DNA of 64,000 nt, taken from the NCBI RefSeq assembly GCF_000744095.1, contig NZ_JQLI01000008.1, positions 3,038,001-3,102,000 of the forward strand. The letters are read 5' to 3'. Both the position numbers and the translations under genes were made by a program. Below, one piece after another: positions 1 to 64,000 of the stretch; the first letter of the stretch is position 1; the number at the start of each line of letters is the position of its first letter. The DNA comes from Cupriavidus necator A5-1 (lineage in GTDB: Bacteria > Pseudomonadota > Gammaproteobacteria > Burkholderiales > Burkholderiaceae). The notes under the pieces are model-generated. The model was not told the origin of the DNA. It did not search any database and saw only the letters and a list, made by a program, of their open reading frames with translations.

Positions 1-789
1 CGGCAGCAGTTCCGGCCGGTCGCGCAGCCGCAGCGACAGCCGGCCCAGCGACTGGTTGACCGCACTGGCCACGCAGGCGATGTTGACCACGGTGCCGCGG
101 TGGACCTGCCAGAAGCGCTCCGGGTCCAGCTGCTGGGTCAGTTCGCGCAGGCTGGTGCGGATCAGCGCCTCGCCGTTGCTGGAGACCACGTTGACATACT
201 TGTCGGTGGCTTCCAGGTAAATGACCTCGTCCACGGGGATGATGCGCACCTCCTGCCCCACCAGCGCCTTGATAAAGCGCAGGTACTGCCGCGGCGGCGC
301 GCCGGGGGTGGCGTGCTCGAGCGACTCCAGGCGCGCCAGCAACTGCCCGAGGCGGTCGGTATCGAGCGTGTCGCTGCCGGACTCATCATCGTCGGCCGCA
401 TCGGCGTCGTCGGCATCGGTCTGCAGCCGCTCCTTGAGGCGGTTCACCGTCGCCTCCAGCCGTTCGCGCTGGACCGGCTTGAGCACATAGTCCACCGCCG
501 CGCGCTCGAAGGCCTCCAGCGCAAACTGGTCATACGCGGTAACAAAGACCACCAGCGGCGGCGTATCGAATTCGATCAGCTCGCGCGCCACGTCCATGCC
601 GCTCATGCCCGGCATGCGGATATCCAGGAAGCACACGCGCGGCTGGTGCTCGCGCGCGGCGGCGAGCGCCGCCATGCCGTCGTGGACTACGGAAACGATA
701 CGGGCCTCGGGCCACAGCGACTTCAGTTCGGATTCCAGCACGCGCGCCAGCAACGCTTCGTCGTCGGCAATCAGCAGGGTCGGGGTCAT
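1..789 (-). CDS. LytTR-family response regulator (3' end outside window)
   Basis: Response regulator that would be phosphorylated by the histidine kinase encoded just upstream and act as a DNA-binding transcription factor. The N-terminal receiver domain shows the acidic pair of IADDE, the phosphoacceptor Asp near residue 56 in FLDIRMPG and the conserved Lys near residue 104 in YVLKP. After an acidic linker (about residues 120-150) a LytTR DNA-binding domain begins near residue 165 (YLRFIKALVGQEVRIIPVDE) and includes the typical WQVHRGTVVN segment. The reading frame is open to the window edge, so the C-terminus is missing. The ATG was chosen because it gives the full receiver start MTPTLLIADDE. 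It lies about 80 bp downstream of the kinase stop, as expected for a two-component operon. The signal sensed is unknown. Confidence 0.9.
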   Translation of the reverse strand, partial: MTPTLLIADDEALLARVLESELKSLWPEARIVSVVHDGMAALAAAREHQPRVCFLDIRMPGMSGMDVARELIEFDTPPLVVFVTAYDQFALEAFERAAVDYVLKPVQRERLEATVNRLKERLQTDADDADAADDDESGSDTLDTDRLGQLLARLESLEHATPGAPPRQYLRFIKALVGQEVRIIPVDEVIYLEATDKYVNVVSSNGEALIRTSLRELTQQLDPERFWQVHRGTVVNIACVASAVNQSLGRLSLRLRDRPELLP

Positions 790-869
790 GGGGGGCTTGG
801 GGGCTTGGTCCTGCGCTATCAGCGGCACCGCTCGGGGCGGCGCCTGTTGTGCTTGTCAGGGTGCGGCAG

Positions 870-2051
870 TCAGGGCCGCGGCATCGCCGGCGCCGACACC
901 GGCATGCCCTCCGACACGGTGGTGGTGGTGACCGTCTGGGTGAGGGTCGGCGCATCCGCCGGCCGCGCCAGCGGCAGTGTCAGCCGCACCACCACGCCGC
1001 GCGGCGTGTTCTCTTCCATCTGCATGGTGGCCGACGCGCCGAAGATCCGCGCCAGCCGCTCGCGCACATGCGTGATGCCAAGGCCGGAGCCCTTGCCCGA
1101 GGCATGGCCAAAGCCCACGCCGGTATCCTCGATGATGACCTGCACCGCATCGTCCCCGGCCGCGCGCGCCGACAGCCGGATATGGCCGCCGATCATGCAG
1201 GGCTCGATGCCGTGCGTGACCGCGTTCTCCACCAGCGGCTGGATCAGCATGGGCGGGATCTCCACCTTCGCCAGCTCCCGCGGCAGGTCGATGTCGAACG
1301 AGAGCCGCTGGCCGAAGCGCATGGCCTGGATATCGAGGTAGCTGCGCAGCAGCTCGAACTCCTGCCGCAGCGTGCATTGCTCGGCGCGGGTGTGCGCCAG
1401 CGACATGCGCAGGAAGCCGATCAGGCGCTGCAAGAGCTGGCGCGCCGTGGGCGGGTCGGTGGCGATCAGGCCATCCAGGTTGGCCAGCGAATTGAACAGG
1501 AAGTGCGGCTCGATCTGCGCCTGCAACGCCATCAGCTGCGCGCGCACCAGCTGCTTTTCCGCTTCTTCGCGCTGCAGCGCGTCGAGCGCGGCCTGGCGCT
1601 CCAGGTAGGCGAGCTTCTCGCGCGACCAGTAGAAGTAGATCATCGAGGCCGAGGCCAGCATGCCCACCACCAGGCACATGCGCAGCATGTCGCCGGTTTC
1701 CGCGATCGACTTGGGCGGCAGCTCCAGCGCTACGCGCGTGGCCCAGCTGCCGATCACCACGCCGGCCGGCACCGCGGCCGCGGCCAGCAGCAGGAAGGGC
1801 CAGCGGCGCGGCCGGTCGTTCCACCAGATCAGCACGCGCGGGATATCTATCAGCAGCCAGATCGACAGGCCGATCAGCTGGCTGTAGACAAAGTTGTGCC
1901 ACAGCGTGCCGCCGGTCTGGAAGCCGTAGTTCAGGCTGACGGCGATGACCGTGTTCATGCACAGCACGAACAGCAGGTCGCGGCCGAGGATGGTGAGCCG
2001 GGAGGGGATGGCGGTGGCGACGGAGGAGAGGCAGCGTTCCATGGCGGTCAT
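870..2051 (-). CDS. LytS/YehU-type sensor histidine kinase
   Basis: Membrane sensor kinase, partner of the LytTR regulator that follows. About four hydrophobic segments lie between residues 20 and 145 (for example FVLCMNTVIAVSL and FLLLAAAAVPAGVVIG). A short coiled coil (residues 148-172) leads to the His_kinase box QIEPHFLFNSLANL with the phosphoacceptor His near 183. The ATPase part shows the N box (QPLVENAVTHG) and the G box (DTGVGFG, GSGLGI). At 393 residues it is normal for the family. The C-terminal 30 residues, rich in Thr and Pro, are outside the catalytic fold. There is no extracellular sensor domain beyond the membrane segments, so the ligand cannot be guessed. A second Met three residues downstream is an equally possible start. 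Confidence 0.9.
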   Translation of the reverse strand: MTAMERCLSSVATAIPSRLTILGRDLLFVLCMNTVIAVSLNYGFQTGGTLWHNFVYSQLIGLSIWLLIDIPRVLIWWNDRPRRWPFLLLAAAAVPAGVVIGSWATRVALELPPKSIAETGDMLRMCLVVGMLASASMIYFYWSREKLAYLERQAALDALQREEAEKQLVRAQLMALQAQIEPHFLFNSLANLDGLIATDPPTARQLLQRLIGFLRMSLAHTRAEQCTLRQEFELLRSYLDIQAMRFGQRLSFDIDLPRELAKVEIPPMLIQPLVENAVTHGIEPCMIGGHIRLSARAAGDDAVQVIIEDTGVGFGHASGKGSGLGITHVRERLARIFGASATMQMEENTPRGVVVRLTLPLARPADAPTLTQTVTTTTVSEGMPVSAPAMPRP

Positions 2052-2120
2052 GTTAGCGTGGACTGGGCTTCACGCAATGCGGGGATATGCTGGGGCGGAC
2101 AACGCAACCCATGCGCCTCA

Positions 2121-2510
2121 TCAGCCCGGCCCCGACGGGCCCGCCTGCGGCGGACAGCCTGCGCGCCGGCTAGTCAGCGCCCGCCACCATTGGCCTGACA
2201 GCACGTAACGCGGGAACGTGATCCATTGCTCGGCCAGGATGCGGCCGGCGATATCGGCCGGGCCCGCGAACGGCTCCGGCGCGTGCGCTTCCAGCCGGTG
2301 GCCGCGGCCCTGCAAGGCCATCGACATGCCCATGCACACCAGCCCCAGCGCCACCGCCGGCAGGCTCAGGCGCAGCAGGCCATAGATGCCCAGCACCGTG
2401 CCCGCCATGAACATCGGCACGGCCACGATATGCAGCAGCAGGTTGCGGGGATGCTGGTGGTTGCGGCCATAGCCGCGCCACTGCCAGCGCAGCAGCGGTT
2501 CGTCGCGCAT
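2121..2510 (-). CDS. DUF962 (Mpo1-like) membrane protein
   Basis: Small protein of about 129 residues resembling the DUF962/Mpo1-like family, whose yeast member is a fatty-acid alpha-dioxygenase. Visible are the N-terminal HQHPRNLLLHIVAVPMF segment, two adjacent hydrophobic stretches (LLHIVAVPMFMAGTVLGIYGL and LPAVALGLVCMGMSMAL) and a later GHRLEAHAPEPF stretch with the His residues expected of the family. The start was placed at the ATG preceded by a clear GGGAGAG ribosome-binding site; a longer frame upstream has no such signal. The C-terminus is rich in Gly, Pro and Arg and may be a relaxed tail. It follows cysB on the same strand after about 285 bp, so it is probably transcribed separately. 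No substrate can be assigned. Confidence 0.65.
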   Translation of the reverse strand: MRDEPLLRWQWRGYGRNHQHPRNLLLHIVAVPMFMAGTVLGIYGLLRLSLPAVALGLVCMGMSMALQGRGHRLEAHAPEPFAGPADIAGRILAEQWITFPRYVLSGQWWRALTSRRAGCPPQAGPSGPG

Positions 2511-2795
2511 GATGGTCTCTCTCCCTTGCCCCTCTTTCCTTGGCCCTGGTCCGGACTGGATGGTCCCGGTACGGCCAGCCGCGCGCATTATTTGTTGCGC
2601 TGCGGCACACGCGCGGCGCACGCGGTATGGCAATGCGCGGCACGTGCAGGGACTTTACCCCTCACACGGGCATGAAGAAAGACTCTTGCGACGAACGGCG
2701 GGCACGGGGCGCGAACTGCACCGTGCGGGGGTGGACGGCGGGGGTGGAGGCAGCGTCAGGTGCGGCCTGCGCCGCTCCGTGCGCCGTCCCAGGGT

Positions 2796-3740
2796 TCAGG
2801 CCGCCAGTGCCTGGCGCTCCTGTTCCGACAGCGCGCTGGTCACGGTATCGCGCGACAGGTGCGGCGCGAACATGTTGATAAAGGCATGTGCGTAACCGCG
2901 CAGGTAGGCGCCGCGGCGCACCGCCACGCTGGTGGTGTTGGAGGCGAACAGGTGGTCGGCCGAGATCCGCACCAGCCCGGAGTCCTTGCGCTCGTCATAG
3001 GCCATCGAGGCGATGATACCCACGCCCAGCTCCAGCTCGGCGTAGGTCTTGATCACGTCGGCGTCCAGGGCGGTCAGCACGATCTCCGGCTGCAGCCCGG
3101 CTTCGGCAAAGGCGCTGTCGATCTTGCGGCGGCCGGTGAAACCGGCGTCATAGGTGATGAGCTGGAAGCCGGCCACGTCTTCCAGCGTCGGCTCGGGCAG
3201 GCGCGTGAGCGGATGGTCGGGCGAGACCACCAGCACGTGCTGCCAGCTATAGGCCTCGAACGAGGTCAGCCCGGTCTCGGTCGCCAGCGCCTCGGTGGCG
3301 ATGCCGATATCGGCCTGGCCCGTCAGCAGCAGTTCGACGATATGGGTCGGCGACGCCTCCTGCAGCGCCAGCGTCACGTGCGGGTATTCGCGGCGGAACG
3401 CCTGCACCACGCGCGGCAGCGCATAGCGCGCCTGCGTGTGGGTGGTGGCCACGGTCAGGCGCCCGGTATGGCGGCCGGCGAACTCGTCGCCGGCCTGGCG
3501 CAGGTTCTCGGCCTCCTGCAGCAGGCGTTCGACGATGCGCACGATCTCGCGCCCGGGCTCGGTCAGGCCGGTCAGGCGCTTGCCGTAGCGCTCGAAGATC
3601 TCCACGCCGAGCTCTTCCTCCAGCTCGCGGATCTGGCGCGATACGCCGGGCTGCGAGGTGTAGAGCGCGTTGGCGACTTCGGTCAGGTTGAACTGGCGGC
3701 GCACCGCCTCGCGGATCGATCGGAGTTGCTGGAAGTTCAT
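2796..3740 (-). CDS. cysB: LysR-type regulator CysB
   Basis: Transcriptional activator of sulfate and sulfonate assimilation, which in this family responds to N-acetylserine or sulfate/APS. The N-terminal winged helix-turn-helix (residues about 5-60) contains [20 protein letters not shown], typical of CysB/Cbl rather than generic LysR proteins. The co-inducer domain follows from about residue 92 ([16 protein letters not shown]). The length of 314 is close to the usual 313-324. The ATG overlaps the stop of cysA by 4 bp, so it is the last gene of a cysTWA-cysB operon, an arrangement common in Burkholderiaceae. Besides its own operon it may control the adjacent ssu genes and sbp; that regulon assignment is inference. 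Confidence 0.95.
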
Positions 3741-4846
3741 GTCGTCGCCTTTTCTTGTTGGGTGGACGTGGTGCGCGGTTGCGTGAACACACGCAGCTGG
3801 CGCGGGCGCACCGCGAGCAGTTCGCCTTCACGGAAGCCCGCATGGCGGAAGCGCTCCAGCGGCAGCGCCACTTCGATCACGTCCTGGTTGTCTTCGCGTT
3901 CAAGTTCGAGCTGCGCGACCGGACCCAGCGTCAGCGCGCGGCGCAGTGTGACGGCGATGCCGTCGGCGCCCGGCGCATAGCGCTCGAGGTCGAGGTCGTG
4001 CGGGCGCACATAGGCCACCGCATCGCCGGCGGTCTCGTGGCCGCTGCCGACTACCGGCAGCACCGCCTCGCCGGTATGCAGCAGGCCACCGCTCTCGCCC
4101 ACTTCCAGCCGGCCGTGGAACAGGTTCACGTTGCCGAGAAAGCCGAACACGAACGGCGTGGCCGGATGGTTGTAGACCGCCTCGGGCGAGCCGTACTGCT
4201 CCACGTGGCCGCGGTTCATCAGCACCACCTGGTCGGCCACCTCGAGCGCCTCTTCCTGGTCGTGCGTAACGAACACGCTGGTGACGTGCAGCTCATCGTG
4301 CAGGCGGCGCAGCCAGCGGCGCAGTTCCTTGCGCACCTTGGCGTCGAGCGCGCCGAAGGGCTCGTCGAGCAGCAGCACGCGCGGCTCCACCGCGAGCGCA
4401 CGGGCCAGGGCGATACGCTGGCGCTGGCCACCGGAAAGCTGCGACGGGTAGCGGTCGGCCAGCCAGTCGAGCTGCACCAGCTCCAGCAGCGAGCGCACCT
4501 TGTCGCGGATCTGCGCTTCGCTCGGGCGCTCGGCGCGCGGCTTGACGCGCAGGCCGAAAGCCACGTTCTCGAACACGCTCATATGCTTGAACAGCGCATA
4601 GTGCTGGAACACGAAGCCCACCTGGCGCTGCCGCACATGCTGGTCCGAGGCATCGCGCCCGGCCAGCACGATCTGGCCTGCGTCGGCGCGCTCCAGGCCG
4701 GCAATGATGCGCAGCAGCGTGGTCTTGCCGCAGCCGGACGGCCCCAGCAGCGCGGTCAGCTCGCCTTCGTCGAAATTGAGCGAGACGTTGTCCAGCGCGA
4801 CAAAGTCGCCAAAGCGCTTCTCTACGTTCTTGACCTGGATGCTCAT
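3737..4846 (-). CDS. cysA: Sulfate/thiosulfate ABC transporter ATPase CysA
   Basis: ATP-hydrolysing subunit of the CysTWA-Sbp sulfate/thiosulfate importer, on the cytoplasmic face of the membrane. Walker A (GPSGCGKTT, near residue 34), the Q-loop, the signature [16 protein letters not shown] and Walker [12 protein letters not shown] are all intact, followed by the H-loop ([12 protein letters not shown]). The C-terminal 120 residues form a TOBE-like regulatory domain. At 369 residues it matches the family. Its ATG overlaps the end of cysW by 4 bp and its stop overlaps cysB, so translation of the operon is coupled. Confidence 0.96.
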
Positions 4847-5772
4847 GATGCCTGTCCTTGCAATGTGCCCAGCGGCCGCTCAGGCGCCGTTTCTTCGGTT
4901 TCCTTGCGGGCGCGCCACTCCACCAGCGTCTTGATGCCGAGGGTGACCAGCGCCAGCAGGGTCAGTAGCGAGGCCACCGCAAAGGCCGCCGCAAAGTTGT
5001 ACTCGTTGTACAGGATCTCCACGTGCAGCGGCATGGTGTTGGTCAGCCCGCGGATATGGCCCGACACCACCGACACCGCGCCGAACTCGCCCATGGCCCG
5101 CGCGTTGCACAGGATCACGCCGTACAGCAGGCCCCAGCGGATATTGGGCAGCGTGATATGGCGGAAGGTCTGCCAGCCGGAGGCGCCCAGCACAATCGCG
5201 GCCTCTTCTTCTTCACTGCCCTGCGCCTGCATCAGAGGGATCAGCTCGCGCGCGACGAAGGGGAAGGTCACGAAGATGGTGGCCAGCACGATGCCCGGCA
5301 CCGCGAACATGATCTTGATGTCGTGCGCTTCCAGCCACGGCCCCAGCCAGCCCTGCGCGCCGAACAGCAGCACGTAGACCAGGCCGGAGATCACCGGCGA
5401 CACCGAGAACGGCAGGTCGATCAGCGTGATCAGCAGGTTCTTGCCGCGGAAGTCGAACTTGGCGATGGCCCACGCCGCCGCCACGCCGAACACCACGTTC
5501 AGCGGCACCGCGATCGCCGCCACCGTCAGCGTGAGCTGGATCGCGGCGAGCGCGTCGGGCTCGATCAACGCGTCCCAGTAGGTCTGCACGCCCTTGCGCA
5601 AGGCTTCATAGAAGACCGAGGCCAGCGGCACGAACAGGAACAGCGTGAGGAACAGCACCGCTACGGTGATCAGCGTGTAGCGCACCCATGGCGCCTCGCC
5701 GGTGGCGTCGAATCTGTGATGGGCCCTGGCGTTACCCTGCCCGCCCAGGCGTCCGGAAACTGCGCCCGCCAT
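4843..5772 (-). CDS. cysW: Sulfate ABC transporter permease CysW
   Basis: One of the two membrane channels of the sulfate/thiosulfate importer. It has about six hydrophobic segments (for example [18 protein letters not shown] near the N-terminus) and the EAA loop that docks on the ATPase ([20 protein letters not shown]). The [18 protein letters not shown] stretch is typical of CysW. The start was set at the ATG one nucleotide beyond the cysT stop codon; the frame is open further upstream but that would overlap cysT by about 16 codons. The stop overlaps the cysA start, consistent with coupled translation. Confidence 0.93.
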
Positions 5773-5773
5773 G

Positions 5774-6736
5774 TCAGAACTCCTTGCCCGTGGCGGGCGC
5801 TTCAGGTGCCAGCGCCGCACGCACGCCCGACTGGTGGCGGCGCGTCCAGGCCTGCAGCAGGTTGATCAGCAGCAGCAGCGCGAACGAGATCACTAGCATC
5901 ACCACCGCCACCGCGGTGGCGCCGGCGTAGTCGTACTGCTCCAGCTTGGAATAGATCATCAGCGGCGCAATCTCGGACACCATCGGCATGTTGCCGGAGA
6001 TAAAGACCACCGAGCCATATTCGCCGGTGGCACGCGCGAACGACAACGCAAACCCGGTCAGCAGCGCCGGCAAGATGGCGGGCAGGATCACGCGGTGGAA
6101 GGTCTGCAGGCGGTTGGCGCCCAGGCTCGCGGCGGCCTCTTCCAGTTCCTGCTCGACATCCTCCAGCACGGGCTGCACCGTGCGCACCACGAACGGCAGG
6201 CCGATAAAGGTCAGCGCCACCACCACGCCCAGCGGCGTGAAGGCGACCTTGATGCCCAGCGGCTCCAGGTAGCGGCCGATCCAGCCATTGCCGGCGAACA
6301 GCGCCGTCAGCGCAATACCGGCCACGGCCGTGGGCAGTGCGAATGGCAGGTCCACCAGCGCATCGATCAAACGCTTGCCGGGAAAGCGGTAGCGCACCAA
6401 TACCCATGCGACCACCAGCCCGAACACCGTATTGACGATGGCCGCTACCAGCGACGCGCCGAAGCTCAGCTGCAGCGACGCCACCACGCGCGGCGCCGTG
6501 ACCGAGGTCCAGAAGGCGTCCCACGTCATCGTGAACGTCTTCAGGAACGTGGCCGACAACGGGATCAGGACGATGAGCGTCAGGTAGAACAACGTGAAGC
6601 CGAGCGACAGGCCGAAGCCGGGCAGCACGGTGAAGCGCTGCGTGGCCGGGCCGCGGGGCGGGCGGGCTGCGCCGGATTCCGGCGCGCGGGGGGCGGCTGG
6701 CGGCGGCGCGTCCGCCAGGGAAATGGATGGTGGCAT
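5774..6736 (-). CDS. cysT: Sulfate ABC transporter permease CysT (CysU)
   Basis: Second membrane channel of the sulfate/thiosulfate importer and first gene of the cysTWA-cysB unit. After a Pro/Ala-rich cytoplasmic N-terminus of about 35 residues come the membrane segments, beginning [20 protein letters not shown]. The EAA loop is [21 protein letters not shown], and the family-typical [15 protein letters not shown] is present. The ATG chosen (MPPSISLAD) gives about 320 residues; the frame is open for 27 further codons of low-complexity Arg-rich sequence that I regard as leader. The substrate-binding partner, sbp, is not in this operon but lies about 7 kb away beyond the ssu genes. Confidence 0.92.
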
Positions 6737-6839
6737 GTCGTCTCGTCTGCGAGCGGTGCGCCGTCGGGCCAGGGATGGCCGGCCCCGGCGGGCCCGTTCT
6801 TTATGACGCCGGCGCATATCGCTCCGGCCTACGAGACAG

Positions 6840-6896
6840 ATTCTGGAGACTCGCCCTTATAAATAGAACGAATCTTTCTGAATTTTCTTAGACGGT
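6840..6896 (-). promoter_or_regulatory. AT-rich region, probable cysT operon promoter
   Basis: The intergenic stretch before cysT contains an AT-rich block (TTCAGAAAGATTCG followed by TATTTATAAGG on the minus strand) standing out from the GC-rich surroundings. CysB binds AT-rich DNA upstream of its target promoters in enteric bacteria, so this is the natural place for the operon promoter and a CysB site. The hexamers are weak and no start site can be fixed; the assignment rests mainly on position. Confidence 0.35.
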
Positions 6897-7568
6897 TTAG
6901 ATATAAGGGACGGTTGGGGTGACTTCGACACCCGTCTCCCATGCGGCGCCCGGACCACTTCCTGCGCTCGCCTCCCCGCCTTGGCCGATCCGCTGGACCA
7001 GCGTATCGAGCAGTGCGAGGCCCTCTGGCCACTCGCCGAGCCCGGAATCGGCATTGATGTGACCCAGCATGCCCGAATCGACCAGTTCACTGCCCCACAG
7101 CGTGCCCCAGCTGAAGGCGGTGCGTTGCGGCATCCACGGGTCGTTGCGACTGGCGACCAGAATCGTCGGGAACGGCAGCCGGTAGGTCGGCAGCAGCGCC
7201 GCCACGCCAAATTTGTCCGGATCCGCCGGCGCCACCAGCAGTGCGCCGGCAATCCCGACCGAATCGAGCGCCGCCTGGCGCAGGGACGCCAGACAGCCAA
7301 AGCTGTGCGCCACCAGCACCGCGCCACGCGAGGCCACGCGCTGTGCGCGCATCACGCCTTCGGAAACGCGCTCGGCCCACAGCGGCAGGCTCGGGCGCGA
7401 CCAGTCGTGCTGCTCGACGCGCTGCCAGTCCGGGAATTTCTGCTCCCAGCGGCTTTGCCAGTGCCCCGGTCCGCTGCCATGCAGCCCCGGCACGGTCAGC
7501 ACCTGCAGGTGCCGCGGGATTTCCAGTCGCGTGCGCGCCCCGGTCGATGGTGAGAGGGATTGCGTCAT
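6897..7568 (-). CDS. RBBP9/YdeN-family alpha/beta hydrolase
   Basis: Predicted serine hydrolase of the RBBP9/YdeN family (223 residues). The chain opens with the family motif VLTVPGLHGSGPGHWQSRWE. It carries a nucleophile elbow VLVAHSFGCLAS (Ser near residue 101) and a downstream VASRNDPWMP segment that supplies the acidic residue; the late GHINADSGLGEWPEG segment supplies the catalytic His. All triad elements are visible, so an active enzyme is likely, but the substrate is unknown. Its ATG overlaps the stop of the EAL gene by 4 bp, so the two are co-transcribed at the end of the ssu cluster. A role in sulfur-ester use is possible but is only inference from position. Confidence 0.85.
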   Translation of the reverse strand: MTQSLSPSTGARTRLEIPRHLQVLTVPGLHGSGPGHWQSRWEQKFPDWQRVEQHDWSRPSLPLWAERVSEGVMRAQRVASRGAVLVAHSFGCLASLRQAALDSVGIAGALLVAPADPDKFGVAALLPTYRLPFPTILVASRNDPWMPQRTAFSWGTLWGSELVDSGMLGHINADSGLGEWPEGLALLDTLVQRIGQGGEASAGSGPGAAWETGVEVTPTVPYI

Positions 7569-8416
7569 ACCGGCTCCTTGCTCAGTTCATTGACCGTGGC
7601 CGCATGGGTCGCCCGCAGTCCGGCCACGCTCATCGGCGCGCCGGCGAAGGCGCCCTGCCCCAGCCCGATGCCGGCGGCCTGCAGCCGCTCCACGCTTTCG
7701 GCATCCTGCAGCCGCCGCCCGATCAGCGTGACGCCGGCGCTGTTGGCGCTGGCACGCAGGCCGGACAGCTGACGGTCGGTCCAGGTGCGGCGCATGTCGA
7801 GCTTGAGCCAGTCCGGCAACGCGTGCGCCATCAATGCGCCCGCTTCAGCCGGATCGGAAGCCTGCAGGCTCACCGCGAATCCATTGCGACGATAGTTGCC
7901 AACCACGTGCAGCAGCAACGGCAGGTCGTCGTTGGCACTGGCCGGCACCTGGATCACGAAGCGCTCCAGCGGCAGCCCCAGCGATTGCAGCGCGCGCCGG
8001 AAGGCCGCGCCGTGGTCGTCGGCCACCGCGACCAGCAGGCGGTTGTGCACGTTCAGCACCAGCTTTTGCTCGCCGTCGGCGGCAAAGTAGTTGATCGCAT
8101 GCAGCAGTCGCGAGAGCCGGTCCAGCGATACCAGCGTGTGGTCATCGGCCGCCATCGCAAACAGCTTCCACGCAGCCAGGCCTACGCCGTCCTGCGCGTA
8201 GGTGTGAATCGAACCCTCGTGCGCCACCACTTGACGGTCAGCCAGTGCCACCAGTGGCTCGAACACGCTGGTCAGCGAGCAGTTGAAGAACTGGCCCTGC
8301 ACCTGTCCGCGCGCATCGCGCCACAATTGCCGGTCAGCCACGGGCTTGCGCGGCAGCGATTCGAGATAGCGTTGGAGCGCAGGGACTGCGCCCGTCGGTT
8401 CATGCACGCCTGGCAT
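7565..8416 (-). CDS. Degenerate EAL-domain protein
   Basis: EAL-fold protein (283 residues) related to cyclic-di-GMP phosphodiesterases but apparently not catalytic. Only parts of the active site remain: the NVHN stretch (near the NxS motif), KLD and GQG (QG) are present. The EAL signature is replaced by HEGSIHTY, the ExTE-like loop by IQVPAS, the DDFG loop by SLQASD, and the region of the third glutamate by GRRLQ. This pattern suggests a c-di-GMP-binding or protein-binding role rather than hydrolysis; that is inference from missing residues. It lies between ssuB and the RBBP9-like hydrolase on the same strand, 208 bp after ssuB, and overlaps the hydrolase by 4 bp. Confidence 0.8.
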   Translation of the reverse strand: MPGVHEPTGAVPALQRYLESLPRKPVADRQLWRDARGQVQGQFFNCSLTSVFEPLVALADRQVVAHEGSIHTYAQDGVGLAAWKLFAMAADDHTLVSLDRLSRLLHAINYFAADGEQKLVLNVHNRLLVAVADDHGAAFRRALQSLGLPLERFVIQVPASANDDLPLLLHVVGNYRRNGFAVSLQASDPAEAGALMAHALPDWLKLDMRRTWTDRQLSGLRASANSAGVTLIGRRLQDAESVERLQAAGIGLGQGAFAGAPMSVAGLRATHAATVNELSKEPV

Positions 8417-8624
8417 GGCGATTCCTTCGATTGACCGGGCCCCTTGGCCTCAAGGTCTGATTGGTGATGGTGGCGGCTGCAATGTGCGCCGTCGCATCGC
8501 ATCTGCCCGCTTGCTCATGATAGGAGTTCAGCCGGCGCGAGCGTATGAAGATTCCGACCTGTCGATGGTCGCGGCGCGGCCGAAGCGCTGCGCACGCATC
8601 ATGATATGCCGCTACACGGTCTCG

Positions 8625-9518
8625 CTACGCAGCCCAGCTGACGGTCAGGCGCGACGGCTGCGTGGCCGCCTCCACTTGCGTGCCGGTTTGCGCAGCCGCC
8701 TGCGGCGCCTGCCGCATCACCCGCTGCAACACCGTGGCCTCCAGTTGCGCGAAGCCTGCCGCGCCGCGTTCGCGCGGGCGCGCCAGCGCCACGCGCTCGT
8801 CCATCGCAATACGCCCGTCCTCGATCAGCACGATGCGGTCGGCCAGCGCCACCGCTTCGGACACGTCGTGCGTGACCAGCAGCGCCGTGAAGCCAAGACG
8901 CCGCCACAGGCCTTCGATCAGTCCTTGCATCTCGATTCGCGTAAGTGCGTCGAGCGCACCGAGCGGCTCGTCCAATAACAACAGTTGCGGGTGATGCACC
9001 AGCGCACGTGCCAGTGCCACGCGCTGGCGTTGCCCGCCGGAAAGACGTGCAGGCCACGCCTGTGCGCGGTCGGCCAGCCCCACCTGTGCCAGCACCTCCG
9101 CAGCTTCGGCGCGGCGTTCACGTGGCAGCCCCAGCGCCACGTTGTCGAGCACGCGCTTCCACGGCAACAGCCGCGCGTCCTGGAACATCACGCGCACGTC
9201 GGCACTGGTGCGGCCGCGCTCGCCATCGATCGTGATGCTGCCGGCATCGGCATTCTCCAGCCCCGCCACCAGCCGCAGCAGCGTGCTCTTGCCGCAGCCG
9301 CTGCGCCCGACGATCGCGAGGAACTCCCCCGCCGCCACATCGAGCGCCACGTTGTGCAGCACTTCGCGGCCGTCATAGCGCTTGACCACCTGGCTCACGT
9401 GCAACGCCACACCACCTGCCTTGCGCGGCGCCTCTGCCACTGGCCGTGCCGCCTCGCGGCGCGCGAGGCCCGCTTCAAGTTCAGCCAGCGCGGCCTGTTC
9501 CACCGGGTACATCTGCAT
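8625..9518 (-). CDS. ssuB: Aliphatic sulfonate ABC transporter ATPase SsuB
   Basis: ATPase of the sulfonate importer SsuABC. Walker A (GRSGCGKST), signature [16 protein letters not shown] and Walker [12 protein letters not shown] are intact, and the [17 protein letters not shown] stretch is diagnostic for the nitrate/sulfonate/taurine subfamily. The protein has an N-terminal extension of about 40 residues before the ABC fold and an Ala/Gln/Thr-rich tail. The start (MQMYPVEQ) was chosen because it sits 6 bp after a strong AAGGAG; a longer open frame overlaps ssuC. It is the last ssu gene, 43 bp after ssuC. Confidence 0.92.
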
Positions 9519-9561
9519 ATCGATCTCCTTGCCTTGATTGGGACGCCAGCGCAGCCTTGCA

Positions 9562-10362
9562 TCAGGCGGCGGCGTAGCCCGGGTGCCAGCGCAGCCAGTA
9601 ACGCTCCAGCCCGCGTGAGAGCAAGTCGGCCAGCTTGCCCAGCAGCGCATAGAGCAGGATGCCCACCAGCACCACGTCGGTTTGCAGGAACTCGCGCGCG
9701 TTCATCGTCATGTAGCCGATGCCGGACTGCGCGGAGATGGTCTCCGCCACGATCAGGATCACCCACATCAGCCCGAGCGAAAACCGCACGCCCACCAGGA
9801 TGCCGGGCAGCGCGCCCGGCAGGATGACTTCGCGGTACAGGCGCCAGCCGGACAGCCCGTAGCTGCGCGCCATCTCCACCAGCCCCGTATCGACCGAGCG
9901 GATGCCGTGATACGTGTTCAGGTAGACCGGAAAGAACACGCCCAGCGCCACCAGGAACAGCTTGGCGGTCTCGTCGATGCCGAACCACAGGATCACCAGC
10001 GGGATCAGCGCCAGCGGCGGGATGTTGCGCACCATCTGCAGCGAGCTGTCGAGCAGCGTGGCCGCGGTGCGGAAGGTGCCGGTCAGCAGGCCGAGCAACA
10101 GGCCCAGCCCGCCGCCGATGGCAAACCCGGCCAGCGCGCGCCAGGTGCTGACCCACACGTGCTTCGACAGCTCGCCCGAGCGGGCCAGTTCCCATGCGGC
10201 CTGTACCACGGCCAGCGGTGCCGGCAGCACGCGGCTGGACAGCCAGCCGTTCTGCGAGGCCGCCTGCCAGACGACGATCAGCAGCACCGGAACGATCCAC
10301 GGCGTGAGCGCGCGTGCGAGCTGAGGTGCGTGGCGTGGCGGCGGCAATTGCGGAGCACTCAT
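9562..10362 (-). CDS. ssuC: Aliphatic sulfonate ABC transporter permease SsuC
   Basis: Membrane channel of the sulfonate importer (266 residues). It shows the family marker [22 protein letters not shown], an EAA-type loop ([25 protein letters not shown]) and five to six hydrophobic segments. The gene starts 13 bp after the ssuD stop and is preceded by GGAGAGC, so it is translated as part of the ssuEADCB unit. Confidence 0.94.
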
Positions 10363-10374
10363 GATTGCTCTCCT

Positions 10375-11538
10375 TCAGCTTTGCGCCGCGCGCGGCACGA
10401 TGCCGGTCGCCATCACTTCGCCGAACGGGCCGGACAGCACCTTGCCCGGGAGCTTCTCGCGCACCGAGCGCGGCAGCAGCGGGAACACCAGTTCGGCAAA
10501 ACGGTAGGCTTCTTCCAGGTGCGGGTAGCCGGAGAGCACGAAGGTGTCGATGCCAAGCTCTGCGTACTCGCGCATGCGCTCCGCCACGGTGTGCGGGTCG
10601 CCCACCAGTGCGGTGCCAGCGCCACCGCGCACCAGGCCCACGCCGGCCCACAAGTTGGGGCTGATCTCCAACGTCTCGCGTGTGCGGCGCGCGCCGCCGG
10701 CATGCAGCGCTGCCATGCGGCGCTGCCCTTCCGAATCCATCTTGGCGAACACCGCCTGCGCGCGCGCCACGATGTCGTCGTCGAGCCGGCTGATCAGGTC
10801 ATCGGCGGCGGCCCACGCGGCTTCATCAGTTTCGCGCACGATCACGTGCAGGCGGATGCCGAACTTCACGGCGCGGCCATGGCGTGCCGCGTGGCGGCGC
10901 ACGTCGTCGAGCTTCCGCGCGACGTCGGTCGGCGGCTCGCCCCAGGTCAGGTAGGTATCGACCTGCTCGCCCGCGAGCGCATGCGCCGGCGCGGACGATC
11001 CGCCGAAGTACACCAGCGGGTGCGGGCGCTGCAGCGGCGGGTAGAGGACGCGCGCGCCCTTCACGCTCAGGTGCTTGCCCTCAAAGTCGATCTGGCCGCT
11101 GTCATGGCTGGCGGCGAGCACCTCGCGCCAGATGCGCAGGAATTCGGCCGAGGCCTCGTAGCGCGCGGCGTGGTCGAGGAACAGGCCGTCGCCTTCCAGC
11201 TCGGCGGTGTCGCCGCCGGTGACGAGGTTGATCAGCAGCCGGCCGTTCGAGATGCGGTCGAAGGTCGCCGCCATCCGTGCGGCCAGCGTCGGCGCCATCA
11301 GCCCCGGGCGCACCGCGACCAGGAATTTCAGGCGCTGCGTGACCGCCGCCAGCGCGGACGCTGCCACCCACGGGTCTTCGCACGAGCGCCCGGTGGGGAT
11401 CAGCACCCCTTCATAGCCCAGGGTATCGGCGGCCACGGCAACCTGCTTCAGGTAGTCGAAGTTGACTTCGCGCGCGCCCTCGGAGGTGCCGAGGTAGCGG
11501 CTGTCGCCGTGGGTGGGGATAAACCAGAATACGTGCAT
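10375..11538 (-). CDS. ssuD: FMNH2-dependent alkanesulfonate monooxygenase SsuD
   Basis: Flavin-dependent monooxygenase that releases sulfite from alkanesulfonates, using FMNH2 supplied by the SsuE-type reductase encoded upstream. The sequence starts [17 protein letters not shown], the SsuD hallmark. It continues with the luciferase-like TIM-barrel motifs ([25 protein letters not shown]) and the conserved YFGGSS and YLTWGEPP loops. The length of 387 is close to the E. coli enzyme. It is preceded by AAGGAGAACGAC and lies between ssuA and ssuC. Confidence 0.96.
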
Positions 11539-11574
11539 GTCGTTCTCCTTATGTTATTGCCAGGTGCGCGATGC

Positions 11575-12603
11575 CTATCGCTGCGCCTGCTGCTGCGGCA
11601 CGTCCCAGCGCGCATCGGCCACCTTGACCGGCCTGGGGATCAGCTTGAGCGTGTGGAAGACGTCGGCGATGCGCTGCTGCTCGGCCAGCACTTCGGCGCT
11701 GACGGGGCGCGCGCCGTACGAGAAGCGCGATACCGCCAACTCGAGCACATCGGCCGGCAGGCCGGTTTCACCGGTCAGCACGGCGGTGGCGTCCTTCGGG
11801 TTCTTCTCCGCCCAGTTGCCCAGCGTGGCCAGCTCGTCCAGGATCAGCTTCACGATCTCCGGCTTTGCTTGCGCATACGGCCGCGAGGCCAGGTAGAACT
11901 GGTGGTTGCTGACCACATTCTTGCCATCCGCGCCGCGGCCATCGGCGAGCACGCGCGCACCGAGCTGTTTCTCAGCGGCAGCAAGGAACGGGTCCCAGAT
12001 CACCCACGCATCGACCGCGCCGCGCTCGAAGGCCGCACGCGCATCGGCCGGGGGCAGGTAGACCGGCTGGATCTCGCCATACGGCACCCCGGCCCTCTCC
12101 AGCTGGCGCACCAGAAGGTAATGCACGTTGGAACCCTTGTTTAGCGCCACGCGCTTGCCGCGCAACTCGGCCACCGAGCGGATCGCCGAGCCCTTGGGCA
12201 CGACGATGGCTTCAGCGGTCGGCGCCGGCGGTTCGTTGCCGACATAAACAAGCTGCGCGCCGGCGGCCTGCGCGAAGATCGGCGGCGCCTCGCCGACGGT
12301 GCCGAAGTCGACCGCGCCGACATTCAGCCCTTCCAGCAGTTGCGGCCCGGCGGGGAACTCGGTCCACTTGACGGTGATGCCTTGCGGCGCCAGCCGCTTT
12401 TCCAGCGTGCCGCGCGCCTTGAGCAGCGTCAGCGTGCCGTACTTCTGGTAGCCGATGCGCAGCACCTTGGCATCGATGTTCTTCGATTGCGCTTCGGCGC
12501 GGCCGGGCAGCAGGCCGTAGGCCAGGCCGGTGGCAGCCACCAGCGCGGCGGTGATCAGGCGGCGGCGCTGGATTGCCGCGCGGGACAGGATGCTCGATGT
12601 CAT
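11575..12603 (-). CDS. ssuA: Aliphatic sulfonate-binding protein SsuA
   Basis: Periplasmic substrate-binding protein of the sulfonate importer. The N-terminus has an IQRRRLITAALVAATGLAYG stretch that resembles a twin-arginine or Sec signal peptide, with processing near GRAEAQ (about residue 38). The mature part carries family motifs: LRIGYQKYGTL at the start, GAVDFGTVGEAPPIFAQAAG and NKGSNVHYLLV. The length of 342 is typical. The gene lies between ssuE and ssuD; the order ssuE-A-D-C-B matches that known for alkanesulfonate operons. Confidence 0.94.
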   Translation of the reverse strand: MTSSILSRAAIQRRRLITAALVAATGLAYGLLPGRAEAQSKNIDAKVLRIGYQKYGTLTLLKARGTLEKRLAPQGITVKWTEFPAGPQLLEGLNVGAVDFGTVGEAPPIFAQAAGAQLVYVGNEPPAPTAEAIVVPKGSAIRSVAELRGKRVALNKGSNVHYLLVRQLERAGVPYGEIQPVYLPPADARAAFERGAVDAWVIWDPFLAAAEKQLGARVLADGRGADGKNVVSNHQFYLASRPYAQAKPEIVKLILDELATLGNWAEKNPKDATAVLTGETGLPADVLELAVSRFSYGARPVSAEVLAEQQRIADVFHTLKLIPRPVKVADARWDVPQQQAQR

Positions 12604-12757
12604 GCGATTTCCTCCATGGCCGGGGCGATGCCCTCCAAGGCCAGATTGATGGCTAGGGTGGTGACGGCAGCAGGCCTCCCTGCCGACCCCGCTTTGCGGG
12701 TGGCATGGCGTGGCTGCCGCTGCGCCGGGCTGGCCGGCGCCACTTCAGTCAGTCAGT

Positions 12758-13381
12758 TCAGGCGGAACATCGCTCGGCGACCGCGGCGGCCGCGGCGCGC
12801 TGCACCAGCGCGCGGGGCACCACGTCGAGCGGCACGTCGATGCGGGCATGCGCCAGCGCATCGCGCACCCGCAGCACGCCTTCGTCTAGGCGCGCCGACA
12901 GCGCGGCATCGAAGCGCACCTCGCGCACGCCGGAGGCATCGGAGGTCTCGATCTGCTGGTCGACGGCAAAGATGCCGGGCAGGATCTGGCGCGAGCCCAG
13001 CGCGGACAGCACCGGGCGCAGCGCATAGTCGATCGCCAGCGCATGGGCGAGGCTGCCGCCGGTGGCGATCGGCAGCACGATCTTGTCGCGCAGGCCGGTC
13101 TGCGGCAGCAGGTCGAGGAAAGCTTTGAGCAGACCGCTATAGGCGGCCTTGTAGACCGGCGTGGCCAGTACCACCACCTGCGCCTCGGACACGGCGCGCG
13201 TGGCGGCGGCGATCGCGGGTTCGTCCACGCGCGCTGCCAGCAGCGGACCCGCCGGCAGTTCGCGCAGGTCGAGATGGCGGGTGCGTTCGCCGGCAGCCTC
13301 CAGCGCGGCGCGCAGGTGCGCCAGCACATGGCCGGAACGGGACTGGACCGACGGGCTGCCGGAGAGCGTCAGGATGGACAT
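12758..13381 (-). CDS. ssuE: NADPH-dependent FMN reductase, SsuE type
   Basis: Flavodoxin-fold reductase (207 residues) that would supply FMNH2 to SsuD. It begins MSILTLSGSPSVQSRSG, the phosphate-binding loop of the SsuE/MsuE family, and contains ATPVYKAAYSGLLKAFLDLLP, the FMN isoalloxazine-contact region with the Tyr-Lys insertion typical of SsuE. The ATG is preceded by AGGAAG; a much longer open frame upstream runs over the end of sbp and is not coding. The gene begins 76 bp after the sbp stop, so sbp and ssu may be one transcription unit. Confidence 0.93.
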   Translation of the reverse strand: MSILTLSGSPSVQSRSGHVLAHLRAALEAAGERTRHLDLRELPAGPLLAARVDEPAIAAATRAVSEAQVVVLATPVYKAAYSGLLKAFLDLLPQTGLRDKIVLPIATGGSLAHALAIDYALRPVLSALGSRQILPGIFAVDQQIETSDASGVREVRFDAALSARLDEGVLRVRDALAHARIDVPLDVVPRALVQRAAAAAVAERCSA

Positions 13382-13457
13382 CGGGGCTTCCTTCTTCTTG
13401 GTGGGCCGGTCGGCGCCGGGGCCGCCCCACGCGGCCCCGGCCCGCCGGTCTCGTGGG

Positions 13458-14462
13458 TTATTTCTTGCCGGGCTGATAAATCTGGTCGAACGAACCGCCA
13501 TCGGCGAAGTGGGTCTTCTGCGCCTTCTGCCAGCCGCCGAACACTTCATCGATGGTGAACAGCTTGACCTTGGGGAAGTTGGCCGCGTACTTGGCCGCCA
13601 CCTTCTGCGAGATCGGGCGGTAGTAGTTCTTGGCCGCGATCTCCTGGCCTTCATCGGTGTACAGGAACTGCAGGTAGGCCTCGGCCGCCTTGCGCGTGCC
13701 CTTCTTGTCGACCACCTTGTCGACCACGGCCACCGGCGGCTCGGCCAGGATCGAGACCGACGGCGCGACGATATCGAACTTGTCCGGGCCCAGCTCCTTG
13801 ATGGCCAGGATGGCTTCATTCTCCCACGCGATCAGCACATCGCCCAGGTTGCGCTCGACAAAGGTGGTGGTGGCGCCGCGCGCGCCCGAATCCAGCACCG
13901 GCACATGCTTGAGCAGTTCGCCGACGAACTCGCGCGCCTTGGCGTCGTTGCCGCCCGGCTGACGCAGCGCATAGCCCCACGCGGCCAGGTAGTTCCAGCG
14001 CGCGCCGCCCGAGGTCTTCGGGTTGGGCGTGATCACCTGCACGCCGGGCTTGACCAGGTCGCCCCAGTCCTTGATGCCCTTGGGGTTGCCCTTGCGCACC
14101 AGGAACACGATGGTCGAGGTGTACGGCGAGGCGTTGTGCGGCAGGCGCTTCTGCCAGTCCGGCTTGATCAGCCCCTTCTCCGCGATGGCGTCGATGTCAT
14201 AGCCCAGCGCCAGCGTCACCACGTCGGCATCGAGCCCGTCGATCACCGAGCGCGCCTGCTTGCCCGAGCCGCCGTGCGACTGGCGCACGGTCACGGCGTC
14301 GCCGCCCTGGGCCTTCCAGGCCTTGGCGAAGGCGGCGTTGACGTCGACATACAGCTCACGCGTCGGATCGTAGGAAACGTTCAGCAGGTTGGCAGCCGAG
14401 GCGGTCTGCGCCGCCGTCAGTGCGCCCAGTACGGCCAGGCCGATGGCCAGTTTGCGGATCAT
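13458..14462 (-). CDS. sbp: Sulfate-binding protein Sbp
   Basis: Periplasmic receptor for sulfate/thiosulfate (334 residues), partner of CysTWA. A classical Sec signal peptide ([20 protein letters not shown], cleaved near ASA-A) precedes the mature [17 protein letters not shown], diagnostic for Sbp/CysP. Further family landmarks are [29 protein letters not shown] and ENEAILA. It is encoded apart from its membrane partners, directly upstream of the ssu genes, which suggests that inorganic and organosulfur import are controlled together. Confidence 0.96.
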
Positions 14463-14694
14463 CTTGTGTTGCTCCCGTCAGTGTCGTGAATGCGCGCCAG
14501 GCGCTGTTTGCTTTGTCCGCCGTAGGGGGCGGACTTGTGTCAAGAGCAAGACTACCGAGGGGGCTATCTGAACGGAACGAATGGTTTCGCCGATCCTTTG
14601 CTGTTTTTTGCATAAGATCGGACGGAAATATGGGCATGCCGGCGCACGGGGGCATTCGGGACAGGAGGAGGATGCGCCACGCCTCAAAAGAAAA
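14463..14694. other. sbp upstream region
   Basis: Noncoding stretch between sbp and the terminator of the ferritin-like gene. It must carry the promoter of the sbp-ssu genes. An AT-richer patch occurs around 14570-14630 (GCTGTTTTTTGCATAAGATC on the plus strand), but I could not define convincing hexamers or a CysB site. I see no open frame with coding character here. Confidence 0.4.
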
Positions 14695-14722
14695 CGCCCG
14701 CACCGGCAAGCCGGTGCGGGCG
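14695..14722 (-). terminator. Rho-independent terminator of the ferritin-like gene
   Basis: Near-perfect GC-rich hairpin (arm CGCCCGCACCGG, mirrored after a 4-base loop) followed on the minus strand by TTTTCTTTTG. It lies 136 bp downstream of the ferritin-like gene and ahead of the sbp promoter region, so it insulates the two units. Confidence 0.8.
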
Positions 14723-14857
14723 AAGTTTCCATTCCGGAAACGGGTAGACAAGTCATGAAGAGCGCCCCCGCATCTCCATGACAGGCAAATGTTATCGGCT
14801 TGCCGGCGGCCTCGGGTTGATCAAGGTCAAGTGCGGGCAAGCTGCCGCGCCGATGCC

Positions 14858-15397
14858 TCAGCCGCCCTGGCGTGCGAGCAGGTCAGCCATTTCGTCGGCA
14901 TGCTCCTCTTCCACCGCCAGGATGCCCTCCATCAGCCGGCGCGAGGTCGGGTCGCGTTCGCCCAGGAACTGGATGATCTCGCGATAGCTGTCGATGGCGA
15001 TGCGCTCGGCCACCAGGTCTTCCTTGATCATTTCCGTCAGCGACGTACCCGCCACATATTCCGCGTGCGAGCGGCTGGTCAGGCCGTCGGGCGCGAAGTC
15101 GGGCTCGCCGCCGAGCTGGACGATGCGCTCGGCGATCTGGTCGGCATGGCCTTGTTCTTCGTTGGAATGGGCCAGGAATTCATCGGCGACGCTCTTCGAG
15201 TTCGGCCCCTTGGCCATGTAGTAGTGGCGGCGATAGCGCAACACGCAGACGATCTCGGTCGCGAGCGCGTCGTTGAGCAGCTTCAGCACGCTATCGCGGT
15301 CCGCGGCATAGCCCGCGGTCACGGCGCCATCATCGATGTGCTGGCGGGCGCGCTCGCGCAGCTTCTTGACGTCTGTGAGGAAAGGCTTATCGGTCAT
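14858..15397 (-). CDS. Ferritin-like (bacterioferritin/DPS-like) protein
   Basis: Four-helix ferritin-like protein of 179 residues. Metal-ligand positions are visible in each helix: ALATEIVCVLRYRRHYY, HSNEEQGHADQIAERI, EDLVAERIAIDSYREI and AVEEEHADEMADLL, giving the repeated E...ExxH pattern of a di-iron site. It therefore probably oxidises and stores iron or uses peroxide, like bacterioferritins and DPS-like proteins; which of the two cannot be decided here. It stands alone, preceded by AAGGAG and followed by its own terminator. Confidence 0.85.
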   Translation of the reverse strand: MTDKPFLTDVKKLRERARQHIDDGAVTAGYAADRDSVLKLLNDALATEIVCVLRYRRHYYMAKGPNSKSVADEFLAHSNEEQGHADQIAERIVQLGGEPDFAPDGLTSRSHAEYVAGTSLTEMIKEDLVAERIAIDSYREIIQFLGERDPTSRRLMEGILAVEEEHADEMADLLARQGG

Positions 15398-15590
15398 TGA
15401 AGGGCTCCTTGGGGGATGGGCTGCGTCAGCGCAGCCCCTTGTAGGGAAACTCAGCCCTTTTGCGACGCGAAAAGTGTGCCACTCGGCGGATGGGGCTAAG
15501 GCGCGGCTGGCGACGCCCCGTGGGCGGCGCGGCGTGAAAAATTTGCACGGGGCGGGACTGCCTTACACGCGGCGGGCGATGGCAAGGCGA

Positions 15591-15620
15591 AAAAAAGCCC
15601 CTGCGCAAATTCGCAGGGGC
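15591..15620 (-). terminator. clpB terminator
   Basis: A 9-bp stem (GCCCCTGCG and its complement) with a 6-base loop, followed on the minus strand by a run of T residues. It lies about 90 bp downstream of clpB; a REP-like repeat separates the two. Confidence 0.85.
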
Positions 15621-15640
15621 CTGACTGTAAGCGACCGCTT

Positions 15641-15679
15641 GTGTGCTCCCTCTCCCGCGGGCGGGAGAGGGGAGCAAAC
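15641..15679. repeat. REP-like palindrome, short form
   Basis: Palindromic intergenic repeat: GTGTGCTCCCTCTCCCGC is followed by its inverted counterpart ending GGGGAGCAAAC. The same outer ends bound a longer copy in the livF-livH gap near 25.4 kb. It forms a strong hairpin and could protect or tune the 3' end of clpB mRNA. Repeats of this CTCCCTCTCCC type are common between genes in beta- and gammaproteobacteria. Confidence 0.75.
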
Positions 15680-15709
15680 CCGCAGCGGTTTCAAGCTGTT
15701 GGGCAGGCC

Positions 15710-18298
<2,589 letters not shown>

Positions 18299-18408
18299 AG
18301 GAATCCCTCTCTCAGATAAGGTCGTGTCCTGATGCGAGGGGCGTCGGCTCACGGTCTTGGTTGCCGGAGCGCCCGTATGCCCTGCCGGACACTGGATGTC
18401 TTATCGAA

Positions 18409-18436
18409 AGATAAGGCTTCGCCGCGACATTTCAAG
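18409..18436 (-). promoter_or_regulatory. Sigma-32 (heat-shock) promoter of clpB
   Basis: On the minus strand CTTGAAA is followed after 13 bp by CCTTATCT. These match the RpoH consensus (CTTGAAA and CCCCATNT), with a perfect -35 and 5 of 7 defined positions in the -10. It lies about 110 bp upstream of the clpB start codon and nothing else heat-related is near. Confidence 0.8.
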
Positions 18437-18494
18437 GCCGCGATCCGACGTCTTGCGATGTCGTCGAGTGCTGCATGCGATACGCGCGCAAGGG

Positions 18495-19379
18495 CTAAGC
18501 GGCCCGGCTTTCGCCCTTGTCCGCCAGGTTGCGCACCAGCACCAGGGACTCGCCCCGCACCACCACCCGGCCGTCGGCGCCGGTGACGAGGCTGGCCAGG
18601 TTGACCAGGTCCTTGCCGGCGCGCAGCCGCACGATGCGCGCGCGCGCGGTCAGCGGCTCGCCCAGCCGCGCGGCCGAGGCCAGGCGCAGCGACTGCTTCA
18701 TCCAGCCGGTGCCGCGGCCGGGCAGACGCGTGCCGAGCAGGTCGGAGAACATGCCGGCCAGCAGCGGCAGCGGCACCACCGGGCCCTCGAAGCCGCGCGC
18801 GCGGGCGAAGGCGGGGTTGGCGTGGTACGGGTTGGCGTCGCCGGTCAGGGCGATGTATTCATCCAGGTCGGCTGACGAGAAGGCCCGTTCCGCGCTGGCG
18901 TCCTGGCCGGGGCGCAGGCCGTACAGCGCAGCGTCACCCTCCTCGCCCAGCGCCGCGGCGGGATCGGGCGGCATCGCGGCCAACCGGTCCGGCACAGCGT
19001 CCACAAGCCACAAGGACTCGCCCACGGCCGTGACGCGCGGCGCCGCTTCCGCCGCCGCGCTGCCCACGGTCGTGCCATAGCCCAGCAGCCCCGTCGGCGC
19101 CTCGGCCTGCGGCGTCAGCCCGATCTGCACCGCGTCGCCGACAAAGGCCGGCGTCGGGAACATCAGCGTCTGCCCGACCGGCAGCGCCGGCCCGGGCAGT
19201 TGCCGCCAGGTGTGGGCGCACAGCAGCGAAAACAAGAACATGCCGTGCGCCACCGTGGCACCGAAATGCGTGCCACGGGCAAAGTCCGGATCGCAGTGGA
19301 TCGGGTTATCGTCGCGCGACAACGCCGCGAATCGGTCGAAGTCGCGCTGCGTCAGCACGCGCGGTGAAGCGTTGGTCAT
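18495..19379 (-). CDS. Tandem hot-dog (MaoC-like) dehydratase family protein
   Basis: Protein of 294 residues made of two hot-dog halves. Each carries a recognisable hydratase motif: RDDNPIHCDPDFARGTHFG followed by VAHGM in the first half, and TGDANPYHANPAFARARGFEG in the second. This architecture is typical of MaoC-type enoyl-CoA hydratases or mesaconyl/FAS1-like dehydratases that act on CoA thioesters. The His and Asp/Asn positions in both motifs suggest activity. Its ATG overlaps the stop of the oligomer-hydrolase gene by one base (TGATG), so it is the last gene of the preceding cluster. The exact substrate is not known. Confidence 0.8.
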   Translation of the reverse strand: MTNASPRVLTQRDFDRFAALSRDDNPIHCDPDFARGTHFGATVAHGMFLFSLLCAHTWRQLPGPALPVGQTLMFPTPAFVGDAVQIGLTPQAEAPTGLLGYGTTVGSAAAEAAPRVTAVGESLWLVDAVPDRLAAMPPDPAAALGEEGDAALYGLRPGQDASAERAFSSADLDEYIALTGDANPYHANPAFARARGFEGPVVPLPLLAGMFSDLLGTRLPGRGTGWMKQSLRLASAARLGEPLTARARIVRLRAGKDLVNLASLVTGADGRVVVRGESLVLVRNLADKGESRAA

Positions 19380-21532
19380 CAGTCTGGCACCTGGACGGTA
19401 GAAGCGTTGACGGTAATCGCGTTGGCGGGCGTCGGCGAGGCCGCGAACGGCGGCACGTTGGACGGCAGCAGCGTCGGCGCGGTGGTGGCGTTGGTGCTGC
19501 CGCCGCGCGGCGTGGTGCGCACTACCTGTGACGGCGGCAGCGCCTTGTTGGCGGTCAGATTGTCGTAGACCGCGTCAAGCGCGCGGATCACGTAGATGTG
19601 CAGCGGCACATAGCGATTGCTATAGCCTGACACCGCCCCGATGAAGGCATCGAAGTGCTGGGCGTTCTCGACCTCGACATAGGTCAGCTTGCTGGCATCG
19701 CCCTCCTGCCGCCGGTTGAAGCCGAGGTATGGTCGTGACGTGTGGTTGACCGGCAGCAGGCCGTCGCTGCGACCGTGCACGATCATCGCGGGCTTGCCGC
19801 GCAGGTTGCCCGAGCGCAGCGTCTGGGCGAGGCCGGATTGCAGTGCCTGTGACGGAGCGTCGGTACCCGTCAGCAACGCGCGCAGGCAATTGGCGCCGTC
19901 GAAGTTCGCGTCCGTGCGCTGGGTCGAGACCGAGACCGACCGGCCATTAAGGAAAGGCCCGTTGGCCGGATCGCGGTCATTGATCAGCTGCACCGTGCTG
20001 GTGGGCGGCACGCCGTTGCCAGTGGCGAACAACGATGCCAGAGCCGCCGGCGCAATCACTGCCGGCTTGAAATCGGCCAGCGTCGTCGCAAAACTGTAGC
20101 CGCACAGGCGATCCGTCACGCTGGCCCTCGCGTACGAGTTGGCATAGGTGACCGAAATCGAGGCCGCCGTATCGAGCGCGGCGAGCGACGGATGGAGATC
20201 GTCCGATTCCGGCTCCCACCCTGCCGCATGCAGGGCAGCCAGTGCGCTGGCAGCCTGGTCGCCCAGTGTGCTCCCGGACACAATGTTCTTGTCCGCCAGG
20301 GTCTGGCAGCGATTGGCGAAATTGACGTTCTGGCCAAAGGCCGGCGCGAGGGTCAGGGCCGTCGCCTGCGACGCGCATAGCTGGAGCAGGTTGGCCGTGG
20401 TCATGTAGTCATAGAGGATGCGGCCCGAGGCACTGACAGTACTGCTGCCGCGCTTGATCACGATGCCGGTATCAGGCGGCAGGTTCAGGTTTGGCTCACC
20501 CACCGCCACGCCGTCGATCAGGCCATCGGTATCCTGCTCGGCCGCGGCGACGGCAGCCCCACCGCCGTTTGACACGCTTGAGGCAATGACCAGAATCCTG
20601 TCCTTGTCCATGCTGAGCTGGCGAGTGCCGTCGGCCGCCACCGCCCCGAAGCGGTCATTGATGGCCCAGATGCCGAACTGGATCGCCTGCAGCGTGAACT
20701 TGCCCCAGTCCTTCTCCGGGTTCTGCTGCGAATGGGCGTGCTTGAAGGCCAGCCGGTGCGGCGCAGCGGCGGTAAAGTCTGCCAGCGAGATCGCCCCTGG
20801 CTTCGCCGCGAACTGGGCGTTCCCGCCGGCTGCGGTGCGCGTGGTGCGGGTGCCATCAATCAGCGGCACGGCGTCAGTGTCCAGGTCGTGCGGCGCGGCG
20901 CCTGTTCCCTTGTCGGTATAAGCCACGGCGCAGCCGCGCTTGAGGCCCCACTCGCCGACGGCGATGGCGCCGTAGACGCCGCGCGATCCCGACGAGGTGG
21001 CTGTGATCATGCAAGGCTTCGCCGAATTGAACGTGTTCGGGATCTGCACCAGCATCGTCACATTCTGATTGCCGGTGCCGTCGTCCGAATACGCCAGGTA
21101 TTCCACTCCCGCGATCTTGCCTTCGGAGGCGGTGACGTTGCCCTGCGCATCGACATTAGGGCCGTACAGCGAGCCGTAGCCGCCGCCGGACGTGGTATCG
21201 ACGATGGCGCGGTAATTCGAGTAAATCGCATAGCGCCGCAGCTCGGCCGCGGTCGGTGCAGTCGGGTTGGCCGGCAGCGGCGCCGAGCTGCTGGCCAGAC
21301 CATCCTTGCCGAGGCCGGCAGTCAGCAGATCGTCGGTGGTGCCGTTGTAGCTGTTGACGGTGACGGCGCCGACAAAGGCGGGCTTGGTGTTGGGGTTGCT
21401 GCCGTTGCTGTTGCTGTTCTTGTTGTCGCCGTCGCCCGAGCCGCAGGCGACCGCGAGCATCGCTGCGCCAGTGGCCAGGACCGTGACTCCGAGGCGGCGC
21501 TGCCGCAGTGGCGGAATCTGCATGGATTGCAT
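19379..21532 (-). CDS. D-(-)-3-hydroxybutyrate oligomer hydrolase
   Basis: Large secreted or envelope esterase (717 residues) of the 3HB-oligomer hydrolase family, which cleaves short poly(3-hydroxybutyrate) oligomers to monomers. The N-terminus has a signal sequence with a lipobox-like LAVAC (Cys near residue 31) followed by a Ser/Asn-rich linker. The serine nucleophile is probably in VIASSVSNGGGAA, and KPAMIVHGRSDGLLPVNHTS and EVENAQHFDAF supply the expected Asp and His regions. The start follows a perfect AGGAGGG. Cupriavidus makes and degrades PHB, so the function fits the host. Its place behind an acyl-CoA synthetase and a Liv-type importer suggests linked use of hydroxy-acids. Confidence 0.88.
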   Translation of the reverse strand: MQSMQIPPLRQRRLGVTVLATGAAMLAVACGSGDGDNKNSNSNGSNPNTKPAFVGAVTVNSYNGTTDDLLTAGLGKDGLASSSAPLPANPTAPTAAELRRYAIYSNYRAIVDTTSGGGYGSLYGPNVDAQGNVTASEGKIAGVEYLAYSDDGTGNQNVTMLVQIPNTFNSAKPCMITATSSGSRGVYGAIAVGEWGLKRGCAVAYTDKGTGAAPHDLDTDAVPLIDGTRTTRTAAGGNAQFAAKPGAISLADFTAAAPHRLAFKHAHSQQNPEKDWGKFTLQAIQFGIWAINDRFGAVAADGTRQLSMDKDRILVIASSVSNGGGAAVAAAEQDTDGLIDGVAVGEPNLNLPPDTGIVIKRGSSTVSASGRILYDYMTTANLLQLCASQATALTLAPAFGQNVNFANRCQTLADKNIVSGSTLGDQAASALAALHAAGWEPESDDLHPSLAALDTAASISVTYANSYARASVTDRLCGYSFATTLADFKPAVIAPAALASLFATGNGVPPTSTVQLINDRDPANGPFLNGRSVSVSTQRTDANFDGANCLRALLTGTDAPSQALQSGLAQTLRSGNLRGKPAMIVHGRSDGLLPVNHTSRPYLGFNRRQEGDASKLTYVEVENAQHFDAFIGAVSGYSNRYVPLHIYVIRALDAVYDNLTANKALPPSQVVRTTPRGGSTNATTAPTLLPSNVPPFAASPTPANAITVNASTVQVPD

Positions 21533-21648
21533 GTCACCCTCCTTCTGTCGCCCCGCGAAGGGGGGCAGTCGAGACATTCGTCAAATGGAAGACTGCGAGA
21601 CTTCGGCAATGCGAAAAGACAGAAACGGCCGGCGCGATGCGCCACGCC

Positions 21649-23193
21649 TCAGCCGGCAAACCTGGTGCGCAGCTTGTGCTTCTCCACCTTGCCGGACGGC
21701 GTTCGCGGCAACGCATCGAGAAAGCGCACGTGGCGCGGCACCTTGTAGCCGGCCAGCTGTGCCTTGCAGTGGGCGATGACCTGGGCTTCGTCCAGCGTGG
21801 CGCCCGGGCGCAGCACCACCAGCGCCATGCCGACCTCGCCCCAGCGCGCATCGGCGGTGCCGATCACCGCGGCCTCGGCCACGCCGGGGAGCTGGAACAG
21901 CACGTTCTCGACCTCGGCGGGATAGACGTTCTCGCCGCCCGAAATGAACATGTCCTTGGCTCGATCGACGATGTAGTAGTCGCCCTCCCCGTCGCGATAC
22001 GCGATATCGCCGGAATGCAGCCAGCCGTCGCGGATCGCGGCAGCCGTCGCTTCCGGCAGGTTCCAGTAGCCCGGCGTCACGCCGGGGCCCTTGATCAGCA
22101 GTTCTCCACGCTCGCCAGGCCCCAGGTCCACGCCCTGCGCATCGACGATGCGCGTCAGCATCGACCCGACCGGCTTGCCAATGGTCCCGATCTTGCGGCG
22201 CGCGGTTTCCTCGTCGCAGACGAACACCGTCGGGCCCGTCTCGGTCATGCCGAAGCCGAAGCAGATGGTCACGCCCTTGGCCAGGTAGGCTTCCAGCAGC
22301 GGCTTCGGCACCGGCGAGCCGCCCGCGGACATATTGCGCACGCCGCCGAAATCCGCCTGCGCAAAGCGCGGGTGCTGGCTCAGGAACAGGTACACGGCGG
22401 GCACCGCAAAGAACATCGTGATGCCCTGGCCGGAGGCCCGGTCGAGCCTGTCGAGCACCACCTGCGGCTCGAACTGGCGCATGATGTGCACCGTGCCGCC
22501 AGCATGCAGCACCGGGTTGGCATACAGGTTCAGCCCGCCGGTATGGAAGAACGGCAGCACGCTGAGGAACACGTCGTCGCGCGTGATCTTGTTGGCCAGC
22601 ATGGCGTTGACGGCATTGAAGAACACCATGCCATAGGTCTGGATCACGCCCTTGGGCTTGCCGGTAGTACCGGAGGTGTAGAGCAGGTGCCAGACCTCGG
22701 ACTCGTCGCGGCACGGCATCTCGATGATGCGGCCGGAAGCGGCATCGAGCACCGCCTCGTACTCGGTCCAGCCGCCGGGCACGTCGGCGGCCTCGTCATC
22801 GGCCAGGTGCAGCACCGCTCGCAGCGGCACGGCGCGCGCCAGCTCCGCCGCCACGGCGAGGAAGCCGTCGCCGGCCACCAGCACTTCGGGTGTGCAGTCC
22901 TGTAGGATCGGCAGCAGTTCCGCCGCCGGCAGGCGCCAGTTCAGGCAGACCATCACCATGCCGGCCTTGGCGCAGCCATACAGCATTTCGAAGTAGTCCG
23001 AGCTGTTGTGCGCCAGCACCGCGACACGCGTCCCCGGGGCGAGGTGCAAACCCTCGGTCAGGTATTCGGCGAAGCGGCCGGCGCGCTCGTCGAAATGGCG
23101 ATAGGTGACATGGCGGCCGGTCTCGACGTCCACCAGTGCGACCTTGTCGGGAAAGTGCTGCGCGTTCTTGTGCAGCCAGTCGATGACGTACAT
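21649..23193 (-). CDS. Acyl-CoA synthetase (AMP-forming)
   Basis: ANL-superfamily ligase of 514 residues that activates a carboxylic acid to its CoA thioester. The AMP/phosphate loop is LLYTSGTTGKPKGVI, the adenylation motif is FGFGMTETGP, the hinge region reads HSGDIAYRDGEGDYYIVDRAKDMF, and the C-terminal Lys is in PRTPSGKVEKHKLR. All catalytic motifs are complete. It follows livM after 16 bp and is probably co-transcribed with the importer, so the imported compound is likely activated by this enzyme; whether that is an aliphatic or aromatic acid cannot be told. Confidence 0.92.
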   Translation of the reverse strand: MYVIDWLHKNAQHFPDKVALVDVETGRHVTYRHFDERAGRFAEYLTEGLHLAPGTRVAVLAHNSSDYFEMLYGCAKAGMVMVCLNWRLPAAELLPILQDCTPEVLVAGDGFLAVAAELARAVPLRAVLHLADDEAADVPGGWTEYEAVLDAASGRIIEMPCRDESEVWHLLYTSGTTGKPKGVIQTYGMVFFNAVNAMLANKITRDDVFLSVLPFFHTGGLNLYANPVLHAGGTVHIMRQFEPQVVLDRLDRASGQGITMFFAVPAVYLFLSQHPRFAQADFGGVRNMSAGGSPVPKPLLEAYLAKGVTICFGFGMTETGPTVFVCDEETARRKIGTIGKPVGSMLTRIVDAQGVDLGPGERGELLIKGPGVTPGYWNLPEATAAAIRDGWLHSGDIAYRDGEGDYYIVDRAKDMFISGGENVYPAEVENVLFQLPGVAEAAVIGTADARWGEVGMALVVLRPGATLDEAQVIAHCKAQLAGYKVPRHVRFLDALPRTPSGKVEKHKLRTRFAG

Positions 23194-23209
23194 GCGCGAG
23201 CTCCGCTGC

Positions 23210-24286
23210 TCAGGTTGCCACGTCCTGCACGGTGTTGTTGCCGCGCAGCCGTCCTACCACGCCTTGAGGGAAATAGTAGACGCTCAGGATAAACAGCAGG
23301 CCCAGCCACAACAGCCAGCGGTCCGGATGCAGCAGCGAGGACAGCAGCGGCAGCGCCGAGGTGGCGTCGCTGGCAAGCTTCATCACGTCCTGCAGGTAGG
23401 TCTGCGCCACCAGGAACAGCACCGTGCCGATCACCGCGCCGTAGAGGGTGCCCATGCCGCCGATCACCACGATCAGCAGGATATCGACCATGATCTCGAA
23501 CGACAGCGAGGTGTCCGGTCCGTTATAGCGCAGCCACAGCGCCATCAGCACGCCGGCCAATGTGGCGAACATCGCAGAGAGCACCGTCGACACCGTGCGG
23601 TAGACCACAGTACGGTAGCCGATGGCCTCGGCGCGGAAGTCGTTCTCGCGGATCGCCTGCAGCACGCGCCCGAAGGGCGAATTGACGATGCGCAGCAGCA
23701 CCAGGAACAGCACCAGCGCGCCGGCGAACACCAGGTAGTAGCTCAGCAGCTTGCCGGTCAGCGGCACGCCGAGCCACTCGGCATCGCCCAGCGAGAAGCC
23801 CGGCCGCAGCACCTCGGGCACCTTGAAGGTCAGCCCGTCCTCGCCGCCGGTCCATTCCGACAGCTGCGACACCAGCGTGCCAAAGGCGGTCGCCACCGCC
23901 AGCGTGATCATGGCGAAGAAGATCGCGCGCACCCGCAGCGAGAACAGCCCGATCAGGAAGGCCAGCAGCGCCGATACCGCGAGCGCGCCCACAGTGCCGG
24001 CGAGCAGCGCGCCCCAACCCGGCTCCATGCGCGACATTGCGATCGCCACGCCATAGCCGCCGATGCCGAAGAACATGGTGTGGGCGAAGGAAACGATGCC
24101 GGTATAGCCCAGTAGCAGGTCATAGCTGGCCACCAGCACCACGAAGATGCAGATCTTGGCCGCCATGTTCAGCGCACGCGCACCGGGGAACGCAAACGGG
24201 GCGCACGCCAGCGCCACCAGGATCAGCAGCAGGATCACGGTCAGCACGCGGCTGCGCGGCAGGTCGCCGGAGAGAAGTCGGAGCAT
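23210..24286 (-). CDS. livM: Branched-chain-type ABC transporter permease LivM
   Basis: Inner-membrane permease of a Liv/HAAT-type importer. It has about ten hydrophobic segments and the family landmarks NMAAKICIFVVLVASYDLLLGYTG, SFAHTMFFGIGGY and the loop RAIRENDFRAEAIGYR (here QAIRENDFRAEAIGYR) that contacts the ATPase. The length of 358 is normal. It lies 16 bp after livH. Liv-type systems in this position, with CoA ligase and enoyl-CoA hydratase, often import aromatic or dicarboxylic acids rather than amino acids. Confidence 0.92.
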   Translation of the reverse strand: MLRLLSGDLPRSRVLTVILLLILVALACAPFAFPGARALNMAAKICIFVVLVASYDLLLGYTGIVSFAHTMFFGIGGYGVAIAMSRMEPGWGALLAGTVGALAVSALLAFLIGLFSLRVRAIFFAMITLAVATAFGTLVSQLSEWTGGEDGLTFKVPEVLRPGFSLGDAEWLGVPLTGKLLSYYLVFAGALVLFLVLLRIVNSPFGRVLQAIRENDFRAEAIGYRTVVYRTVSTVLSAMFATLAGVLMALWLRYNGPDTSLSFEIMVDILLIVVIGGMGTLYGAVIGTVLFLVAQTYLQDVMKLASDATSALPLLSSLLHPDRWLLWLGLLFILSVYYFPQGVVGRLRGNNTVQDVAT

Positions 24287-24302
24287 GGTCGTGTCCCTTC
24301 CG

Positions 24303-25328
24303 TTAGCGCCGCGCCACCGGGAACAGCCCTTGTGGGCGCCACAGCAGGATCAGCATCATCAGCAGGATGTTGGAGAACAGGGCAACCTTGGGGAACAGGA
24401 AGCCGGTGTAGTTGGCCATCAGCCCTACCAGCAGCGCGCCGACGAAGCAACCGGTGGTCGAACCCAGGCCGCCGATGATGATCACGATAAAGATCAGCAC
24501 GTTGACCTGCGCGCCGATCGCCGCGGTGATGTTTTGCTGATACAGACCCCACAGCACGCCGCCCAGCCCGGCAAGCCCGGCGCCCACGACGAACACGCCG
24601 ATAAACAGCCGCCGGATGCGGTAGCCGAGCGCCTCCACCATCTCGCGGTTCTCCACGCCCGCGCGGATCAGCAGGCCGATGCGGGTGCGGTTGAGCAACA
24701 GCAGCATGGCGATGAAGATCACCAGCCCGAGCGCCATTGCGATCAGCCGGTATTTCTCGATGGCGGCGTCGCCCAGCAGCACCGCGCCGCGGAAGGTGGT
24801 GGGCACCTGCAGCGCGATGGTTTCTGGGCCCCAGATCGCCTTGATCAGTTGCTCGGCCACGATCATGCCGCCCATCGTGATCAGGATCTGCTTCAGGTGC
24901 TGGCCGTAGACTGGGCGGACCACCACGCGTTCGAAGAAGAGTCCGACTGCGCCGGCGGCGACCATCGCGGCCACGATCGCCAGGGCAAACACCGACAGGT
25001 TCAGCGCCAGGTTGTCGGCCTCGACCCAGCCTGCCAGTGGCAGCAGCACCGAGGCAGCAACATATGCGCCAAGCGCGATGAAGGCGCCGTGGCCGAAGTT
25101 GAGGACGTCCATCAGGCCGAATACCAGTGTCAGGCCGGACGAGACCACGAAGATGATCATGCCCATTGCCAGGCCGGCGACGGTCAGCGTGAGCCAGGTC
25201 GAGGGGCTGCCTATTAGCGGGTAGGCCAGCAGCATCAGCAATGGCGCCAGTGCCAGCGGTGTCCAGTCGAGGCGGACCTTCGGCAGGTCGGCCGGGGTGG
25301 CGCTTGATAGGGTCGTTGATGTTGTCAT
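24303..25328 (-). CDS. livH: Branched-chain-type ABC transporter permease LivH
   Basis: Second inner-membrane permease of the Liv-type importer (341 residues). Typical motifs are SGLTLVFGLMDVLNFGHGAF near the N-terminus and the EAA-like loop RAGVENREMVEALGYRIRR. A 40-residue N-terminus precedes the first membrane segment. A REP-like repeat of about 130 bp separates it from livF, so expression from here may be lower than for the upstream genes. Confidence 0.92.
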   Translation of the reverse strand: MTTSTTLSSATPADLPKVRLDWTPLALAPLLMLLAYPLIGSPSTWLTLTVAGLAMGMIIFVVSSGLTLVFGLMDVLNFGHGAFIALGAYVAASVLLPLAGWVEADNLALNLSVFALAIVAAMVAAGAVGLFFERVVVRPVYGQHLKQILITMGGMIVAEQLIKAIWGPETIALQVPTTFRGAVLLGDAAIEKYRLIAMALGLVIFIAMLLLLNRTRIGLLIRAGVENREMVEALGYRIRRLFIGVFVVGAGLAGLGGVLWGLYQQNITAAIGAQVNVLIFIVIIIGGLGSTTGCFVGALLVGLMANYTGFLFPKVALFSNILLMMLILLWRPQGLFPVARR

Positions 25329-25366
25329 GTGTCTCGTCCTGCCGCGGGCGTAACGTCCCGCGCGCT

Positions 25367-25499
25367 GTGTGCTCCCTCTTCCGCTAGCGGGAGAGGGTTG
25401 GGGTGAGGGCCGGGCGTATCGACAAAGTAATGCCTGTCGGTATGCCAGTTCCTGCCCTCCCCCCTGCCCCTCTCCCGCAAGCGGGAAAGGGGAGCAAAC
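25367..25499. repeat. REP-like palindromic pair (REPIN-like), long form
   Basis: Two inverted hairpin-forming units: CTCCCTCTTCCGC with GCGGGAGAGGGTTGGGGTGA, and about 60 bp later CCCCTCTCCCGC with GCGGGAAAGGGGAGCAAAC. The outer ends (GTGTGCTCCC and GGGAGCAAAC) are near-inverted copies and equal the ends of the short palindrome near 15.65 kb. The arrangement resembles REPINs, which are mobilised by RAYT-type transposases encoded elsewhere. It interrupts an operon between livF and livH. Confidence 0.7.
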
Positions 25500-25523
25500 A
25501 ATCGGTCTCGCTGATCGTCTTCG

Positions 25524-26264
25524 CTACTGGTGCGCGGCCAGCGACAGCCCCAACAGCTTCTGCTGCAGGGACTCGTCGTCAGCCAGCGCCGCCATCGAGC
25601 CCGTATGCACCGTCCGCCCATCATCCATCACCGCCACCGTATCCCCCACCGACTTCGCCATATTGAAGTTCTGCTCCACCAGCAGGATCGACACCTCGGT
25701 CTGCTTCAGCTCGCGAAACACGTGGATCATGTTCTGGATAATGGCCGGCGCCAGCCCCTTGGTCGGCTCGTCCACGATCAGCAGCTTGCGCGGCTCGATG
25801 ATGGCGCGCGCCACCGACAGCATCTGCTTCTGCCCGCCCGACAGCACGCCGGCGCGCTGGTGCCAGAAGGTCTTCAGCGCCGGGAACATGCGGAACACCC
25901 AGTCCAGCCGGCGCTCGTCGATGGCGCCCGTGCGCGCGGCCAGCCGCATGTTCTCCGCCACGGTCAGGTCGGAAAACACGCTCATGTTCTCCGGCACGTA
26001 GGCGATGCCCGCCTGCGCGATCGCGGGCGTGCTGTGGCGCGTGATGTCGGCGCCGTCGAACGTCACCGTGCCGGCGCTGGCCTGCCACAGGCCCATGATG
26101 GTGCGCAGCGTGGTGGTCTTGCCGGCGCCGTTGCGCCCCAGCAGCATGGTCACGCCGCCGCGCGGCACGTCAAAACTGACGCCGTGCAGGATGTGGTACG
26201 GGCCGATGTGGGTCTGCACGCCCTGCAGCCGCAGGATGGGCGCCGCGTTCTGTGGCTCAGCCAT
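25524..26264 (-). CDS. livF: Branched-chain-type ABC transporter ATPase LivF
   Basis: ATPase of the Liv-type importer (246 residues). Walker A is LGRNGAGKTTTLRTIMG, the signature is LSGGQKQMLSVARAI and Walker B is LLIVDEPTKGLAP. The GIAYVPENMSVFSDLTVAENM stretch is characteristic of LivF rather than LivG. The start was set at the ATG that overlaps the end of livG by 8 bp; the open frame upstream lies inside livG. Confidence 0.93.
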   Translation of the reverse strand: MAEPQNAAPILRLQGVQTHIGPYHILHGVSFDVPRGGVTMLLGRNGAGKTTTLRTIMGLWQASAGTVTFDGADITRHSTPAIAQAGIAYVPENMSVFSDLTVAENMRLAARTGAIDERRLDWVFRMFPALKTFWHQRAGVLSGGQKQMLSVARAIIEPRKLLIVDEPTKGLAPAIIQNMIHVFRELKQTEVSILLVEQNFNMAKSVGDTVAVMDDGRTVHTGSMAALADDESLQQKLLGLSLAAHQ

Positions 26265-27120
26265 GGTTGCCCTCCTCTTCCGCCATGCCCAGGTAGGCCT
26301 GCTGCACCACCGGCGAGGCAATCACCTCCGCCGGGTCGCCATCGGCCACCAGCGTGCCGTTGTGCAGCACGATGATGCGGTCGGCCAGCGAGCGCACCAC
26401 GTCCATCTTGTGCTCGACCAGCAGCACGGTCTTGCTGCGGTCCTGGCGGATCTCGCGGATCAGGTCCAGGATCACCGGCACTTCGTCCACGCTCATGCCT
26501 GCCGTGGGCTCGTCGAACATGAATACGCGCGGCTGCAGCGCCAGCAGGATGCCGACCTCCAGCTTGCGCTGGTCGCCATGCGGGAGCGAGGCTACCGTCA
26601 GGTGCTGCTTGCCCGCCAGCGCCACGCGCTCCAGGATCGCCAGCGCCTGCGCGCGCACGTCGCGGTGGCTGGTCCACATCGAGAACAGGTCGATGCCGCG
26701 CTGCTGGCGCGCCTGCACCGCCAGCCGCACGTTCTCCAGTACGGACAGTTGCGGGAACAGGCTGGTGAGCTGGAAGGCCCGCCCGATGCCGCGCCGGGTC
26801 TTCTGCGACACCGGCAGGCGCGTCAGGTCCTCGCCGTCGAGCAGGATCTGCCCGGCGGTAGGAGGCAACTGGCCAGAGATGAGGTTGAAGTACGTGGTCT
26901 TGCCCGCGCCATTGGGGCCGACGATGCAGGTCAGCTCGCCGGGCCGAAACGCGCACGACATCGCGTTGACGGCCACATGGCCGCCGAAGCGGATGGTCAG
27001 CTCGCGCGTTTCCAGTAACGGCTGCGCGCCGGCCGCGGCCGCGGTGCTGCCGCGCTGGCCGGCCGGCTGCGGTGGCACCGGCGCGGCCGCTGTGCGGGCG
27101 GAAGAAGCAGGCGCGTTCAT
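26257..27120 (-). CDS. livG: Branched-chain-type ABC transporter ATPase LivG
   Basis: Second ATPase of the Liv-type importer (287 residues). Walker A is VGPNGAGKTTYFNLISG, and the family-specific GIGRAFQLTSLFPQLSVLENVRLA and LPHGDQRKLEVGILLAL are present; note that the signature has LPHGDQRKLE in place of LSGGQ, as is common in LivG (usually LSYGEQR). An unusual Ala/Pro-rich N-terminus of about 35 residues precedes the ABC fold. Its ATG overlaps the substrate-binding-protein stop by one base (TGATG). Confidence 0.92.
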   Translation of the reverse strand: MNAPASSARTAAAPVPPQPAGQRGSTAAAAGAQPLLETRELTIRFGGHVAVNAMSCAFRPGELTCIVGPNGAGKTTYFNLISGQLPPTAGQILLDGEDLTRLPVSQKTRRGIGRAFQLTSLFPQLSVLENVRLAVQARQQRGIDLFSMWTSHRDVRAQALAILERVALAGKQHLTVASLPHGDQRKLEVGILLALQPRVFMFDEPTAGMSVDEVPVILDLIREIRQDRSKTVLLVEHKMDVVRSLADRIIVLHNGTLVADGDPAEVIASPVVQQAYLGMAEEEGNHG

Positions 27121-28307
27121 CAGCGGTGGTTGCGCACGGGCACGTTCATTTCCTCCGGCCGGATCTCGCGCACGAGTTCAGGCACGCCCCAGGCAAAGGC
27201 GGGATCGACCTTGATCTTAAAGTGGTACATCGACTGCATGGCCTGGTGGTCCTCCTTGCGGAAGGTCATCTTGCCCTTGGGCGTGTCGAACGACATCCCC
27301 TCCATCGCCATGATCAGCTTGTCGGTGCCGGTGTCGCCGTTGGTCTTCTTCAGCGCCTCGACCAGCGCGATGCCCGCGGTCATGCCGCCAGCGGTGAAGA
27401 AGTCAGGCGGCGACTTGAACTTGCTGTAGTGGTTGGACACCAGCCACTCGTTGGCCTTGTTCTTCGGGATGCCGAAGTAGTAGTACGTGGCCCCTTCCAT
27501 GCCCGGGAAGTTCTTGTAGCTGCTCATCGCCGGCAGGATGTTGCCGCCGGTGGCGATCTCGATGCCGTAGCGCTTGGGATCGAGATCGGCGATCTTGAAC
27601 GGGTTGCCGGCGCCGGCCCAGATGATGAAGATCACCTTGCGGCCGGGCTTGTCCTTGAGCGCATCGAACAGGCGCTGCGCGCCGGCGGTGAAGTCGGTGG
27701 TGTTGGTCGGCAGGTATTCCTCGTGGACGATCTTCGCGTTCTTCAGCGCGCCCTTGAACGCCTTGACGCCGTCGCGACCGAAGGCGTAGTCCTGTGCCAG
27801 CGTGGCGATTGTCACACCGGGCTTGTCCAGCGCCACGGCATTAGAGATCGCATCCTGCGACGAGTTGCGGCCGGTGCGGAAGATATAGCGGTTCCACTTG
27901 TCGCCGGTGATGGAGTCGGCGACGGCGGGCTCGACCAGCAGCACCTTCTTGTATTCCTCGGCCACCGGCAGCATCGCCAGCGCGGTGCCGGACGAGGTCG
28001 GGCCGACCGCAATATCGGCGCGGTCGTCGCTGTAGGCCGCGGCGAGCTGCGCCTTGGCGACGTCCGGCTTGCCCTGGGTGTCCTTCTCGATCACCACCAG
28101 CTTGTTGCCGTTGACTGTCATGGTGCCGTTGGTGGCGTATTCCAGCCCCATCATCAGGCCGGTCTGGGTCTGCTTGGCGTAGGCCTCGAGCGCGCCGGTC
28201 TTGTCGTAGACGTGGGCGATGCGGATGTCCTTGGCCAGTGCGGTGCCGGCGGCGAGCAGCGCGGCGGCCATGACCAGGGCGCGTACGGCGTGAGTGTTGC
28301 GTTGCAT
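27120..28307 (-). CDS. Liv-type periplasmic substrate-binding protein
   Basis: Periplasmic receptor of the importer (395 residues). A Sec signal peptide (AVRALVMAAALLAAGTALAK) is followed by the type-I binding fold: DIRIAHVYDKTGALEAYAKQ, VGPTSSGTALAML and a distinctive AGNPFKIADLDPKRYGIEI. It is not closely like the leucine-binding protein LivJ/K by eye, and binding proteins of this subgroup often serve aromatic or other carboxylates. The ATG lies inside a longer open frame; it was chosen because the signal peptide starts there. It heads the importer genes and is 77 bp from the enoyl-CoA hydratase gene. Confidence 0.88.
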   Translation of the reverse strand: MQRNTHAVRALVMAAALLAAGTALAKDIRIAHVYDKTGALEAYAKQTQTGLMMGLEYATNGTMTVNGNKLVVIEKDTQGKPDVAKAQLAAAYSDDRADIAVGPTSSGTALAMLPVAEEYKKVLLVEPAVADSITGDKWNRYIFRTGRNSSQDAISNAVALDKPGVTIATLAQDYAFGRDGVKAFKGALKNAKIVHEEYLPTNTTDFTAGAQRLFDALKDKPGRKVIFIIWAGAGNPFKIADLDPKRYGIEIATGGNILPAMSSYKNFPGMEGATYYYFGIPKNKANEWLVSNHYSKFKSPPDFFTAGGMTAGIALVEALKKTNGDTGTDKLIMAMEGMSFDTPKGKMTFRKEDHQAMQSMYHFKIKVDPAFAWGVPELVREIRPEEMNVPVRNHR

Positions 28308-28383
28308 TGCTGTCTCCTCGATTCGGTCTCGTTTGTGTTTGTAGAGCTGAAACCTGCTGCAACTGCGTGGGGGTGTTGCTTTG

Positions 28384-29166
28384 CTATTCGCGCGCGCGGC
28401 CGGCAAGGAAGCGCCGCATGCCTTCGGCGGTATCGGCAGTGGCCACCTGCGCGACGAAAGCCGCGCGCTCGCACTCCAGTGCTGCGGCCAGCGCGTCGAG
28501 ATCCCAGCGCAGCAATGCGCGCGTGTGCGCGACGCTGCCGGGCACCTTGGCCGCGATACCGCGTGCCAGCGCGATAGCCTCGGCCTCTGCCGAGCCCGGC
28601 GCCGCCAGCGCGGCCGCGATGCCTTGCGTGAGCGCGTCGGGCGCGGCCACGATCGTATTGTTCAGCTGCCAGGCACGTGCTCGCGGCGTGCCGACCAGTT
28701 GCGGCAGCATCGCCGTCCAGCCGCCGTCCGGGCTGAAGCCGACCACGGTGTAGAACGGCGCGATGCGCGCATCCTGTGCCAGCACCGCCATGTCGCACGC
28801 CAGCACGAGGCCGAGCGAGCCACCGGTGAGCCAGCCTTCCACCGCCGCCACCATCGGGCAGCGCAGCGCGGCAATGCGCAGGATCGACCGGTTCAGCAGC
28901 GCCAGCAGCCGGCCCGCATATTCCGCAATGCCATCACCCTGGTCGGCAAAGGCGGCCACATCGCCGCCGGTCGAGAAGTTCGGTCCCGCATGGGTCAGCA
29001 CCGCCACGCGGATCGACGGGTCGGCCTCGATCTGGTCCAGCGCGCCGAGCAGCGCCACCAGCAACTCGGGCACCAGGCTGTTGTGCCGCCGGGGCCGGTT
29101 CAGGCGCAGCAGCGCCACGCAGTCGGTGCGCTCCAGCAGGACCAGCGGCTCGGCGTGCGCGCTCAT
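28384..29166 (-). CDS. Enoyl-CoA hydratase/isomerase family protein
   Basis: Crotonase-fold enzyme of 260 residues. The oxyanion-hole regions are RPRRHNSLVPELL with GPNFSTGGDVAAF, and VEGWLTGGSLGLVLACD; the catalytic region APFYTVVGFSPDGGWTAMLP has Asp at the second acidic position. The family is broad, so hydratase versus isomerase cannot be settled. Its ATG overlaps the stop of the TetR gene by 4 bp (ATGA). Together with the CoA ligase and the tandem hot-dog protein it supplies beta-oxidation-like steps. Confidence 0.87.
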   Translation of the reverse strand: MSAHAEPLVLLERTDCVALLRLNRPRRHNSLVPELLVALLGALDQIEADPSIRVAVLTHAGPNFSTGGDVAAFADQGDGIAEYAGRLLALLNRSILRIAALRCPMVAAVEGWLTGGSLGLVLACDMAVLAQDARIAPFYTVVGFSPDGGWTAMLPQLVGTPRARAWQLNNTIVAAPDALTQGIAAALAAPGSAEAEAIALARGIAAKVPGSVAHTRALLRWDLDALAAALECERAAFVAQVATADTAEGMRRFLAGRARE

Positions 29167-29810
29167 CGCGGCTGCAGGCCGTGCGAGATCAGGTCGAAGG
29201 CGGTATCGACCACCTTCTCCATGGATGCAGGCCGCTTCCAGCGCGCATAGCGCATGCCCAGGAAGTTGCTGATGCCGATCAGGCACCAGGCGCGCACCTC
29301 GGCATCGCCGGGGACGATCTCGCCCTGCTCTTCGGCGCGCTCGAGGCGCCGGCTGTAGAGCTCGGCAAAAACCTGGAAATAGCTGCTGTAGATGGTCTCG
29401 TCCACCGAGTAGGAATCGAGCACGATCCGGTACAGGTTCTTGTGGCGCGAAACGAAAGAGAGGAAAGCCTTCAGGCCGAGGCGCTCGGCCTCCATCTGGC
29501 TGGCGGCGTTGGCCACGTGCTTGCGCAGGTGCGCGCGCACCAGCTCGAGCATATGGGCGACCAGCGCGCGGAAGATGTCTTCCTTGTCCTTGAAGTACAG
29601 GTAGAAGGTGCCCATCGCCACCTTGGCTTCCTGCGTGATTTCGGAGATCGATGCGGCGTAGTAGCCTTTCTCGCCGAACACTTTCTCGGCGGCGCGCAGC
29701 AGGGCTTCGCGGGTCTTCTGGCCGCGCGCGGTCTTGGGCGGGCAGATGGCGCCGGCCAAGCCGGGTTCGCGGACTTCGCCAGTCTCGCCAGTTTCGGTCT
29801 GGGACATCAT
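29163..29810 (-). CDS. TetR-family regulator of the ligase/importer cluster
   Basis: One-component repressor (215 residues). The N-terminal helix-turn-helix is clear: TREALLRAAEKVFGEKGYYAASISEITQ followed by VAMGTFYLYFKDKEDIF. The C-terminal ligand domain is helical and not closely recognisable. The gene is first in the cluster and overlaps the enoyl-CoA hydratase gene by 4 bp, so it probably regulates its own operon in response to the acid or its CoA ester. Two adjacent ATG codons are possible starts. Confidence 0.9.
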   Translation of the reverse strand: MMSQTETGETGEVREPGLAGAICPPKTARGQKTREALLRAAEKVFGEKGYYAASISEITQEAKVAMGTFYLYFKDKEDIFRALVAHMLELVRAHLRKHVANAASQMEAERLGLKAFLSFVSRHKNLYRIVLDSYSVDETIYSSYFQVFAELYSRRLERAEEQGEIVPGDAEVRAWCLIGISNFLGMRYARWKRPASMEKVVDTAFDLISHGLQPR

Positions 29811-30097
29811 GTCTCCGGTGGCGCTGTGCGCCTTGTCATTGGAATGCCAGCCGCTTCATGTCCTGCAGGCGGCCGGTTACCTCGGTCCCGCTCTCGGCAA
29901 GTACCTCCTCCGCACCTGCCGCCGCCTTTGCATCACTGCCTGGAATCGCTATGCAGGCAAAACCTGATATCTGATTCATGTTTCATCGTATAAATTCACC
30001 ACGAAGGATGTCAATAGGGATCACCCTCCACCGGGGCAGGTTGTCCGCGTGGCATCCAGGGCACTTTCCCCGACCAACCGCCAGGAGACACCCTTCG
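29811..30097. promoter_or_regulatory. Divergent promoter region, TetR operon and hydrolase
   Basis: Intergenic region between the divergent TetR gene and the alpha/beta hydrolase. An AT-rich block near 29960-30000 (TTCATCGTATAAATTCACC on the plus strand) is the only promoter-like part. A TetR operator would be expected here, but I could not define a convincing palindrome. Confidence 0.45.
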
Positions 30098-30964
30098 TTG
30101 GACGCTCCCGCTTCTGCCCCCGCAAGCACCGCGGCCCCGCCCTTTGCCAGCCATCCGGCCGACCGCGCGTTGCCAGGCTGGCGCGAAGCCGGGCAAGGCC
30201 GGCCGCTGCTGTTGCTGCACGGATGGTCGGTCAATGGCGAGGCCTTCGACGCCCAGCGTGCACTGGCGCTGGCAGGATTCCGCGTGATCGCGCCTGACCA
30301 CGCCGGCCACGGCCTGTCCCGCTACCGCGCCGGCACCACGATCACGGCGCTGGCGCAGGATGTGGCGGGCCTGGTCGCGCACCTGGGGCTCACTGACGTG
30401 GTGGTGGCAGGCTGGTCGATGGGCGCAATGGTGGCATGGGCACTGTTGCGTGACCATCCGGGTCTTCCGCTGGCGGCTGTCGGCAGCATCGACATGACGC
30501 CCCGGCTGGTGACGGATCCGGATTGGCCGCATGGCCTGCACGGCGACTATGACATCGCGCTCGCCGCGCAGATGGCGGCGCGCATCCGGGCTGACTGGAC
30601 CCGGTTGGCGCCCTCGGTCGCGCTGGGATTGTGGGCGGCGGGACGGCGCCCGGACGGCGCCGCGATGCAGCGCATCGCGCAGATGGCAAGCCAGTGCGAT
30701 GCCGCGGCGCTCGCCGCGCTGTGGGAGGACATGGCGCGCCAGGATTTCCGCGCGACGCTGCATACGGCGGCCTTGCCGCTGTTCCACCTGTACGGCGCGG
30801 CCAGCCGCTTGTACGCGCCGGCGGTCGGCACTGCCACGCTAGCGTTGCAACCTTCGTCAGGATTCAGTGTGGTGGCCGGCGCGGGCCACAGCCCGCATAT
30901 GGAGCAACCGCAGGCGTTCAATGCCTCGTTGCTCGCGCTGATCGCTCAGGCCAGCACGCGGTAA
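30098..30964 (+). CDS. Alpha/beta-fold hydrolase
   Basis: Serine hydrolase of about 288 residues. It shows the oxyanion loop LLLLHGWSVNGEAFD, the nucleophile elbow VVVAGWSMGAMVAW (GxSxG) and a C-terminal GAGHSPHMEQP His motif, all typical of BioH-like or haloperoxidase-like esterases. The TTG start was preferred because it follows AGGAGACACCC at good spacing; the frame is also open from an ATG 120 bp upstream, which would put the AT-rich promoter region inside the gene. BioH (pimeloyl-ACP methyl ester esterase) is one possibility but no biotin gene is near. The 3' end overlaps the end of convergent crcB by 19 bp. Confidence 0.75.
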   Translation: MDAPASAPASTAAPPFASHPADRALPGWREAGQGRPLLLLHGWSVNGEAFDAQRALALAGFRVIAPDHAGHGLSRYRAGTTITALAQDVAGLVAHLGLTDVVVAGWSMGAMVAWALLRDHPGLPLAAVGSIDMTPRLVTDPDWPHGLHGDYDIALAAQMAARIRADWTRLAPSVALGLWAAGRRPDGAAMQRIAQMASQCDAAALAALWEDMARQDFRATLHTAALPLFHLYGAASRLYAPAVGTATLALQPSSGFSVVAGAGHSPHMEQPQAFNASLLALIAQASTR

Positions 30965-31326
30965 GTCCAGAGGCCGAACGCCGTCAGCAGCAGCGAGCCC
31001 CCGAGGTGCATCAGCAGGTGCATCGCCGCCCAGCCGTAGTCGCCGGCGATCAGGTTCGCCACCACTTCACTGGAAAACGTCGAGAACGTGGTCAGCCCGC
31101 CGAGGAAGCCAGTGATGGCCAGCAGGCGCCATTCCGGCGGCAGGGCGGCGTGGATGTCGAAGAAACCCACCGCCAGCCCGATCAGGTAGCCGCCCAGCAG
31201 GTTCGCCGCCAGCGTGCCGTAGGGCATGGCCGGGTTGATGGCGTTCCACAGCACCGCGAACCCCCAGCGCAGCCACGCCCCCACCGCGGCACCTACGCCC
31301 ACGGCGACAAACCCCAACGGCCCCAT
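30946..31326 (-). CDS. crcB: Fluoride channel CrcB/Fluc
   Basis: Small four-helix membrane protein (126 residues) that exports fluoride as a dual-topology dimer. Family marks are GAWLRWGFAV in helix 1, NLLGGYLIGLAVGF in helix 2 and GFLGGLTTFSTFSSEV in helix 3 with the phenylalanine track. It overlaps the moaE stop by one base (TGATG), so it is the end of the molybdopterin operon. I see no fluoride riboswitch, which fits its operon-internal position. Confidence 0.93.
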   Translation of the reverse strand: MGPLGFVAVGVGAAVGAWLRWGFAVLWNAINPAMPYGTLAANLLGGYLIGLAVGFFDIHAALPPEWRLLAITGFLGGLTTFSTFSSEVVANLIAGDYGWAAMHLLMHLGGSLLLTAFGLWTYRVLA

Positions 31327-31844
31327 CAGGACCGGCTCCCGCCGTCGCCGCCCTCTCCTTGCTGCTCGTCATCGCCGCTGGCGTTGAACGACGCGATGCC
31401 CCAGCGCTTGAGCGCGGCTTCGTCGGTGACGCGGGCATCGACCCAGCGCGCGCCTTCGGGTGTTTCTTCCTTCTTCCAGAACGGCGCTTCGGACTTGAGG
31501 TAGTCCATGATGAACTCGCACGCGGCGAAGGCATTGCCGCGATGCGCGGACGCCACCGCCACCAGCACGATCTGGTCCTGCGGCAGCAGCGGGCCGACGC
31601 GATGGATGATGGTCACGCCCAGCAGCACCCAGCGCGCGCACGCGGCCGCCTCGATCTGCGCCAGCGCCTTCTCGGTCATGCCCGGGTAGTGCTCCAGCTC
31701 CATCGCGCTGACGGCGCTGCCGTCGCTGATATCGCGCACGGTGCCGATAAAGCTGGCCACCGCGCCGACCGCCGGGTTGCCGGCACGCAGCGCCGTTACC
31801 TCGGCGCCCAGGTCAAAATCCTCGCGCTGTACCCTGACGCTCAT
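31326..31844 (-). CDS. moaE: Molybdopterin synthase large subunit MoaE
   Basis: Large subunit of molybdopterin synthase, which inserts the dithiolene sulfurs into precursor Z using MoaD thiocarboxylate. It shows the motifs VASFIGTVRD, MELEHYPGMTEKAL, VTIIHRVGPL, VAVASAHRGNAFAACEFIMDYLK and the catalytic-lysine segment FWKKEETPEGARWV. The C-terminal 20 residues (Gly/Ser/Asp-rich) are extra. It starts after CGGAGG and one base past the moaD stop. The start ATG was preferred over a longer frame that overlaps moaD. Confidence 0.95.
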   Translation of the reverse strand: MSVRVQREDFDLGAEVTALRAGNPAVGAVASFIGTVRDISDGSAVSAMELEHYPGMTEKALAQIEAAACARWVLLGVTIIHRVGPLLPQDQIVLVAVASAHRGNAFAACEFIMDYLKSEAPFWKKEETPEGARWVDARVTDEAALKRWGIASFNASGDDEQQGEGGDGGSRS

Positions 31845-31845
31845 C

Positions 31846-32103
31846 TCAGCCTCCGGTGACGGGCGGGAAGAAGGCGACCTCGCAGCCGTCGGCAATCGCC
31901 GTATCGGGCCGCGCCACCGCGTGGTCGACGGCCATGCGCAGTGCGCGGCCTTCGGCCAGAGTTTCAGCCCAGGCGCCGCCGCGCTGGATTAGCCAGTGGC
32001 GCAGCTCGCCCACGGTGCGCACGCCCGTCGGCACCTCGATGCGCTCTTCGGCCACGCCGAGTTGTTCGCGCACGCTGGCGAAGAATCGTAGTTCGATGGT
32101 CAT
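31846..32103 (-). CDS. moaD: Molybdopterin synthase small subunit MoaD
   Basis: Ubiquitin-like sulfur carrier (85 residues) that ends in the essential Gly-Gly (FFPPVTGG), thiocarboxylated by MoeB. The beta-grasp core (IELRFFASVREQLGV, VAFFPPVTGG) is clear. A GTG codon directly precedes the chosen ATG. It lies between moeA and moaE. Confidence 0.94.
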   Translation of the reverse strand: MTIELRFFASVREQLGVAEERIEVPTGVRTVGELRHWLIQRGGAWAETLAEGRALRMAVDHAVARPDTAIADGCEVAFFPPVTGG

Positions 32104-32135
32104 CACTGCTTCTGCGTCCTGATGATGCGGGCCCG

Positions 32136-33377
32136 CTATGCGAGCAGGCCGTCAAACGGAATGAACTGCACGGTATCGCCGCGCGCGATCGCCTGGCTGG
32201 GCGGGTTGTCGATCAGGCCATCGCCCCATACGGTGGAGGTCAGCACGCCCGAACTCTGGTTCGGGAACAGGTCCAGTCCGCCTTCGGCATTGATGCGCGC
32301 GCGCAGGAACTCGTTGCGGCGGTCGCCCTTCTTCAGCTCGAAATCGGCACGCAGCGGCAGGCGCCGCGGCGCCACGTCGGCCACGCCCTGCAGGCGCAGG
32401 ATGAAGGGCCGCACGAACAGCAGGAAGGTGACGAAGCTCGACACGGGGTTGCCCGGCAACCCCAGGAAGAAGGACGGCTCGGCACCGGCGCTGGCAACTT
32501 GCCCGAACGCCAGCGGCTTACCCGGCTTGATCGCGATCTGCCACATGTCTAGCCGCCCTTCGGCCTCGACCGCGGGCTTGATATGATCCTCCTCGCCGAC
32601 CGACACGCCGCCCGAGGTGATGATCAGGTCGTGGCCTTGCGCCGCGCGGCGCAGCGTCTCTCGCGTGGCCGCCAGCGTATCCGGCACGATGCCGAAGTCG
32701 CTGACCTCGCAGCCCAGGTTTTCCAGCAGGCCGCGCAGCGTGAAGCGATTCGAGTTGTAGATCGCGCCGGGCTTGAGCGGCTCCCCCGGCATCGCCAGTT
32801 CGTCGCCGGTGAAGAACACCGCCACGCGCACGCGGCGCACCACATCGAGCTTTGCCTGGCCGACCGATGCCGCCAGCCCCATTGCCTGCGGCGTGAGCCG
32901 TGTACCAGCCGGCAGGATCACGCTGCCGGCTTCGATGTCCTCGCCCGCGCGCCGCACCCATTCGCCGGATTGCGGCACGTGGTTGACGATCACGTCCTCG
33001 CCTTCGGCCGTGCATTGTTCCTGCATCACCACGGCATCGGCCCCCGGCGGAATCAGCCCACCGGTGAAGATGCGCGCGGCGGTGCCGGGTTCAAGCTCAG
33101 TGCCGACATGCCCTGCCGGAATGCGTTGCGACACGCGCAGCCGCGTGCCCGCTGCCGGGATATCGGCGGCGCGCATGGCATAGCCATCCATCGAGGTGTT
33201 GTCGGCCGGTGGCACGCGCAGCGTGCTGGTCACGGGCGCGGCCAGCACGCGGCCGTTGGCGTCAAGCGTGTCGACCGACTCCACCTGCCCCAGCGGACGG
33301 GCGGCAGCGAGCAAGGCGTCGAGCGCCTGGGCCATGGTCAGCATCGGGGGGCGGGAAGGTGCTGCGGCTTGGGTCAT
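32136..33377 (-). CDS. moeA: Molybdopterin molybdenumtransferase MoeA
   Basis: Inserts molybdate into MPT-AMP in the last step of molybdenum cofactor synthesis (413 residues). Motifs include the NTSMDGYAMRAADI segment, ARIFTGGLIPPGADAVVMQE, TGDELAMPGEPLKPGAIYNSN, ITSGGVSVGEEDHIKPAV and the PGNPVSSFVTF loop. It starts MTQAAAPSRPP after GTGCT; no strong SD is visible but homology-like sequence begins a few residues later. It is the first gene of moeA-moaD-moaE-crcB and follows thrC after about 170 bp. Confidence 0.95.
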   Translation of the reverse strand: MTQAAAPSRPPMLTMAQALDALLAAARPLGQVESVDTLDANGRVLAAPVTSTLRVPPADNTSMDGYAMRAADIPAAGTRLRVSQRIPAGHVGTELEPGTAARIFTGGLIPPGADAVVMQEQCTAEGEDVIVNHVPQSGEWVRRAGEDIEAGSVILPAGTRLTPQAMGLAASVGQAKLDVVRRVRVAVFFTGDELAMPGEPLKPGAIYNSNRFTLRGLLENLGCEVSDFGIVPDTLAATRETLRRAAQGHDLIITSGGVSVGEEDHIKPAVEAEGRLDMWQIAIKPGKPLAFGQVASAGAEPSFFLGLPGNPVSSFVTFLLFVRPFILRLQGVADVAPRRLPLRADFELKKGDRRNEFLRARINAEGGLDLFPNQSSGVLTSTVWGDGLIDNPPSQAIARGDTVQFIPFDGLLA

Positions 33378-33549
33378 GGTGCTATGTGGAAAAGGGTTGG
33401 CCCATGAAAAACGGCCCGCGCATTGCCGCCTCCAGCATGCTGGGGCGTGCAATCCGGGGGCCGAAGATCGGGCCCGCAGCCTGATTGTAGCGAGTTGGCA
33501 CGGACCCGGCACGCGGCAGCGCCGCAGCCCGGTCCCCGTGCCCGTGCGC

Positions 33550-34995
33550 TTACAGGCCGGTGTGGCGGGCAATATAGGCCTTGACCTGCGCGGCGTCGCC
33601 CGGCATCACTTCAAAGCGCTGCGGCAGGCTCTCGATGCCCTCGAACTTTGCCGGGCGCTCCGGCTCGTGGCCAAGTGCCTCGCGGATGGTATCGGCAAAC
33701 TTGGCCGGCAGCGCGGTTTCCAGCACCACCATCGGCACGCCGGCGCTGAGATGCTCGCGCGCCACCTTGACGCCGTCGGCGGTATGGGTATCGATGGTGA
33801 TGCCGTAGCGCGACGACAGGTCGCGGATGGTCGCCACGCGGTCATCATGCGTGCTGCGGCCCGAGACAAAGCCGAACTCGCGGATGCGGTCGAATTCCGG
33901 CGTGCCCGACAGATCGAAACCGCCCTTCTCTTCCACGTCGCGGAACAGCGCAGCCAGCTTGTCGGCATCCTGGCCCAGCAGGTCGAACACGAAGCGCTCG
34001 AAGTTCGAGGCCTTGGAGATATCCATGCTCGGGCTCGACGTGTGGTACGTCTCGGCCGACTTGCGCACGCGGTAGGCGCCGGTGCGGAAGAACTCGTCGA
34101 GCACGTCGTTCTCGTTGGTGGCGACCACCAGCTTGTCGATCGGCAGGCCCATCATGCGCGCGATATGGCCGGCGCAGACGTTGCCGAAGTTGCCGGACGG
34201 CACGCAGAACGAGACCTTCTGGCCCGGACCGCTGGTGGCCAGCAGCCAGCCCTTGAAGTAGTACACCACCTGGGCCACCACGCGCGCCCAGTTGATCGAG
34301 TTGACCGTGCCGATCTTCTGGCGCGCCTTGTAGTCGAGGTCGTTGGAGACCGCCTTGACGATGTCCTGGCAGTCGTCGAACACACCTTCGACAGCGAGGT
34401 TGAAGATGTTGGCATCCTGCAGGCTGAACATCTGCGCGGTCTGGAACGCGCTCATCTTGCGGTGCGGGCTCAGCATGAACACGCGGATGCCGCGCTTGCC
34501 GCGCATCGCGTACTCGGCGGCGCTGCCGGTATCGCCGGAAGTCGCGCCCAGGATGTTCAGCTCCTGCCCGGCGCGGCCCAGCGCGTACTCGAACAGGTTG
34601 CCGAGCAACTGCATCGCCATGTCCTTGAAGGCCAGCGTCGGCCCGTTGGACAGGCCCAGCAGTTGCAGCTTCGTACCGCCCTCTTCACCCAGCGTGCGCA
34701 GCGGCGTGATGTCGGCGGTGTTGTCGCCTTCGCGCGCGTTGCAGTACACCTCGGGAGTATAGGTCTTGCGCGTCAGCGCGCGCAGGTCCTCGGCGGGAAC
34801 ATCGTCGCAGAACTTGCGCAGGATTTCGTAGGCCAGGTCGGCATACGACAGCTTGCGCCAGGCTTCCAGCTCGTCGGCGCTGACTTGCGGGTACTCGACG
34901 GGCAGGTACAGGCCGCCGTCCGGCGCCAGGCCGCCCAGCAGGATCTCGGAGAAGGTTTGCGGCAGTTCGTGGCCGCGGGTCGACTTGTATTTCAT
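33550..34995 (-). CDS. thrC: Threonine synthase ThrC
   Basis: PLP enzyme that converts O-phosphohomoserine to threonine (481 residues, the long proteobacterial type). N-terminal MKYKSTRG is diagnostic. The PLP lysine is in GPTLAFKDMAMQLLGN; the phosphate-binding regions LGATSGDTGSAAEYAMRGK and VPSGNFGNVCAGHIA are intact. It follows hom after 21 bp, so the two are co-transcribed. Confidence 0.97.
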   Translation of the reverse strand: MKYKSTRGHELPQTFSEILLGGLAPDGGLYLPVEYPQVSADELEAWRKLSYADLAYEILRKFCDDVPAEDLRALTRKTYTPEVYCNAREGDNTADITPLRTLGEEGGTKLQLLGLSNGPTLAFKDMAMQLLGNLFEYALGRAGQELNILGATSGDTGSAAEYAMRGKRGIRVFMLSPHRKMSAFQTAQMFSLQDANIFNLAVEGVFDDCQDIVKAVSNDLDYKARQKIGTVNSINWARVVAQVVYYFKGWLLATSGPGQKVSFCVPSGNFGNVCAGHIARMMGLPIDKLVVATNENDVLDEFFRTGAYRVRKSAETYHTSSPSMDISKASNFERFVFDLLGQDADKLAALFRDVEEKGGFDLSGTPEFDRIREFGFVSGRSTHDDRVATIRDLSSRYGITIDTHTADGVKVAREHLSAGVPMVVLETALPAKFADTIREALGHEPERPAKFEGIESLPQRFEVMPGDAAQVKAYIARHTGL

Positions 34996-35016
34996 CTGAA
35001 TCTGCTGGTCCGGCCC

Positions 35017-36327
35017 TTAGTTCAGTTCTTCCATGCGCAGACGCGTCACATCGGACAGCACGGTCGGCAGCGCCTCGATCTTGGCGATCGCCGCGTTGAC
35101 GTGCTTCTCGCGCGTGATGTGGGTCAGGATGATGATGTCGGTCTGCGGCTCGCCCTCGCGCGATTCCTTCTGCAGCATGGCGTCGATCGAGATGCCGCCC
35201 TCGGCCAGGATGCGGGTGATCTCGGCCAGCACGCCGGTCTCGTCCGACACGCGCATGCGCAGGTAGTACGAGCTGTTGATCTCTTCGATCGGCAGCACCG
35301 GCACGCTCGACAGCTCATCCGGCTGGAACGCCAGGTGCGGCACGCGGTGGTTCGGATCGGCGGTGTGCAGGCGGGTCACGTCGACCAGGTCGGCGATCAC
35401 GGCCGAGGCGGTCGGCTCGGCGCCGGCGCCCTTGCCGTAGTAGAGCGTCGCGCCCACGGCGTCGCCCTGCACCAGCACGGCGTTCATCGCGCCTTCGACG
35501 TTGGCGATCAGGCGCGAGGCCGGCACCAGCGTCGGATGCACGCGCAGCTCCACGCCGTCGTCGCGGCGGCGGGTGATGCCCAGCAGCTTGATGCGGTAGC
35601 CCAGCTCCTCGGCGTACTTGATGTCGGTGGCGGACAGTTTGGTGATGCCTTCCACGTGGGCCTTGTCGAACTGCACCGGCATGCCGAAGGCGATCGCGCT
35701 CATCAGCGTGACCTTGTGCGCGGCGTCGACGCCTTCGATGTCGAAGGTCGGGTCGGCTTCAGCGTAGCCCAGCTGCTGCGCTTCCTTCAGCACCACGTCG
35801 AAATCCAGGCCCTTGTCGCGCATCTCGGACAGGATGAAGTTGGTGGTGCCATTGATGATGCCGGCGATCCACTGGATGCGGTTGGCGGTCAGGCCTTCGC
35901 GCAGCGCCTTGATGATGGGGATGCCACCGGCCACCGCGGCCTCGAAGGCGACGATCACGCCCTTGCGGCGCGCGGCTTCGAAGATCTCGTTGCCGTGCAC
36001 GGCCAGCAGCGCCTTGTTGGCGGTGACCACGTGCTTGCCGTTCTCGATCGCCTTGAGCACCAGCTCGCGCGCGATGCCGTAGCCGCCGATCAGCTCGATG
36101 ACGATGTCGATGTCGGGGCGGTTGACCACCTCGTTGGCATCGCTGACGATCTCCACTTCCCCGTTGGTCAGCTCGCGCGCGCGTTCGGTGTTGAGATCGG
36201 CCACGATGGCAATCTCGATGCCGCGGCCGGCGCGGCGGCGAATTTCTTCCTGATTGCGCTTGAGCACGTTGTACGTGCCGCTACCGACGGTACCGATGCC
36301 GAGCAGGCCAACTTTGATGGGGTTCAT
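35017..36327 (-). CDS. hom: Homoserine dehydrogenase Hom
   Basis: NAD(P)-dependent reduction of aspartate semialdehyde to homoserine (436 residues). The Rossmann motif is VGLLGIGTVGSGTYNVL; the catalytic region holds FEAAVAGGIPIIKALREGL and NGTTNFILSEM with DPTFDIEGVDAAHKVTLM (catalytic Asp/Lys). A C-terminal ACT domain (YYLRMRVSDETGVLAEITRIL) suggests threonine feedback control. The ATG was chosen over a TTG six bases upstream because AGAAGA is better spaced from it. It lies 48 bp after the aminotransferase gene. Confidence 0.97.
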   Translation of the reverse strand: MNPIKVGLLGIGTVGSGTYNVLKRNQEEIRRRAGRGIEIAIVADLNTERARELTNGEVEIVSDANEVVNRPDIDIVIELIGGYGIARELVLKAIENGKHVVTANKALLAVHGNEIFEAARRKGVIVAFEAAVAGGIPIIKALREGLTANRIQWIAGIINGTTNFILSEMRDKGLDFDVVLKEAQQLGYAEADPTFDIEGVDAAHKVTLMSAIAFGMPVQFDKAHVEGITKLSATDIKYAEELGYRIKLLGITRRRDDGVELRVHPTLVPASRLIANVEGAMNAVLVQGDAVGATLYYGKGAGAEPTASAVIADLVDVTRLHTADPNHRVPHLAFQPDELSSVPVLPIEEINSSYYLRMRVSDETGVLAEITRILAEGGISIDAMLQKESREGEPQTDIIILTHITREKHVNAAIAKIEALPTVLSDVTRLRMEELN

Positions 36328-36375
36328 GGACAATCTTCTGAGTTGCTAAGGATGAGATACAGCGCGGCCCGCGAT

Positions 36376-37611
36376 TCAGGCCGCCGCCTTGCCGTGGCGT
36401 TTTCGGTACGCCTCGAGGAAGCGCGCGACGCGGCCGATGGCCTCGCGCAGGTCTTCCTCGTGCGGCAGGAACACGATGCGGAAATGATCGGGCTTGGCCC
36501 AGTTGAAGCCGGAGCCCTGCACCAGCAGCACCTTGGACTCCTGCAGCAGTTCGTAGATGAACTCCTGGTCGTCCTGCACCGGGTACATCGACAGGTCGAG
36601 CTTGGGGAACAGGTACAGCGCAGCCTTGGGCTTGACGCAGGTCACGCCCGGGATCGCGGTGATCAGCTCATAGGCCAGGTCGCGCTGGCGGCGCAGGCGC
36701 CCGCCTTCCGCCACCAGGTCGTTGATGCTCTGGTAGCCGCCCAGCGCGGTCTGGATCGCCCACTGGCCCGGCACGTTGGCGCACAGGCGCATCGACGACA
36801 GCATGTTCAGGCCTTCGATGTAGTCGATAGCCGGACGCTTGTCGCCGGACACCACCATCCAGCCGGCCCGGTAGCCGCACGAGCGGTAGTTCTTCGACAG
36901 GCCGTTGAAGGTCACTGTCAGCACGTCGGTCGACAGCGAGGCGATCGAGGTGTGGGTGTTGCCGTCGTACAGGACCTTGTCGTAGATCTCGTCGGCGAAG
37001 ATGATCAGGTCATGCTCGCGCGCGATCGCGACGATCTCGAGCAGCAGTTCATCCGAATACAGCGCCCCGGTCGGGTTGTTCGGGTTGATGATGACGATGG
37101 CCTTGGTATGCGGCGTGATGCGGGCCCGGATATCGGCGGGGTCGGGCATCCAGTCATTGGCTTCGTCGCAGATATAGTGCACCGGCGTACCGCCGGAGAG
37201 GCTCACCGCGGCGGTCCACAGCGGGTAGTCCGGCGCCGGCACCAGCACTTCGTCGCCGGTATTGAGCAGCGCGTTGACCGCCATGACGATCAGCTCGGAG
37301 GCGCCGTTGCCGACATAAATGTCGTCCAGGCCGACGCCCTCGATATTTTTTTGCTGGGTATAGTGCATGATCGCCTTGCGCGCGGCGAAAATGCCCTTGG
37401 AATCAGAATAACCTGCCGAATTCGGCAGGTTTCGCATCATGTCCTGCTGAATCTCTTCCGGCGCGTCAAAGCCGAACACGGCCAGGTTGCCGATATTCAG
37501 CTTGATGATCTTGTGCCCTTCTTCCTCCATCTGCTTGGCCTTTTCCAGCACCGGCCCGCGGATGTCGTAGCAAACATTATTGAGTTTGTTGGATTTCTGG
37601 ATGGGTTTCAC
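36376..37611 (-). CDS. alaA: Alanine-type aminotransferase (AlaA-like)
   Basis: Fold-type I PLP aminotransferase (411 residues) of the AlaA/YfbQ type, which makes alanine from pyruvate and glutamate. The start region KPIQKSNKLNNVCYDIRGPV matches that subgroup. The PLP site is NGLSKNYRSCGYRAGW; NPNNPTGALYS and YVGNGASELI are also family motifs. I placed the start at a GTG because that is where similarity to the family begins; no strong SD precedes it and the frame is open for 38 codons upstream, so the start is uncertain. The order aminotransferase-hom-thrC is common in betaproteobacteria. Confidence 0.9.
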   Translation of the reverse strand: MKPIQKSNKLNNVCYDIRGPVLEKAKQMEEEGHKIIKLNIGNLAVFGFDAPEEIQQDMMRNLPNSAGYSDSKGIFAARKAIMHYTQQKNIEGVGLDDIYVGNGASELIVMAVNALLNTGDEVLVPAPDYPLWTAAVSLSGGTPVHYICDEANDWMPDPADIRARITPHTKAIVIINPNNPTGALYSDELLLEIVAIAREHDLIIFADEIYDKVLYDGNTHTSIASLSTDVLTVTFNGLSKNYRSCGYRAGWMVVSGDKRPAIDYIEGLNMLSSMRLCANVPGQWAIQTALGGYQSINDLVAEGGRLRRQRDLAYELITAIPGVTCVKPKAALYLFPKLDLSMYPVQDDQEFIYELLQESKVLLVQGSGFNWAKPDHFRIVFLPHEEDLREAIGRVARFLEAYRKRHGKAAA

Positions 37612-37968
37612 GGCGATGTCGGGGCAGGCTGTCGGGGCTGGCGATAGGTGTGCCGCGTCGGCGGCACCGAACAGGGAATCCGGGCGAATCTGGCGAATGC
37701 GGACGTGCCGTCCGCTGCAATGCAACGCGAACGTGGCAGACAGGGAGGCAAAAGCTATAATTTATCGGATTATGACAGACTTCGGCAGGGATTCTTGCAT
37801 TGCAGCGTGCGCCAGCGGCGCGCACGGCAACCGCCTGCGGGTGGATGCCCATCCCGTCGACGATCCTGTCGCCTGTCCTGTCCTTCACACCATGCCCGTC
37901 CGCGCTGCCGGCCATCCGTCCCACGGGCCGGCCAACCAGCCCGCGGCGGCCGCCGCAGAGGCCTCCAA
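37612..37968. promoter_or_regulatory. Divergent region, aminotransferase and Mth938-like gene
   Basis: Region between two divergent genes. An AT-rich, partly palindromic patch near 37755-37775 contains TATAAT on the plus strand and CATAAT on the minus strand, the likely core of back-to-back promoters. Beyond that I see only open reading frames without independent support. Confidence 0.5.
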
Positions 37969-38358
37969 GTGAAACTCCACGCCGACCAGCCCCAGTCGCT
38001 CAATACCGTCACGGCCTATGGGCCGGGATATATCGAAATCAATCTCGTCCGTCACACCACCTCGCTGCTGGTCATGCCCGAAGGCGAAGTCCAGCCGTGG
38101 CCGGTCAGCCGCTTCGAAGACCTGGAGCCGGCGCATTTCGAGCAGCTCGCCGAACTCGGCCCGGAAGTGGTGCTGCTTGGCACCGGCGCCCGGCTGCGCT
38201 TCCCGCACCCGCGCCTGACCGCCTCGCTGTCGCGCCGCCATGTCGGCGTCGACGCCATGGACATGCAGGCCGCCTGCCGCACCTACAACATCCTGATGGC
38301 CGAGGGCCGCAAGGTGGCTGCGGTGCTGCTGCTGGAGCCCGAGACCGGCGCTGCCTGA
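37969..38358 (+). CDS. Mth938/NDUFAF3-domain protein
   Basis: Protein of 129 residues belonging to the Mth938-like (DUF498) family, related to mitochondrial complex I assembly factor NDUFAF3; the bacterial role is not established. Conserved elements are QSLNTVTAYGPGYIEIN, the PWPVSRFEDL stretch, VVLLGTGARLRFPHP and VGVDAMDMQAACRTYNILMAEGR. I chose the GTG (VKLHADQPQS) because it follows an AGAGG and matches where the family begins. It stands alone, 141 bp before bcp. Confidence 0.85.
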   Translation: MKLHADQPQSLNTVTAYGPGYIEINLVRHTTSLLVMPEGEVQPWPVSRFEDLEPAHFEQLAELGPEVVLLGTGARLRFPHPRLTASLSRRHVGVDAMDMQAACRTYNILMAEGRKVAAVLLLEPETGAA

Positions 38359-38499
38359 TTCGGCGCGCCCTGCCGGGCGCGATTGCGAAAGTTGAGCCGG
38401 CGCCACGCTTGAAGTCTGGCCGCGCGCCCCAATCTTCCCCCGCTAAGGTGGCAGCCCCTCCTTCCTGATCCCTCTGCCCCTCGCCCAGGAGCCACAAGC

Positions 38500-38964
38500 A
38501 TGACCGTCAGTCTCAGCAAGGCCGTACCCGACTTCAGCGCGCCGATGACCGGCGACGCCACCTTCCGTCTTGCCGACTACCGCGGCAAGACGGTGGTGCT
38601 GTACTTCTACCCGAAGGACAACACGCCGGGTTGCACCACGGAGGCCATGAACTTCCGCGACCAGTACGACGATTTCACCAAGGCCGGCGTGCAGGTCTTC
38701 GGCGTCTCGCGCGACAGCATCCGCTCGCATGAAAACTTCAAGGCCAAGCTGGAGCTGCCCTTCGAACTGGTCTCCGACGCCGATGAAGCCATGTGCTCGC
38801 TGTTCGATGTCATCAAGATGAAAAAGCTTTATGGCAAGGAGTACCGGGGCATCGAGCGCAGCACCTTCATCCTCGACGGCAAGGGCATCCTGCGCCACGA
38901 ACTGCGCGGCATCAAGGTGCCGAACCACGTCGACGAAGTGCTGGAGATCGTGCGCGGACTGTGA
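38500..38964 (+). CDS. bcp: Peroxiredoxin Bcp/PrxQ type
   Basis: Thiol peroxidase of the Bcp (PrxQ) family (154 residues). The peroxidatic Cys is residue 45 in the FYPKDNTPGCTTEA motif. The resolving Cys usual five residues later is Met (EAMNF), so the enzyme lacks the intrahelical pair found in E. coli Bcp (C45-C50). A second Cys at 99 (DEAMCSLF) is present; it may resolve, or the enzyme may work as a 1-Cys type. The remaining core (YRGIERSTFILD, FGVSRDSIRSHENF) is normal. Confidence 0.92.
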   Translation: MTVSLSKAVPDFSAPMTGDATFRLADYRGKTVVLYFYPKDNTPGCTTEAMNFRDQYDDFTKAGVQVFGVSRDSIRSHENFKAKLELPFELVSDADEAMCSLFDVIKMKKLYGKEYRGIERSTFILDGKGILRHELRGIKVPNHVDEVLEIVRGL

Positions 38965-39034
38965 GTCCTTGCACATAACGCCGCGGGTTATTTGGCGTTG
39001 CCGCGACACTGCATCCGGGTGGTGTTGCAAGCGA

Positions 39035-39063
39035 TTGCCAAACCCAAAACCTTCGGATACATT
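39035..39063 (+). promoter_or_regulatory. Sigma-70-type promoter
   Basis: TTGCCA and TACATT separated by exactly 17 bp, in an AT-richer stretch after bcp. It would start RNA near 39070, about 270 bp before phoH, and either serves phoH or the small-RNA candidate that ends at the terminator in between. Confidence 0.55.
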
Positions 39064-39069
39064 GGCCCG

Positions 39070-39212
39070 TAATGAGTTCAGATTCCGGATGCCACGCTGC
39101 TTCGACTTCCCGGCCCAGGCGGTTCGCGCCACAGGCCGGTAGCGGACCTGCCGTGTCGCCGGTCCGCAAGATAGCCGCCACACCTGTTATGCAGGCATGG
39201 CGGCTTTTTTGT
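39070..39212 (+). ncRNA. Candidate small RNA upstream of phoH
   Basis: A stretch of about 140 nt runs from a good sigma-70-like promoter to a rho-independent terminator (stem GCCGCC...GGCGGC plus T run) with no convincing coding frame. That is the layout of an independent small RNA; it could equally be a terminated leader of phoH. The bcp gene ends about 70 bp before the promoter, so the terminator is too far to be just the bcp one, although it may also stop bcp transcripts. I could not match it to 6S RNA or another known family by eye. Confidence 0.4.
39173..39212 (+). terminator. Terminator between bcp and phoH
   Basis: Imperfect long hairpin: AGCCGCCACACCTG pairs with CAGGCATGGCGGCT around a short loop, followed by TTTTTT. 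It stops transcription on the plus strand before phoH. Confidence 0.8.
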
Positions 39213-39340
39213 TTGCACTCATCCCTGTCCGCGCCGGATGCCTCGCGCATGCATGCCCCGGCCATGGCCCGCGACGCCGCTGCGCGCCGCGGCCCGGACC
39301 TCATCGCCCCCTTCTTGTCCCCCTGAAAGGAAAGCCAAGC

Positions 39341-41044
39341 ATGCCGCTGCCTACCATGCCCGCCAAGCCTGCCCAATTGCTGGATCCGAGCGAATTCGCT
39401 CCGGTTACCGCGGTGCCCAAGGCCAAGTCCGCCACACAGGGCAAGAAACCTGTGCCGGCACTCGAGCGCGTGGCATTGCTGGAAACCGGCGACACCCAGG
39501 TGCCTGAAGTCCAGGCCCGCGCCGCCGGTGGCACCCGCGCCCGCAGTACCGAAACCCCGACCGCGCCCGCGCCGGCCGTCAGCGCCGCGCCGGTCAGCCT
39601 GGTCAAAGCGTCCGCCGGCCCGACCCGCCGCGCCCGCAAGTCCGAAGGGCCGAGCAAGCTGTTCGTGCTCGACACCAACGTGCTGATGCATGACCCCGCC
39701 TCGCTCTTCCGCTTCGAGGAACACGACATCTATCTGCCGATGATGACGCTCGAAGAACTGGACAACCACAAGAAGGGCATGAGCGAAGTCGCGCGCAACG
39801 CGCGCATGGTCAGCCGCACGCTCGATTCGCTGGTGGGCGGCACCGACGGCGTGCTCGACGAAGGGCTGCCGCTGGAAAAGCTCGGCAACCGCGACGCGCA
39901 GGGCAAGCTGTTCTTCCAGACGCGCCTGAACGACATCAAGCTGCCCGAGGGCCTGCCACAGGGCAAGGCCGACAACCAGATCCTGGGCGTGGTCAGCGCG
40001 CTGCAGCAGCAATATCCGGAGCGCCAGGTGGTGCTGGTGTCGAAAGACATCAACATGCGCATCAAGGCGCGCGCGCTTGGCCTGCCGGCGGAGGACTACT
40101 TCAACGACCAGGTCCTGGAAGACAAGGACCTGCTCTACGCCGGCGTGATGCAGCTGCCCGGTGACTTCTGGACCCGGCACGGCAAGGGCGTGGAAAGCTG
40201 GCAGGATCCGAAGTCCGGCGCCATGTTCTATCGCCTGACCGGGCCGCTGGTGCCGTCCTTCCTGGTCAACCAGTTCGTCTATCTTGAGCCGGTCGACGGC
40301 AGCCTGCCGCTGTACGCGCAGGTCAAGGAGATCAACGGCAAGACCGCGCTGCTGCAGACGCTGAAGGACTACACGCACCACAAGAACAATGTGTGGAGCG
40401 TGACCGCGCGCAACCGCGAGCAGAACTTCGCGCTCAACCTGCTGATGAACCCGGACATCGACTTCGTCACGCTGCTGGGCCAGGCCGGTACCGGCAAGAC
40501 CCTGCTGGCGCTGGCGGCGGGCCTGGAGCAGGTGCTCGACCAGAAGCTCTACAACGAGATCATCGTCACCCGCGCCACCGTGCCGGTGGGCGAGGACATT
40601 GGCTTCCTGCCCGGCACCGAGGAAGAGAAGATGCAGCCGTGGATGGGCGCATTCGACGACAACCTTGAAGTGCTGCAGAAGAGCGACGATAGCGCCGGCG
40701 ACTGGGGCCGCGCCGCCACGCAGGAGCTGATCCGCTCGCGCATCAAGGTCAAGAGCATGAACTTCATGCGCGGCCGCACCTTCGTCAACAAGTTCGTCAT
40801 CATCGACGAGGCGCAGAACCTCACGCCCAAGCAGATGAAGACGCTGGTGACGCGCGCCGGCCCGGGTACCAAGATCATCTGCCTGGGCAATATCGCGCAG
40901 ATCGACACGCCGTACCTGACCGAGGGTTCGTCGGGCCTGACCTACGTTGTCGACCGCTTCAAGGGCTGGAGCCACAGCGGCCATATCACGCTGGCGCGCG
41001 GCGAGCGCTCGCGCCTGGCTGACCACGCGGGCGACGTGCTCTGA
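39341..41044 (+). CDS. PIN-PhoH family ATPase/ribonuclease
   Basis: Two-domain protein (567 residues). After a low-complexity Ala/Pro/Thr-rich N-terminus (about 105 residues) comes a PIN nuclease domain (KLFVLDTNVLMHDP with the first acidic residue, MTLEELDNHKKGMSEVARNAR, VSKDINMRIKARALG). A PhoH-type helicase domain follows (TLLGQAGTGKTLLALAAGL Walker A; FVIIDEAQNLTPKQMKTLV Walker B; ERSRLADHAGDVL end). This is the YlaK-like PhoH2 arrangement, linked in other bacteria to RNA unwinding and decay. The start follows GAAAGGAAAG. Confidence 0.92.
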   Translation: MPLPTMPAKPAQLLDPSEFAPVTAVPKAKSATQGKKPVPALERVALLETGDTQVPEVQARAAGGTRARSTETPTAPAPAVSAAPVSLVKASAGPTRRARKSEGPSKLFVLDTNVLMHDPASLFRFEEHDIYLPMMTLEELDNHKKGMSEVARNARMVSRTLDSLVGGTDGVLDEGLPLEKLGNRDAQGKLFFQTRLNDIKLPEGLPQGKADNQILGVVSALQQQYPERQVVLVSKDINMRIKARALGLPAEDYFNDQVLEDKDLLYAGVMQLPGDFWTRHGKGVESWQDPKSGAMFYRLTGPLVPSFLVNQFVYLEPVDGSLPLYAQVKEINGKTALLQTLKDYTHHKNNVWSVTARNREQNFALNLLMNPDIDFVTLLGQAGTGKTLLALAAGLEQVLDQKLYNEIIVTRATVPVGEDIGFLPGTEEEKMQPWMGAFDDNLEVLQKSDDSAGDWGRAATQELIRSRIKVKSMNFMRGRTFVNKFVIIDEAQNLTPKQMKTLVTRAGPGTKIICLGNIAQIDTPYLTEGSSGLTYVVDRFKGWSHSGHITLARGERSRLADHAGDVL

Positions 41045-41185
41045 CGCTGGCAGCATCCGGCGTGCCTTGCCTTCGGGCCGGGCGCGCCGGTCCGCTGTCG
41101 TCAACGGCAAGCACATTGCGGCTATCATGTCCGCATGTTTGCGCGCTGTTCCGCGTGTAGTCCCGCACCCCCACTGGAGGCGTCG

Positions 41186-41671
41186 ATGAACCAACAGCAT
41201 CTGCCAGGCAGGCATGCGCCTGCCGACCAGCGTCGCGCTGGTGCTGCCGCCGCGCGCAGCCGGCTTCGGCAGCGCTTCACCTGGGCCCTGCTGGCCGCGG
41301 CCGGCATGGCTGTGGCCATCGGCTCGCGCCCGGCGCGCGCCGCGCCCGAGGACATGGTGATCCGCACCATGGGTCCGGTCAGCTACGTCTGCGGCGGCGT
41401 TGCCGAAGACGAACGCCAGGCGCTGGCGGCCAAGGAGAAAGACTTCAATATCGGCATCGTGTTCACCCAGGGCACTGCCGGCGAATACCTGTCCGACGTC
41501 GCGGTCAAGCTGGTGCGCGACGAACAGGAAGTTGCCAGCTTTCGCGCCGAGGGCCCGCGTTGCCTGATACGTGCGCCAGAAGGCAGCTACAATATCGAGG
41601 CCAGTTACAAGGGCCAGGCCAAGTCCATCAAGGTCAGCACCGGTACGCGCAACGCCCAGCTACGCTGGTAG
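41186..41671 (+). CDS. Exported hypothetical protein, carboxypeptidase-regulatory-like fold
   Basis: Small secreted protein (161 residues) of unknown role. An Arg-rich N-terminus is followed by a signal segment FTWALLAAAGMAVAIG and a possible cut near ARAAPED. The mature part looks like a small beta-sandwich: YVCGGVAEDERQAL, VKLVRDEQEVASFRAEGPRC and EGSYNIEASYKGQAKSIKV, the last like carboxypeptidase-regulatory-type repeats that extend surface proteins. Two Cys residues could form a disulfide. It starts after TGGAGG and precedes the NlpC/P60 lipoprotein by 48 bp, so both may be one transcript with an envelope role. Confidence 0.75.
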   Translation: MNQQHLPGRHAPADQRRAGAAAARSRLRQRFTWALLAAAGMAVAIGSRPARAAPEDMVIRTMGPVSYVCGGVAEDERQALAAKEKDFNIGIVFTQGTAGEYLSDVAVKLVRDEQEVASFRAEGPRCLIRAPEGSYNIEASYKGQAKSIKVSTGTRNAQLRW

Positions 41672-41719
41672 CGGCAAGCCTCTCCGGTGCGCCGGCAGGC
41701 CGGCGACCGGAGCCACAGG

Positions 41720-42421
41720 ATGCCATTGCGCCGTACCCGTCTTTTCTCCGACTCCTTGCGTCGACAGGGCCTGTTCGCCAGCGCCCGCCTGCCGCTGCTT
41801 TGCGCCACCGCACTGCTGCTCGCAGCCTGCGCCAGTTCCCCGCCTTCGCGCCATGCCGGCCTGCCCCGTACGCCGGGCAAGCCCATGGTCGATCCCAGCG
41901 CCGGGCTGGAAGAGATCTCGATCCAGGCAATGTCGCTGGTCGGCACGCCCTATCGCTACGGCGGCAACACGCCCGATGCCGGTTTCGACTGCAGTGGGCT
42001 GGTGCGCTACGTGGTCTCGCGCGCGGCCAACTTGAACCTGCCGCGAACTACCGAGGCAATGGGCACGCGCGGCAGCGCGCTGGACCGCAGCGAAGTGGCC
42101 TCCGGCGACCTGGTGTTCTTCAACACCACCGGCCGAGCCAATTCGCACGTGGGCATCTACGTCGGGCAGAACCGCTTCGTCCATGCGCCCTCGTCCGGTG
42201 GCACGGTGCGGCTGGAGGACATGGGCAAGCCTTACTGGGCGTCGCGCTACAACGGCGCGCGCCGCGTGGTGGCGGAGATCATCCAGCCGCCCGAACCCGC
42301 TTCACCGCCGGTGCCGGCACCATCGGTAATGCCGGTCGCGCCGCCGCTTCCCATACCTGCCCCCGCGCCCGCGCCATTGCCGGACGACGACGATCCCATC
42401 GCCGCCTTCGCCAACCAATGA
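41720..42421 (+). CDS. NlpC/P60 lipoprotein, peptidoglycan hydrolase
   Basis: Cell-wall endopeptidase (233 residues). The N-terminus has a lipobox LLLAAC with Cys 37 as the lipidated residue. The NlpC/P60 fold follows: catalytic Cys 91 in GFDCSGLV, His 143 in NSHVGIY, and a third polar residue His 155 (FVHAPSSG). The YRYGGNTP motif before the Cys is typical. A Pro/Ala-rich tail (about 50 residues) ends in DDDDPIAAFANQ. Close relatives are Spr/MepS-like DL-endopeptidases. The coding end lies 16 bp before the split terminator in which the mobile element sits. Confidence 0.92.
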   Translation: MPLRRTRLFSDSLRRQGLFASARLPLLCATALLLAACASSPPSRHAGLPRTPGKPMVDPSAGLEEISIQAMSLVGTPYRYGGNTPDAGFDCSGLVRYVVSRAANLNLPRTTEAMGTRGSALDRSEVASGDLVFFNTTGRANSHVGIYVGQNRFVHAPSSGGTVRLEDMGKPYWASRYNGARRVVAEIIQPPEPASPPVPAPSVMPVAPPLPIPAPAPAPLPDDDDPIAAFANQ

Positions 42422-42436
42422 AGCCAACCCCCAAAC

Positions 42437-42448
42437 AAAAAGCCAGGC
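42437..42448. terminator. Left arm of a bidirectional terminator split by the element
   Basis: AAAAAGCCAGGC here and GCCTGGCTTTTT at 45582-45593 are perfect inverted halves. Joined through the 4-base ATCT they would make a short bidirectional terminator between the convergent NlpC/P60 and pit genes. The mobile element has separated the two arms by 3.1 kb. Confidence 0.8.
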
Positions 42449-42453
42449 ATCTG

Positions 42454-42479
42454 TCCAAGGGGGTCGCTTAAAGTGTTGA
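42454..42479 (+). repeat. Left terminal inverted repeat
   Basis: 26 bp; the inner 18 bases (from GGTCGC to GTTGA) are identical to the right repeat in inverted form, and 22 of 26 match overall. The repeat ends in TTGAC, so it also contributes a -35 hexamer to the promoter of the nuclease gene. Confidence 0.85.
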
Positions 42480-42506
42480 CGGGGGTAACGAGAAAAGCAT
42501 AGAGTG

Positions 42507-42522
42507 CTGTATATCCATACAG
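42507..42522 (+). promoter_or_regulatory. LexA (SOS) box of the nuclease gene
   Basis: CTGTATATCCATACAG, i.e. CTGT-N8-ACAG, the canonical SOS-box form. It sits 16 bp before the TTG start and just after a TTGACG / TAGAGT promoter-like pair. An identical 16-mer precedes the damaged small gene near 59.77 kb, and two related boxes precede lexA itself. Confidence 0.85.
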
Positions 42523-42538
42523 TGCTCTAGGTAGGCCT

Positions 42539-44302
42539 TTGCTCCACACCTTTGAAGCCCGCCTCAATCTGACCCCCGAGTTAGCCGCCTTGTTGGCGGC
42601 TAACTCGGAACGCTGGTCGTGGGGCGCGCGTAAGGCTTGGAGTCTTCTGTATCGACAAAACCTCACTCGAACGACCGCCTACGCCACCTTAACGAGGGAA
42701 GGCTTTACCTCGCATCAAGTCGATTCCATGCTGACGCAAGCTGAAATGCGCCATGCAGGCTTGGTCGAACTCAAAAAGTACGAACGAGGTCAGCTTGAGC
42801 TGGCCATTCAGCGACGCGAATGCGCACTAGCCGACAAAGGCAAGAAAATTCAGGCCCTGTCAAAACGGCAAGCCAAGCTACGCGCTCAACGCGATAAAGT
42901 AGCACCGAAGCCGGGGAAAGCCCGTTCAAACCGCTACCTTACGACGCTAGCCCGCCTACGGGAAGTCGATACCGAACTCGAATTTTGCCGCAACTGGGTC
43001 GCACAAAAAGAACGCGTTCTTACTGCCAAGCGCGGCAAGCTGTCCGCGCTGCTTAAAGCTATTGATGAAGGCCGCTACAGTCTCTGTTTTGGCTCGAAGA
43101 AGCTGCTTCAGCAGCGGCCCGGCGAACACAACACCGAGACCACTCCATTCGCCTCTGTCGAGGATTGGCACGAGGCCTGGGACACAGCCCGAAACGGTCA
43201 GGTCTGGTCGATAGGACATACGGCTAAGCCCAGCGGCAATAGCAATCAGCGCTGCGCGGGCCGCGCCCCGATGCGAGGCAAAGTCGACCCCGTCAATCAC
43301 AATGAATCGGCATTTCATGCGAAGGGGCATCACCTTTTGCGGCCCTCCGCTGCGAGGAATGCCCAAAGCGTCCGTCAACGCTCGCTTGCAGATACCAAAT
43401 GCGCTCGCCGGCCGGTGATAGCCTTTGCAAGAGCCGCATTGTGACAGGCCGCTTTCCAAACGCGTCACGTTCCCACCGGTTTCAACCCAGAGACCGCTCG
43501 CACTAGAGAGGCTGGTGTCCTTGGACTGGATTTGAATGCCCGGGGCGTTGCCTGGGCTGTGGTGAAGCCCGATGGGAACCGGTTGCGGGAGGGTCATCCG
43601 CAGAGCGGCTTTCTCGGCTGGGACCTAAAAGGCCTTTCCGACGCTGTACGCAAGCAAGTCATCGGAACAACCGTTGCAGAGCTTGCCCGCCTGGGCAAGC
43701 GCCTAGGCCTCGCAGTGGCCATCGAGAACCTGGATTTCGCGACGAAGAAGGCCGGCTTGCGCGCCGGCGGCGTCAACAAGCGATACAACGAGATGCTGAG
43801 CTCGTTTGCAAGCTCACAGTTCGCAGAGCTGATGACCCGTGCCTGTGAAAAAGCTCATGTTCGGCTCTATTTGGTGAACCCTTCGTACAGTTCGGTCGGA
43901 GGCTTCACCAAATATGGCCGTCCCAATCGAATCGGCGCGGATGAGTCCGCCGCTCTTTGGTTGGGCCGGCAAGCTTTGTACGGTATCCCCTGGAAGACAG
44001 TGGGTGCCCAGTGCTTCGTCAAGAGGCACAACGAGCGACTCGTCTTTTCGCACCTGCCAGCCACCCCGAAGCAGAGCAAGACGGCCCTGGCAGGGGCTCA
44101 ATGGAGAGATGTCGCTCGGGCTCTAGGCAAGAACCGGAAGCGATGGGGTGAAAACCTCCGCAATTGGTTCCTCTGCCAGGTCGAAACCCTTCCCCGCAGA
44201 CCGTCTGCGAGCCTGGTGTGGCGTCATTGCCAACGGGATAGAAGTGTGGTTTTCAGCTCGAGACCTCTAGTGTCCTGCGTCAGAAGTTCCTTGCATTATT
44301 AA
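42539..44302 (+). pseudogene. TnpB/Cas12-like RuvC nuclease, interrupted
   Basis: The N-terminal third reads as one frame from a TTG: LHTFEARLNLTPELAALL, then a helical, coiled-coil-rich stretch to about residue 180, then FGSKKLLQQ. The C-terminal part reads in the same frame and has three RuvC motifs: GLDLNARGVAWAVV (first Asp), LAVAIENLDFATKKAG (Glu) and RIGADESAAL (last Asp). No CxxC zinc ribbon is visible between motifs II and III, unlike classic TnpB. Between about 43.25 and 43.50 kb the frame is lost: an in-frame TGA lies at 43442 and the sequence does not look coding on the plus strand. The last codons come from the IS630 end inserted in the 3' part. It is therefore broken, though the RuvC half could be made separately. 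Confidence 0.75.
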
Positions 44303-45432
44303 CACCACGTAGTAGTCTGCGTTGAAGGCACGCAAACGGCGAGACGGTGATGAGAGGAAGACCAAAGGCGGAACTTGTGTTGAGTGAGGTCGAACGTGAG
44401 CAGCTCAAGGCGCTGACGATGCGGCGCAAGACCGCACAGGCTTTGGCCTTACGAGCGCGCATTGTGCTGGCTAGCGCTGAAGGCCTGGACAACAAGACCG
44501 TCGCGGCAAAGCAGCGTGTCACTCAGCAAACCGTATCGAAATGGCGTGCGCGCTTCGTGGCGCATCGGCTCGATGGACTGCTCGATGCGCCGCGACCAGG
44601 GGCACCGAGGACCATCGGTGATGCACAGGTGGATGCGATTATTGCCAAGACGCTCGAATCCGTGCCAGCCGCCGCCACCCACTGGAGCACGCGCAGTATG
44701 GCTCGCGCGGCGAATCTATCGCCGTCGACCGTGACGCGTATCTGGCGTGCCTTTGGACTGCAGCCTCATCGACAGGAGACCTTCAAGCTCTCCACCGACC
44801 CATTGTTCGTGGAGAAGGTGCGCGATATCGTGGGGTTGTACCTCGACCCACCGCTCAAGGCCATGGTGTTGTGCGTTGACGAGAAGAGCCAGATTCAAGC
44901 ACTGGACCGCACGCAACCCATGCTGCCGCTGGCGCCAGGCATCCCCGAGCGACGCACGCACGACTATATGCGCCATGGCACGACAACGTTGTTCGCCGCG
45001 CTGGACATCGCCACAGGAAAAGTTATCGGTGAATTGCATCGCAGACATCGCAGCAGTGAGTTCCTGCAGTTTCTACGCACGATCGAAGCCAACGTGCCAC
45101 CCAAGCTTGATGTGCATCTCGTCATGGACAACTACGGCACGCACAAGACGCCGTCGATCAAGGCTTGGTTCGCTCGCCATCCGCGCTTCCATGTTCATTT
45201 CACACCGACCTCCGCCTCATGGATCAATCAGGTGGAACGCTGGTTTGCAACCATCACCGAACAATACATCCGCCGCGGCACGCATCGCTCAACCCGACAA
45301 CTTGAGCAAGCCATCCATCAATACCTTGACCTGAACAACGCCAACCCCACGCCTTTCGCGTGGACGAAGTCCGCCGATGACATCCTCGCCAGCATCAGGC
45401 GATTTTGTCTACGAATTTCTGACGCAGGACAC
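44270..45432 (+). mobile_element. IS630-family insertion sequence
   Basis: Complete 1163-bp element. The ends share the inverted sequence GTGTCCTGCGTCAGAA, one base mismatched just inside, and both flanks carry the dinucleotide TA that IS630 elements duplicate. Removing it restores CTC-TA-GGACC. It is inserted into the 3' end of the nuclease gene of the larger element, so it arrived second. Confidence 0.92.
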
Positions 45433-45435
45433 TAG
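44350..45435 (+). CDS. IS630-family transposase
   Basis: Intact DDE transposase of 361 residues. The N-terminal helix-turn-helix region includes [22 protein letters not shown] and a second DNA-binding part [20 protein letters not shown]. The catalytic core has the acidic residues in [28 protein letters not shown] and [15 protein letters not shown]. The start ATG is preceded by an in-frame GTG. The stop TAG is completed outside the element: T and A belong to the duplicated target and G to the flank. No frameshift is seen, so it may be active. Confidence 0.94.
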
Positions 45436-45506
45436 GACCTCGAGCGGCGCAGTGAAAACTGCGTTTTGTCGCCGTGTTCTCTTGTGGAAGAAATTTTGCC
45501 TAAGAG

Positions 45507-45540
45507 AATGGCCATCTCTGCTAGTCCAGAGATGGCCATT
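45507..45540 (+). other. Perfect 14-bp hairpin near the right end of the element
   Basis: AATGGCCATCTCTG and its exact complement flank a six-base loop, just inside the right terminal repeat. It may be a transcription terminator, a structural end needed for mobility, or the remnant of a guide-RNA scaffold, since TnpB guide RNAs are made from the right end of their elements. The IS630 insertion now separates it from the nuclease gene. Confidence 0.6.
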
Positions 45541-45550
45541 GAGAATTACA

Positions 45551-45576
45551 TCAACACTTTAAGCGACCGCCTAGGG
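45551..45576 (-). repeat. Right terminal inverted repeat
   Basis: Inverted partner of the left 26-bp repeat (22 of 26 identical). Directly outside lies CATCTG, the presumed target-site duplication, then the right arm of the split terminator. Confidence 0.85.
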
Positions 45577-45614
45577 CATCTGCCTGGCTTTTTGTTGTGC
45601 TGGCCGATCCCGCG

Positions 45615-46622
45615 TTACAGGATATGCCGGCCGATCCACCATGCAATCGCAGCCATGAAGGCCGACGCCGGAATCGTCAGCACCCAGGCCCAGACGATAT
45701 TGCCGGCCACGCCCCAGCGAACCGCCGACATCTTCTGCGCCGAACCGACGCCGACGATGGCGCCCGTGATCGTATGCGTGGTCGACACCGGCACGCCCAG
45801 CGCCGAGGCGAAGAACAGCGTCAGCGCCCCACCCGTCTCGGCGCAGAAACCGCCGACCGGCTTGAGCTTGGTGATCTTCTGTCCCATGGTGCGCACGATG
45901 CGCCAGCCACCGAACAGCGTGCCCATGCCGATGGCCACGTAGCAGCTCACGATCACCCACACCGGCGGCTCACCGCCGGACGCAACGTGGCCGCTGGCGA
46001 TGAGCAGCATCCAGATAATGCCGATGGTCTTCTGCGCGTCATTGCCGCCGTGCCCCAGGCTGTACAGCGACGCCGACGCCAGCTGCAGCCGGCGGAACCA
46101 GCGGTCCACGCGCGAGGGCGGCGTGCGGAAGAAAGTCCAGCCCACCATCACCATCATCAGCGAACCCAGCAGGAAGCCCAGGAACGGCGAGATCAGGATA
46201 AAGGCCACGATCTTCAGCAGGCCGCTCCCCACTAGTGCGCCGGTGCCGGCCTTGGCCACCGCCGCGCCCACCAACCCGCCGATCAGCGCGTGCGACGACG
46301 ACGACGGGATGCCGTAGTACCAGGTGATGACGTTCCACGCGATCGCCCCCACCAGGGCGCCGAAGATCACGTAATGGTCGACGATGCCGACGTCGATGGT
46401 GCCGGTGCCCACCGTGGCGGCCACCTTCAGGTGAAAGATAAAGATTGCGACAACGTTGCACATCGCCGCCATCGCCACTGCATGGTGCGGCTTGAGCACG
46501 CCCGTGGACACCACCGTGGCAATCGAGTTGGCCGCGTCGTGGAAGCCGTTCATAAAGTCGAACAGCAGCGCGAGCGCCACCAGCAGGGCGATCACCCACA
46601 GGCTCATTTGAATGGTCTGCAT
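45615..46622 (-). CDS. pit: Inorganic phosphate transporter PiT
   Basis: Low-affinity phosphate/metal symporter (335 residues) with about ten hydrophobic segments. Family signatures are FDFMNGFHDAANSIATVVSTG at the N-terminus and GGNDAQKTIGIIW plus GVPVSTTHTITGAIVGVGS at the C-terminus. It follows the DUF47 gene after 13 bp, the usual pit-accessory pair. Its stop lies 22 bp from the split terminator. Confidence 0.96.
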   Translation of the reverse strand: MQTIQMSLWVIALLVALALLFDFMNGFHDAANSIATVVSTGVLKPHHAVAMAAMCNVVAIFIFHLKVAATVGTGTIDVGIVDHYVIFGALVGAIAWNVITWYYGIPSSSSHALIGGLVGAAVAKAGTGALVGSGLLKIVAFILISPFLGFLLGSLMMVMVGWTFFRTPPSRVDRWFRRLQLASASLYSLGHGGNDAQKTIGIIWMLLIASGHVASGGEPPVWVIVSCYVAIGMGTLFGGWRIVRTMGQKITKLKPVGGFCAETGGALTLFFASALGVPVSTTHTITGAIVGVGSAQKMSAVRWGVAGNIVWAWVLTIPASAFMAAIAWWIGRHIL

Positions 46623-46635
46623 GCCGATTGCCGCC

Positions 46636-47262
46636 TCAGGCGTTTTCCAGGACGATGCCTTCGATGATGTTGGCGACGTCCTCGCACTTGTCGGTGATCG
46701 TCTCGAGCTGTTCGTAGATGGCCTTCAGCTTGATCAGGCGCTTGACGTCGGTCTCGTCGCGGAACAGCTTGGACATTGCCGAGCGCATCACGCGATCCGC
46801 CTCAGACTCGAGCTGGTCGATCTGCTGGGCGGTCTTCAGGATGGTGCTGGCGTTGCCCATGTCCTCGAGCAGGCCGACCGCGATCTTGACCTGGTCGCAG
46901 CACTGCACGCAGATCGCCGCCAGGCGCAGGGCCTCGTCGGTCAGGTTGGTCACGTCATACAGCGAGATGGTCTCGGCCACGTCTTCCATCAGGTCCAGGA
47001 TGTCGTCCATGGTCGTGATGAGCTTGTGGATCTCGTCGCGGTCCAGCGGCGTGATAAAGGTCTTGTGCAGCAGGTCGATGGTGTCGTGCGTGATCCGGTC
47101 AGCCTTCTTCTCGGTGGCCTGGACACGGCGGGCATGCGCCTCGGCGTTGGGCAAGTCGTTGACCAGCGCCTGCAGTTCATGGGCGGCGGTCACCGCGCAG
47201 TCGGCATGCTGGTTGAAATATTCGAAGAACTTGCCCTCAGTGGGCATGAATCGGCCGAACAT
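46636..47262 (-). CDS. DUF47/PhoU-like phosphate transport regulator
   Basis: Helical PhoU-like protein (208 residues) of the DUF47 family, normally encoded with PiT and thought to regulate it. FEYFNQHADCAVTAAHELQAL and DRDEIHKLITTMDDILDLMEDVAETISLYDV are recognisable; the latter holds the metal-binding acidic cluster. It is the first gene of the pair. Confidence 0.9.
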   Translation of the reverse strand: MFGRFMPTEGKFFEYFNQHADCAVTAAHELQALVNDLPNAEAHARRVQATEKKADRITHDTIDLLHKTFITPLDRDEIHKLITTMDDILDLMEDVAETISLYDVTNLTDEALRLAAICVQCCDQVKIAVGLLEDMGNASTILKTAQQIDQLESEADRVMRSAMSKLFRDETDVKRLIKLKAIYEQLETITDKCEDVANIIEGIVLENA

Positions 47263-47327
47263 GGAATGTTCCTTGTTGCAGCGGGAGAGACGCTGCTTTT
47301 GTGTTGCAGATTGGGCGGACGCATTGC

Positions 47328-47356
47328 ATGACAGCCGCCGGGTAGGCGGCTGTCAT
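47328..47356 (-). terminator. Inverted repeat between dnaB and the DUF47 gene
   Basis: Perfect 12-bp stem (ATGACAGCCGCC with GGCGGCTGTCAT) and a five-base loop. There is no good T run on either strand, so it may end dnaB transcripts weakly or act as an mRNA-stabilising hairpin. Confidence 0.5.
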
Positions 47357-47454
47357 CAAAGCGCAATATTTTACAGGGTTACGGGGATATTGCCCGCTGA
47401 TTTGGCACAAACGAGACGGCGCCGCCGCGACTATTGCGCGCAGGCTTGACTTCG

Positions 47455-48846
47455 TCAGGTGTCGTTGTCGAAGAAAGCCGGGCCGCCGCTGAAGTTGTCG
47501 AACTTCGTGAACTGGCCGAGGAAGGTCAGTCGCACGGTGCCGATCGGGCCGTTACGCTGCTTGCCGATAATGATTTCAGCCGTGCCCTTGTCCTGCGAGT
47601 CCGGGTTATAGACTTCGTCGCGGTAGATGAACAGGATCACGTCGGCATCCTGTTCGATAGCGCCGGATTCGCGCAGGTCGGACATCACCGGACGCTTGTT
47701 GGGGCGCTGTTCCAGGCTTCGGTTGAGCTGCGACAGTGCGATCACCGGGCAGTTCAGTTCCTTGGCCAGGCCCTTGAGCGAACGGGAGATTTCGGAAATT
47801 TCCGTCGCGCGGTTCTCGCCGCCGCCGGAACCTGACATCAGCTGGAGGTAATCAATGATGATCAGGCCAAGCTGCCCGCACTGGCGCGCCAGGCGCCGCG
47901 AACGGGCACGCAGCTCCATCGGGTTCAGCGCCGGCGTTTCGTCGATGAACAACTGCGTGTCGTTCATGCGCTGGATCGCATGCGTCAACCGCGGCCAGTC
48001 TTCGTCCAGCAGGCGGCCGGTACGGAGCCGGTGCTGGTCGAGGCGGCCCACCGAGCCGAGCATACGCATGGCCAGCTGGGTGCCCGCCATTTCCATCGAG
48101 AACACTGCCACCGGCAGGCCCTGCTCCACCGCCACGTGCTCGCCGATGTTCAGCGAGAAGGCCGTCTTACCCATCGAGGGACGGCCGGCCACGATGACCA
48201 GGTCACCCGGCTGCATGCCGCTGGTCATCTTGTCCAGGTCGATGAAGCCGGTCGGCACGCCGGTGACGTCGGTGGTGGAATCGCGGTGGTACAGCTCGTC
48301 GATGCGCTCGACCACCTGGGTCAGCAGCGGCTGGATTTCCTGGAAGCCCTTCTGGCCGCGAGAGCCTTCTTCGGCAATCGCGAAGACCTTGGATTCGGCC
48401 TCGTCGAGCAGCTCACGGACTTCACGGCCCTTCGGCGCGAAGGCCGCCGAGGCGATATCGTCGGCCACCGTCACCAGCTTGCGCAGCACCGAGCGCTCGC
48501 GCACGATCTCCGCATAGCGGCGGATATTGGCCGCACTGGGCGTGTTCTGTGCCAGCGAATTCAGGTACGCCAGCCCGCCCACCTCCTCGGCCTTGCCGGC
48601 GACCTGCAGCATTTCGTAGACCGTGATCACGTCGGCCGGCTTGGTGGCCGAGATCAGCCGGGCGATGCTCTGGAAGATCATCCGGTGGTCGAAGCGGTAG
48701 AAGTCCGCCTCCGACAGGAAGTCCGCGATGCGGTCCCAGGCGGCGTTGTCCAGCAGCAGGCCACCCAGCACCGATTGCTCGGCTTCGATGGAATGCGGCG
48801 GGACCTTGAGGTTCTCGAGTTGGGGATCGGCGACGGGCGCGTTCAT
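47455..48846 (-). CDS. dnaB: Replicative DNA helicase DnaB
   Basis: Hexameric fork helicase (463 residues). The N-terminal dimerisation domain starts PPHSIEAEQSVLGGLLLDN. The RecA-type motor has GRPSMGKTAFSLNIGEHVA (Walker A), LGLIIIDYLQLMSG (Walker B) and SRSLKGLAKELNCPVIALSQLNRSLE (motif 3); the C-terminus has EQDADVILFIYRDEVY. No intein or truncation is seen. It lies downstream of the rplI terminator as a separate unit. Confidence 0.98.
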   Translation of the reverse strand: MNAPVADPQLENLKVPPHSIEAEQSVLGGLLLDNAAWDRIADFLSEADFYRFDHRMIFQSIARLISATKPADVITVYEMLQVAGKAEEVGGLAYLNSLAQNTPSAANIRRYAEIVRERSVLRKLVTVADDIASAAFAPKGREVRELLDEAESKVFAIAEEGSRGQKGFQEIQPLLTQVVERIDELYHRDSTTDVTGVPTGFIDLDKMTSGMQPGDLVIVAGRPSMGKTAFSLNIGEHVAVEQGLPVAVFSMEMAGTQLAMRMLGSVGRLDQHRLRTGRLLDEDWPRLTHAIQRMNDTQLFIDETPALNPMELRARSRRLARQCGQLGLIIIDYLQLMSGSGGGENRATEISEISRSLKGLAKELNCPVIALSQLNRSLEQRPNKRPVMSDLRESGAIEQDADVILFIYRDEVYNPDSQDKGTAEIIIGKQRNGPIGTVRLTFLGQFTKFDNFSGGPAFFDNDT

Positions 48847-48991
48847 GGGGAGGGATTATAACGGCGGGCGGACGCACTTCGCCGGACATTCGGCGCTTCC
48901 GGTCGGATTACATTCCGGTATCAGCGCAGGCAGGGCCTGCGGAGTGCCGCGGGGGGTACCGCAGCCGTGGCGCGATAGAGCTGCCGGCAAC

Positions 48992-49025
48992 AAAAAAGGC
49001 AGGAGCCAGGGCTCCTGCCTTTTTT
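48992..49025 (-). terminator. rplI operon terminator
   Basis: GGCAGGAGC with its complement around a four-base loop, flanked by A6 on the left and T6 on the right, so it works in both directions. It lies about 55 bp after rplI and separates the ribosomal operon from dnaB. Confidence 0.9.
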
Positions 49026-49078
49026 GCTTGCAGTGCTTCGGCCCGCGCGCAGGGGCGCAGGCGAGGCTGCAGCGGGTC

Positions 49079-49531
49079 TTAGACCTGCTCGCCCAGCACC
49101 GACACGGTCACGTCGACCACGACGTCCGTGTGCAGGGCAACGCTGACCGGGTGGTCGCCCACCGTCTTCAGCGGGCCGTTCGGCATGCGAACCTGCGACT
49201 TCTCGACCTTGAAGCCTTGGCCTTCCAGGGCCTCAGCGACGTCGGCGTTGGTGACCGAACCGAACAGGCGGCCGTCCACACCCGACTTCTGGCTGATCTG
49301 GACGGTCAGGCCGTTCAGCTTCTCGCCTTCGGCTTGCGCGGCGGCCAGCTTCTCGGCAGCGGCCTTTTCCAGCTCGGCGCGCTTGACTTCGAACTCGGCG
49401 ATCGCGGTTTGCGTGGCGCGGCGCGCCTTCTTCGACGGGATCAGGAAGTTACGGGCGTAACCGTCCTTCACCTTGACGATGTCACCCAGGTTGCCCAGGT
49501 TGATGACTTTTTCCAGCAGAATGACTTGCAT
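49079..49531 (-). CDS. rplI: 50S ribosomal protein L9
   Basis: Primary 23S-binding protein of 150 residues. N-terminal [32 protein letters not shown] is diagnostic, followed by the long connecting helix ([20 protein letters not shown]) and the C-terminal domain ([17 protein letters not shown]). Last gene of rpsF-priB-rpsR-rplI. Confidence 0.98.
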
Positions 49532-49562
49532 CGTGTTTTCTCCGTTACGGACCTAGGGCCTA

Positions 49563-49841
49563 TCAGTTCTTGTGCAGGTCGGTGTACGGCAGCAGCGCGA
49601 GGAAACGCGCACGCTTGATCGCCGTATCCAGCTGACGCTGATAGTGGGCCTTGGTACCGGTCAGGCGGGCCGGCGTGATCTTGCCGTTGTCGCCGATGAA
49701 GTCCTTCAGGGTGTCCAGATCCTTGTAGTCGATCTGTTCCACGCCAGCCACGGTGAAGCGGCAGAAGCGCTTGCGCTTGAACAGCGGGTTCTGTTGCTGG
49801 AAGCGCTTCTTGTTCTTGTTGTCACGTTTGACGAATGCCAT
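49563..49841 (-). CDS. rpsR: 30S ribosomal protein S18
   Basis: Small-subunit protein of 92 residues that binds S6. The stretch [18 protein letters not shown] and the C-terminal [25 protein letters not shown] are family-typical. It starts 3 bp after the priB stop. Confidence 0.98.
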
Positions 49842-49844
49842 GAT

Positions 49845-50144
49845 TCAATCCTTTTCGAATGCTTTACATCCGGTGATGTGAAAGACGAGAGCCTTGCTGT
49901 TGCGGTGCTTGCGGGCGAGGAATCCTTCGCAGTCGAGCAGCGTGCCGAGCGGTAGTCGCTCAAGCCGCTGGCCGACCGGCCCGATCCCCATCGCTGCGAT
50001 GGCAAACTCGACCTGGCGCGGCGTTTCCGCCTCGACGGCCTCGCCGCTGTACTGCAGGATGCAGTTCACGACGGGCACCCCGGCCGGGGTATAGCGCAGG
50101 GCATCGCGTTCCGCCAGGGTGGCGGCAAGCCGAAGCTGGTTCAA
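49845..50144 (-). CDS. priB: Primosomal replication protein PriB
   Basis: Single-strand-DNA-binding OB-fold protein (99 residues) that helps PriA restart replication. NQLRLAATLAERDALRYTPAGVPVVNCIL and LLDCEGFLARKHRNSKALVFHI match the betaproteobacterial family. The start is a TTG preceded by GAGAGG; no ATG exists at the expected place. Its position between rpsF and rpsR is conserved in proteobacteria. Confidence 0.93.
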   Translation of the reverse strand: MNQLRLAATLAERDALRYTPAGVPVVNCILQYSGEAVEAETPRQVEFAIAAMGIGPVGQRLERLPLGTLLDCEGFLARKHRNSKALVFHITGCKAFEKD

Positions 50145-50221
50145 CGCGGGGCCTCTCGCTGTTTGCCATCGGTGCCGCCGTGGCCGACGCTGTCAGCCGT
50201 GGCACGCACCGCAGTCCGCAC

Positions 50222-50596
50222 TCAGGCGGGCTGGCCTTCGGTGGTCGTTTGCGCGGCCTTGCGGGCTTCTTCGCGCTGCACTTCCTTCATCATCGGCGAA
50301 GGAGCGGTCTCGGCCTTCTTGGTCTGCACGATCAGGTGGCGCAGGACGGCGTCGTTGAACTTGAACGCGTGCTCCAGTTCAGCCAGGGTGTCCTTGCCGC
50401 ATTCGATGTTCAGGCAAACGTAGTGAGCCTTGGCCAGCTTCTGGATCATGTAGGCCATCTGGCGACGGCCCCAGTCTTCCACGCGGTGAACGTTGCCGTT
50501 CTGCGAGGTCACGAGCTGCTTGTAGCGCTCGATCATGGCCGGCACTTGTTCGCTCTGGTCCGGGTGGACGATGAAGACGATTTCGTAATGACGCAT
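50222..50596 (-). CDS. rpsF: 30S ribosomal protein S6
   Basis: Small-subunit protein of 124 residues: [21 protein letters not shown] at the N-terminus, [25 protein letters not shown] in the centre and a charged tail. It starts AGGAGC upstream of ATG and heads the rpsF-priB-rpsR-rplI operon. Confidence 0.97.
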
Positions 50597-50728
50597 TGAC
50601 GCTCCTTTTGGGATTAGCCACCCGGGCGTCACGAGTCCGGTGTGGCAAGGTTGAATAGCCTTAAAGTATAGCCCGGAAGCGTCCGGACCTGCAAGCCGCT
50701 TGCCTGTCCATAGCTGGGGCCGCCCGGC

Positions 50729-51721
50729 TCAGGCGCGGGCGAAGACCGCCTGCAGGCGCGCCGGGTCGCGCGCGAGGCCGGGGTCCGCCGCCAGCGCGAG
50801 CGCCAGCAGCACCCGCGCCTTGTACGGGTTGAGGTCGGCAGCAGAGACGAATAAGCCATCCGCCGGATTGGGTTGCGGCGGAATCGACACATGGCCTGCC
50901 ATGGTGCGCGAACTGCGCACGACGGCCACGCCGGCATCGGCGGCATCGGCCAGCGCGGCCGCGAGATCCTCGTGCACCGAGCCATTGCCGGCGGCGGCCA
51001 CCACCAGCCCATCGACGCCGGCCTGGACCAGCGCATCGACGGCAACCCTGCCCGGCTGCGCGTAGCTCGCCACGATCTCCACCGTCGGCCACGCCTCCGG
51101 CATCGGGCCAATCGCCCAAGCAGCGCGCGGCGCGCGGGCGAAGCGCACATAGTCGTCCTGCACGAAACCCAGCGGCCCACTGGCGGAAACAAAGGCGTCC
51201 ACAGCCGAGGTGTGGGACTTGGCCACGTCGCGTGCGGCGTGGATCTGCTGGTTCAGCACCACCAGCACGCCCTTGCCGCGCGCATCGGGGTGCGCGGCTA
51301 TGCGGACCGCGTCCAGCAGGTTCAGCGGACCGTCGGCGGACAGCGAGGTCGACGGGCGCATTGCCGCCGTCATCACCACGGGCACCGGGCACGCCTGCGT
51401 CAGGTGCAGCGCCATCGCGGTTTCTTCCAGCGTGTCAGTGCCGTGCGTGATGACGATGCCGGCCACATCGGCTTGCGCGGACCAGTGCTCCACCCGCGCG
51501 GCCAGCGTTACCCACAGCGCGAAGGTCATGTCCTTGCTGTCGACCTGCGCCACCTGCTCGGCCTCGATGCGAGCGACGGACTGCAGCGCCGGCACCGCGG
51601 CCAGCAGCGAGGACACGGGCACGGTCGCCGCCTGGTAGCGCGCGCTGCTGGCGGGATTACCGGACGCACCGGCAATGGTGCCGCCGGTGGCCAGTACGAC
51701 GATGCGAGGCAGTTGGGTCAT
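50729..51721 (-). CDS. L-asparaginase (type II-like)
   Basis: Hydrolyses asparagine to aspartate (330 residues). The first catalytic Thr is in ATGGTIAGAS near the N-terminus; the second motif is GIVITHGTDTLEETAMAL. RPSTSLSADGPLNLLDAVRIA is also characteristic. No obvious signal peptide is present, so it is probably cytoplasmic although the motif pattern resembles the high-affinity type. It is encoded alone, on the strand opposite lexA, and shares the region upstream of lexA. Confidence 0.93.
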   Translation of the reverse strand: MTQLPRIVVLATGGTIAGASGNPASSARYQAATVPVSSLLAAVPALQSVARIEAEQVAQVDSKDMTFALWVTLAARVEHWSAQADVAGIVITHGTDTLEETAMALHLTQACPVPVVMTAAMRPSTSLSADGPLNLLDAVRIAAHPDARGKGVLVVLNQQIHAARDVAKSHTSAVDAFVSASGPLGFVQDDYVRFARAPRAAWAIGPMPEAWPTVEIVASYAQPGRVAVDALVQAGVDGLVVAAAGNGSVHEDLAAALADAADAGVAVVRSSRTMAGHVSIPPQPNPADGLFVSAADLNPYKARVLLALALAADPGLARDPARLQAVFARA

Positions 51722-51865
51722 GGGGGCTCAGGAAAAAAAGTACAGGAGGATTGCGAATGGCCGATTGTAACGGCGGACTTGCCGAGGGCCGCGGCCCGAA
51801 GGGGTCAACCGGCATGCCTATCCATACGACAGCCCCGAAAAATTCTGCTTGCGCTCAGACCGATA

Positions 51866-51901
51866 CTGTATAAAATCACAGCATACTGTTTAAACATACA
51901 G
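51866..51901 (+). promoter_or_regulatory. Two LexA (SOS) boxes upstream of lexA
   Basis: CTGTATAAAATCACAG and, 20 bp further, CTGTTTAAACATACAG, both CTGT-N8-ACAG. Paired boxes upstream of lexA are typical and give autoregulation. They lie about 110-140 bp before the start codon, so the message has a leader of about 100 nt. Confidence 0.9.
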
Positions 51902-52008
51902 TGCCCGGCCCGCCGGATGCAGGATTTCCGATCGTCTCGACCCCTTCGATCCCGACTGGATCCGATGCTCCTGAATCCCTGCGCGGCCCTGCACGGAACG
52001 GCGATCCC

Positions 52009-52665
52009 ATGGCGACCCTGACACCCCGGCAGCAGCAGATTTTCGATCTGATCCGCAACACGATCCGCCGTACCGGCTTCCCGCCCACCCGCGCCGAGAT
52101 TGCCGCCGAGTTCGGCTTCTCATCCCCCAACGCGGCAGAAGAACACCTGCGCGCGCTGGCCCGCAAGGGCGTGATCGAACTGACGCCGGGCGCCTCGCGC
52201 GGCATCCGCCTGAAGGTGTCGCGCAGCGATTCGGAAATGCCGGATCAGTTCTCGCTGCCGATCCCCGGCGTGATGCAGCTAACGTTGCCGCTGGTGGGAC
52301 GCGTTGCAGCCGGCAGCCCCATCCTCGCCGCGGAACATATCGACCGCCAGTACCAGGTCGACGCCTCGGTCTTTGACGAACGCCCCGATTACCTGCTGCG
52401 CGTACGCGGCCTGAGCATGCGCGACGCCGGCATCCTTGACGGCGACCTGCTCGCCGTGCGGCGCGCCAGCGAAGCCCCCAACGGCAAGATCGTGGTGGCG
52501 CGCCTCGGTGACGACGTGACGGTCAAGCGCCTGCAACGGCGCGGCGGCCATATCGAACTGATTGCAGAGAACCCGGACTTCGCCAACATCATCGTGGAGC
52601 CCGGCCGCGAGGAGTTCTCGCTGGAAGGCATTGCAGTCGGCCTAATCCGCTCTTCCGGCTTCTAG
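52009..52665 (+). CDS. lexA: SOS repressor LexA
   Basis: Repressor of the SOS regulon (218 residues), self-cleaved when RecA is activated. N-terminal winged helix: [42 protein letters not shown]. Cleavage site Ala101-Gly102 in GRVAAGSPI; catalytic Ser136 (RGLSMRDAG) and Lys173 (DVTVKRLQR) are present, so it is a cleavable, functional LexA. The ATG matches the family start. Its binding sites also occur in the mobile element at 42.5 kb and at 59.8 kb. Confidence 0.98.
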
Positions 52666-52780
52666 CCGGGCACCGCAGGCCACAGGCCTGCGCGGGCCCT
52701 CCCCCGCTTCCATTGCTTTGCAGACGCCGCCCGGTTCGCCGGGTGTTGACCCCGCTTTTGCCTGAAAAAGAGGTGCAGCC

Positions 52781-52951
52781 ATGCCGCAAATCCACCACGC
52801 CGCCGTCCGCCGTCCGGTCAAGCCCGTGCCGTTCCGCCAGTGCAAGGGCGTGCGCGTCTACCAGGGCGCGCAGCGCCGCACTATGGTCGGCAGCATGGCC
52901 GCCATCTGCCGGATGCTGGAACTCGAAACCTCCGACAAGCTCGTTGCCTGA
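52781..52951 (+). CDS. Small basic protein downstream of lexA
   Basis: A 56-residue protein with strong GC bias at third positions, a good AGAGG site and no similarity I recognise. Sequence features: basic N-terminal half (RRPVKPVPFRQCKGVRVY), two Cys, and a C-terminal amphipathic segment (MAAICRMLELETSDKLVA). The third-position bias supports real coding. Function unknown; it may follow lexA on the same message. Confidence 0.55.
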   Translation: MPQIHHAAVRRPVKPVPFRQCKGVRVYQGAQRRTMVGSMAAICRMLELETSDKLVA

Positions 52952-53019
52952 GCGACAACGCGCGCCGGCGCATCCCGGGCTTGCGGCCGCCATGCATTTC
53001 GTTGCGCCTTGGCTGCTGC

Positions 53020-53403
53020 TTAGCTGCGTGCGCAGGCCTTGGCTTCGGTTTCCAGCTCCTGCGGCGTCAGCTGCGGGAACCATGTGTCGCTCTTGCGCAG
53101 TTCCAGCGCCGTGCCGTCGGGCTTGGCCGTCAGTGAGATCAGGTAGGCGTACTCGAACTGGCCGGTGGCGTTTACCTGGCCAATCCGGATCTCAGTCTGG
53201 CTTTTCGCCGGATAGCTAACCACCGTGGCCTCATCGCCGAGGTTATTGCGCAGGCATTTCGCCACATCGCCCATCTGCGCGGGCGTGAACAAGCGCATCG
53301 GAGGACGCGCGCGAATATCCTTTTCGGACGTACTGCTGGCGCACCCGGCCATCATTGCCGCGATCGCCACGCTGCAGCCAATCACCTTCGCTCGAACAGA
53401 CAT
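53020..53403 (-). CDS. Small lipoprotein of unknown function
   Basis: Exported protein (127 residues) with a lipobox: VAIAAMMAGCASS, Cys near residue 21. The mature part contains AQMGDVAKCLRNNLGD, a run of polar segments and ATGQFEYAYLISLTAKPDGTALE, suggesting a beta-rich fold. A second Cys pair (KCLRNN and the final EAKACARS) may form a disulfide. The longer frame upstream of the chosen ATG is not convincing. Function unknown. Confidence 0.75.
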   Translation of the reverse strand: MSVRAKVIGCSVAIAAMMAGCASSTSEKDIRARPPMRLFTPAQMGDVAKCLRNNLGDEATVVSYPAKSQTEIRIGQVNATGQFEYAYLISLTAKPDGTALELRKSDTWFPQLTPQELETEAKACARS

Positions 53404-53659
53404 ACCAACCCCTTGGGAATGCAAGGCGCGTATGGTACAGGAGGCACACGGGTTTCGCGCGGGGCTGCGCACGGCCTGCGCATCGCCTGATGCAAGCGCC
53501 ACATGGTGGCATGGACGCGATGGGGAGATTCGGGAAAGGAATTTCTTCGGTAACGATCCGCTCAATATCCGGGGCCACCAGACTCGCAGAGAGCCCAAGG
53601 GAGTATGAGTTAGCCGTTCTGGCAAAACCGAGTGGTCGAGGGCTGCGCGGATCGGCTTT

Positions 53660-53679
53660 GAGTCCCATCAGCCACCCCA
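53660..53679 (+). pseudogene. 3' end fragment of tRNA-His (att-like)
   Basis: The 20 bases GAGTCCCATCAGCCACCCCA equal the T-arm/acceptor end of tRNA-His. The rest of the tRNA is absent. Such 3' tRNA ends are what integrases leave at att sites. A related, longer fragment in the opposite orientation lies at 57.1 kb, and a terminator follows here. Otherwise the 377 bp between the small lipoprotein and the acyltransferase holds nothing I can recognise. Confidence 0.7.
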
Positions 53680-53692
53680 AAAGCATTTCTCC

Positions 53693-53727
53693 AAAACGGC
53701 GCCTCGCAAGAGCGCCGTTTTGCTTTG
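53693..53727 (+). terminator. Terminator after the tRNA-His fragment
   Basis: AAAACGGCGC pairs with GCGCCGTTTT around a nine-base loop, followed by TGCTTT. It is likely the original tRNA-His terminator that came with the fragment. Confidence 0.7.
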
Positions 53728-53780
53728 TCGCGCCAATATGCCGCAGGTATGCCGTACCAGGCCAACTAGAGCCTCACATA

Positions 53781-54508
53781 ATGAGATTCCAATCACTGCA
53801 AATGCTCCGGGGGATTGCGGCCATGTGGGTTGTCGCTTACCACATGCAGGGCCACTTCGACCCGCTTGCCACAGCATTGCCGTTCAGCGCATCTGAGCTG
53901 CTGCGCAAGGGATATATTGGGGTCGACCTCTTCTTTGTGATCAGCGGCTTTGTGATTGCGTGGACCGCCTTGTACAAGCCCGGGCCTCACGATGCGCCCA
54001 CACAGTTCCTGCTTAAGCGAGTACTCAGGGTAGCGCCGCCCTACTGGGTTGCCACGCTCTACTTCGCGATGCTTAGTGATCTCCGCAAGATCGAACTAGA
54101 ACCGTCGTTGTTTTTATGACAGCCTTCTTCCTCTACGAGCCTCGCATGAGCATTCTTTTCAGGGGTCTACCCTGTGCGTCCCTCGTGGCCGGCTTCCTGG
54201 TAGCCGAGCGATATCAGCTATTTTCGATACCTCATCGGCTTTCTTATCTCGGCGAGATATCATATAGCGTTTACTTGACACATCCATTTGTGTTGGTCGC
54301 GGCAAAGTTCATATATGTGACAATGCCTGGCCAGCACTACGTTCAAACTGCTCAGTACCTACTAACACTAGCAGTAGTCTTCTGCCTGGCTCGATTCTTC
54401 TACAAATACGTCGAGCACCCCATACTCCAGTATGGAAAGCGAATTGGCACTGGCCGTCTCCAGACCACACAGCCAGCACCGGATTCGACAGTCTCGCGGG
54501 TCAAGTGA
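53781..54508 (+). pseudogene. Acyltransferase-3 (OafA/YrhL) family, internally deleted
   Basis: The first part (about 113 residues) starts MRFQSLQMLRGIAAMWVVAYH with the R-x10-H acyltransferase signature and continues GVDLFFVISGFVIAW, then stops. A second frame begins at an overlapping ATG and encodes a C-terminal part (SYLGEISYSVYLTHPFVLVAAKF, 130 residues). The family usually has 340-380 residues, so roughly 100 residues of the middle plus the frame are lost. It is a remnant of a surface- or lipopolysaccharide-modifying gene. Confidence 0.8.
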
Positions 54509-54648
54509 TTGACGGCTTCGCCCACGACCCGAATCGTTCCGCGCGTCGGTAGGTTTCAATCAAGGTTCGTAGGCGCGCTCACAGGCGAGCCAGCAATCCG
54601 GGCTGAGCTTGCGTACCATAGCAGAGGGTCGCAAGCGGCATGCACATG

Positions 54649-54954
54649 TCATGAATGCCTGCATTCGACCTTCTCTTCGTAGTCTCCATTGCTCTTCCAC
54701 TCACGCTGGATCAGGCAAGGGCCTTCGCGGTACTTCTGCTTCTGCTCATAACCGCGCGGGCCGCCCTTGCACTTGCGCTCCTCCTTGTATTCGCCATCAC
54801 GCTCTTGCTCGCGTTCGATCTTGCAAGGGCCGCTACGGAATTTCTCCTTGTACTCACCGCCGCCGCGATAAACGTCACGCTCATCAGAGCGCGCGGCAGA
54901 CGAAGCGATAAGACACAGGAGCACAAGAGCGGCCGCTGGGAAGTTTCGGGACAT
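54649..54954 (-). CDS. Secreted small protein with two Cys-containing repeats
   Basis: About 101 residues. A signal peptide (RNFPAAALVLLCLIASSAARS) is followed by two similar repeats of about 30 residues: EYKEKFRSGPCKIEREQERD...KCKG and GYEQKQKYREGPCLIQREWK...ECRH. Each repeat has one GPC and one later Cys, so two disulfides are likely. The repeats are rich in Lys, Glu and Arg. I do not recognise the family. The ATG was chosen because it begins the signal peptide. Confidence 0.6.
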   Translation of the reverse strand: MSRNFPAAALVLLCLIASSAARSDERDVYRGGGEYKEKFRSGPCKIEREQERDGEYKEERKCKGGPRGYEQKQKYREGPCLIQREWKSNGDYEEKVECRHS

Positions 54955-55180
54955 GAGATTGAGTCGCACAGGAAGATGGCGGAGCATAGCAACGGGCATC
55001 CTCGGTCGCTGTATCAAAGCGTTACGACGCCGCCATCAACCTGTGCAGAAACGACCCACGAAACATCAAGGGATGATGCATTGGTGCCACGCACCCTCTT
55101 TAGTGGGGATATGCTACGGAAAACATAGGTGGGCAAAATCGTTCTCGTCGAATGCGTTCACCCATTCGGCTTTCGCGAAT

Positions 55181-55208
55181 GCCCGCTTTACGTAGCGGGC
55201 ACTTTTTT
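55181..55208 (+). terminator. Hairpin plus T run just upstream of a small gene
   Basis: GCCCGCT pairs with AGCGGGC around a six-base loop, then ACTTTTTT. It ends 10 bp before the next ATG, close enough that it may act as an attenuator or sequester the ribosome-binding site, as well as ending upstream transcripts. Confidence 0.6.
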
Positions 55209-55218
55209 AGGAACCATT

Positions 55219-55443
55219 ATGCAAGCGCGAATCATTCGCGTTCTGCCTGCAGACCATGGTTGGGCACTGGAACTCGTCAGCCTCAACATGCAGCCTCAGA
55301 AATTTGCAACGATGGAAGCGGCAATCGCTGCGGGTTGGGCCTTGGCCAGACGAGAGAAAGCCGAACTGCATATACATCGCCACGACGGGGATGTTTGCCT
55401 GCGCAGTGCATGCGACGACGAGCAGGAAGAACCCCAGCAGTAA
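55219..55443 (+). CDS. Small DUF2188-like protein
   Basis: Protein of 74 residues: MQARIIRVLPADHGWALELV, then TMEAAIAAGWALARREKAEL and HIHRHDGDVCLRSA, the pattern of DUF2188 and similar small acid-tolerant proteins. The start follows AGGAACCATT; a longer GTG-started frame reaches across the hairpin. Function unknown. A helix of the form A-x3-G-W-A-x-A-R also occurs in two neighbouring small proteins. Confidence 0.6.
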   Translation: MQARIIRVLPADHGWALELVSLNMQPQKFATMEAAIAAGWALARREKAELHIHRHDGDVCLRSACDDEQEEPQQ

Positions 55444-55720
55444 CGCCGTGCCAGCCCGCCGCCGTACCTGCGGAGCGGTTCAGGCGTTAATTCGTCGGCA
55501 TACACATAAAGCCATGCCTATGGCATGTCGCCGCCCCCGTGGTGAACTCACGCGCTGCCCTGCCCAGGTCCTCGCCATCGCGCTGCCGGTACTCGTGCAC
55601 CCGAACGCGGCGGCCGAACGCGCCGTCGTCGGCCTCCACCTCGAACGCCTCCCTTGGAAGATCTGCGATGGCGAGCTGGTCGGCGAAGGAATCGAAACGA
55701 TTTGGAGTAGCCGCATGAGG

Positions 55721-55960
55721 CTACAAGCCGGTCTTGGTGTTCTCGACGCAAGCCTTTGCGTAAGCAACTGCTTCGGTCATTGCCTCTACCTCGCTATTGA
55801 ACGTGGCTTTGATCTTGTGTCGCAAGCCTGGGACAAACTCGTTTGCGTGATCGATTCTTCGCTCGAACAATACCGATGCCTCCCAAGCCCCAGATTTCGA
55901 CTTCCAGACCGTGCAGTGGCAGTAGTACTCCCCTTCTTCGACCCAGGCATGGCTCGACAT
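55721..55960 (-). CDS. Small conserved-looking hypothetical protein (amber-interrupted)
   Basis: A 79-residue protein, MSSHAWVEEGEYYCHCTV then KSGAWEASVLFERRIDH and a terminal helix EAMTEAVAYAKACVEN. After its TAG stop the same frame continues open to 55487 for 77 codons with protein-like composition (ADQLAIADLPREAFEVEADD, then RRVRVHEYRQRDGEDLGRAA). Either a stop arose in a longer gene or two genes abut. No better start exists for the second part. Function unknown. Confidence 0.5.
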   Translation of the reverse strand: MSSHAWVEEGEYYCHCTVWKSKSGAWEASVLFERRIDHANEFVPGLRHKIKATFNSEVEAMTEAVAYAKACVENTKTGL

Positions 55961-56096
55961 GGCGCCCTCCCATCGTTTCCGAGGAATCCTAGCATGACGA
56001 AAGAACGCCCTCCCCATACTCTTCGCCGGACCAGATCAACGGCGCCGGCGCGTGGGAGGCGAATCCCTGGGTGTGGGTGGTGGAGTTTCGGAGGGC

Positions 56097-56300
56097 TCAG
56101 CCGTGATCATCTACCCACGCTCTCGCCCAAGCGATCCCGGCTGCCGCAGCACGCTCGAACGAGGGGTAGTATCCCAAGGGATCCGAGCCTTCCACGAGGC
56201 GCCCATCCTTTTCAACTGCACCGGCAGCCTCGAAGGATCCGTCGCCAAGCTGCTTTGCAAAGCCGCGGACGGTGTAGCCCTGGTAGCTTTCGATTGTCAT
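56097..56300 (-). CDS. Small hypothetical protein
   Basis: A 67-residue protein: MTIESYQGYTVRGFAKQLGD then VEKDGRLVEGSDPLGYYPSF and a terminal helix ERAAAAGIAWARAWVDDHG. That helix resembles the end of the neighbouring DUF2188-like and amber-interrupted proteins. No recognisable function; the sequence has a good coding bias and a close ATG. Confidence 0.5.
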   Translation of the reverse strand: MTIESYQGYTVRGFAKQLGDGSFEAAGAVEKDGRLVEGSDPLGYYPSFERAAAAGIAWARAWVDDHG

Positions 56301-56332
56301 GACGACCTCCGATCGAGACGGCAAATCCTAGC

Positions 56333-56852
56333 ATGAAGCACCTGACCACCCGGACCTTCGACGGCGAGGCCGGCTGCATCCTCTCGGACTGCGAGCACTA
56401 CCGCTATCGCCTCTGGCGCGAGTGGGATGCCAGCCGGCCAGCACTGGGCTTCATCATGCTCAACCCGTCGACCGCCGACAACCGGGTCAACGACGATCAC
56501 GCGGTGCCTGAGGCGAGCGCTGGCGGGAAAGTACGGGCGGCTGGAAGTGGTGAACCTGTTCCCGCTGCGTTCGACTGATCCGGATGGCTTGTTGACGCAC
56601 CCGGCGCCACTCGGCGACCGAACTGACCGCAACAACGGCTCAATCATGGACGCAATCGACCGCTGCTCGCTAGTCATCTGCGCATGGGGCGCACACAAGG
56701 CCGCGCCGGCGCGCGCGGCAGAGGTGCTGCGGATCATCCGGATGTGCGGGCGCGGCAACCTGCTCTATCACCTTGGGCTGAATCTGGACGGCAGCCCGAA
56801 ACACCCGCTCTACATCGCGGCCAAAGTCCGGCCGCAGCCATACACAGCATGA
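56333..56852 (+). pseudogene. DUF1643 family gene, frameshifted
   Basis: Starts MKHLTTRTFDGEAGCILSDC and continues RYRLWREWDASRPALGFIMLNPSTADNRVNDD, the DUF1643 signature. The frame is then lost by one base; the next frame continues RCLRRALAGKYGRLEVVNLFPLRSTDPDGLLTH and on to DAIDRCSLVICAWGAHKA and AKVRPQPYTA. The two halves together equal a normal family member (about 170 residues), so a single-base indel near 56496 is likely. Function of the family is unknown. Confidence 0.75.
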
Positions 56853-57034
56853 ACGAAGCAGCAGCACGAAATCGAGGCGACGAACGAATCGTGGACGCCA
56901 GAGGCCACGCGGATGGCCGCATGGTGGCCAAGAAAATTGCGACCGCCGGAGAGAGCGGAAAGTGGAGGCGACCCATTGATGATCTTCCAAAACTGGAATC
57001 TCATCTTCCGAAAGTCGTAACAAGAGCCCGGAAA

Positions 57035-57068
57035 GCAAAACAGCCGCTTTGGTAAGCGGCTGTTTTGC
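57035..57068 (-). terminator. Strong hairpin after the inverted tRNA-His fragment
   Basis: Perfect 15-bp stem (GCAAAACAGCCGCTT and its complement) with a four-base loop. On the minus strand it follows the tRNA-His fragment and corresponds to the tRNA terminator; it also bounds the DUF1643 remnant. Confidence 0.85.
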
Positions 57069-57078
57069 AAAGGAATTT

Positions 57079-57125
57079 TGGGGTGGCTGATGGGACTCGA
57101 ACCCACGACGACAGGAATCACAATC
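57079..57125 (-). pseudogene. 3' half fragment of tRNA-His(GTG)
   Basis: Reading on the minus strand, GATTGTGATTCC (anticodon GTG) is followed by a T-arm with TGGGTTCGAGTCCCA and the acceptor end AGCCACCCCA including CCA. The 5' half is missing. It has the same 3' end as the 53.66-kb fragment but inverted orientation. Such fragments mark phage or island integration at tRNA-His. Confidence 0.8.
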
Positions 57126-57161
57126 TCAAGCCAATAACGGCGCGGCTTTCCGGGTAGTTGA

Positions 57162-57221
57162 TGGGAATACTCGACGTCGTCAAACCCATCTAAATCAAGG
57201 CTTCGAGGTCGAGTATTCCCA
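57162..57221. repeat. 14-bp perfect inverted repeat
   Basis: TGGGAATACTCGAC and its exact complement are separated by 32 bp. It lies between the tRNA-His and tRNA-Pro fragments, where nothing else is recognisable, and could be an integrase arm site, an operator or simply a hairpin. Confidence 0.5.
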
Positions 57222-57288
57222 CCAAACCGAGGGGCGTATCCATGCCCGTGCCGTACCTGTCGAGTCCGGGGATCGGGAGAGCCTGCCT

Positions 57289-57354
57289 AGTAGCCCATCT
57301 GATTTGGGATCAGAGGGTCGCATGTTCGAATCATGAATCATGTCGCCCCGACCA
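57289..57354 (+). pseudogene. Degenerate 3' fragment of tRNA-Pro(TGG)
   Basis: Contains TTTGGGA (anticodon loop, TGG) with matched stem, the variable region and the T-arm ATGTTCGAATCAT, then TCGCCCCGACCA. The D-arm region is degraded and a nine-base duplication disrupts the T-arm. The sequence and the downstream terminator match the better preserved copy at 59.6 kb. In the 57.06-57.86 kb interval this fragment and the SOS-gene remnant are all I can recognise besides the hairpins. Confidence 0.75.
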
Positions 57355-57406
57355 GAAAAACCCAATTGAAACAGCCGCTTAGACGGTGATGTCTAAGCCG
57401 CTTTTG

Positions 57407-57590
57407 CTGTGGGAAATCCACCGGTTGCGGCGCGCCAACCAACTCCAGCAGGCGATGTCCGGAGGTGCGCCAACTCCACACAGCTGATCCTCGAGATCTT
57501 CCGCCGCGAGCTGGCCGGCGAGCCGTGCGTGGCCGAGCGCGAGGCCTGGGAGCGGGAGTTTTTTGGCCCGCCGCGGGTCAGCGAATACAC
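57407..57590 (+). pseudogene. Remnant copy of the SOS-associated small gene
   Basis: About 184 bp matching the second half of the small gene at 59.78 kb (LWEIHRL, then RANQLQQAMSGG, then TQLILEIFRRELAGEPCVAE). Relative to the other copy it lacks one base in the GGAGGTGCG stretch, so its frame is lost there; the following ILEIFRREL part is intact. The whole 5' half, the SOS box and the start are deleted, with the fusion falling right after the tRNA-Pro terminator. Nothing recognisable follows until 57862. Confidence 0.75.
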
Positions 57591-57861
57591 AAGCGGGAAC
57601 CAATTCGTGCCCGATCGGAACTGGTGCCACCTAAGCTTTTGAAGCTAAGCGGGTTTTCATTACGAGTCCACTCCGAATTTTGGCGAAGAACGGCGTTTTT
57701 CGAAGGCTTCCTCGGACTGCTGCCGGCCGGCACTCTGCCGAGGGAGGCTTCCCTCGCTGAGCCGGGGCGGAGCACAGGCTCATGAGTTGTGCGGAGCAGT
57801 GGAAGTTGCGGCATGGTCGGGGGCTTCATCCCTGATGCCAGACAGCGAAAATCGCGCGCAA

Positions 57862-58887
57862 CTAGCGCGAAATGTTCGACGCCAGTATTTTGTCATTGGG
57901 ACGCCCTTGTTCGGATTGCTGTGACACGTATCCCCGCCAGCGGCGCAATAGAACGATCAGAAGCCCTGCGAGCATGATTCCCGCAAAAATATCGACAAGG
58001 TAATGGGCGCCAAACGGAATCGCCGAGTAGATCATTACGATATTCAGCGCCGCGGAAGCCGGAAAGACCCATCGGACGTGCCGCACTGCATATGCGAACA
58101 ATACAGCATCAGCAGCGTGGAGGGAAGGCATCGATATAAGCCCCTGCCCCCTGTCCAGATCGAAAACGGTCATCTCGCCTTCGCGCAGAGCGTAGAACTG
58201 CGACCACGGCGATTCCGGCTCAGAGAAACCGAAGTGGATCATCGGGTTGGATGCCGGGAACGGCGCAGAAATCAAGATGACGGTAACAGCAGCCGCCATG
58301 AACAACAACACAAAGTCGGCCAGGTCATCGGTACGCTTCGTGATCCCGAGCACGATAATTGTAAACACAACCTGATAGGTGTACGACAGATAGACTTTGC
58401 TGAGCGCGACGCTGGCGAAATGATGCTTTGTCTGCCACGTGTACAGATCTGGCCAGTGGAATCCGACCATCGCATCTAGCGCGATCAGTTCTTTGTCTAT
58501 CACCGGCGGGGCGAGAGAAACGCAGAGGTTTTGCAGGATGAGAGCTGCAAATGTGAACAGCATCATTACTGCCAGCGCGTCTACGAGCGCGCAACCTTCG
58601 CGAAAATGGAAGCGCAGCGCGAGTTGCGAATAACGCGATGAGCGAGAGATGCCACGAAGAATAAGCACTGAGACGGCCATTATCAGCAAACCTGATATTT
58701 GCTGCGCAATCGCCCCGGTTGCCACCGCGAATCCGGCTCGTTGCATCCAGACGTAATCGACCGCGGCGACGACGGTGAGGGTCGCCCAGGCGGCGATATT
58801 AAGGCACGCGGACGCCGAAAGCGGAACGCGGGCGGCGATAGGGACATTCAGGGTGGTCGGATATTGGGCGACTTCGATTTCGCTCAT
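57862..58887 (-). CDS. PAP2-superfamily membrane phosphatase/transferase
   Basis: Integral membrane protein (341 residues) with about eight hydrophobic segments. The PAP2 active-site pieces SMPSLHAADAVLF and GAHYLVDIFAGIM are present; a more divergent first motif probably lies in the preceding loop. The overall layout resembles the inositolphosphotransferase/Aur1-type branch, so it may move phosphoryl head groups between lipids. Codon choice is less GC-rich than in flanking core genes, and it sits between two copies of the tRNA-Pro fragment, which points to acquisition. Confidence 0.8.
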   Translation of the reverse strand: MSEIEVAQYPTTLNVPIAARVPLSASACLNIAAWATLTVVAAVDYVWMQRAGFAVATGAIAQQISGLLIMAVSVLILRGISRSSRYSQLALRFHFREGCALVDALAVMMLFTFAALILQNLCVSLAPPVIDKELIALDAMVGFHWPDLYTWQTKHHFASVALSKVYLSYTYQVVFTIIVLGITKRTDDLADFVLLFMAAAVTVILISAPFPASNPMIHFGFSEPESPWSQFYALREGEMTVFDLDRGQGLISMPSLHAADAVLFAYAVRHVRWVFPASAALNIVMIYSAIPFGAHYLVDIFAGIMLAGLLIVLLRRWRGYVSQQSEQGRPNDKILASNISR

Positions 58888-59583
58888 TCCCTCCCCCTTG
58901 TATTCTGGTCAATTTTGTCTTTCTTCAGGTCGCCCGCACTGCGCAGCAATTTTCAGTGCTGAAGTTCACGACATCGCGAGCTGGTTCCCTGGCCAGAAGC
59001 AAATCAATCTGCGAGTCCCCTCGAAGAAGGATTTTGCCGCCACGTTATCTGATTCGTAGCGCACGCGAACACCTAGTCGTGTTGCGATGATGGTAGCGGG
59101 CCGTATTGGAATACAAAAGTGATCTGGAGAAGTAGGCCTTTTGACCGATGGACAACCCGTTCAATCCCGACAGCAACCATGTCCTATGTCCTACGAGCCG
59201 ATTCCCCGAAAGGCGCATCAACTCAGAATTGTCCGATTGCTGGAAAGGCACGACGGCAAGTCCGGGGCTTGGATGGCGGCTGGCTGCTGGGCTGCAGGGC
59301 GGGCGGCCGGCCGTGAAACTTGCCCCCTTTGCACGCACCCTGCCGAAGACTATCAGCGCCATGAGACCCACTCCTCCCCGGGCGTCCGAGCGGCTGAAAC
59401 CTTAAACGCCAGATATTGCATGGCGAACGGTCGCATCATGATGCTTCTATTAGCCCAGCGGCCGCAGGATGGATTTGCGGGCGCCACGTTTGTCTACTCG
59501 GACCGCCCTTGGCCATATGCCTGGCTCTGGTGCGGATAAAGATAGGGTGGCGCTCCCAAGCTTCGGCGACAACTCCAGCCGCG
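58888..59583. other. Region without recognisable genes
   Basis: About 700 bp between the PAP2 gene and the tRNA-Pro fragment. Several short frames are open on both strands but none has a convincing start, ribosome-binding site and coding bias together. It must contain the PAP2 promoter at its left end. I see no repeat or strong hairpin. Confidence 0.5.
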
Positions 59584-59643
59584 TGGTAGCGCATCTGCTT
59601 TGGGATCAGAGGGTCGCATGTTCGAATCATGTCGCCCCGACCA
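59584..59643 (+). pseudogene. 3' fragment of tRNA-Pro(TGG)
   Basis: From the D-loop onward (TGGTAGCGCATCTG) through anticodon TGG (TTTGGGA), T-arm and CCA end. The anticodon stem has one mismatch (TCTGC against TCAGA) that the other copy lacks. The 5' quarter is missing. A 12-bp terminator follows. Confidence 0.8.
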
Positions 59644-59661
59644 GAAAAACCCAATTGAAAC

Positions 59662-59696
59662 AGCGGCTTAGACGGTGACGTCTAAGCCGCTTTTTT
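59662..59696 (+). terminator. tRNA-Pro terminator
   Basis: Perfect stem AGCGGCTTAGAC/GTCTAAGCCGCT with a six-base loop and T6. The homologous hairpin after the other fragment has lost part of the stem. Confidence 0.85.
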
Positions 59697-59759
59697 CATT
59701 CCCTAACGGCTTCCCTAATTAAAATTTCGGGGCTCCCTAAAATACAGTGGTCGTACAGC

Positions 59760-59775
59760 CTGTATATCCATACAG
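59760..59775 (+). promoter_or_regulatory. LexA (SOS) box of the small gene/SRAP unit
   Basis: CTGTATATCCATACAG, identical in all 16 bases to the box before the TnpB-like gene. It lies seven bases before the start codon, where bound LexA would block the promoter or early transcription. Confidence 0.85.
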
Positions 59776-59782
59776 TACTGGT

Positions 59783-60114
59783 ATGCCCAACTTCCCCATT
59801 GGCCCAGACGGCCGTTACGAATATCCCAAGCACACCGCGGCCCAGCTGCGCGCCATCTATGAGCGGAACCCCTGCCCGGAGGTGCGGGAGCTGCTATGGG
59901 AAATCCACCGGCTGCAGCTGCTGCTGCTGCGGGCCAACCAGCTCCAACAGGCAATGTCCGGGGGCTGCGCCAACTCCACTCAGCTGATCTCGAGATCTTC
60001 CGGCGCGAGCTGGCCGGGGGGCCATGCGTGGCCGAGCGCGAGGCCTGGGAGCGGGAGTTCTTTGGTCCGCCGCGCGTCAGCGAATACACTCGACGGACAA
60101 AAGAGAAGGAGTAG
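59783..60114 (+). pseudogene. SOS-associated small gene, frameshifted
   Basis: Reads MPNFPIGPDGRYEYPKHTAA, a helical stretch PEVRELLWEIHRLQLLLLRA and NQLQQAMSGGCANSTQLIS, after which the frame is lost by one missing C. In the next frame it continues EIFRRELAGGPCVAEREAWE, FFGPPRVSEYTRRTKEKE and a stop just before the SRAP gene. The intact ancestor would be about 110 residues. The 57.4-kb copy has the base missing here but lacks another, so each copy is broken differently. Function unknown. Confidence 0.8.
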
Positions 60115-60116
60115 CC

Positions 60117-60299
60117 ATGTGCACGAACTACGCTCCCATCTATCGCCAGGTGCTGCGGGATATATTCGGCGTCGAGCCGCCGGCAGCAGAGTGGAAGGCC
60201 GAGACCTGGCAGGACTATGCCGCGCCGATCGTGCGAGTGGACCCGAATGGGCGGCGCAATAGCATCCTGGGCACCTTCGGCCTAACACCGATCAACTGA
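60117..60299 (+). pseudogene. SRAP (YedK/HMCES) gene, 3' truncated
   Basis: Begins MCTNYAPIYRQVLRDIFGVE with the catalytic Cys2 that crosslinks abasic sites in the SRAP family, then ETWQDYAAPIVRVDPNGRR and LGTFGLTPIN and a stop after 60 residues; full-length members have 190-240. The start follows AAGGAG. The break coincides with the end of the convergent membrane-spermidine-synthase gene, whose last codons overlap it. The truncated protein lacks most of the active-site fold. Confidence 0.85.
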
Positions 60300-62586
60300 G
60301 TCCCAACAACACTCGCCATTCGCTCCCCATATTGTCATCGGTGATCGGCACCAGGCCGGGGGTGCGGGCCAGAATAGCCTGACACGCTTCGACCATGCCC
60401 TTCTCGGAAGGGCCATCGCCATGCTGCGCCGCGCTCCACTCGTTCTGAATGCTGTCCGCAATAGCACGGTCCTGCCCTGAACTAGGATCGAGCATCTGGC
60501 GACCGTCGATCCGATAGGCCGCCAGCGTCCTGCGCCAGTGCTCGAAATCCCATGAGAGCGGCGCGCGCGACACCACGATGTGATTCATGAACCGGGCTCC
60601 ATACGGAAATGCCTGGCAGGCCTCGCGCTGTACACGTGCCGAATCCGTCGTGTTGAAATAGAAGACGCCGTCAGGCTTCAGATGGTCGTCAATGAGGTTC
60701 AGGAATTCCGTGGACAGCAAATTGGAAGCATTGGCACGAAAGTGAAAGGTCGTATTCGACACGATCGCGTCGAAACGCTGGTCGCGATGCATGCGCAGCC
60801 AGCGACGCCCATCATCGGCAAAAATCCTCACCTTCGGGTTGCTCAACAGCGACGCCTCGTCCGGCATCCTTGCCACCAGCTTCATGTAACCGGGATTGAT
60901 CTCGACGATGGTCAGCGAGCGCACCTCTGGATTGTTGGCGATCACCTGCGCCCACGAGCCGGACGAAAGGCCGATCATCAGTACGTCGCGTGGATGGCTC
61001 CTGAAAAGATTCAGCGCGTAGGGTCGGATGATTCCGTTGGTGTCGTGCTGCAGCTCGACGTTGAAGCGGCCATCATACATTCCGCCGCCGTAAACGACGC
61101 CGTCACTATCCACCGTGATGATGCCGCTGCGGTTCTCGACCACATGCGCGAACGGCTTCTTGGTGCCGGCTGAATCCTTCCAAAGCAAAGCCTCCAGCGC
61201 CCCTTGGCTCAATGCCGGCAGCCCCGCAACAGCCAGCGCCGCCAACACGCAAGTGGTCGCGAGATGCCACCGCCTGGACCTGGCTGGTATCGGCAGCCAT
61301 GCGTCAAGCGCCAGGGAACACGCAAGGCCTGCGCACACCAGTACGACGGCGGTCCCGACGAGGCTAAGGTGGTCCATCAGGACGAAGCCAGTGAGAATGC
61401 TGCCCGTGGCCGAGCCCAGGATGTTCGCAAGGTAGATCTGTGCGGTATGCATCCCGGCCTGATGATCGGCTGCAACGCCCCAGTGGGCAAGGCAAGGCAA
61501 GAGCGCACCCCAGCTGCACGCAATGAAGAACACCAGTGCAAGCACGATGCCAAGCATCATCTTGACTGACATGTCCCCATGGGCCACGATGGGCAGGAAC
61601 AGCAAGCCGGAGACGTTCGCGACCAGCAAGGCACCGGCCAGCCGGCGCATCCCGTGCCCGGCAGCGTCACGGCACCACTCACCCGCCAGACGCGAGCCGG
61701 ACGCTATACCTGCCAGGAACACGCCCAGCGTGATGGCGAAGACCGAGGCGTTCCCGCCGGACGCATAGGAGACCGTCCGGAAGAAGAAGATCTCGTAGGA
61801 GAGAGAAACCGCCCCGCCAGCACTGGCGAGTGCTAGAACCACGGCAAAGCGGAGCGTCGGTGCATTCGTCCCAGTCCGCTGCGCCCGGACCGGGTCCGCT
61901 TCGGCATGCGCGTCCATACGCCAGTGGGCCAGCAAAGCCCCTGCCGCTACGGTTGCATTGATCGCCACCGCCACATAAACAGAGGCCTGCATGCCAAGAA
62001 ACGGGAACAGCAGCACAGCGCAGACGATGCACGCTGCGCTGGCGCCCAGCGTATTGACGTAGTAAAGCAACCCAACGGAACTGCCCACGTTGCCAAACCG
62101 GCGGGTCAGGTGGCCGACCAGCACCGGCAGCGTCGCGCCCATCAGCAGCGTCGGCACCAACACCAGCATCAGCGTGACGGCCGCCGTCACGCCCAGTGGC
62201 AGGCCGAGCGCGAGTGTGCCGACCCGATCGAAAATGCCTAGCGATACCAGGCCGAAAGCGCCGGTCAGCAGCTCAATAGCAGCCAGCAGCGGCAGCAACG
62301 GCAGACCTCGGCGCCTGGAGAGCATCCCTCCGGCAAGACTGCCAAGGCCGAGCCCCAGCATAAACGCCGTGACGACGATCGTGACCGATTCGATGTTGAC
62401 ACCGAAGATGCGAAACAACGAGCGCTGCCACACCAGCTGGTAGATCAGCGCCGGGAATCCCGAGAAGAAGAACAGGACACAGAGTGCCCGGCGCCAAAGC
62501 AATGCCTTGTCGCCCGGCAACCCAGACGAGCCTGCCGCATTTTCCACCTCCTGCCCGGCGGGGACTGCCTCGTTGCTCAGCTCCAT
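60292..62586 (-). CDS. Membrane-spermidine synthase fusion protein
   Basis: Fusion (764 residues) of a membrane domain and a SpeE-like aminopropyltransferase/methyltransferase-fold domain. The N-terminal 450 residues contain about 12-14 hydrophobic segments (e.g. LCVLFFFSGFPALIYQLVWQ, typical of this family, and MLVLVPTLLMGATLPVLVG). The C-terminal 290 residues hold GGGMYDGRFNVELQHD, VLMIGLSSGSWAQVIAN, LTIVEINPGYMKLV and VRIFADDGRRWL. Polyamine binding is uncertain, because the classical acidic substrate residues cannot be checked by eye. Its end overlaps the truncated SRAP gene. Confidence 0.85.
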   Translation of the reverse strand: MELSNEAVPAGQEVENAAGSSGLPGDKALLWRRALCVLFFFSGFPALIYQLVWQRSLFRIFGVNIESVTIVVTAFMLGLGLGSLAGGMLSRRRGLPLLPLLAAIELLTGAFGLVSLGIFDRVGTLALGLPLGVTAAVTLMLVLVPTLLMGATLPVLVGHLTRRFGNVGSSVGLLYYVNTLGASAACIVCAVLLFPFLGMQASVYVAVAINATVAAGALLAHWRMDAHAEADPVRAQRTGTNAPTLRFAVVLALASAGGAVSLSYEIFFFRTVSYASGGNASVFAITLGVFLAGIASGSRLAGEWCRDAAGHGMRRLAGALLVANVSGLLFLPIVAHGDMSVKMMLGIVLALVFFIACSWGALLPCLAHWGVAADHQAGMHTAQIYLANILGSATGSILTGFVLMDHLSLVGTAVVLVCAGLACSLALDAWLPIPARSRRWHLATTCVLAALAVAGLPALSQGALEALLWKDSAGTKKPFAHVVENRSGIITVDSDGVVYGGGMYDGRFNVELQHDTNGIIRPYALNLFRSHPRDVLMIGLSSGSWAQVIANNPEVRSLTIVEINPGYMKLVARMPDEASLLSNPKVRIFADDGRRWLRMHRDQRFDAIVSNTTFHFRANASNLLSTEFLNLIDDHLKPDGVFYFNTTDSARVQREACQAFPYGARFMNHIVVSRAPLSWDFEHWRRTLAAYRIDGRQMLDPSSGQDRAIADSIQNEWSAAQHGDGPSEKGMVEACQAILARTPGLVPITDDNMGSEWRVLLGLS

Positions 62587-62697
62587 CGACCCCTCCCTGA
62601 TTTTACAGGCTCCAGGCCAGCCCCTGGCGGGCCGGACGAAGAGCCTTGGGAGACACCTTAATTCACGGCTCGACGTCGCGATATCGGCTAAAAGGGG

Positions 62698-63249
62698 TCA
62701 TCCGAACGGTCGAGCCTGCCGGAGTTGCTGGGATCCCTCTCCTGGCTTCGCCCCACCCGTCAGGGCGTCGTATGACCGCTCGCAGGCTTGGCCGGCGATA
62801 CGGGCTGAGTCCGCGTACCCAGCAAGTTCTCCCGCTCGGCGGTCAAGCCGGCTGAACATGTTGGCAAGCACATCGAGGGGATCGCCGGCTGCCGAGCCTG
62901 TGCCGGCAGCGGCGGTATTGCCGGCGCGGGCGGCCGCGATGAGCTGGGCAACTCGTATGCGCAGCCGCTCAGCAGCAGCATCAGCGTCGCGAGCATCGGC
63001 CCGCGCAGATTCAGCTTCCTTCGTTGCAGCATTGGCAATCTCCGTCTGCGCCGCGGTGCGGCGTTGCTCTTCGGCGCGCGCGAGATCGGCGGCCTTGATC
63101 TGGTCAAGCGCCGCGGACAATGCGGCCTTCGTACGCGCGGCTTCGTAATGCTTGGCGTCTGCTCTGGACTGGACGAGCCGGCCGCCGCCGAAAGCGAGCG
63201 CAAGCGCCATGATGGCGGCAAGCCAGAGACGCGAATCCAGTATGCTCAT
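62698..63249 (-). CDS. Phage Rz-like (DUF2514) lysis protein
   Basis: Protein of 183 residues with a single N-terminal membrane anchor (LWLAAIMALALAFGGGRLV) followed by a long Ala/Glu/Arg coiled coil (residues 30-105) and a GTAAAGTG-like Ala/Gly stretch. This is the layout of Rz/inner-membrane spanins and the DUF2514 family of phages. It points to a prophage at the right end of the window. No overlapping Rz1 frame with a clear lipobox is visible at the 3' end. The gene lies on the strand opposite the next phage-type genes. Confidence 0.7.
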   Translation of the reverse strand: MSILDSRLWLAAIMALALAFGGGRLVQSRADAKHYEAARTKAALSAALDQIKAADLARAEEQRRTAAQTEIANAATKEAESARADARDADAAAERLRIRVAQLIAAARAGNTAAAGTGSAAGDPLDVLANMFSRLDRRAGELAGYADSARIAGQACERSYDALTGGAKPGEGSQQLRQARPFG

Positions 63250-63372
63250 GTGGCCTTCCTCCCTTCGCAGAACGCTCGGGCTATTTGGCGCCGCGCCACA
63301 AGCCCACGCACCACCTTGCCTTTGACGTTGCCCTCACCGCCGCTCTGGCGGTGGCTCAGTAAGGAGCCGGCC

Positions 63373-63516
63373 ATGGATACCGCCCTGCCCGCCTACCCCG
63401 TCGTCTATACGCTGCTCGGCTGCCGCTGCGTCACGCGCTTCGAAAAGCTGACCGACGCCGTCTCCTTCGCCGTCCGCGCTGAGATCGACGGCTGCACTGA
63501 CATTTCTGTGCACTGA
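63373..63516 (+). CDS. Small phage-type protein
   Basis: A 47-residue protein (MDTALPAYPVVYTLLGCRCV then RFEKLTDAVSFAVRAEID). It has a strong AAGGAG and is followed within 11 bp by the next gene, as in phage early operons. Function unknown. Confidence 0.55.
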   Translation: MDTALPAYPVVYTLLGCRCVTRFEKLTDAVSFAVRAEIDGCTDISVH

Positions 63517-63527
63517 GGAGCCCCGCC

Positions 63528-63875
63528 ATGGACCACCAACAGGCCCGGGCAGACATCGCCGCCCAGCTCGCGCACGGCCAGGTCGAATCCTTCTGCGAAG
63601 GCGACGACGCCATCCGCCACCTCAGCAAGCTCTTCATCGTGCGGAACACCCGCCGCGGCGCCGGCGAGTCCGATGCCGCCTATGCAGTCCGCGTCGGCTC
63701 CTTGCTGACAGACATGCTCGACGCGATCGGCCAGGTGCTGATCGGCGCCAACGTCAAGCACCTCCTGGCGGACGCCGCGGAGAAGCCCATGATCTGCGCA
63801 ACCCGTGAAGCCTCCCTGCTGGCTGTCAGCAGGGAGGTGGCCCGCGACGTGCTGCTTGCGCGAGGTGTGGCATGA
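63528..63875 (+). CDS. Hypothetical phage-type protein
   Basis: A 115-residue mostly helical protein (MDHQQARADIAAQLAHGQVE at the start; DMLDAIGQVLIGANVKHLLA and VAREVLLARG-like end). It follows GAGGAG and its stop overlaps the next start (ATGA). Function unknown; I do not recognise the family. Confidence 0.55.
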   Translation: MDHQQARADIAAQLAHGQVESFCEGDDAIRHLSKLFIVRNTRRGAGESDAAYAVRVGSLLTDMLDAIGQVLIGANVKHLLADAAEKPMICATREASLLAVSREVARDVLLARGVA

Positions 63876-64000
63876 CTCGCCGTATCGCCCCCCTGGACAT
63901 CTGGAAGCTCCCCCTGCGCCAGCAGGCGCTGAAGTTCGAGGAACTTCGTCACGCGGCGCGACTGCGTGAGCTAAAGAAGATCGACGCGCAACTGGCGCTG
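63872..64000 (+). CDS. Hypothetical phage-type protein (partial)
   Basis: Begins MTRRIAPLDIWKLPLRQQAL then FEELRHAARLRELKKIDAQL and continues past the window. Its ATG overlaps the preceding stop by 4 bp. The Arg/Lys/Glu-rich helical character fits a small phage-type protein; nothing further can be said from 43 residues. Confidence 0.5.
   Translation, partial: MTRRIAPLDIWKLPLRQQALKFEELRHAARLRELKKIDAQLAL

Follow-up and report, generated by a model that had tools for sequence, protein, structure and literature searches.

The window, a stretch of 64,000 nt from Cupriavidus necator A5-1, carries a TnpB-like nuclease gene inside an element that is bounded by terminal inverted repeats (TIRs), is flanked by target duplications and has no transposase of its own. 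This arrangement, proposed in an earlier note, was found in six copies that represent two diverged lineages. We consider it probable that the element is a non-autonomous cassette, in which ends of the IS4-family type surround a TnpB-like gene and a 3′ RNA region, and which is moved by an IS4-family DDE transposase encoded elsewhere.

The window sequence contains a 46-nt inverted repeat (42434-42479 and 45551-45596; 89% complementary) that is two-layered: the inside is the element TIR, and the outside corresponds to the paired arms of a terminator-like hairpin belonging to the host. The boundaries of the window element (copy A) were set at 42456-45574 by comparing six copies. The TIRs, originally given as 26 bp long at 42454-45576, are real, but they measure 24 bp, with 22 of 24 bases matching. 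Similarly, the repeated flank of 6-8 bp, CATCTG, proved to be the core of a 10-bp target duplication with one mismatch. The features are as follows, with the basis of each in brackets.

42436-42455, no strand: A-tract and 5′ stem arm of the host terminator-like hairpin, which make up its left half; the last 10 nt (42446-42455) are the left target duplication GGCATCTGTC (sequence, fold of the rebuilt empty site)
42456-42479, plus strand: left TIR, CAAGGGGGTCGCTTAAAGTGTTGA (inverted repeat and copy comparison)
42539-44241, end approximate, plus strand: broken TnpB-like nuclease gene (ORFs, comparison with the intact locus L006, guided_TnpB profile)
43243-43467, no strand: two adjoining gene segments, each inverted in place (comparison with copy B)
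44270-45432, plus strand: nested IS630-family insertion sequence, outside the carrier proper (TIRs, TA duplication, transposase match, absence from copy B)
45433-45574, plus strand: 3′ non-coding region, presumed guide-RNA region, with a hairpin at 45507-45540 (fold of the equivalent regions in copies B and Rhodoferax, hairpin repeat)
45551-45574, minus strand: right TIR, CTAGGCGGTCGCTTAAAGTGTTGA in the minus-strand reading (inverted repeat and copy comparison)
45575-45596, no strand: right target duplication GGCATCTGCC (45575-45584), then the 3′ arm of the host hairpin and its T-tract (sequence, duplication comparison)

A search of related genomes for further copies with the same ends and duplications, as the earlier note had advised, brought the number of copies to six: five from Cupriavidus (A-E) and one, 60% identical, from a Rhodoferax MAG (copy F). 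All six have paired TIRs, as well as duplications of 9-10 bp that are free of mismatches in copies B, C, D and E and contain one in each of A and F; copy D has one extra base between its right end and the duplication repeat. The left TIR of the window copy recurs unchanged in copies B, C and E, and that of copy D differs by one base in length. The flanks of the copies differ, i.e., they occupy different insertion sites, and in the Rhodoferax lineage the two TIR ends have changed together. When 299 family genomes were searched with the TIR pattern (≤3 mismatches), only the ten ends of the five Cupriavidus copies were detected, and a reversed control pattern gave 0 matches in the same genomes. 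Since four further Cupriavidus copies show the same ends, again as inverted pairs on either side of this gene, and the control gave none, the pairing of the TIRs is not a product of chance. With the 18-base TIR core (≤2 mismatches), 60 Cupriavidus genomes yielded only nuclease elements plus two unpaired sites; the candidate ends L153 and L154 (2 mismatches) have no partner end and were attributed to chance. Absence of the TIRs from all relatives, or their occurrence within a larger known transposon with its own transposase, had been named beforehand as counting against the reading. Relatives do have these ends, which were not seen within any larger transposon in the 299 family genomes, the four host genomes or the 60 genus genomes. 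Protein searches revealed no further close member in the order (4 of 399 genomes matched, including its own, the others weakly), in the class (2 of 369, including its own), in the family of the Rhodoferax MAG (5 of 220, including the MAG) or on plasmids (19 records, all under 60%). No nuclease relative was detected in viral contigs, in a search sensitive to close relatives only.

In the window, the nuclease gene is disrupted by a frameshift and by the in-place inversion of two segments, with about 70 nt lost relative to copy B. The full-length copy with an intact nuclease that had been called for is copy B, elsewhere in the same genome (L006:3004-4776, 590 aa); the 2.0-kb element around it has the TIRs and no second long reading frame. 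Against the guided_TnpB profile NF040570 the nuclease scored below threshold, with an E of 7.7e-7 (28.7 bits against a cut-off of 100), as did the RuvC part in the window, with an E of 3.4e-7. A Pfam search returned no family and no extra domain was recognised, and a PDB sequence search gave no match up to E 0.1. By alignment the nuclease is 25-27% identical to four TnpB-type proteins; TnpB proteins also make up the relatives found at 25-32% identity, and several of these adjoin IS607-type recombinases. D354 and E419 are invariant across six aligned rows, and D491 lies within ADESAA or ADEGAA in both TIR-borne lineages; as judged from sequence, the RuvC D, E and D residues are present in the TIR-borne nuclease. 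The nuclease tree has nine rows, 7 of 14 homologue loci having been left out because the motif filter missed their reading frame. Distant homologues were checked for TIRs (four loci, and 11 more besides copies B and F), and none was convincing. The predicted structure of the window fragment (mean pLDDT 33) was not used as evidence.

The statement that the element has no transposase of its own is right for the carrier, but the interval holds the transposase of a complete, nested IS630-family element with a TA duplication (transposase at 44347-45435; IS630 family, E 2.2e-79 by profile search). This element lies behind the nuclease gene, which it splits from the 3′ region, and sequence comparison revealed that copy B is without it. 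The IS630 is a later, nested guest.

Five of the six copies are inserted in the loop of a terminator-like hairpin, and the sixth in a degenerate one. The rebuilt empty site of copy A folds with -25.0 kcal/mol and has a contiguous stem of 15 bp. The contiguous target stems of A, C, E and F (15, 12, 9 and 11 bp) are each reached by <1% of 20,000 control positions; taken singly, targets B and D, at 5 bp (p 0.19) and 6 bp (p 0.09), do not reach significance. The six targets had a mean fold energy of -21.8 kcal/mol, whereas the value for 2,998 control windows was -13.2 kcal/mol (p 4e-4). No conserved TAM was evident by eye beside the six insertion sites.

Likeness to the IS4 family was observed in the ends of the Rhodoferax lineage and in the targets. 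The window's own genome contains an IS4-family element, L037 (NF033592, E 6.2e-74), which is flanked by a 12-bp duplication and occupies the loop of AAAACCCCGCC-CCCGT-GGCGGGGTTTT. The TIR of L037 and the Rhodoferax right TIR agree at 12 of 13 core bases, with a shift of one base in distance from the end (p 0.0005, the minimum possible with 2,000 shuffles; best among 20 TIR sequences), and the Rhodoferax left TIR was also compared with L037 (p 0.0085), these p values being for single comparisons and uncorrected for their number. For the Cupriavidus TIRs the likeness to IS4 ends is weak (8 of 11 bases shared with L037): the right one scored highest with IS186, which we take to be an IS4-family element (p 0.03), with elements of other families close behind, and the left one with a non-IS4 element (p 0.09). 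Eight of 16 measured IS4 sites have stems reached by <1% of controls, and the fold energy of the 16 was -18.8 (p 4e-5); an exact TIR was required for this set, which omits five of 11 plasmid loci (L090, L091, L092, L095 and L096) and split or partial copies. The duplications are 9-10 bp in the element and mostly 12 bp in the IS4 elements among the Burkholderiaceae copies measured. The accessible text of one source gives about 10 bp for the family (8-10 in subgroup IS4Sa, 10-13 in IS4), describes marked target specificity for some members and places ISRm22 in IS4Sa (PMC2266710); that of another has ISRm22 inserting into REP palindromes, with a duplication given as 6 bp (PMC1525189). The IS4 subgroup of E. 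coli IS4, ISVvu2 and L037 has the TIR core GCCGTTCnGTTAA in common with the Rhodoferax lineage and, like the element, is in many cases found in terminator loops, with a duplication of about one helix turn; unlike the element, it encodes a transposase, and its ends begin with TAATGCC.

Because the Rhodoferax end sequence, the duplication of about one helix turn and the terminator-loop insertion are all IS4-like, the DDE-type carrier postulated in the earlier note is supported. Its mobilisation in trans is a proposal; the genomes, viral contigs and plasmids searched yielded no transposase whose own ends match. The IS4-like ends and terminator-hairpin habit suggest that the transposase of another element is the mover. 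Besides the nested IS630 there is no DDE transposase in the element, and hence it is filed as a cassette with IS4-like ends and not as an IS4 member. It has TIRs and lacks TnpA (Y1 or serine recombinase), which places it outside IS200/IS605 and IS607.

The TIR pattern revealed no autonomous partner with matching ends in 299 family genomes, four host genomes, 60 genus genomes and viral contigs, and neither did a search of plasmids by DNA likeness. Plasmid matches to the Cupriavidus ends (143 and 5 records, E up to 10) fell inside the query and left the terminal TIR uncovered in the best 20 of the 143 and in all five of the others. One plasmid match, H105 (E about 2), has an end like that of the Rhodoferax copy; it falls within a dehydrogenase-like reading frame, showed no partner end and was attributed to chance. 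Of the four genomes carrying the element, one has an intact candidate IS4, namely G000, which is among the three from Cupriavidus; G261 has only fragments, and no candidate was detected in G220 or the Rhodoferax MAG at E≤1e-10. Elements with a 580-600-aa transposase and CTAG at their ends were rejected as partner because their shared end is CCGAACTTTG, the CTAG being seemingly part of the target, and a second IS4-like group, with TIR CAATACTGTTCAGATA, was rejected because it inserts at other sites. A Thermaerobacter TnpB-related gene beside an ISLre2 transposase, considered as a second DDE association, is a case of adjacency only, since the ISLre2 element, as delimited by its end repeats, stops short of the gene.

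The carrier might instead come from another, unsampled transposon family with duplications of about 10 bp, the IS4 likeness being convergence; the weak match of the Cupriavidus TIRs to IS4 ends would fit this, as would the failure to find an IS4 element with ends of the CTAG..GTCGCTTAAAGTGTTGA type. The coincidence of the three IS4 features makes it unlikely, and no similar ends were seen at the other transposase loci inspected in these genomes (30 + 18 loci, of 78 places; an end repeat was not found at every one). As no partner transposase was found, we also considered that the nuclease itself is responsible for movement, as a RuvC enzyme performing both excision and insertion of the TIR element that encodes it. 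No other gene was recognised in the element, the ends were seen only together with the nuclease, and RuvC enzymes and DDE transposases have an RNase H-like fold in common. However, the TnpB relatives of the nuclease, several of them next to IS607-type recombinases, have no convincing TIRs, it has no recognised extra domain, and the IS4-like ends and targets are explicable without any role of the nuclease, so that we judge this very improbable. Although the closest relatives found are IS607-type, we give hardly any credence to an ordinary IS607 or IS605 element minus its transposase with inverted repeats that are a coincidence of the host hairpin: the 24-bp TIRs are common to copies at different sites and co-changed at both ends in the Rhodoferax lineage, there are 9-10-bp duplications, which to our knowledge IS605 and IS607 do not make, and all six copies would have to be one insertion, which is excluded because their flanks differ.

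For the cassette with IS4-type ends, we infer a cycle that extends from the identity of the acting transposase and its action in trans to RNA production and cutting by the nuclease. An IS4-family DDE transposase encoded elsewhere would bind both TIRs, excise the cassette and insert it at a GC-rich terminator hairpin, within the loop, with duplication of about 10 bp. The nuclease would probably be guided by a right-end RNA, the 3′ scaffold running into the right TIR and the guide being flanking host DNA; it could then cut uninserted copies of the same terminator and aid the copying back, or the retention, of the cassette. The 3′ region folds strongly (z -5.08 in copy B and -4.63 in the Rhodoferax copy), and this strongly folded end may be the guide RNA. 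An Rfam search of the region gave no match up to E 1. The consensus RNA fold, without the TIR stem, breaks many pairs in the Rhodoferax copy, and the covariation draws on one lineage split, with an unfavourable covariation term (+0.72). Tentatively, the right TIR could serve twice, as the site bound by the transposase and as the guide RNA's 3′ scaffold. The guide would then come from the host terminator, and the RNA-guided nuclease would act in the homing of a DDE element to terminators or in its retention there.

The elements from which TnpB, the Cas12 ancestor, is known have transposases of two types, IS605 and IS607, and the eukaryotic Fanzors later shifted to DDE and other transposons. The premise that no TnpB relative is found in a TIR element would be too wide: according to the accessible text of one source, Fanzor genes occur in eukaryotic TIR transposons, and the non-autonomous SfAV element encodes a Fanzor only (PMC10711439). 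These Fanzors are the closest parallel. Going by the same text, there, too, a TIR element flanked by target duplications encodes a TnpB-related nuclease and nothing else, and TIR bases lie within the guide-RNA structure, as they would in the presumed RNA region of the cassette; the hosts are eukaryotic or viral, and the nuclease clade and transposon families are different, whereas the cassette has a bacterial host, IS4-like ends and terminator targets. The open-access papers searched contained no bacterial case of a TnpB relative in a TIR transposon. A bacterial lineage that apparently made the same change of carrier would show that carrier switching is not peculiar to eukaryotes, and the element, being small and easy to work with, would allow study of how the scaffold of a guide RNA adjusts when transposon ends change. 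Insertion in terminator loops predicts unusual guides, each half a palindrome, and raises the question of whether the nuclease tolerates them.

Mobile insertion cassettes, such as MIC231 of IS231 (IS4 family), have ends that match a known IS. Like the element, they have IS4-family-type ends round a passenger gene and no transposase; for the element, unlike for them, no exact partner was found, its ends pointing only to a related IS4 group and not to a known autonomous IS. We know of no RNA-guided nuclease among their passengers. The IS607-type TnpB proteins (about 535-690 aa) resemble the nuclease in the identity given above and in the invariant D354 and E419, but several stand beside a serine recombinase, without convincing TIRs. 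At the third RuvC position, the four that were aligned have H, in contrast to D491 of the TIR-borne proteins.

The element at issue belongs to a small, genuine family whose members are non-autonomous, carry a TnpB-like nuclease and have IS4-like ends and targets; the component parts are already known, and their combination in bacteria appears to be new. The earlier note had proposed a TnpB/Cas12-like nuclease in an element bounded by terminal inverted repeats (TIRs), with no transposase of its own and with a DDE-type carrier that is mobilised in trans. Further copies with paired ends and flanking duplications, which this proposal called for, were indeed found, one in the same genome and the others in related ones (copies B-F, copy A being that of the window). 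The features of copy A are:

42456-45574, element (copy A), 3119 bp
44270-45432, nested IS630, 1163 bp, with a TA duplication

With the IS630 subtracted, copy A measures ~2.0 kb (1954 bp) versus 2024 bp for copy B, a size like that of its relatives. Copy B (locus L006) lies in the same genome as the window and has an intact gene of 590 aa. Copies C and D (L013 and L018) both reside in Cupriavidus genome G261. Copy E is in Cupriavidus genome G220, identical with L029, and also on NZ_JWMA01000014.1 of Cupriavidus sp. IDO. Copy F (L030) comes from a Rhodoferax MAG; its best segment shows 60% identity, and a run of N lies inside the gene. An intact nuclease was thus present elsewhere, in copies B and C; the gene is broken in the window copy, in copy E, and in copy D, because there the match falls in two frames. 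Relative to L006, two adjoining segments of the nuclease gene (window 43243-43467) are each inverted in place, with ~70 nt lost, and outside them the gene is >99% identical between the window copy and copy B.

The left end of copies A-E is CAAGGGGGTCGCTTAAAGTGTTGA, with one extra G in copy D, and the right end is CTAGGCGG.. in copies A-D and CTAGACGG.. in copy E. The ends of copy F are CTAGCCTTTCCGTTAACTTGTTGA and CTAGCCGTTCCGTTAACTTGTTGA. Between the Cupriavidus and Rhodoferax lineages both ends have changed, yet inside each lineage they are mutually inverted copies, as expected if one transposase binds both.

Target duplications were 10 bp in copies A (one mismatch), B and C, and 9 bp in copies D, E and F (one mismatch in F); copy D has one extra base beside the right end. 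When the flanks were rejoined without the element, the empty sites formed hairpins with the insertion point in the loop, as in copies A (CAAAAAGCCAGGCATCTGCCTGGCTTTTTG), C (AAAAACGCCGCCCTGCGAGGCGGCGTTTTT) and F (AAAAAGGGCG..CGCCCTTTTT), and in five of the six an A-tract precedes or a T-tract follows the stem. In four of the six targets the contiguous stems were 15, 12, 9 and 11 bp, each matched by <1% of 20,000 control positions; the controls were taken from the same loci and contain such sites themselves, so that the test is conservative. The stem of target B spans nine positions, one of them mismatched, and scores 5 by the contiguous measure (p 0.19); target D is degenerate (6, p 0.09). Duplications of ~10 bp and, in some IS4 and IS4Sa elements, marked target specificity are described for the IS4 family (PMC2266710); the term "terminator" is not used in that paper. 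ISRm22, assigned to IS4Sa (PMC2266710), targets the axis of REP palindromes, and its repeats are listed as 6 bp long (PMC1525189). Searches of the open-access literature brought up no paper recognisable by title or abstract as a report of IS4 elements in terminators, which argues only weakly for absence.

Searching the three Cupriavidus genomes for DDE_Tnp_1 transposases yielded 78 matches, and ends were inspected at 30 fetched loci plus 18 further or repeated ones. The sole locus of interest among them was L037, an IS4-family transposase of the window's own genome with TIR TAATGCCGTTCAGTTAAG; it sits, flanked by a 12-bp duplication, in the hairpin loop of AAAACCCCGCC-CCCGT-GGCGGGGTTTT. The TIR of L037 agrees with the Rhodoferax right TIR at 12/13 positions (GCCGTTCnGTTAA, p 0.0005) and with the left one at p 0.0085; with the Cupriavidus TIR it agrees at 8/11 only, no better than some other families do. 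Relatives of L037 occur in 13 of 60 Cupriavidus genomes and on plasmids of Burkholderia, Paraburkholderia, Caballeronia, Rhizobium, Photobacterium, Shewanella, Pantoea and Vibrio (11 fetched of 770 records), and they too are often inside terminator-like hairpins. Stems matched by <1% of controls were present at 8 of the 16 IS4 sites measured; L087 and L117 (7 bp, p 0.04) and L086 and L124 (6 bp, p 0.09) were intermediate, and L088, L089, L093 and L110 gave no stem signal by the contiguous measure. A clean target duplication was absent at L086. E. coli IS4 and IS186 were included as comparison sequences, and the IS4 copy had no evident hairpin at its site by eye. IS4-family members with TIR TAATGCCGTTCAGTTAAG (L037, L098, L099, L101, L120, L122, L123 and L094) often lie in terminator-like hairpin loops, with 12-bp duplications. 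A second IS4-like group, with TIR CAATACTGTTCAGATA, has a TGA within the matched frame (L130, L141, L145-L150), eight matches in one genome, and CTAG or TTAG in several targets.

A transposase with matching ends did not emerge: among 299 genomes, the element's ends never occurred without the nuclease, the 10 ends detected (in 3 genomes) all belonging to the five Cupriavidus copies. In 60 Cupriavidus genomes the TIR core gave no more than two additional sites, both unpaired. The candidate IS4 is present as one intact and one interrupted copy in the window's genome and as fragments in G261, and gave no match at E<=1e-10 in G220 or in the Rhodoferax MAG. Since the ends were not found apart from the nuclease, we infer, rather than observe, which transposase acts on the element.

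The 3'-terminal 145 nt of copy B and 142 nt of copy F folded with z-scores of -5.08 and -4.63 (0/200 shuffles each), versus 0.17 and 0.19, no excess folding, for two control stretches of copy B. In both minimum-energy folds the right TIR is partly paired with an upstream stretch. In a five-row consensus 11 of 53 pairs changed on both sides, by alignment all in copy F; the TIR stem is missing, many pairs are broken in F, and the covariation term is unfavourable (+0.72). No Rfam family matched the region. All this makes a structured RNA of some form likely. In eukaryotes, Fanzors are carried by DDE and other transposons, among them a non-autonomous element bounded by TIRs whose only gene is a Fanzor and whose guide RNA includes TIR bases; TnpBs without TnpA are left uncategorised in that source (PMC10711439). 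No paper recognisable by title or abstract as dealing with a DDE-type, TIR-bounded element that carries a bacterial TnpB came up in searches of the open-access literature, again a weak argument for absence.

The RuvC part of the nuclease matched the guided_TnpB profile with an E-value of 7.7e-7, under the curated cut-off. Proteins of the TnpB type, about 535-690 aa long, are its relatives at 25-32% identity, and several of them adjoin an IS607-type serine recombinase. In Thermaerobacter an ISLre2 element (L181:405-2028) immediately precedes a TnpB-related gene (2087-3697); as a single element this pair was rejected, the end repeats of the ISLre2 showing adjacency only. In a nine-row tree, midpoint-rooted for drawing and giving no direction of change, a fully supported branch separates the two TIR-borne proteins from the other rows. 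D354 and E419 are invariant across six aligned rows, and D491 of the TIR-borne nucleases, the third RuvC aspartate, is H in the four other rows, the long TnpB-type proteins L079, L183, L016 and L181.
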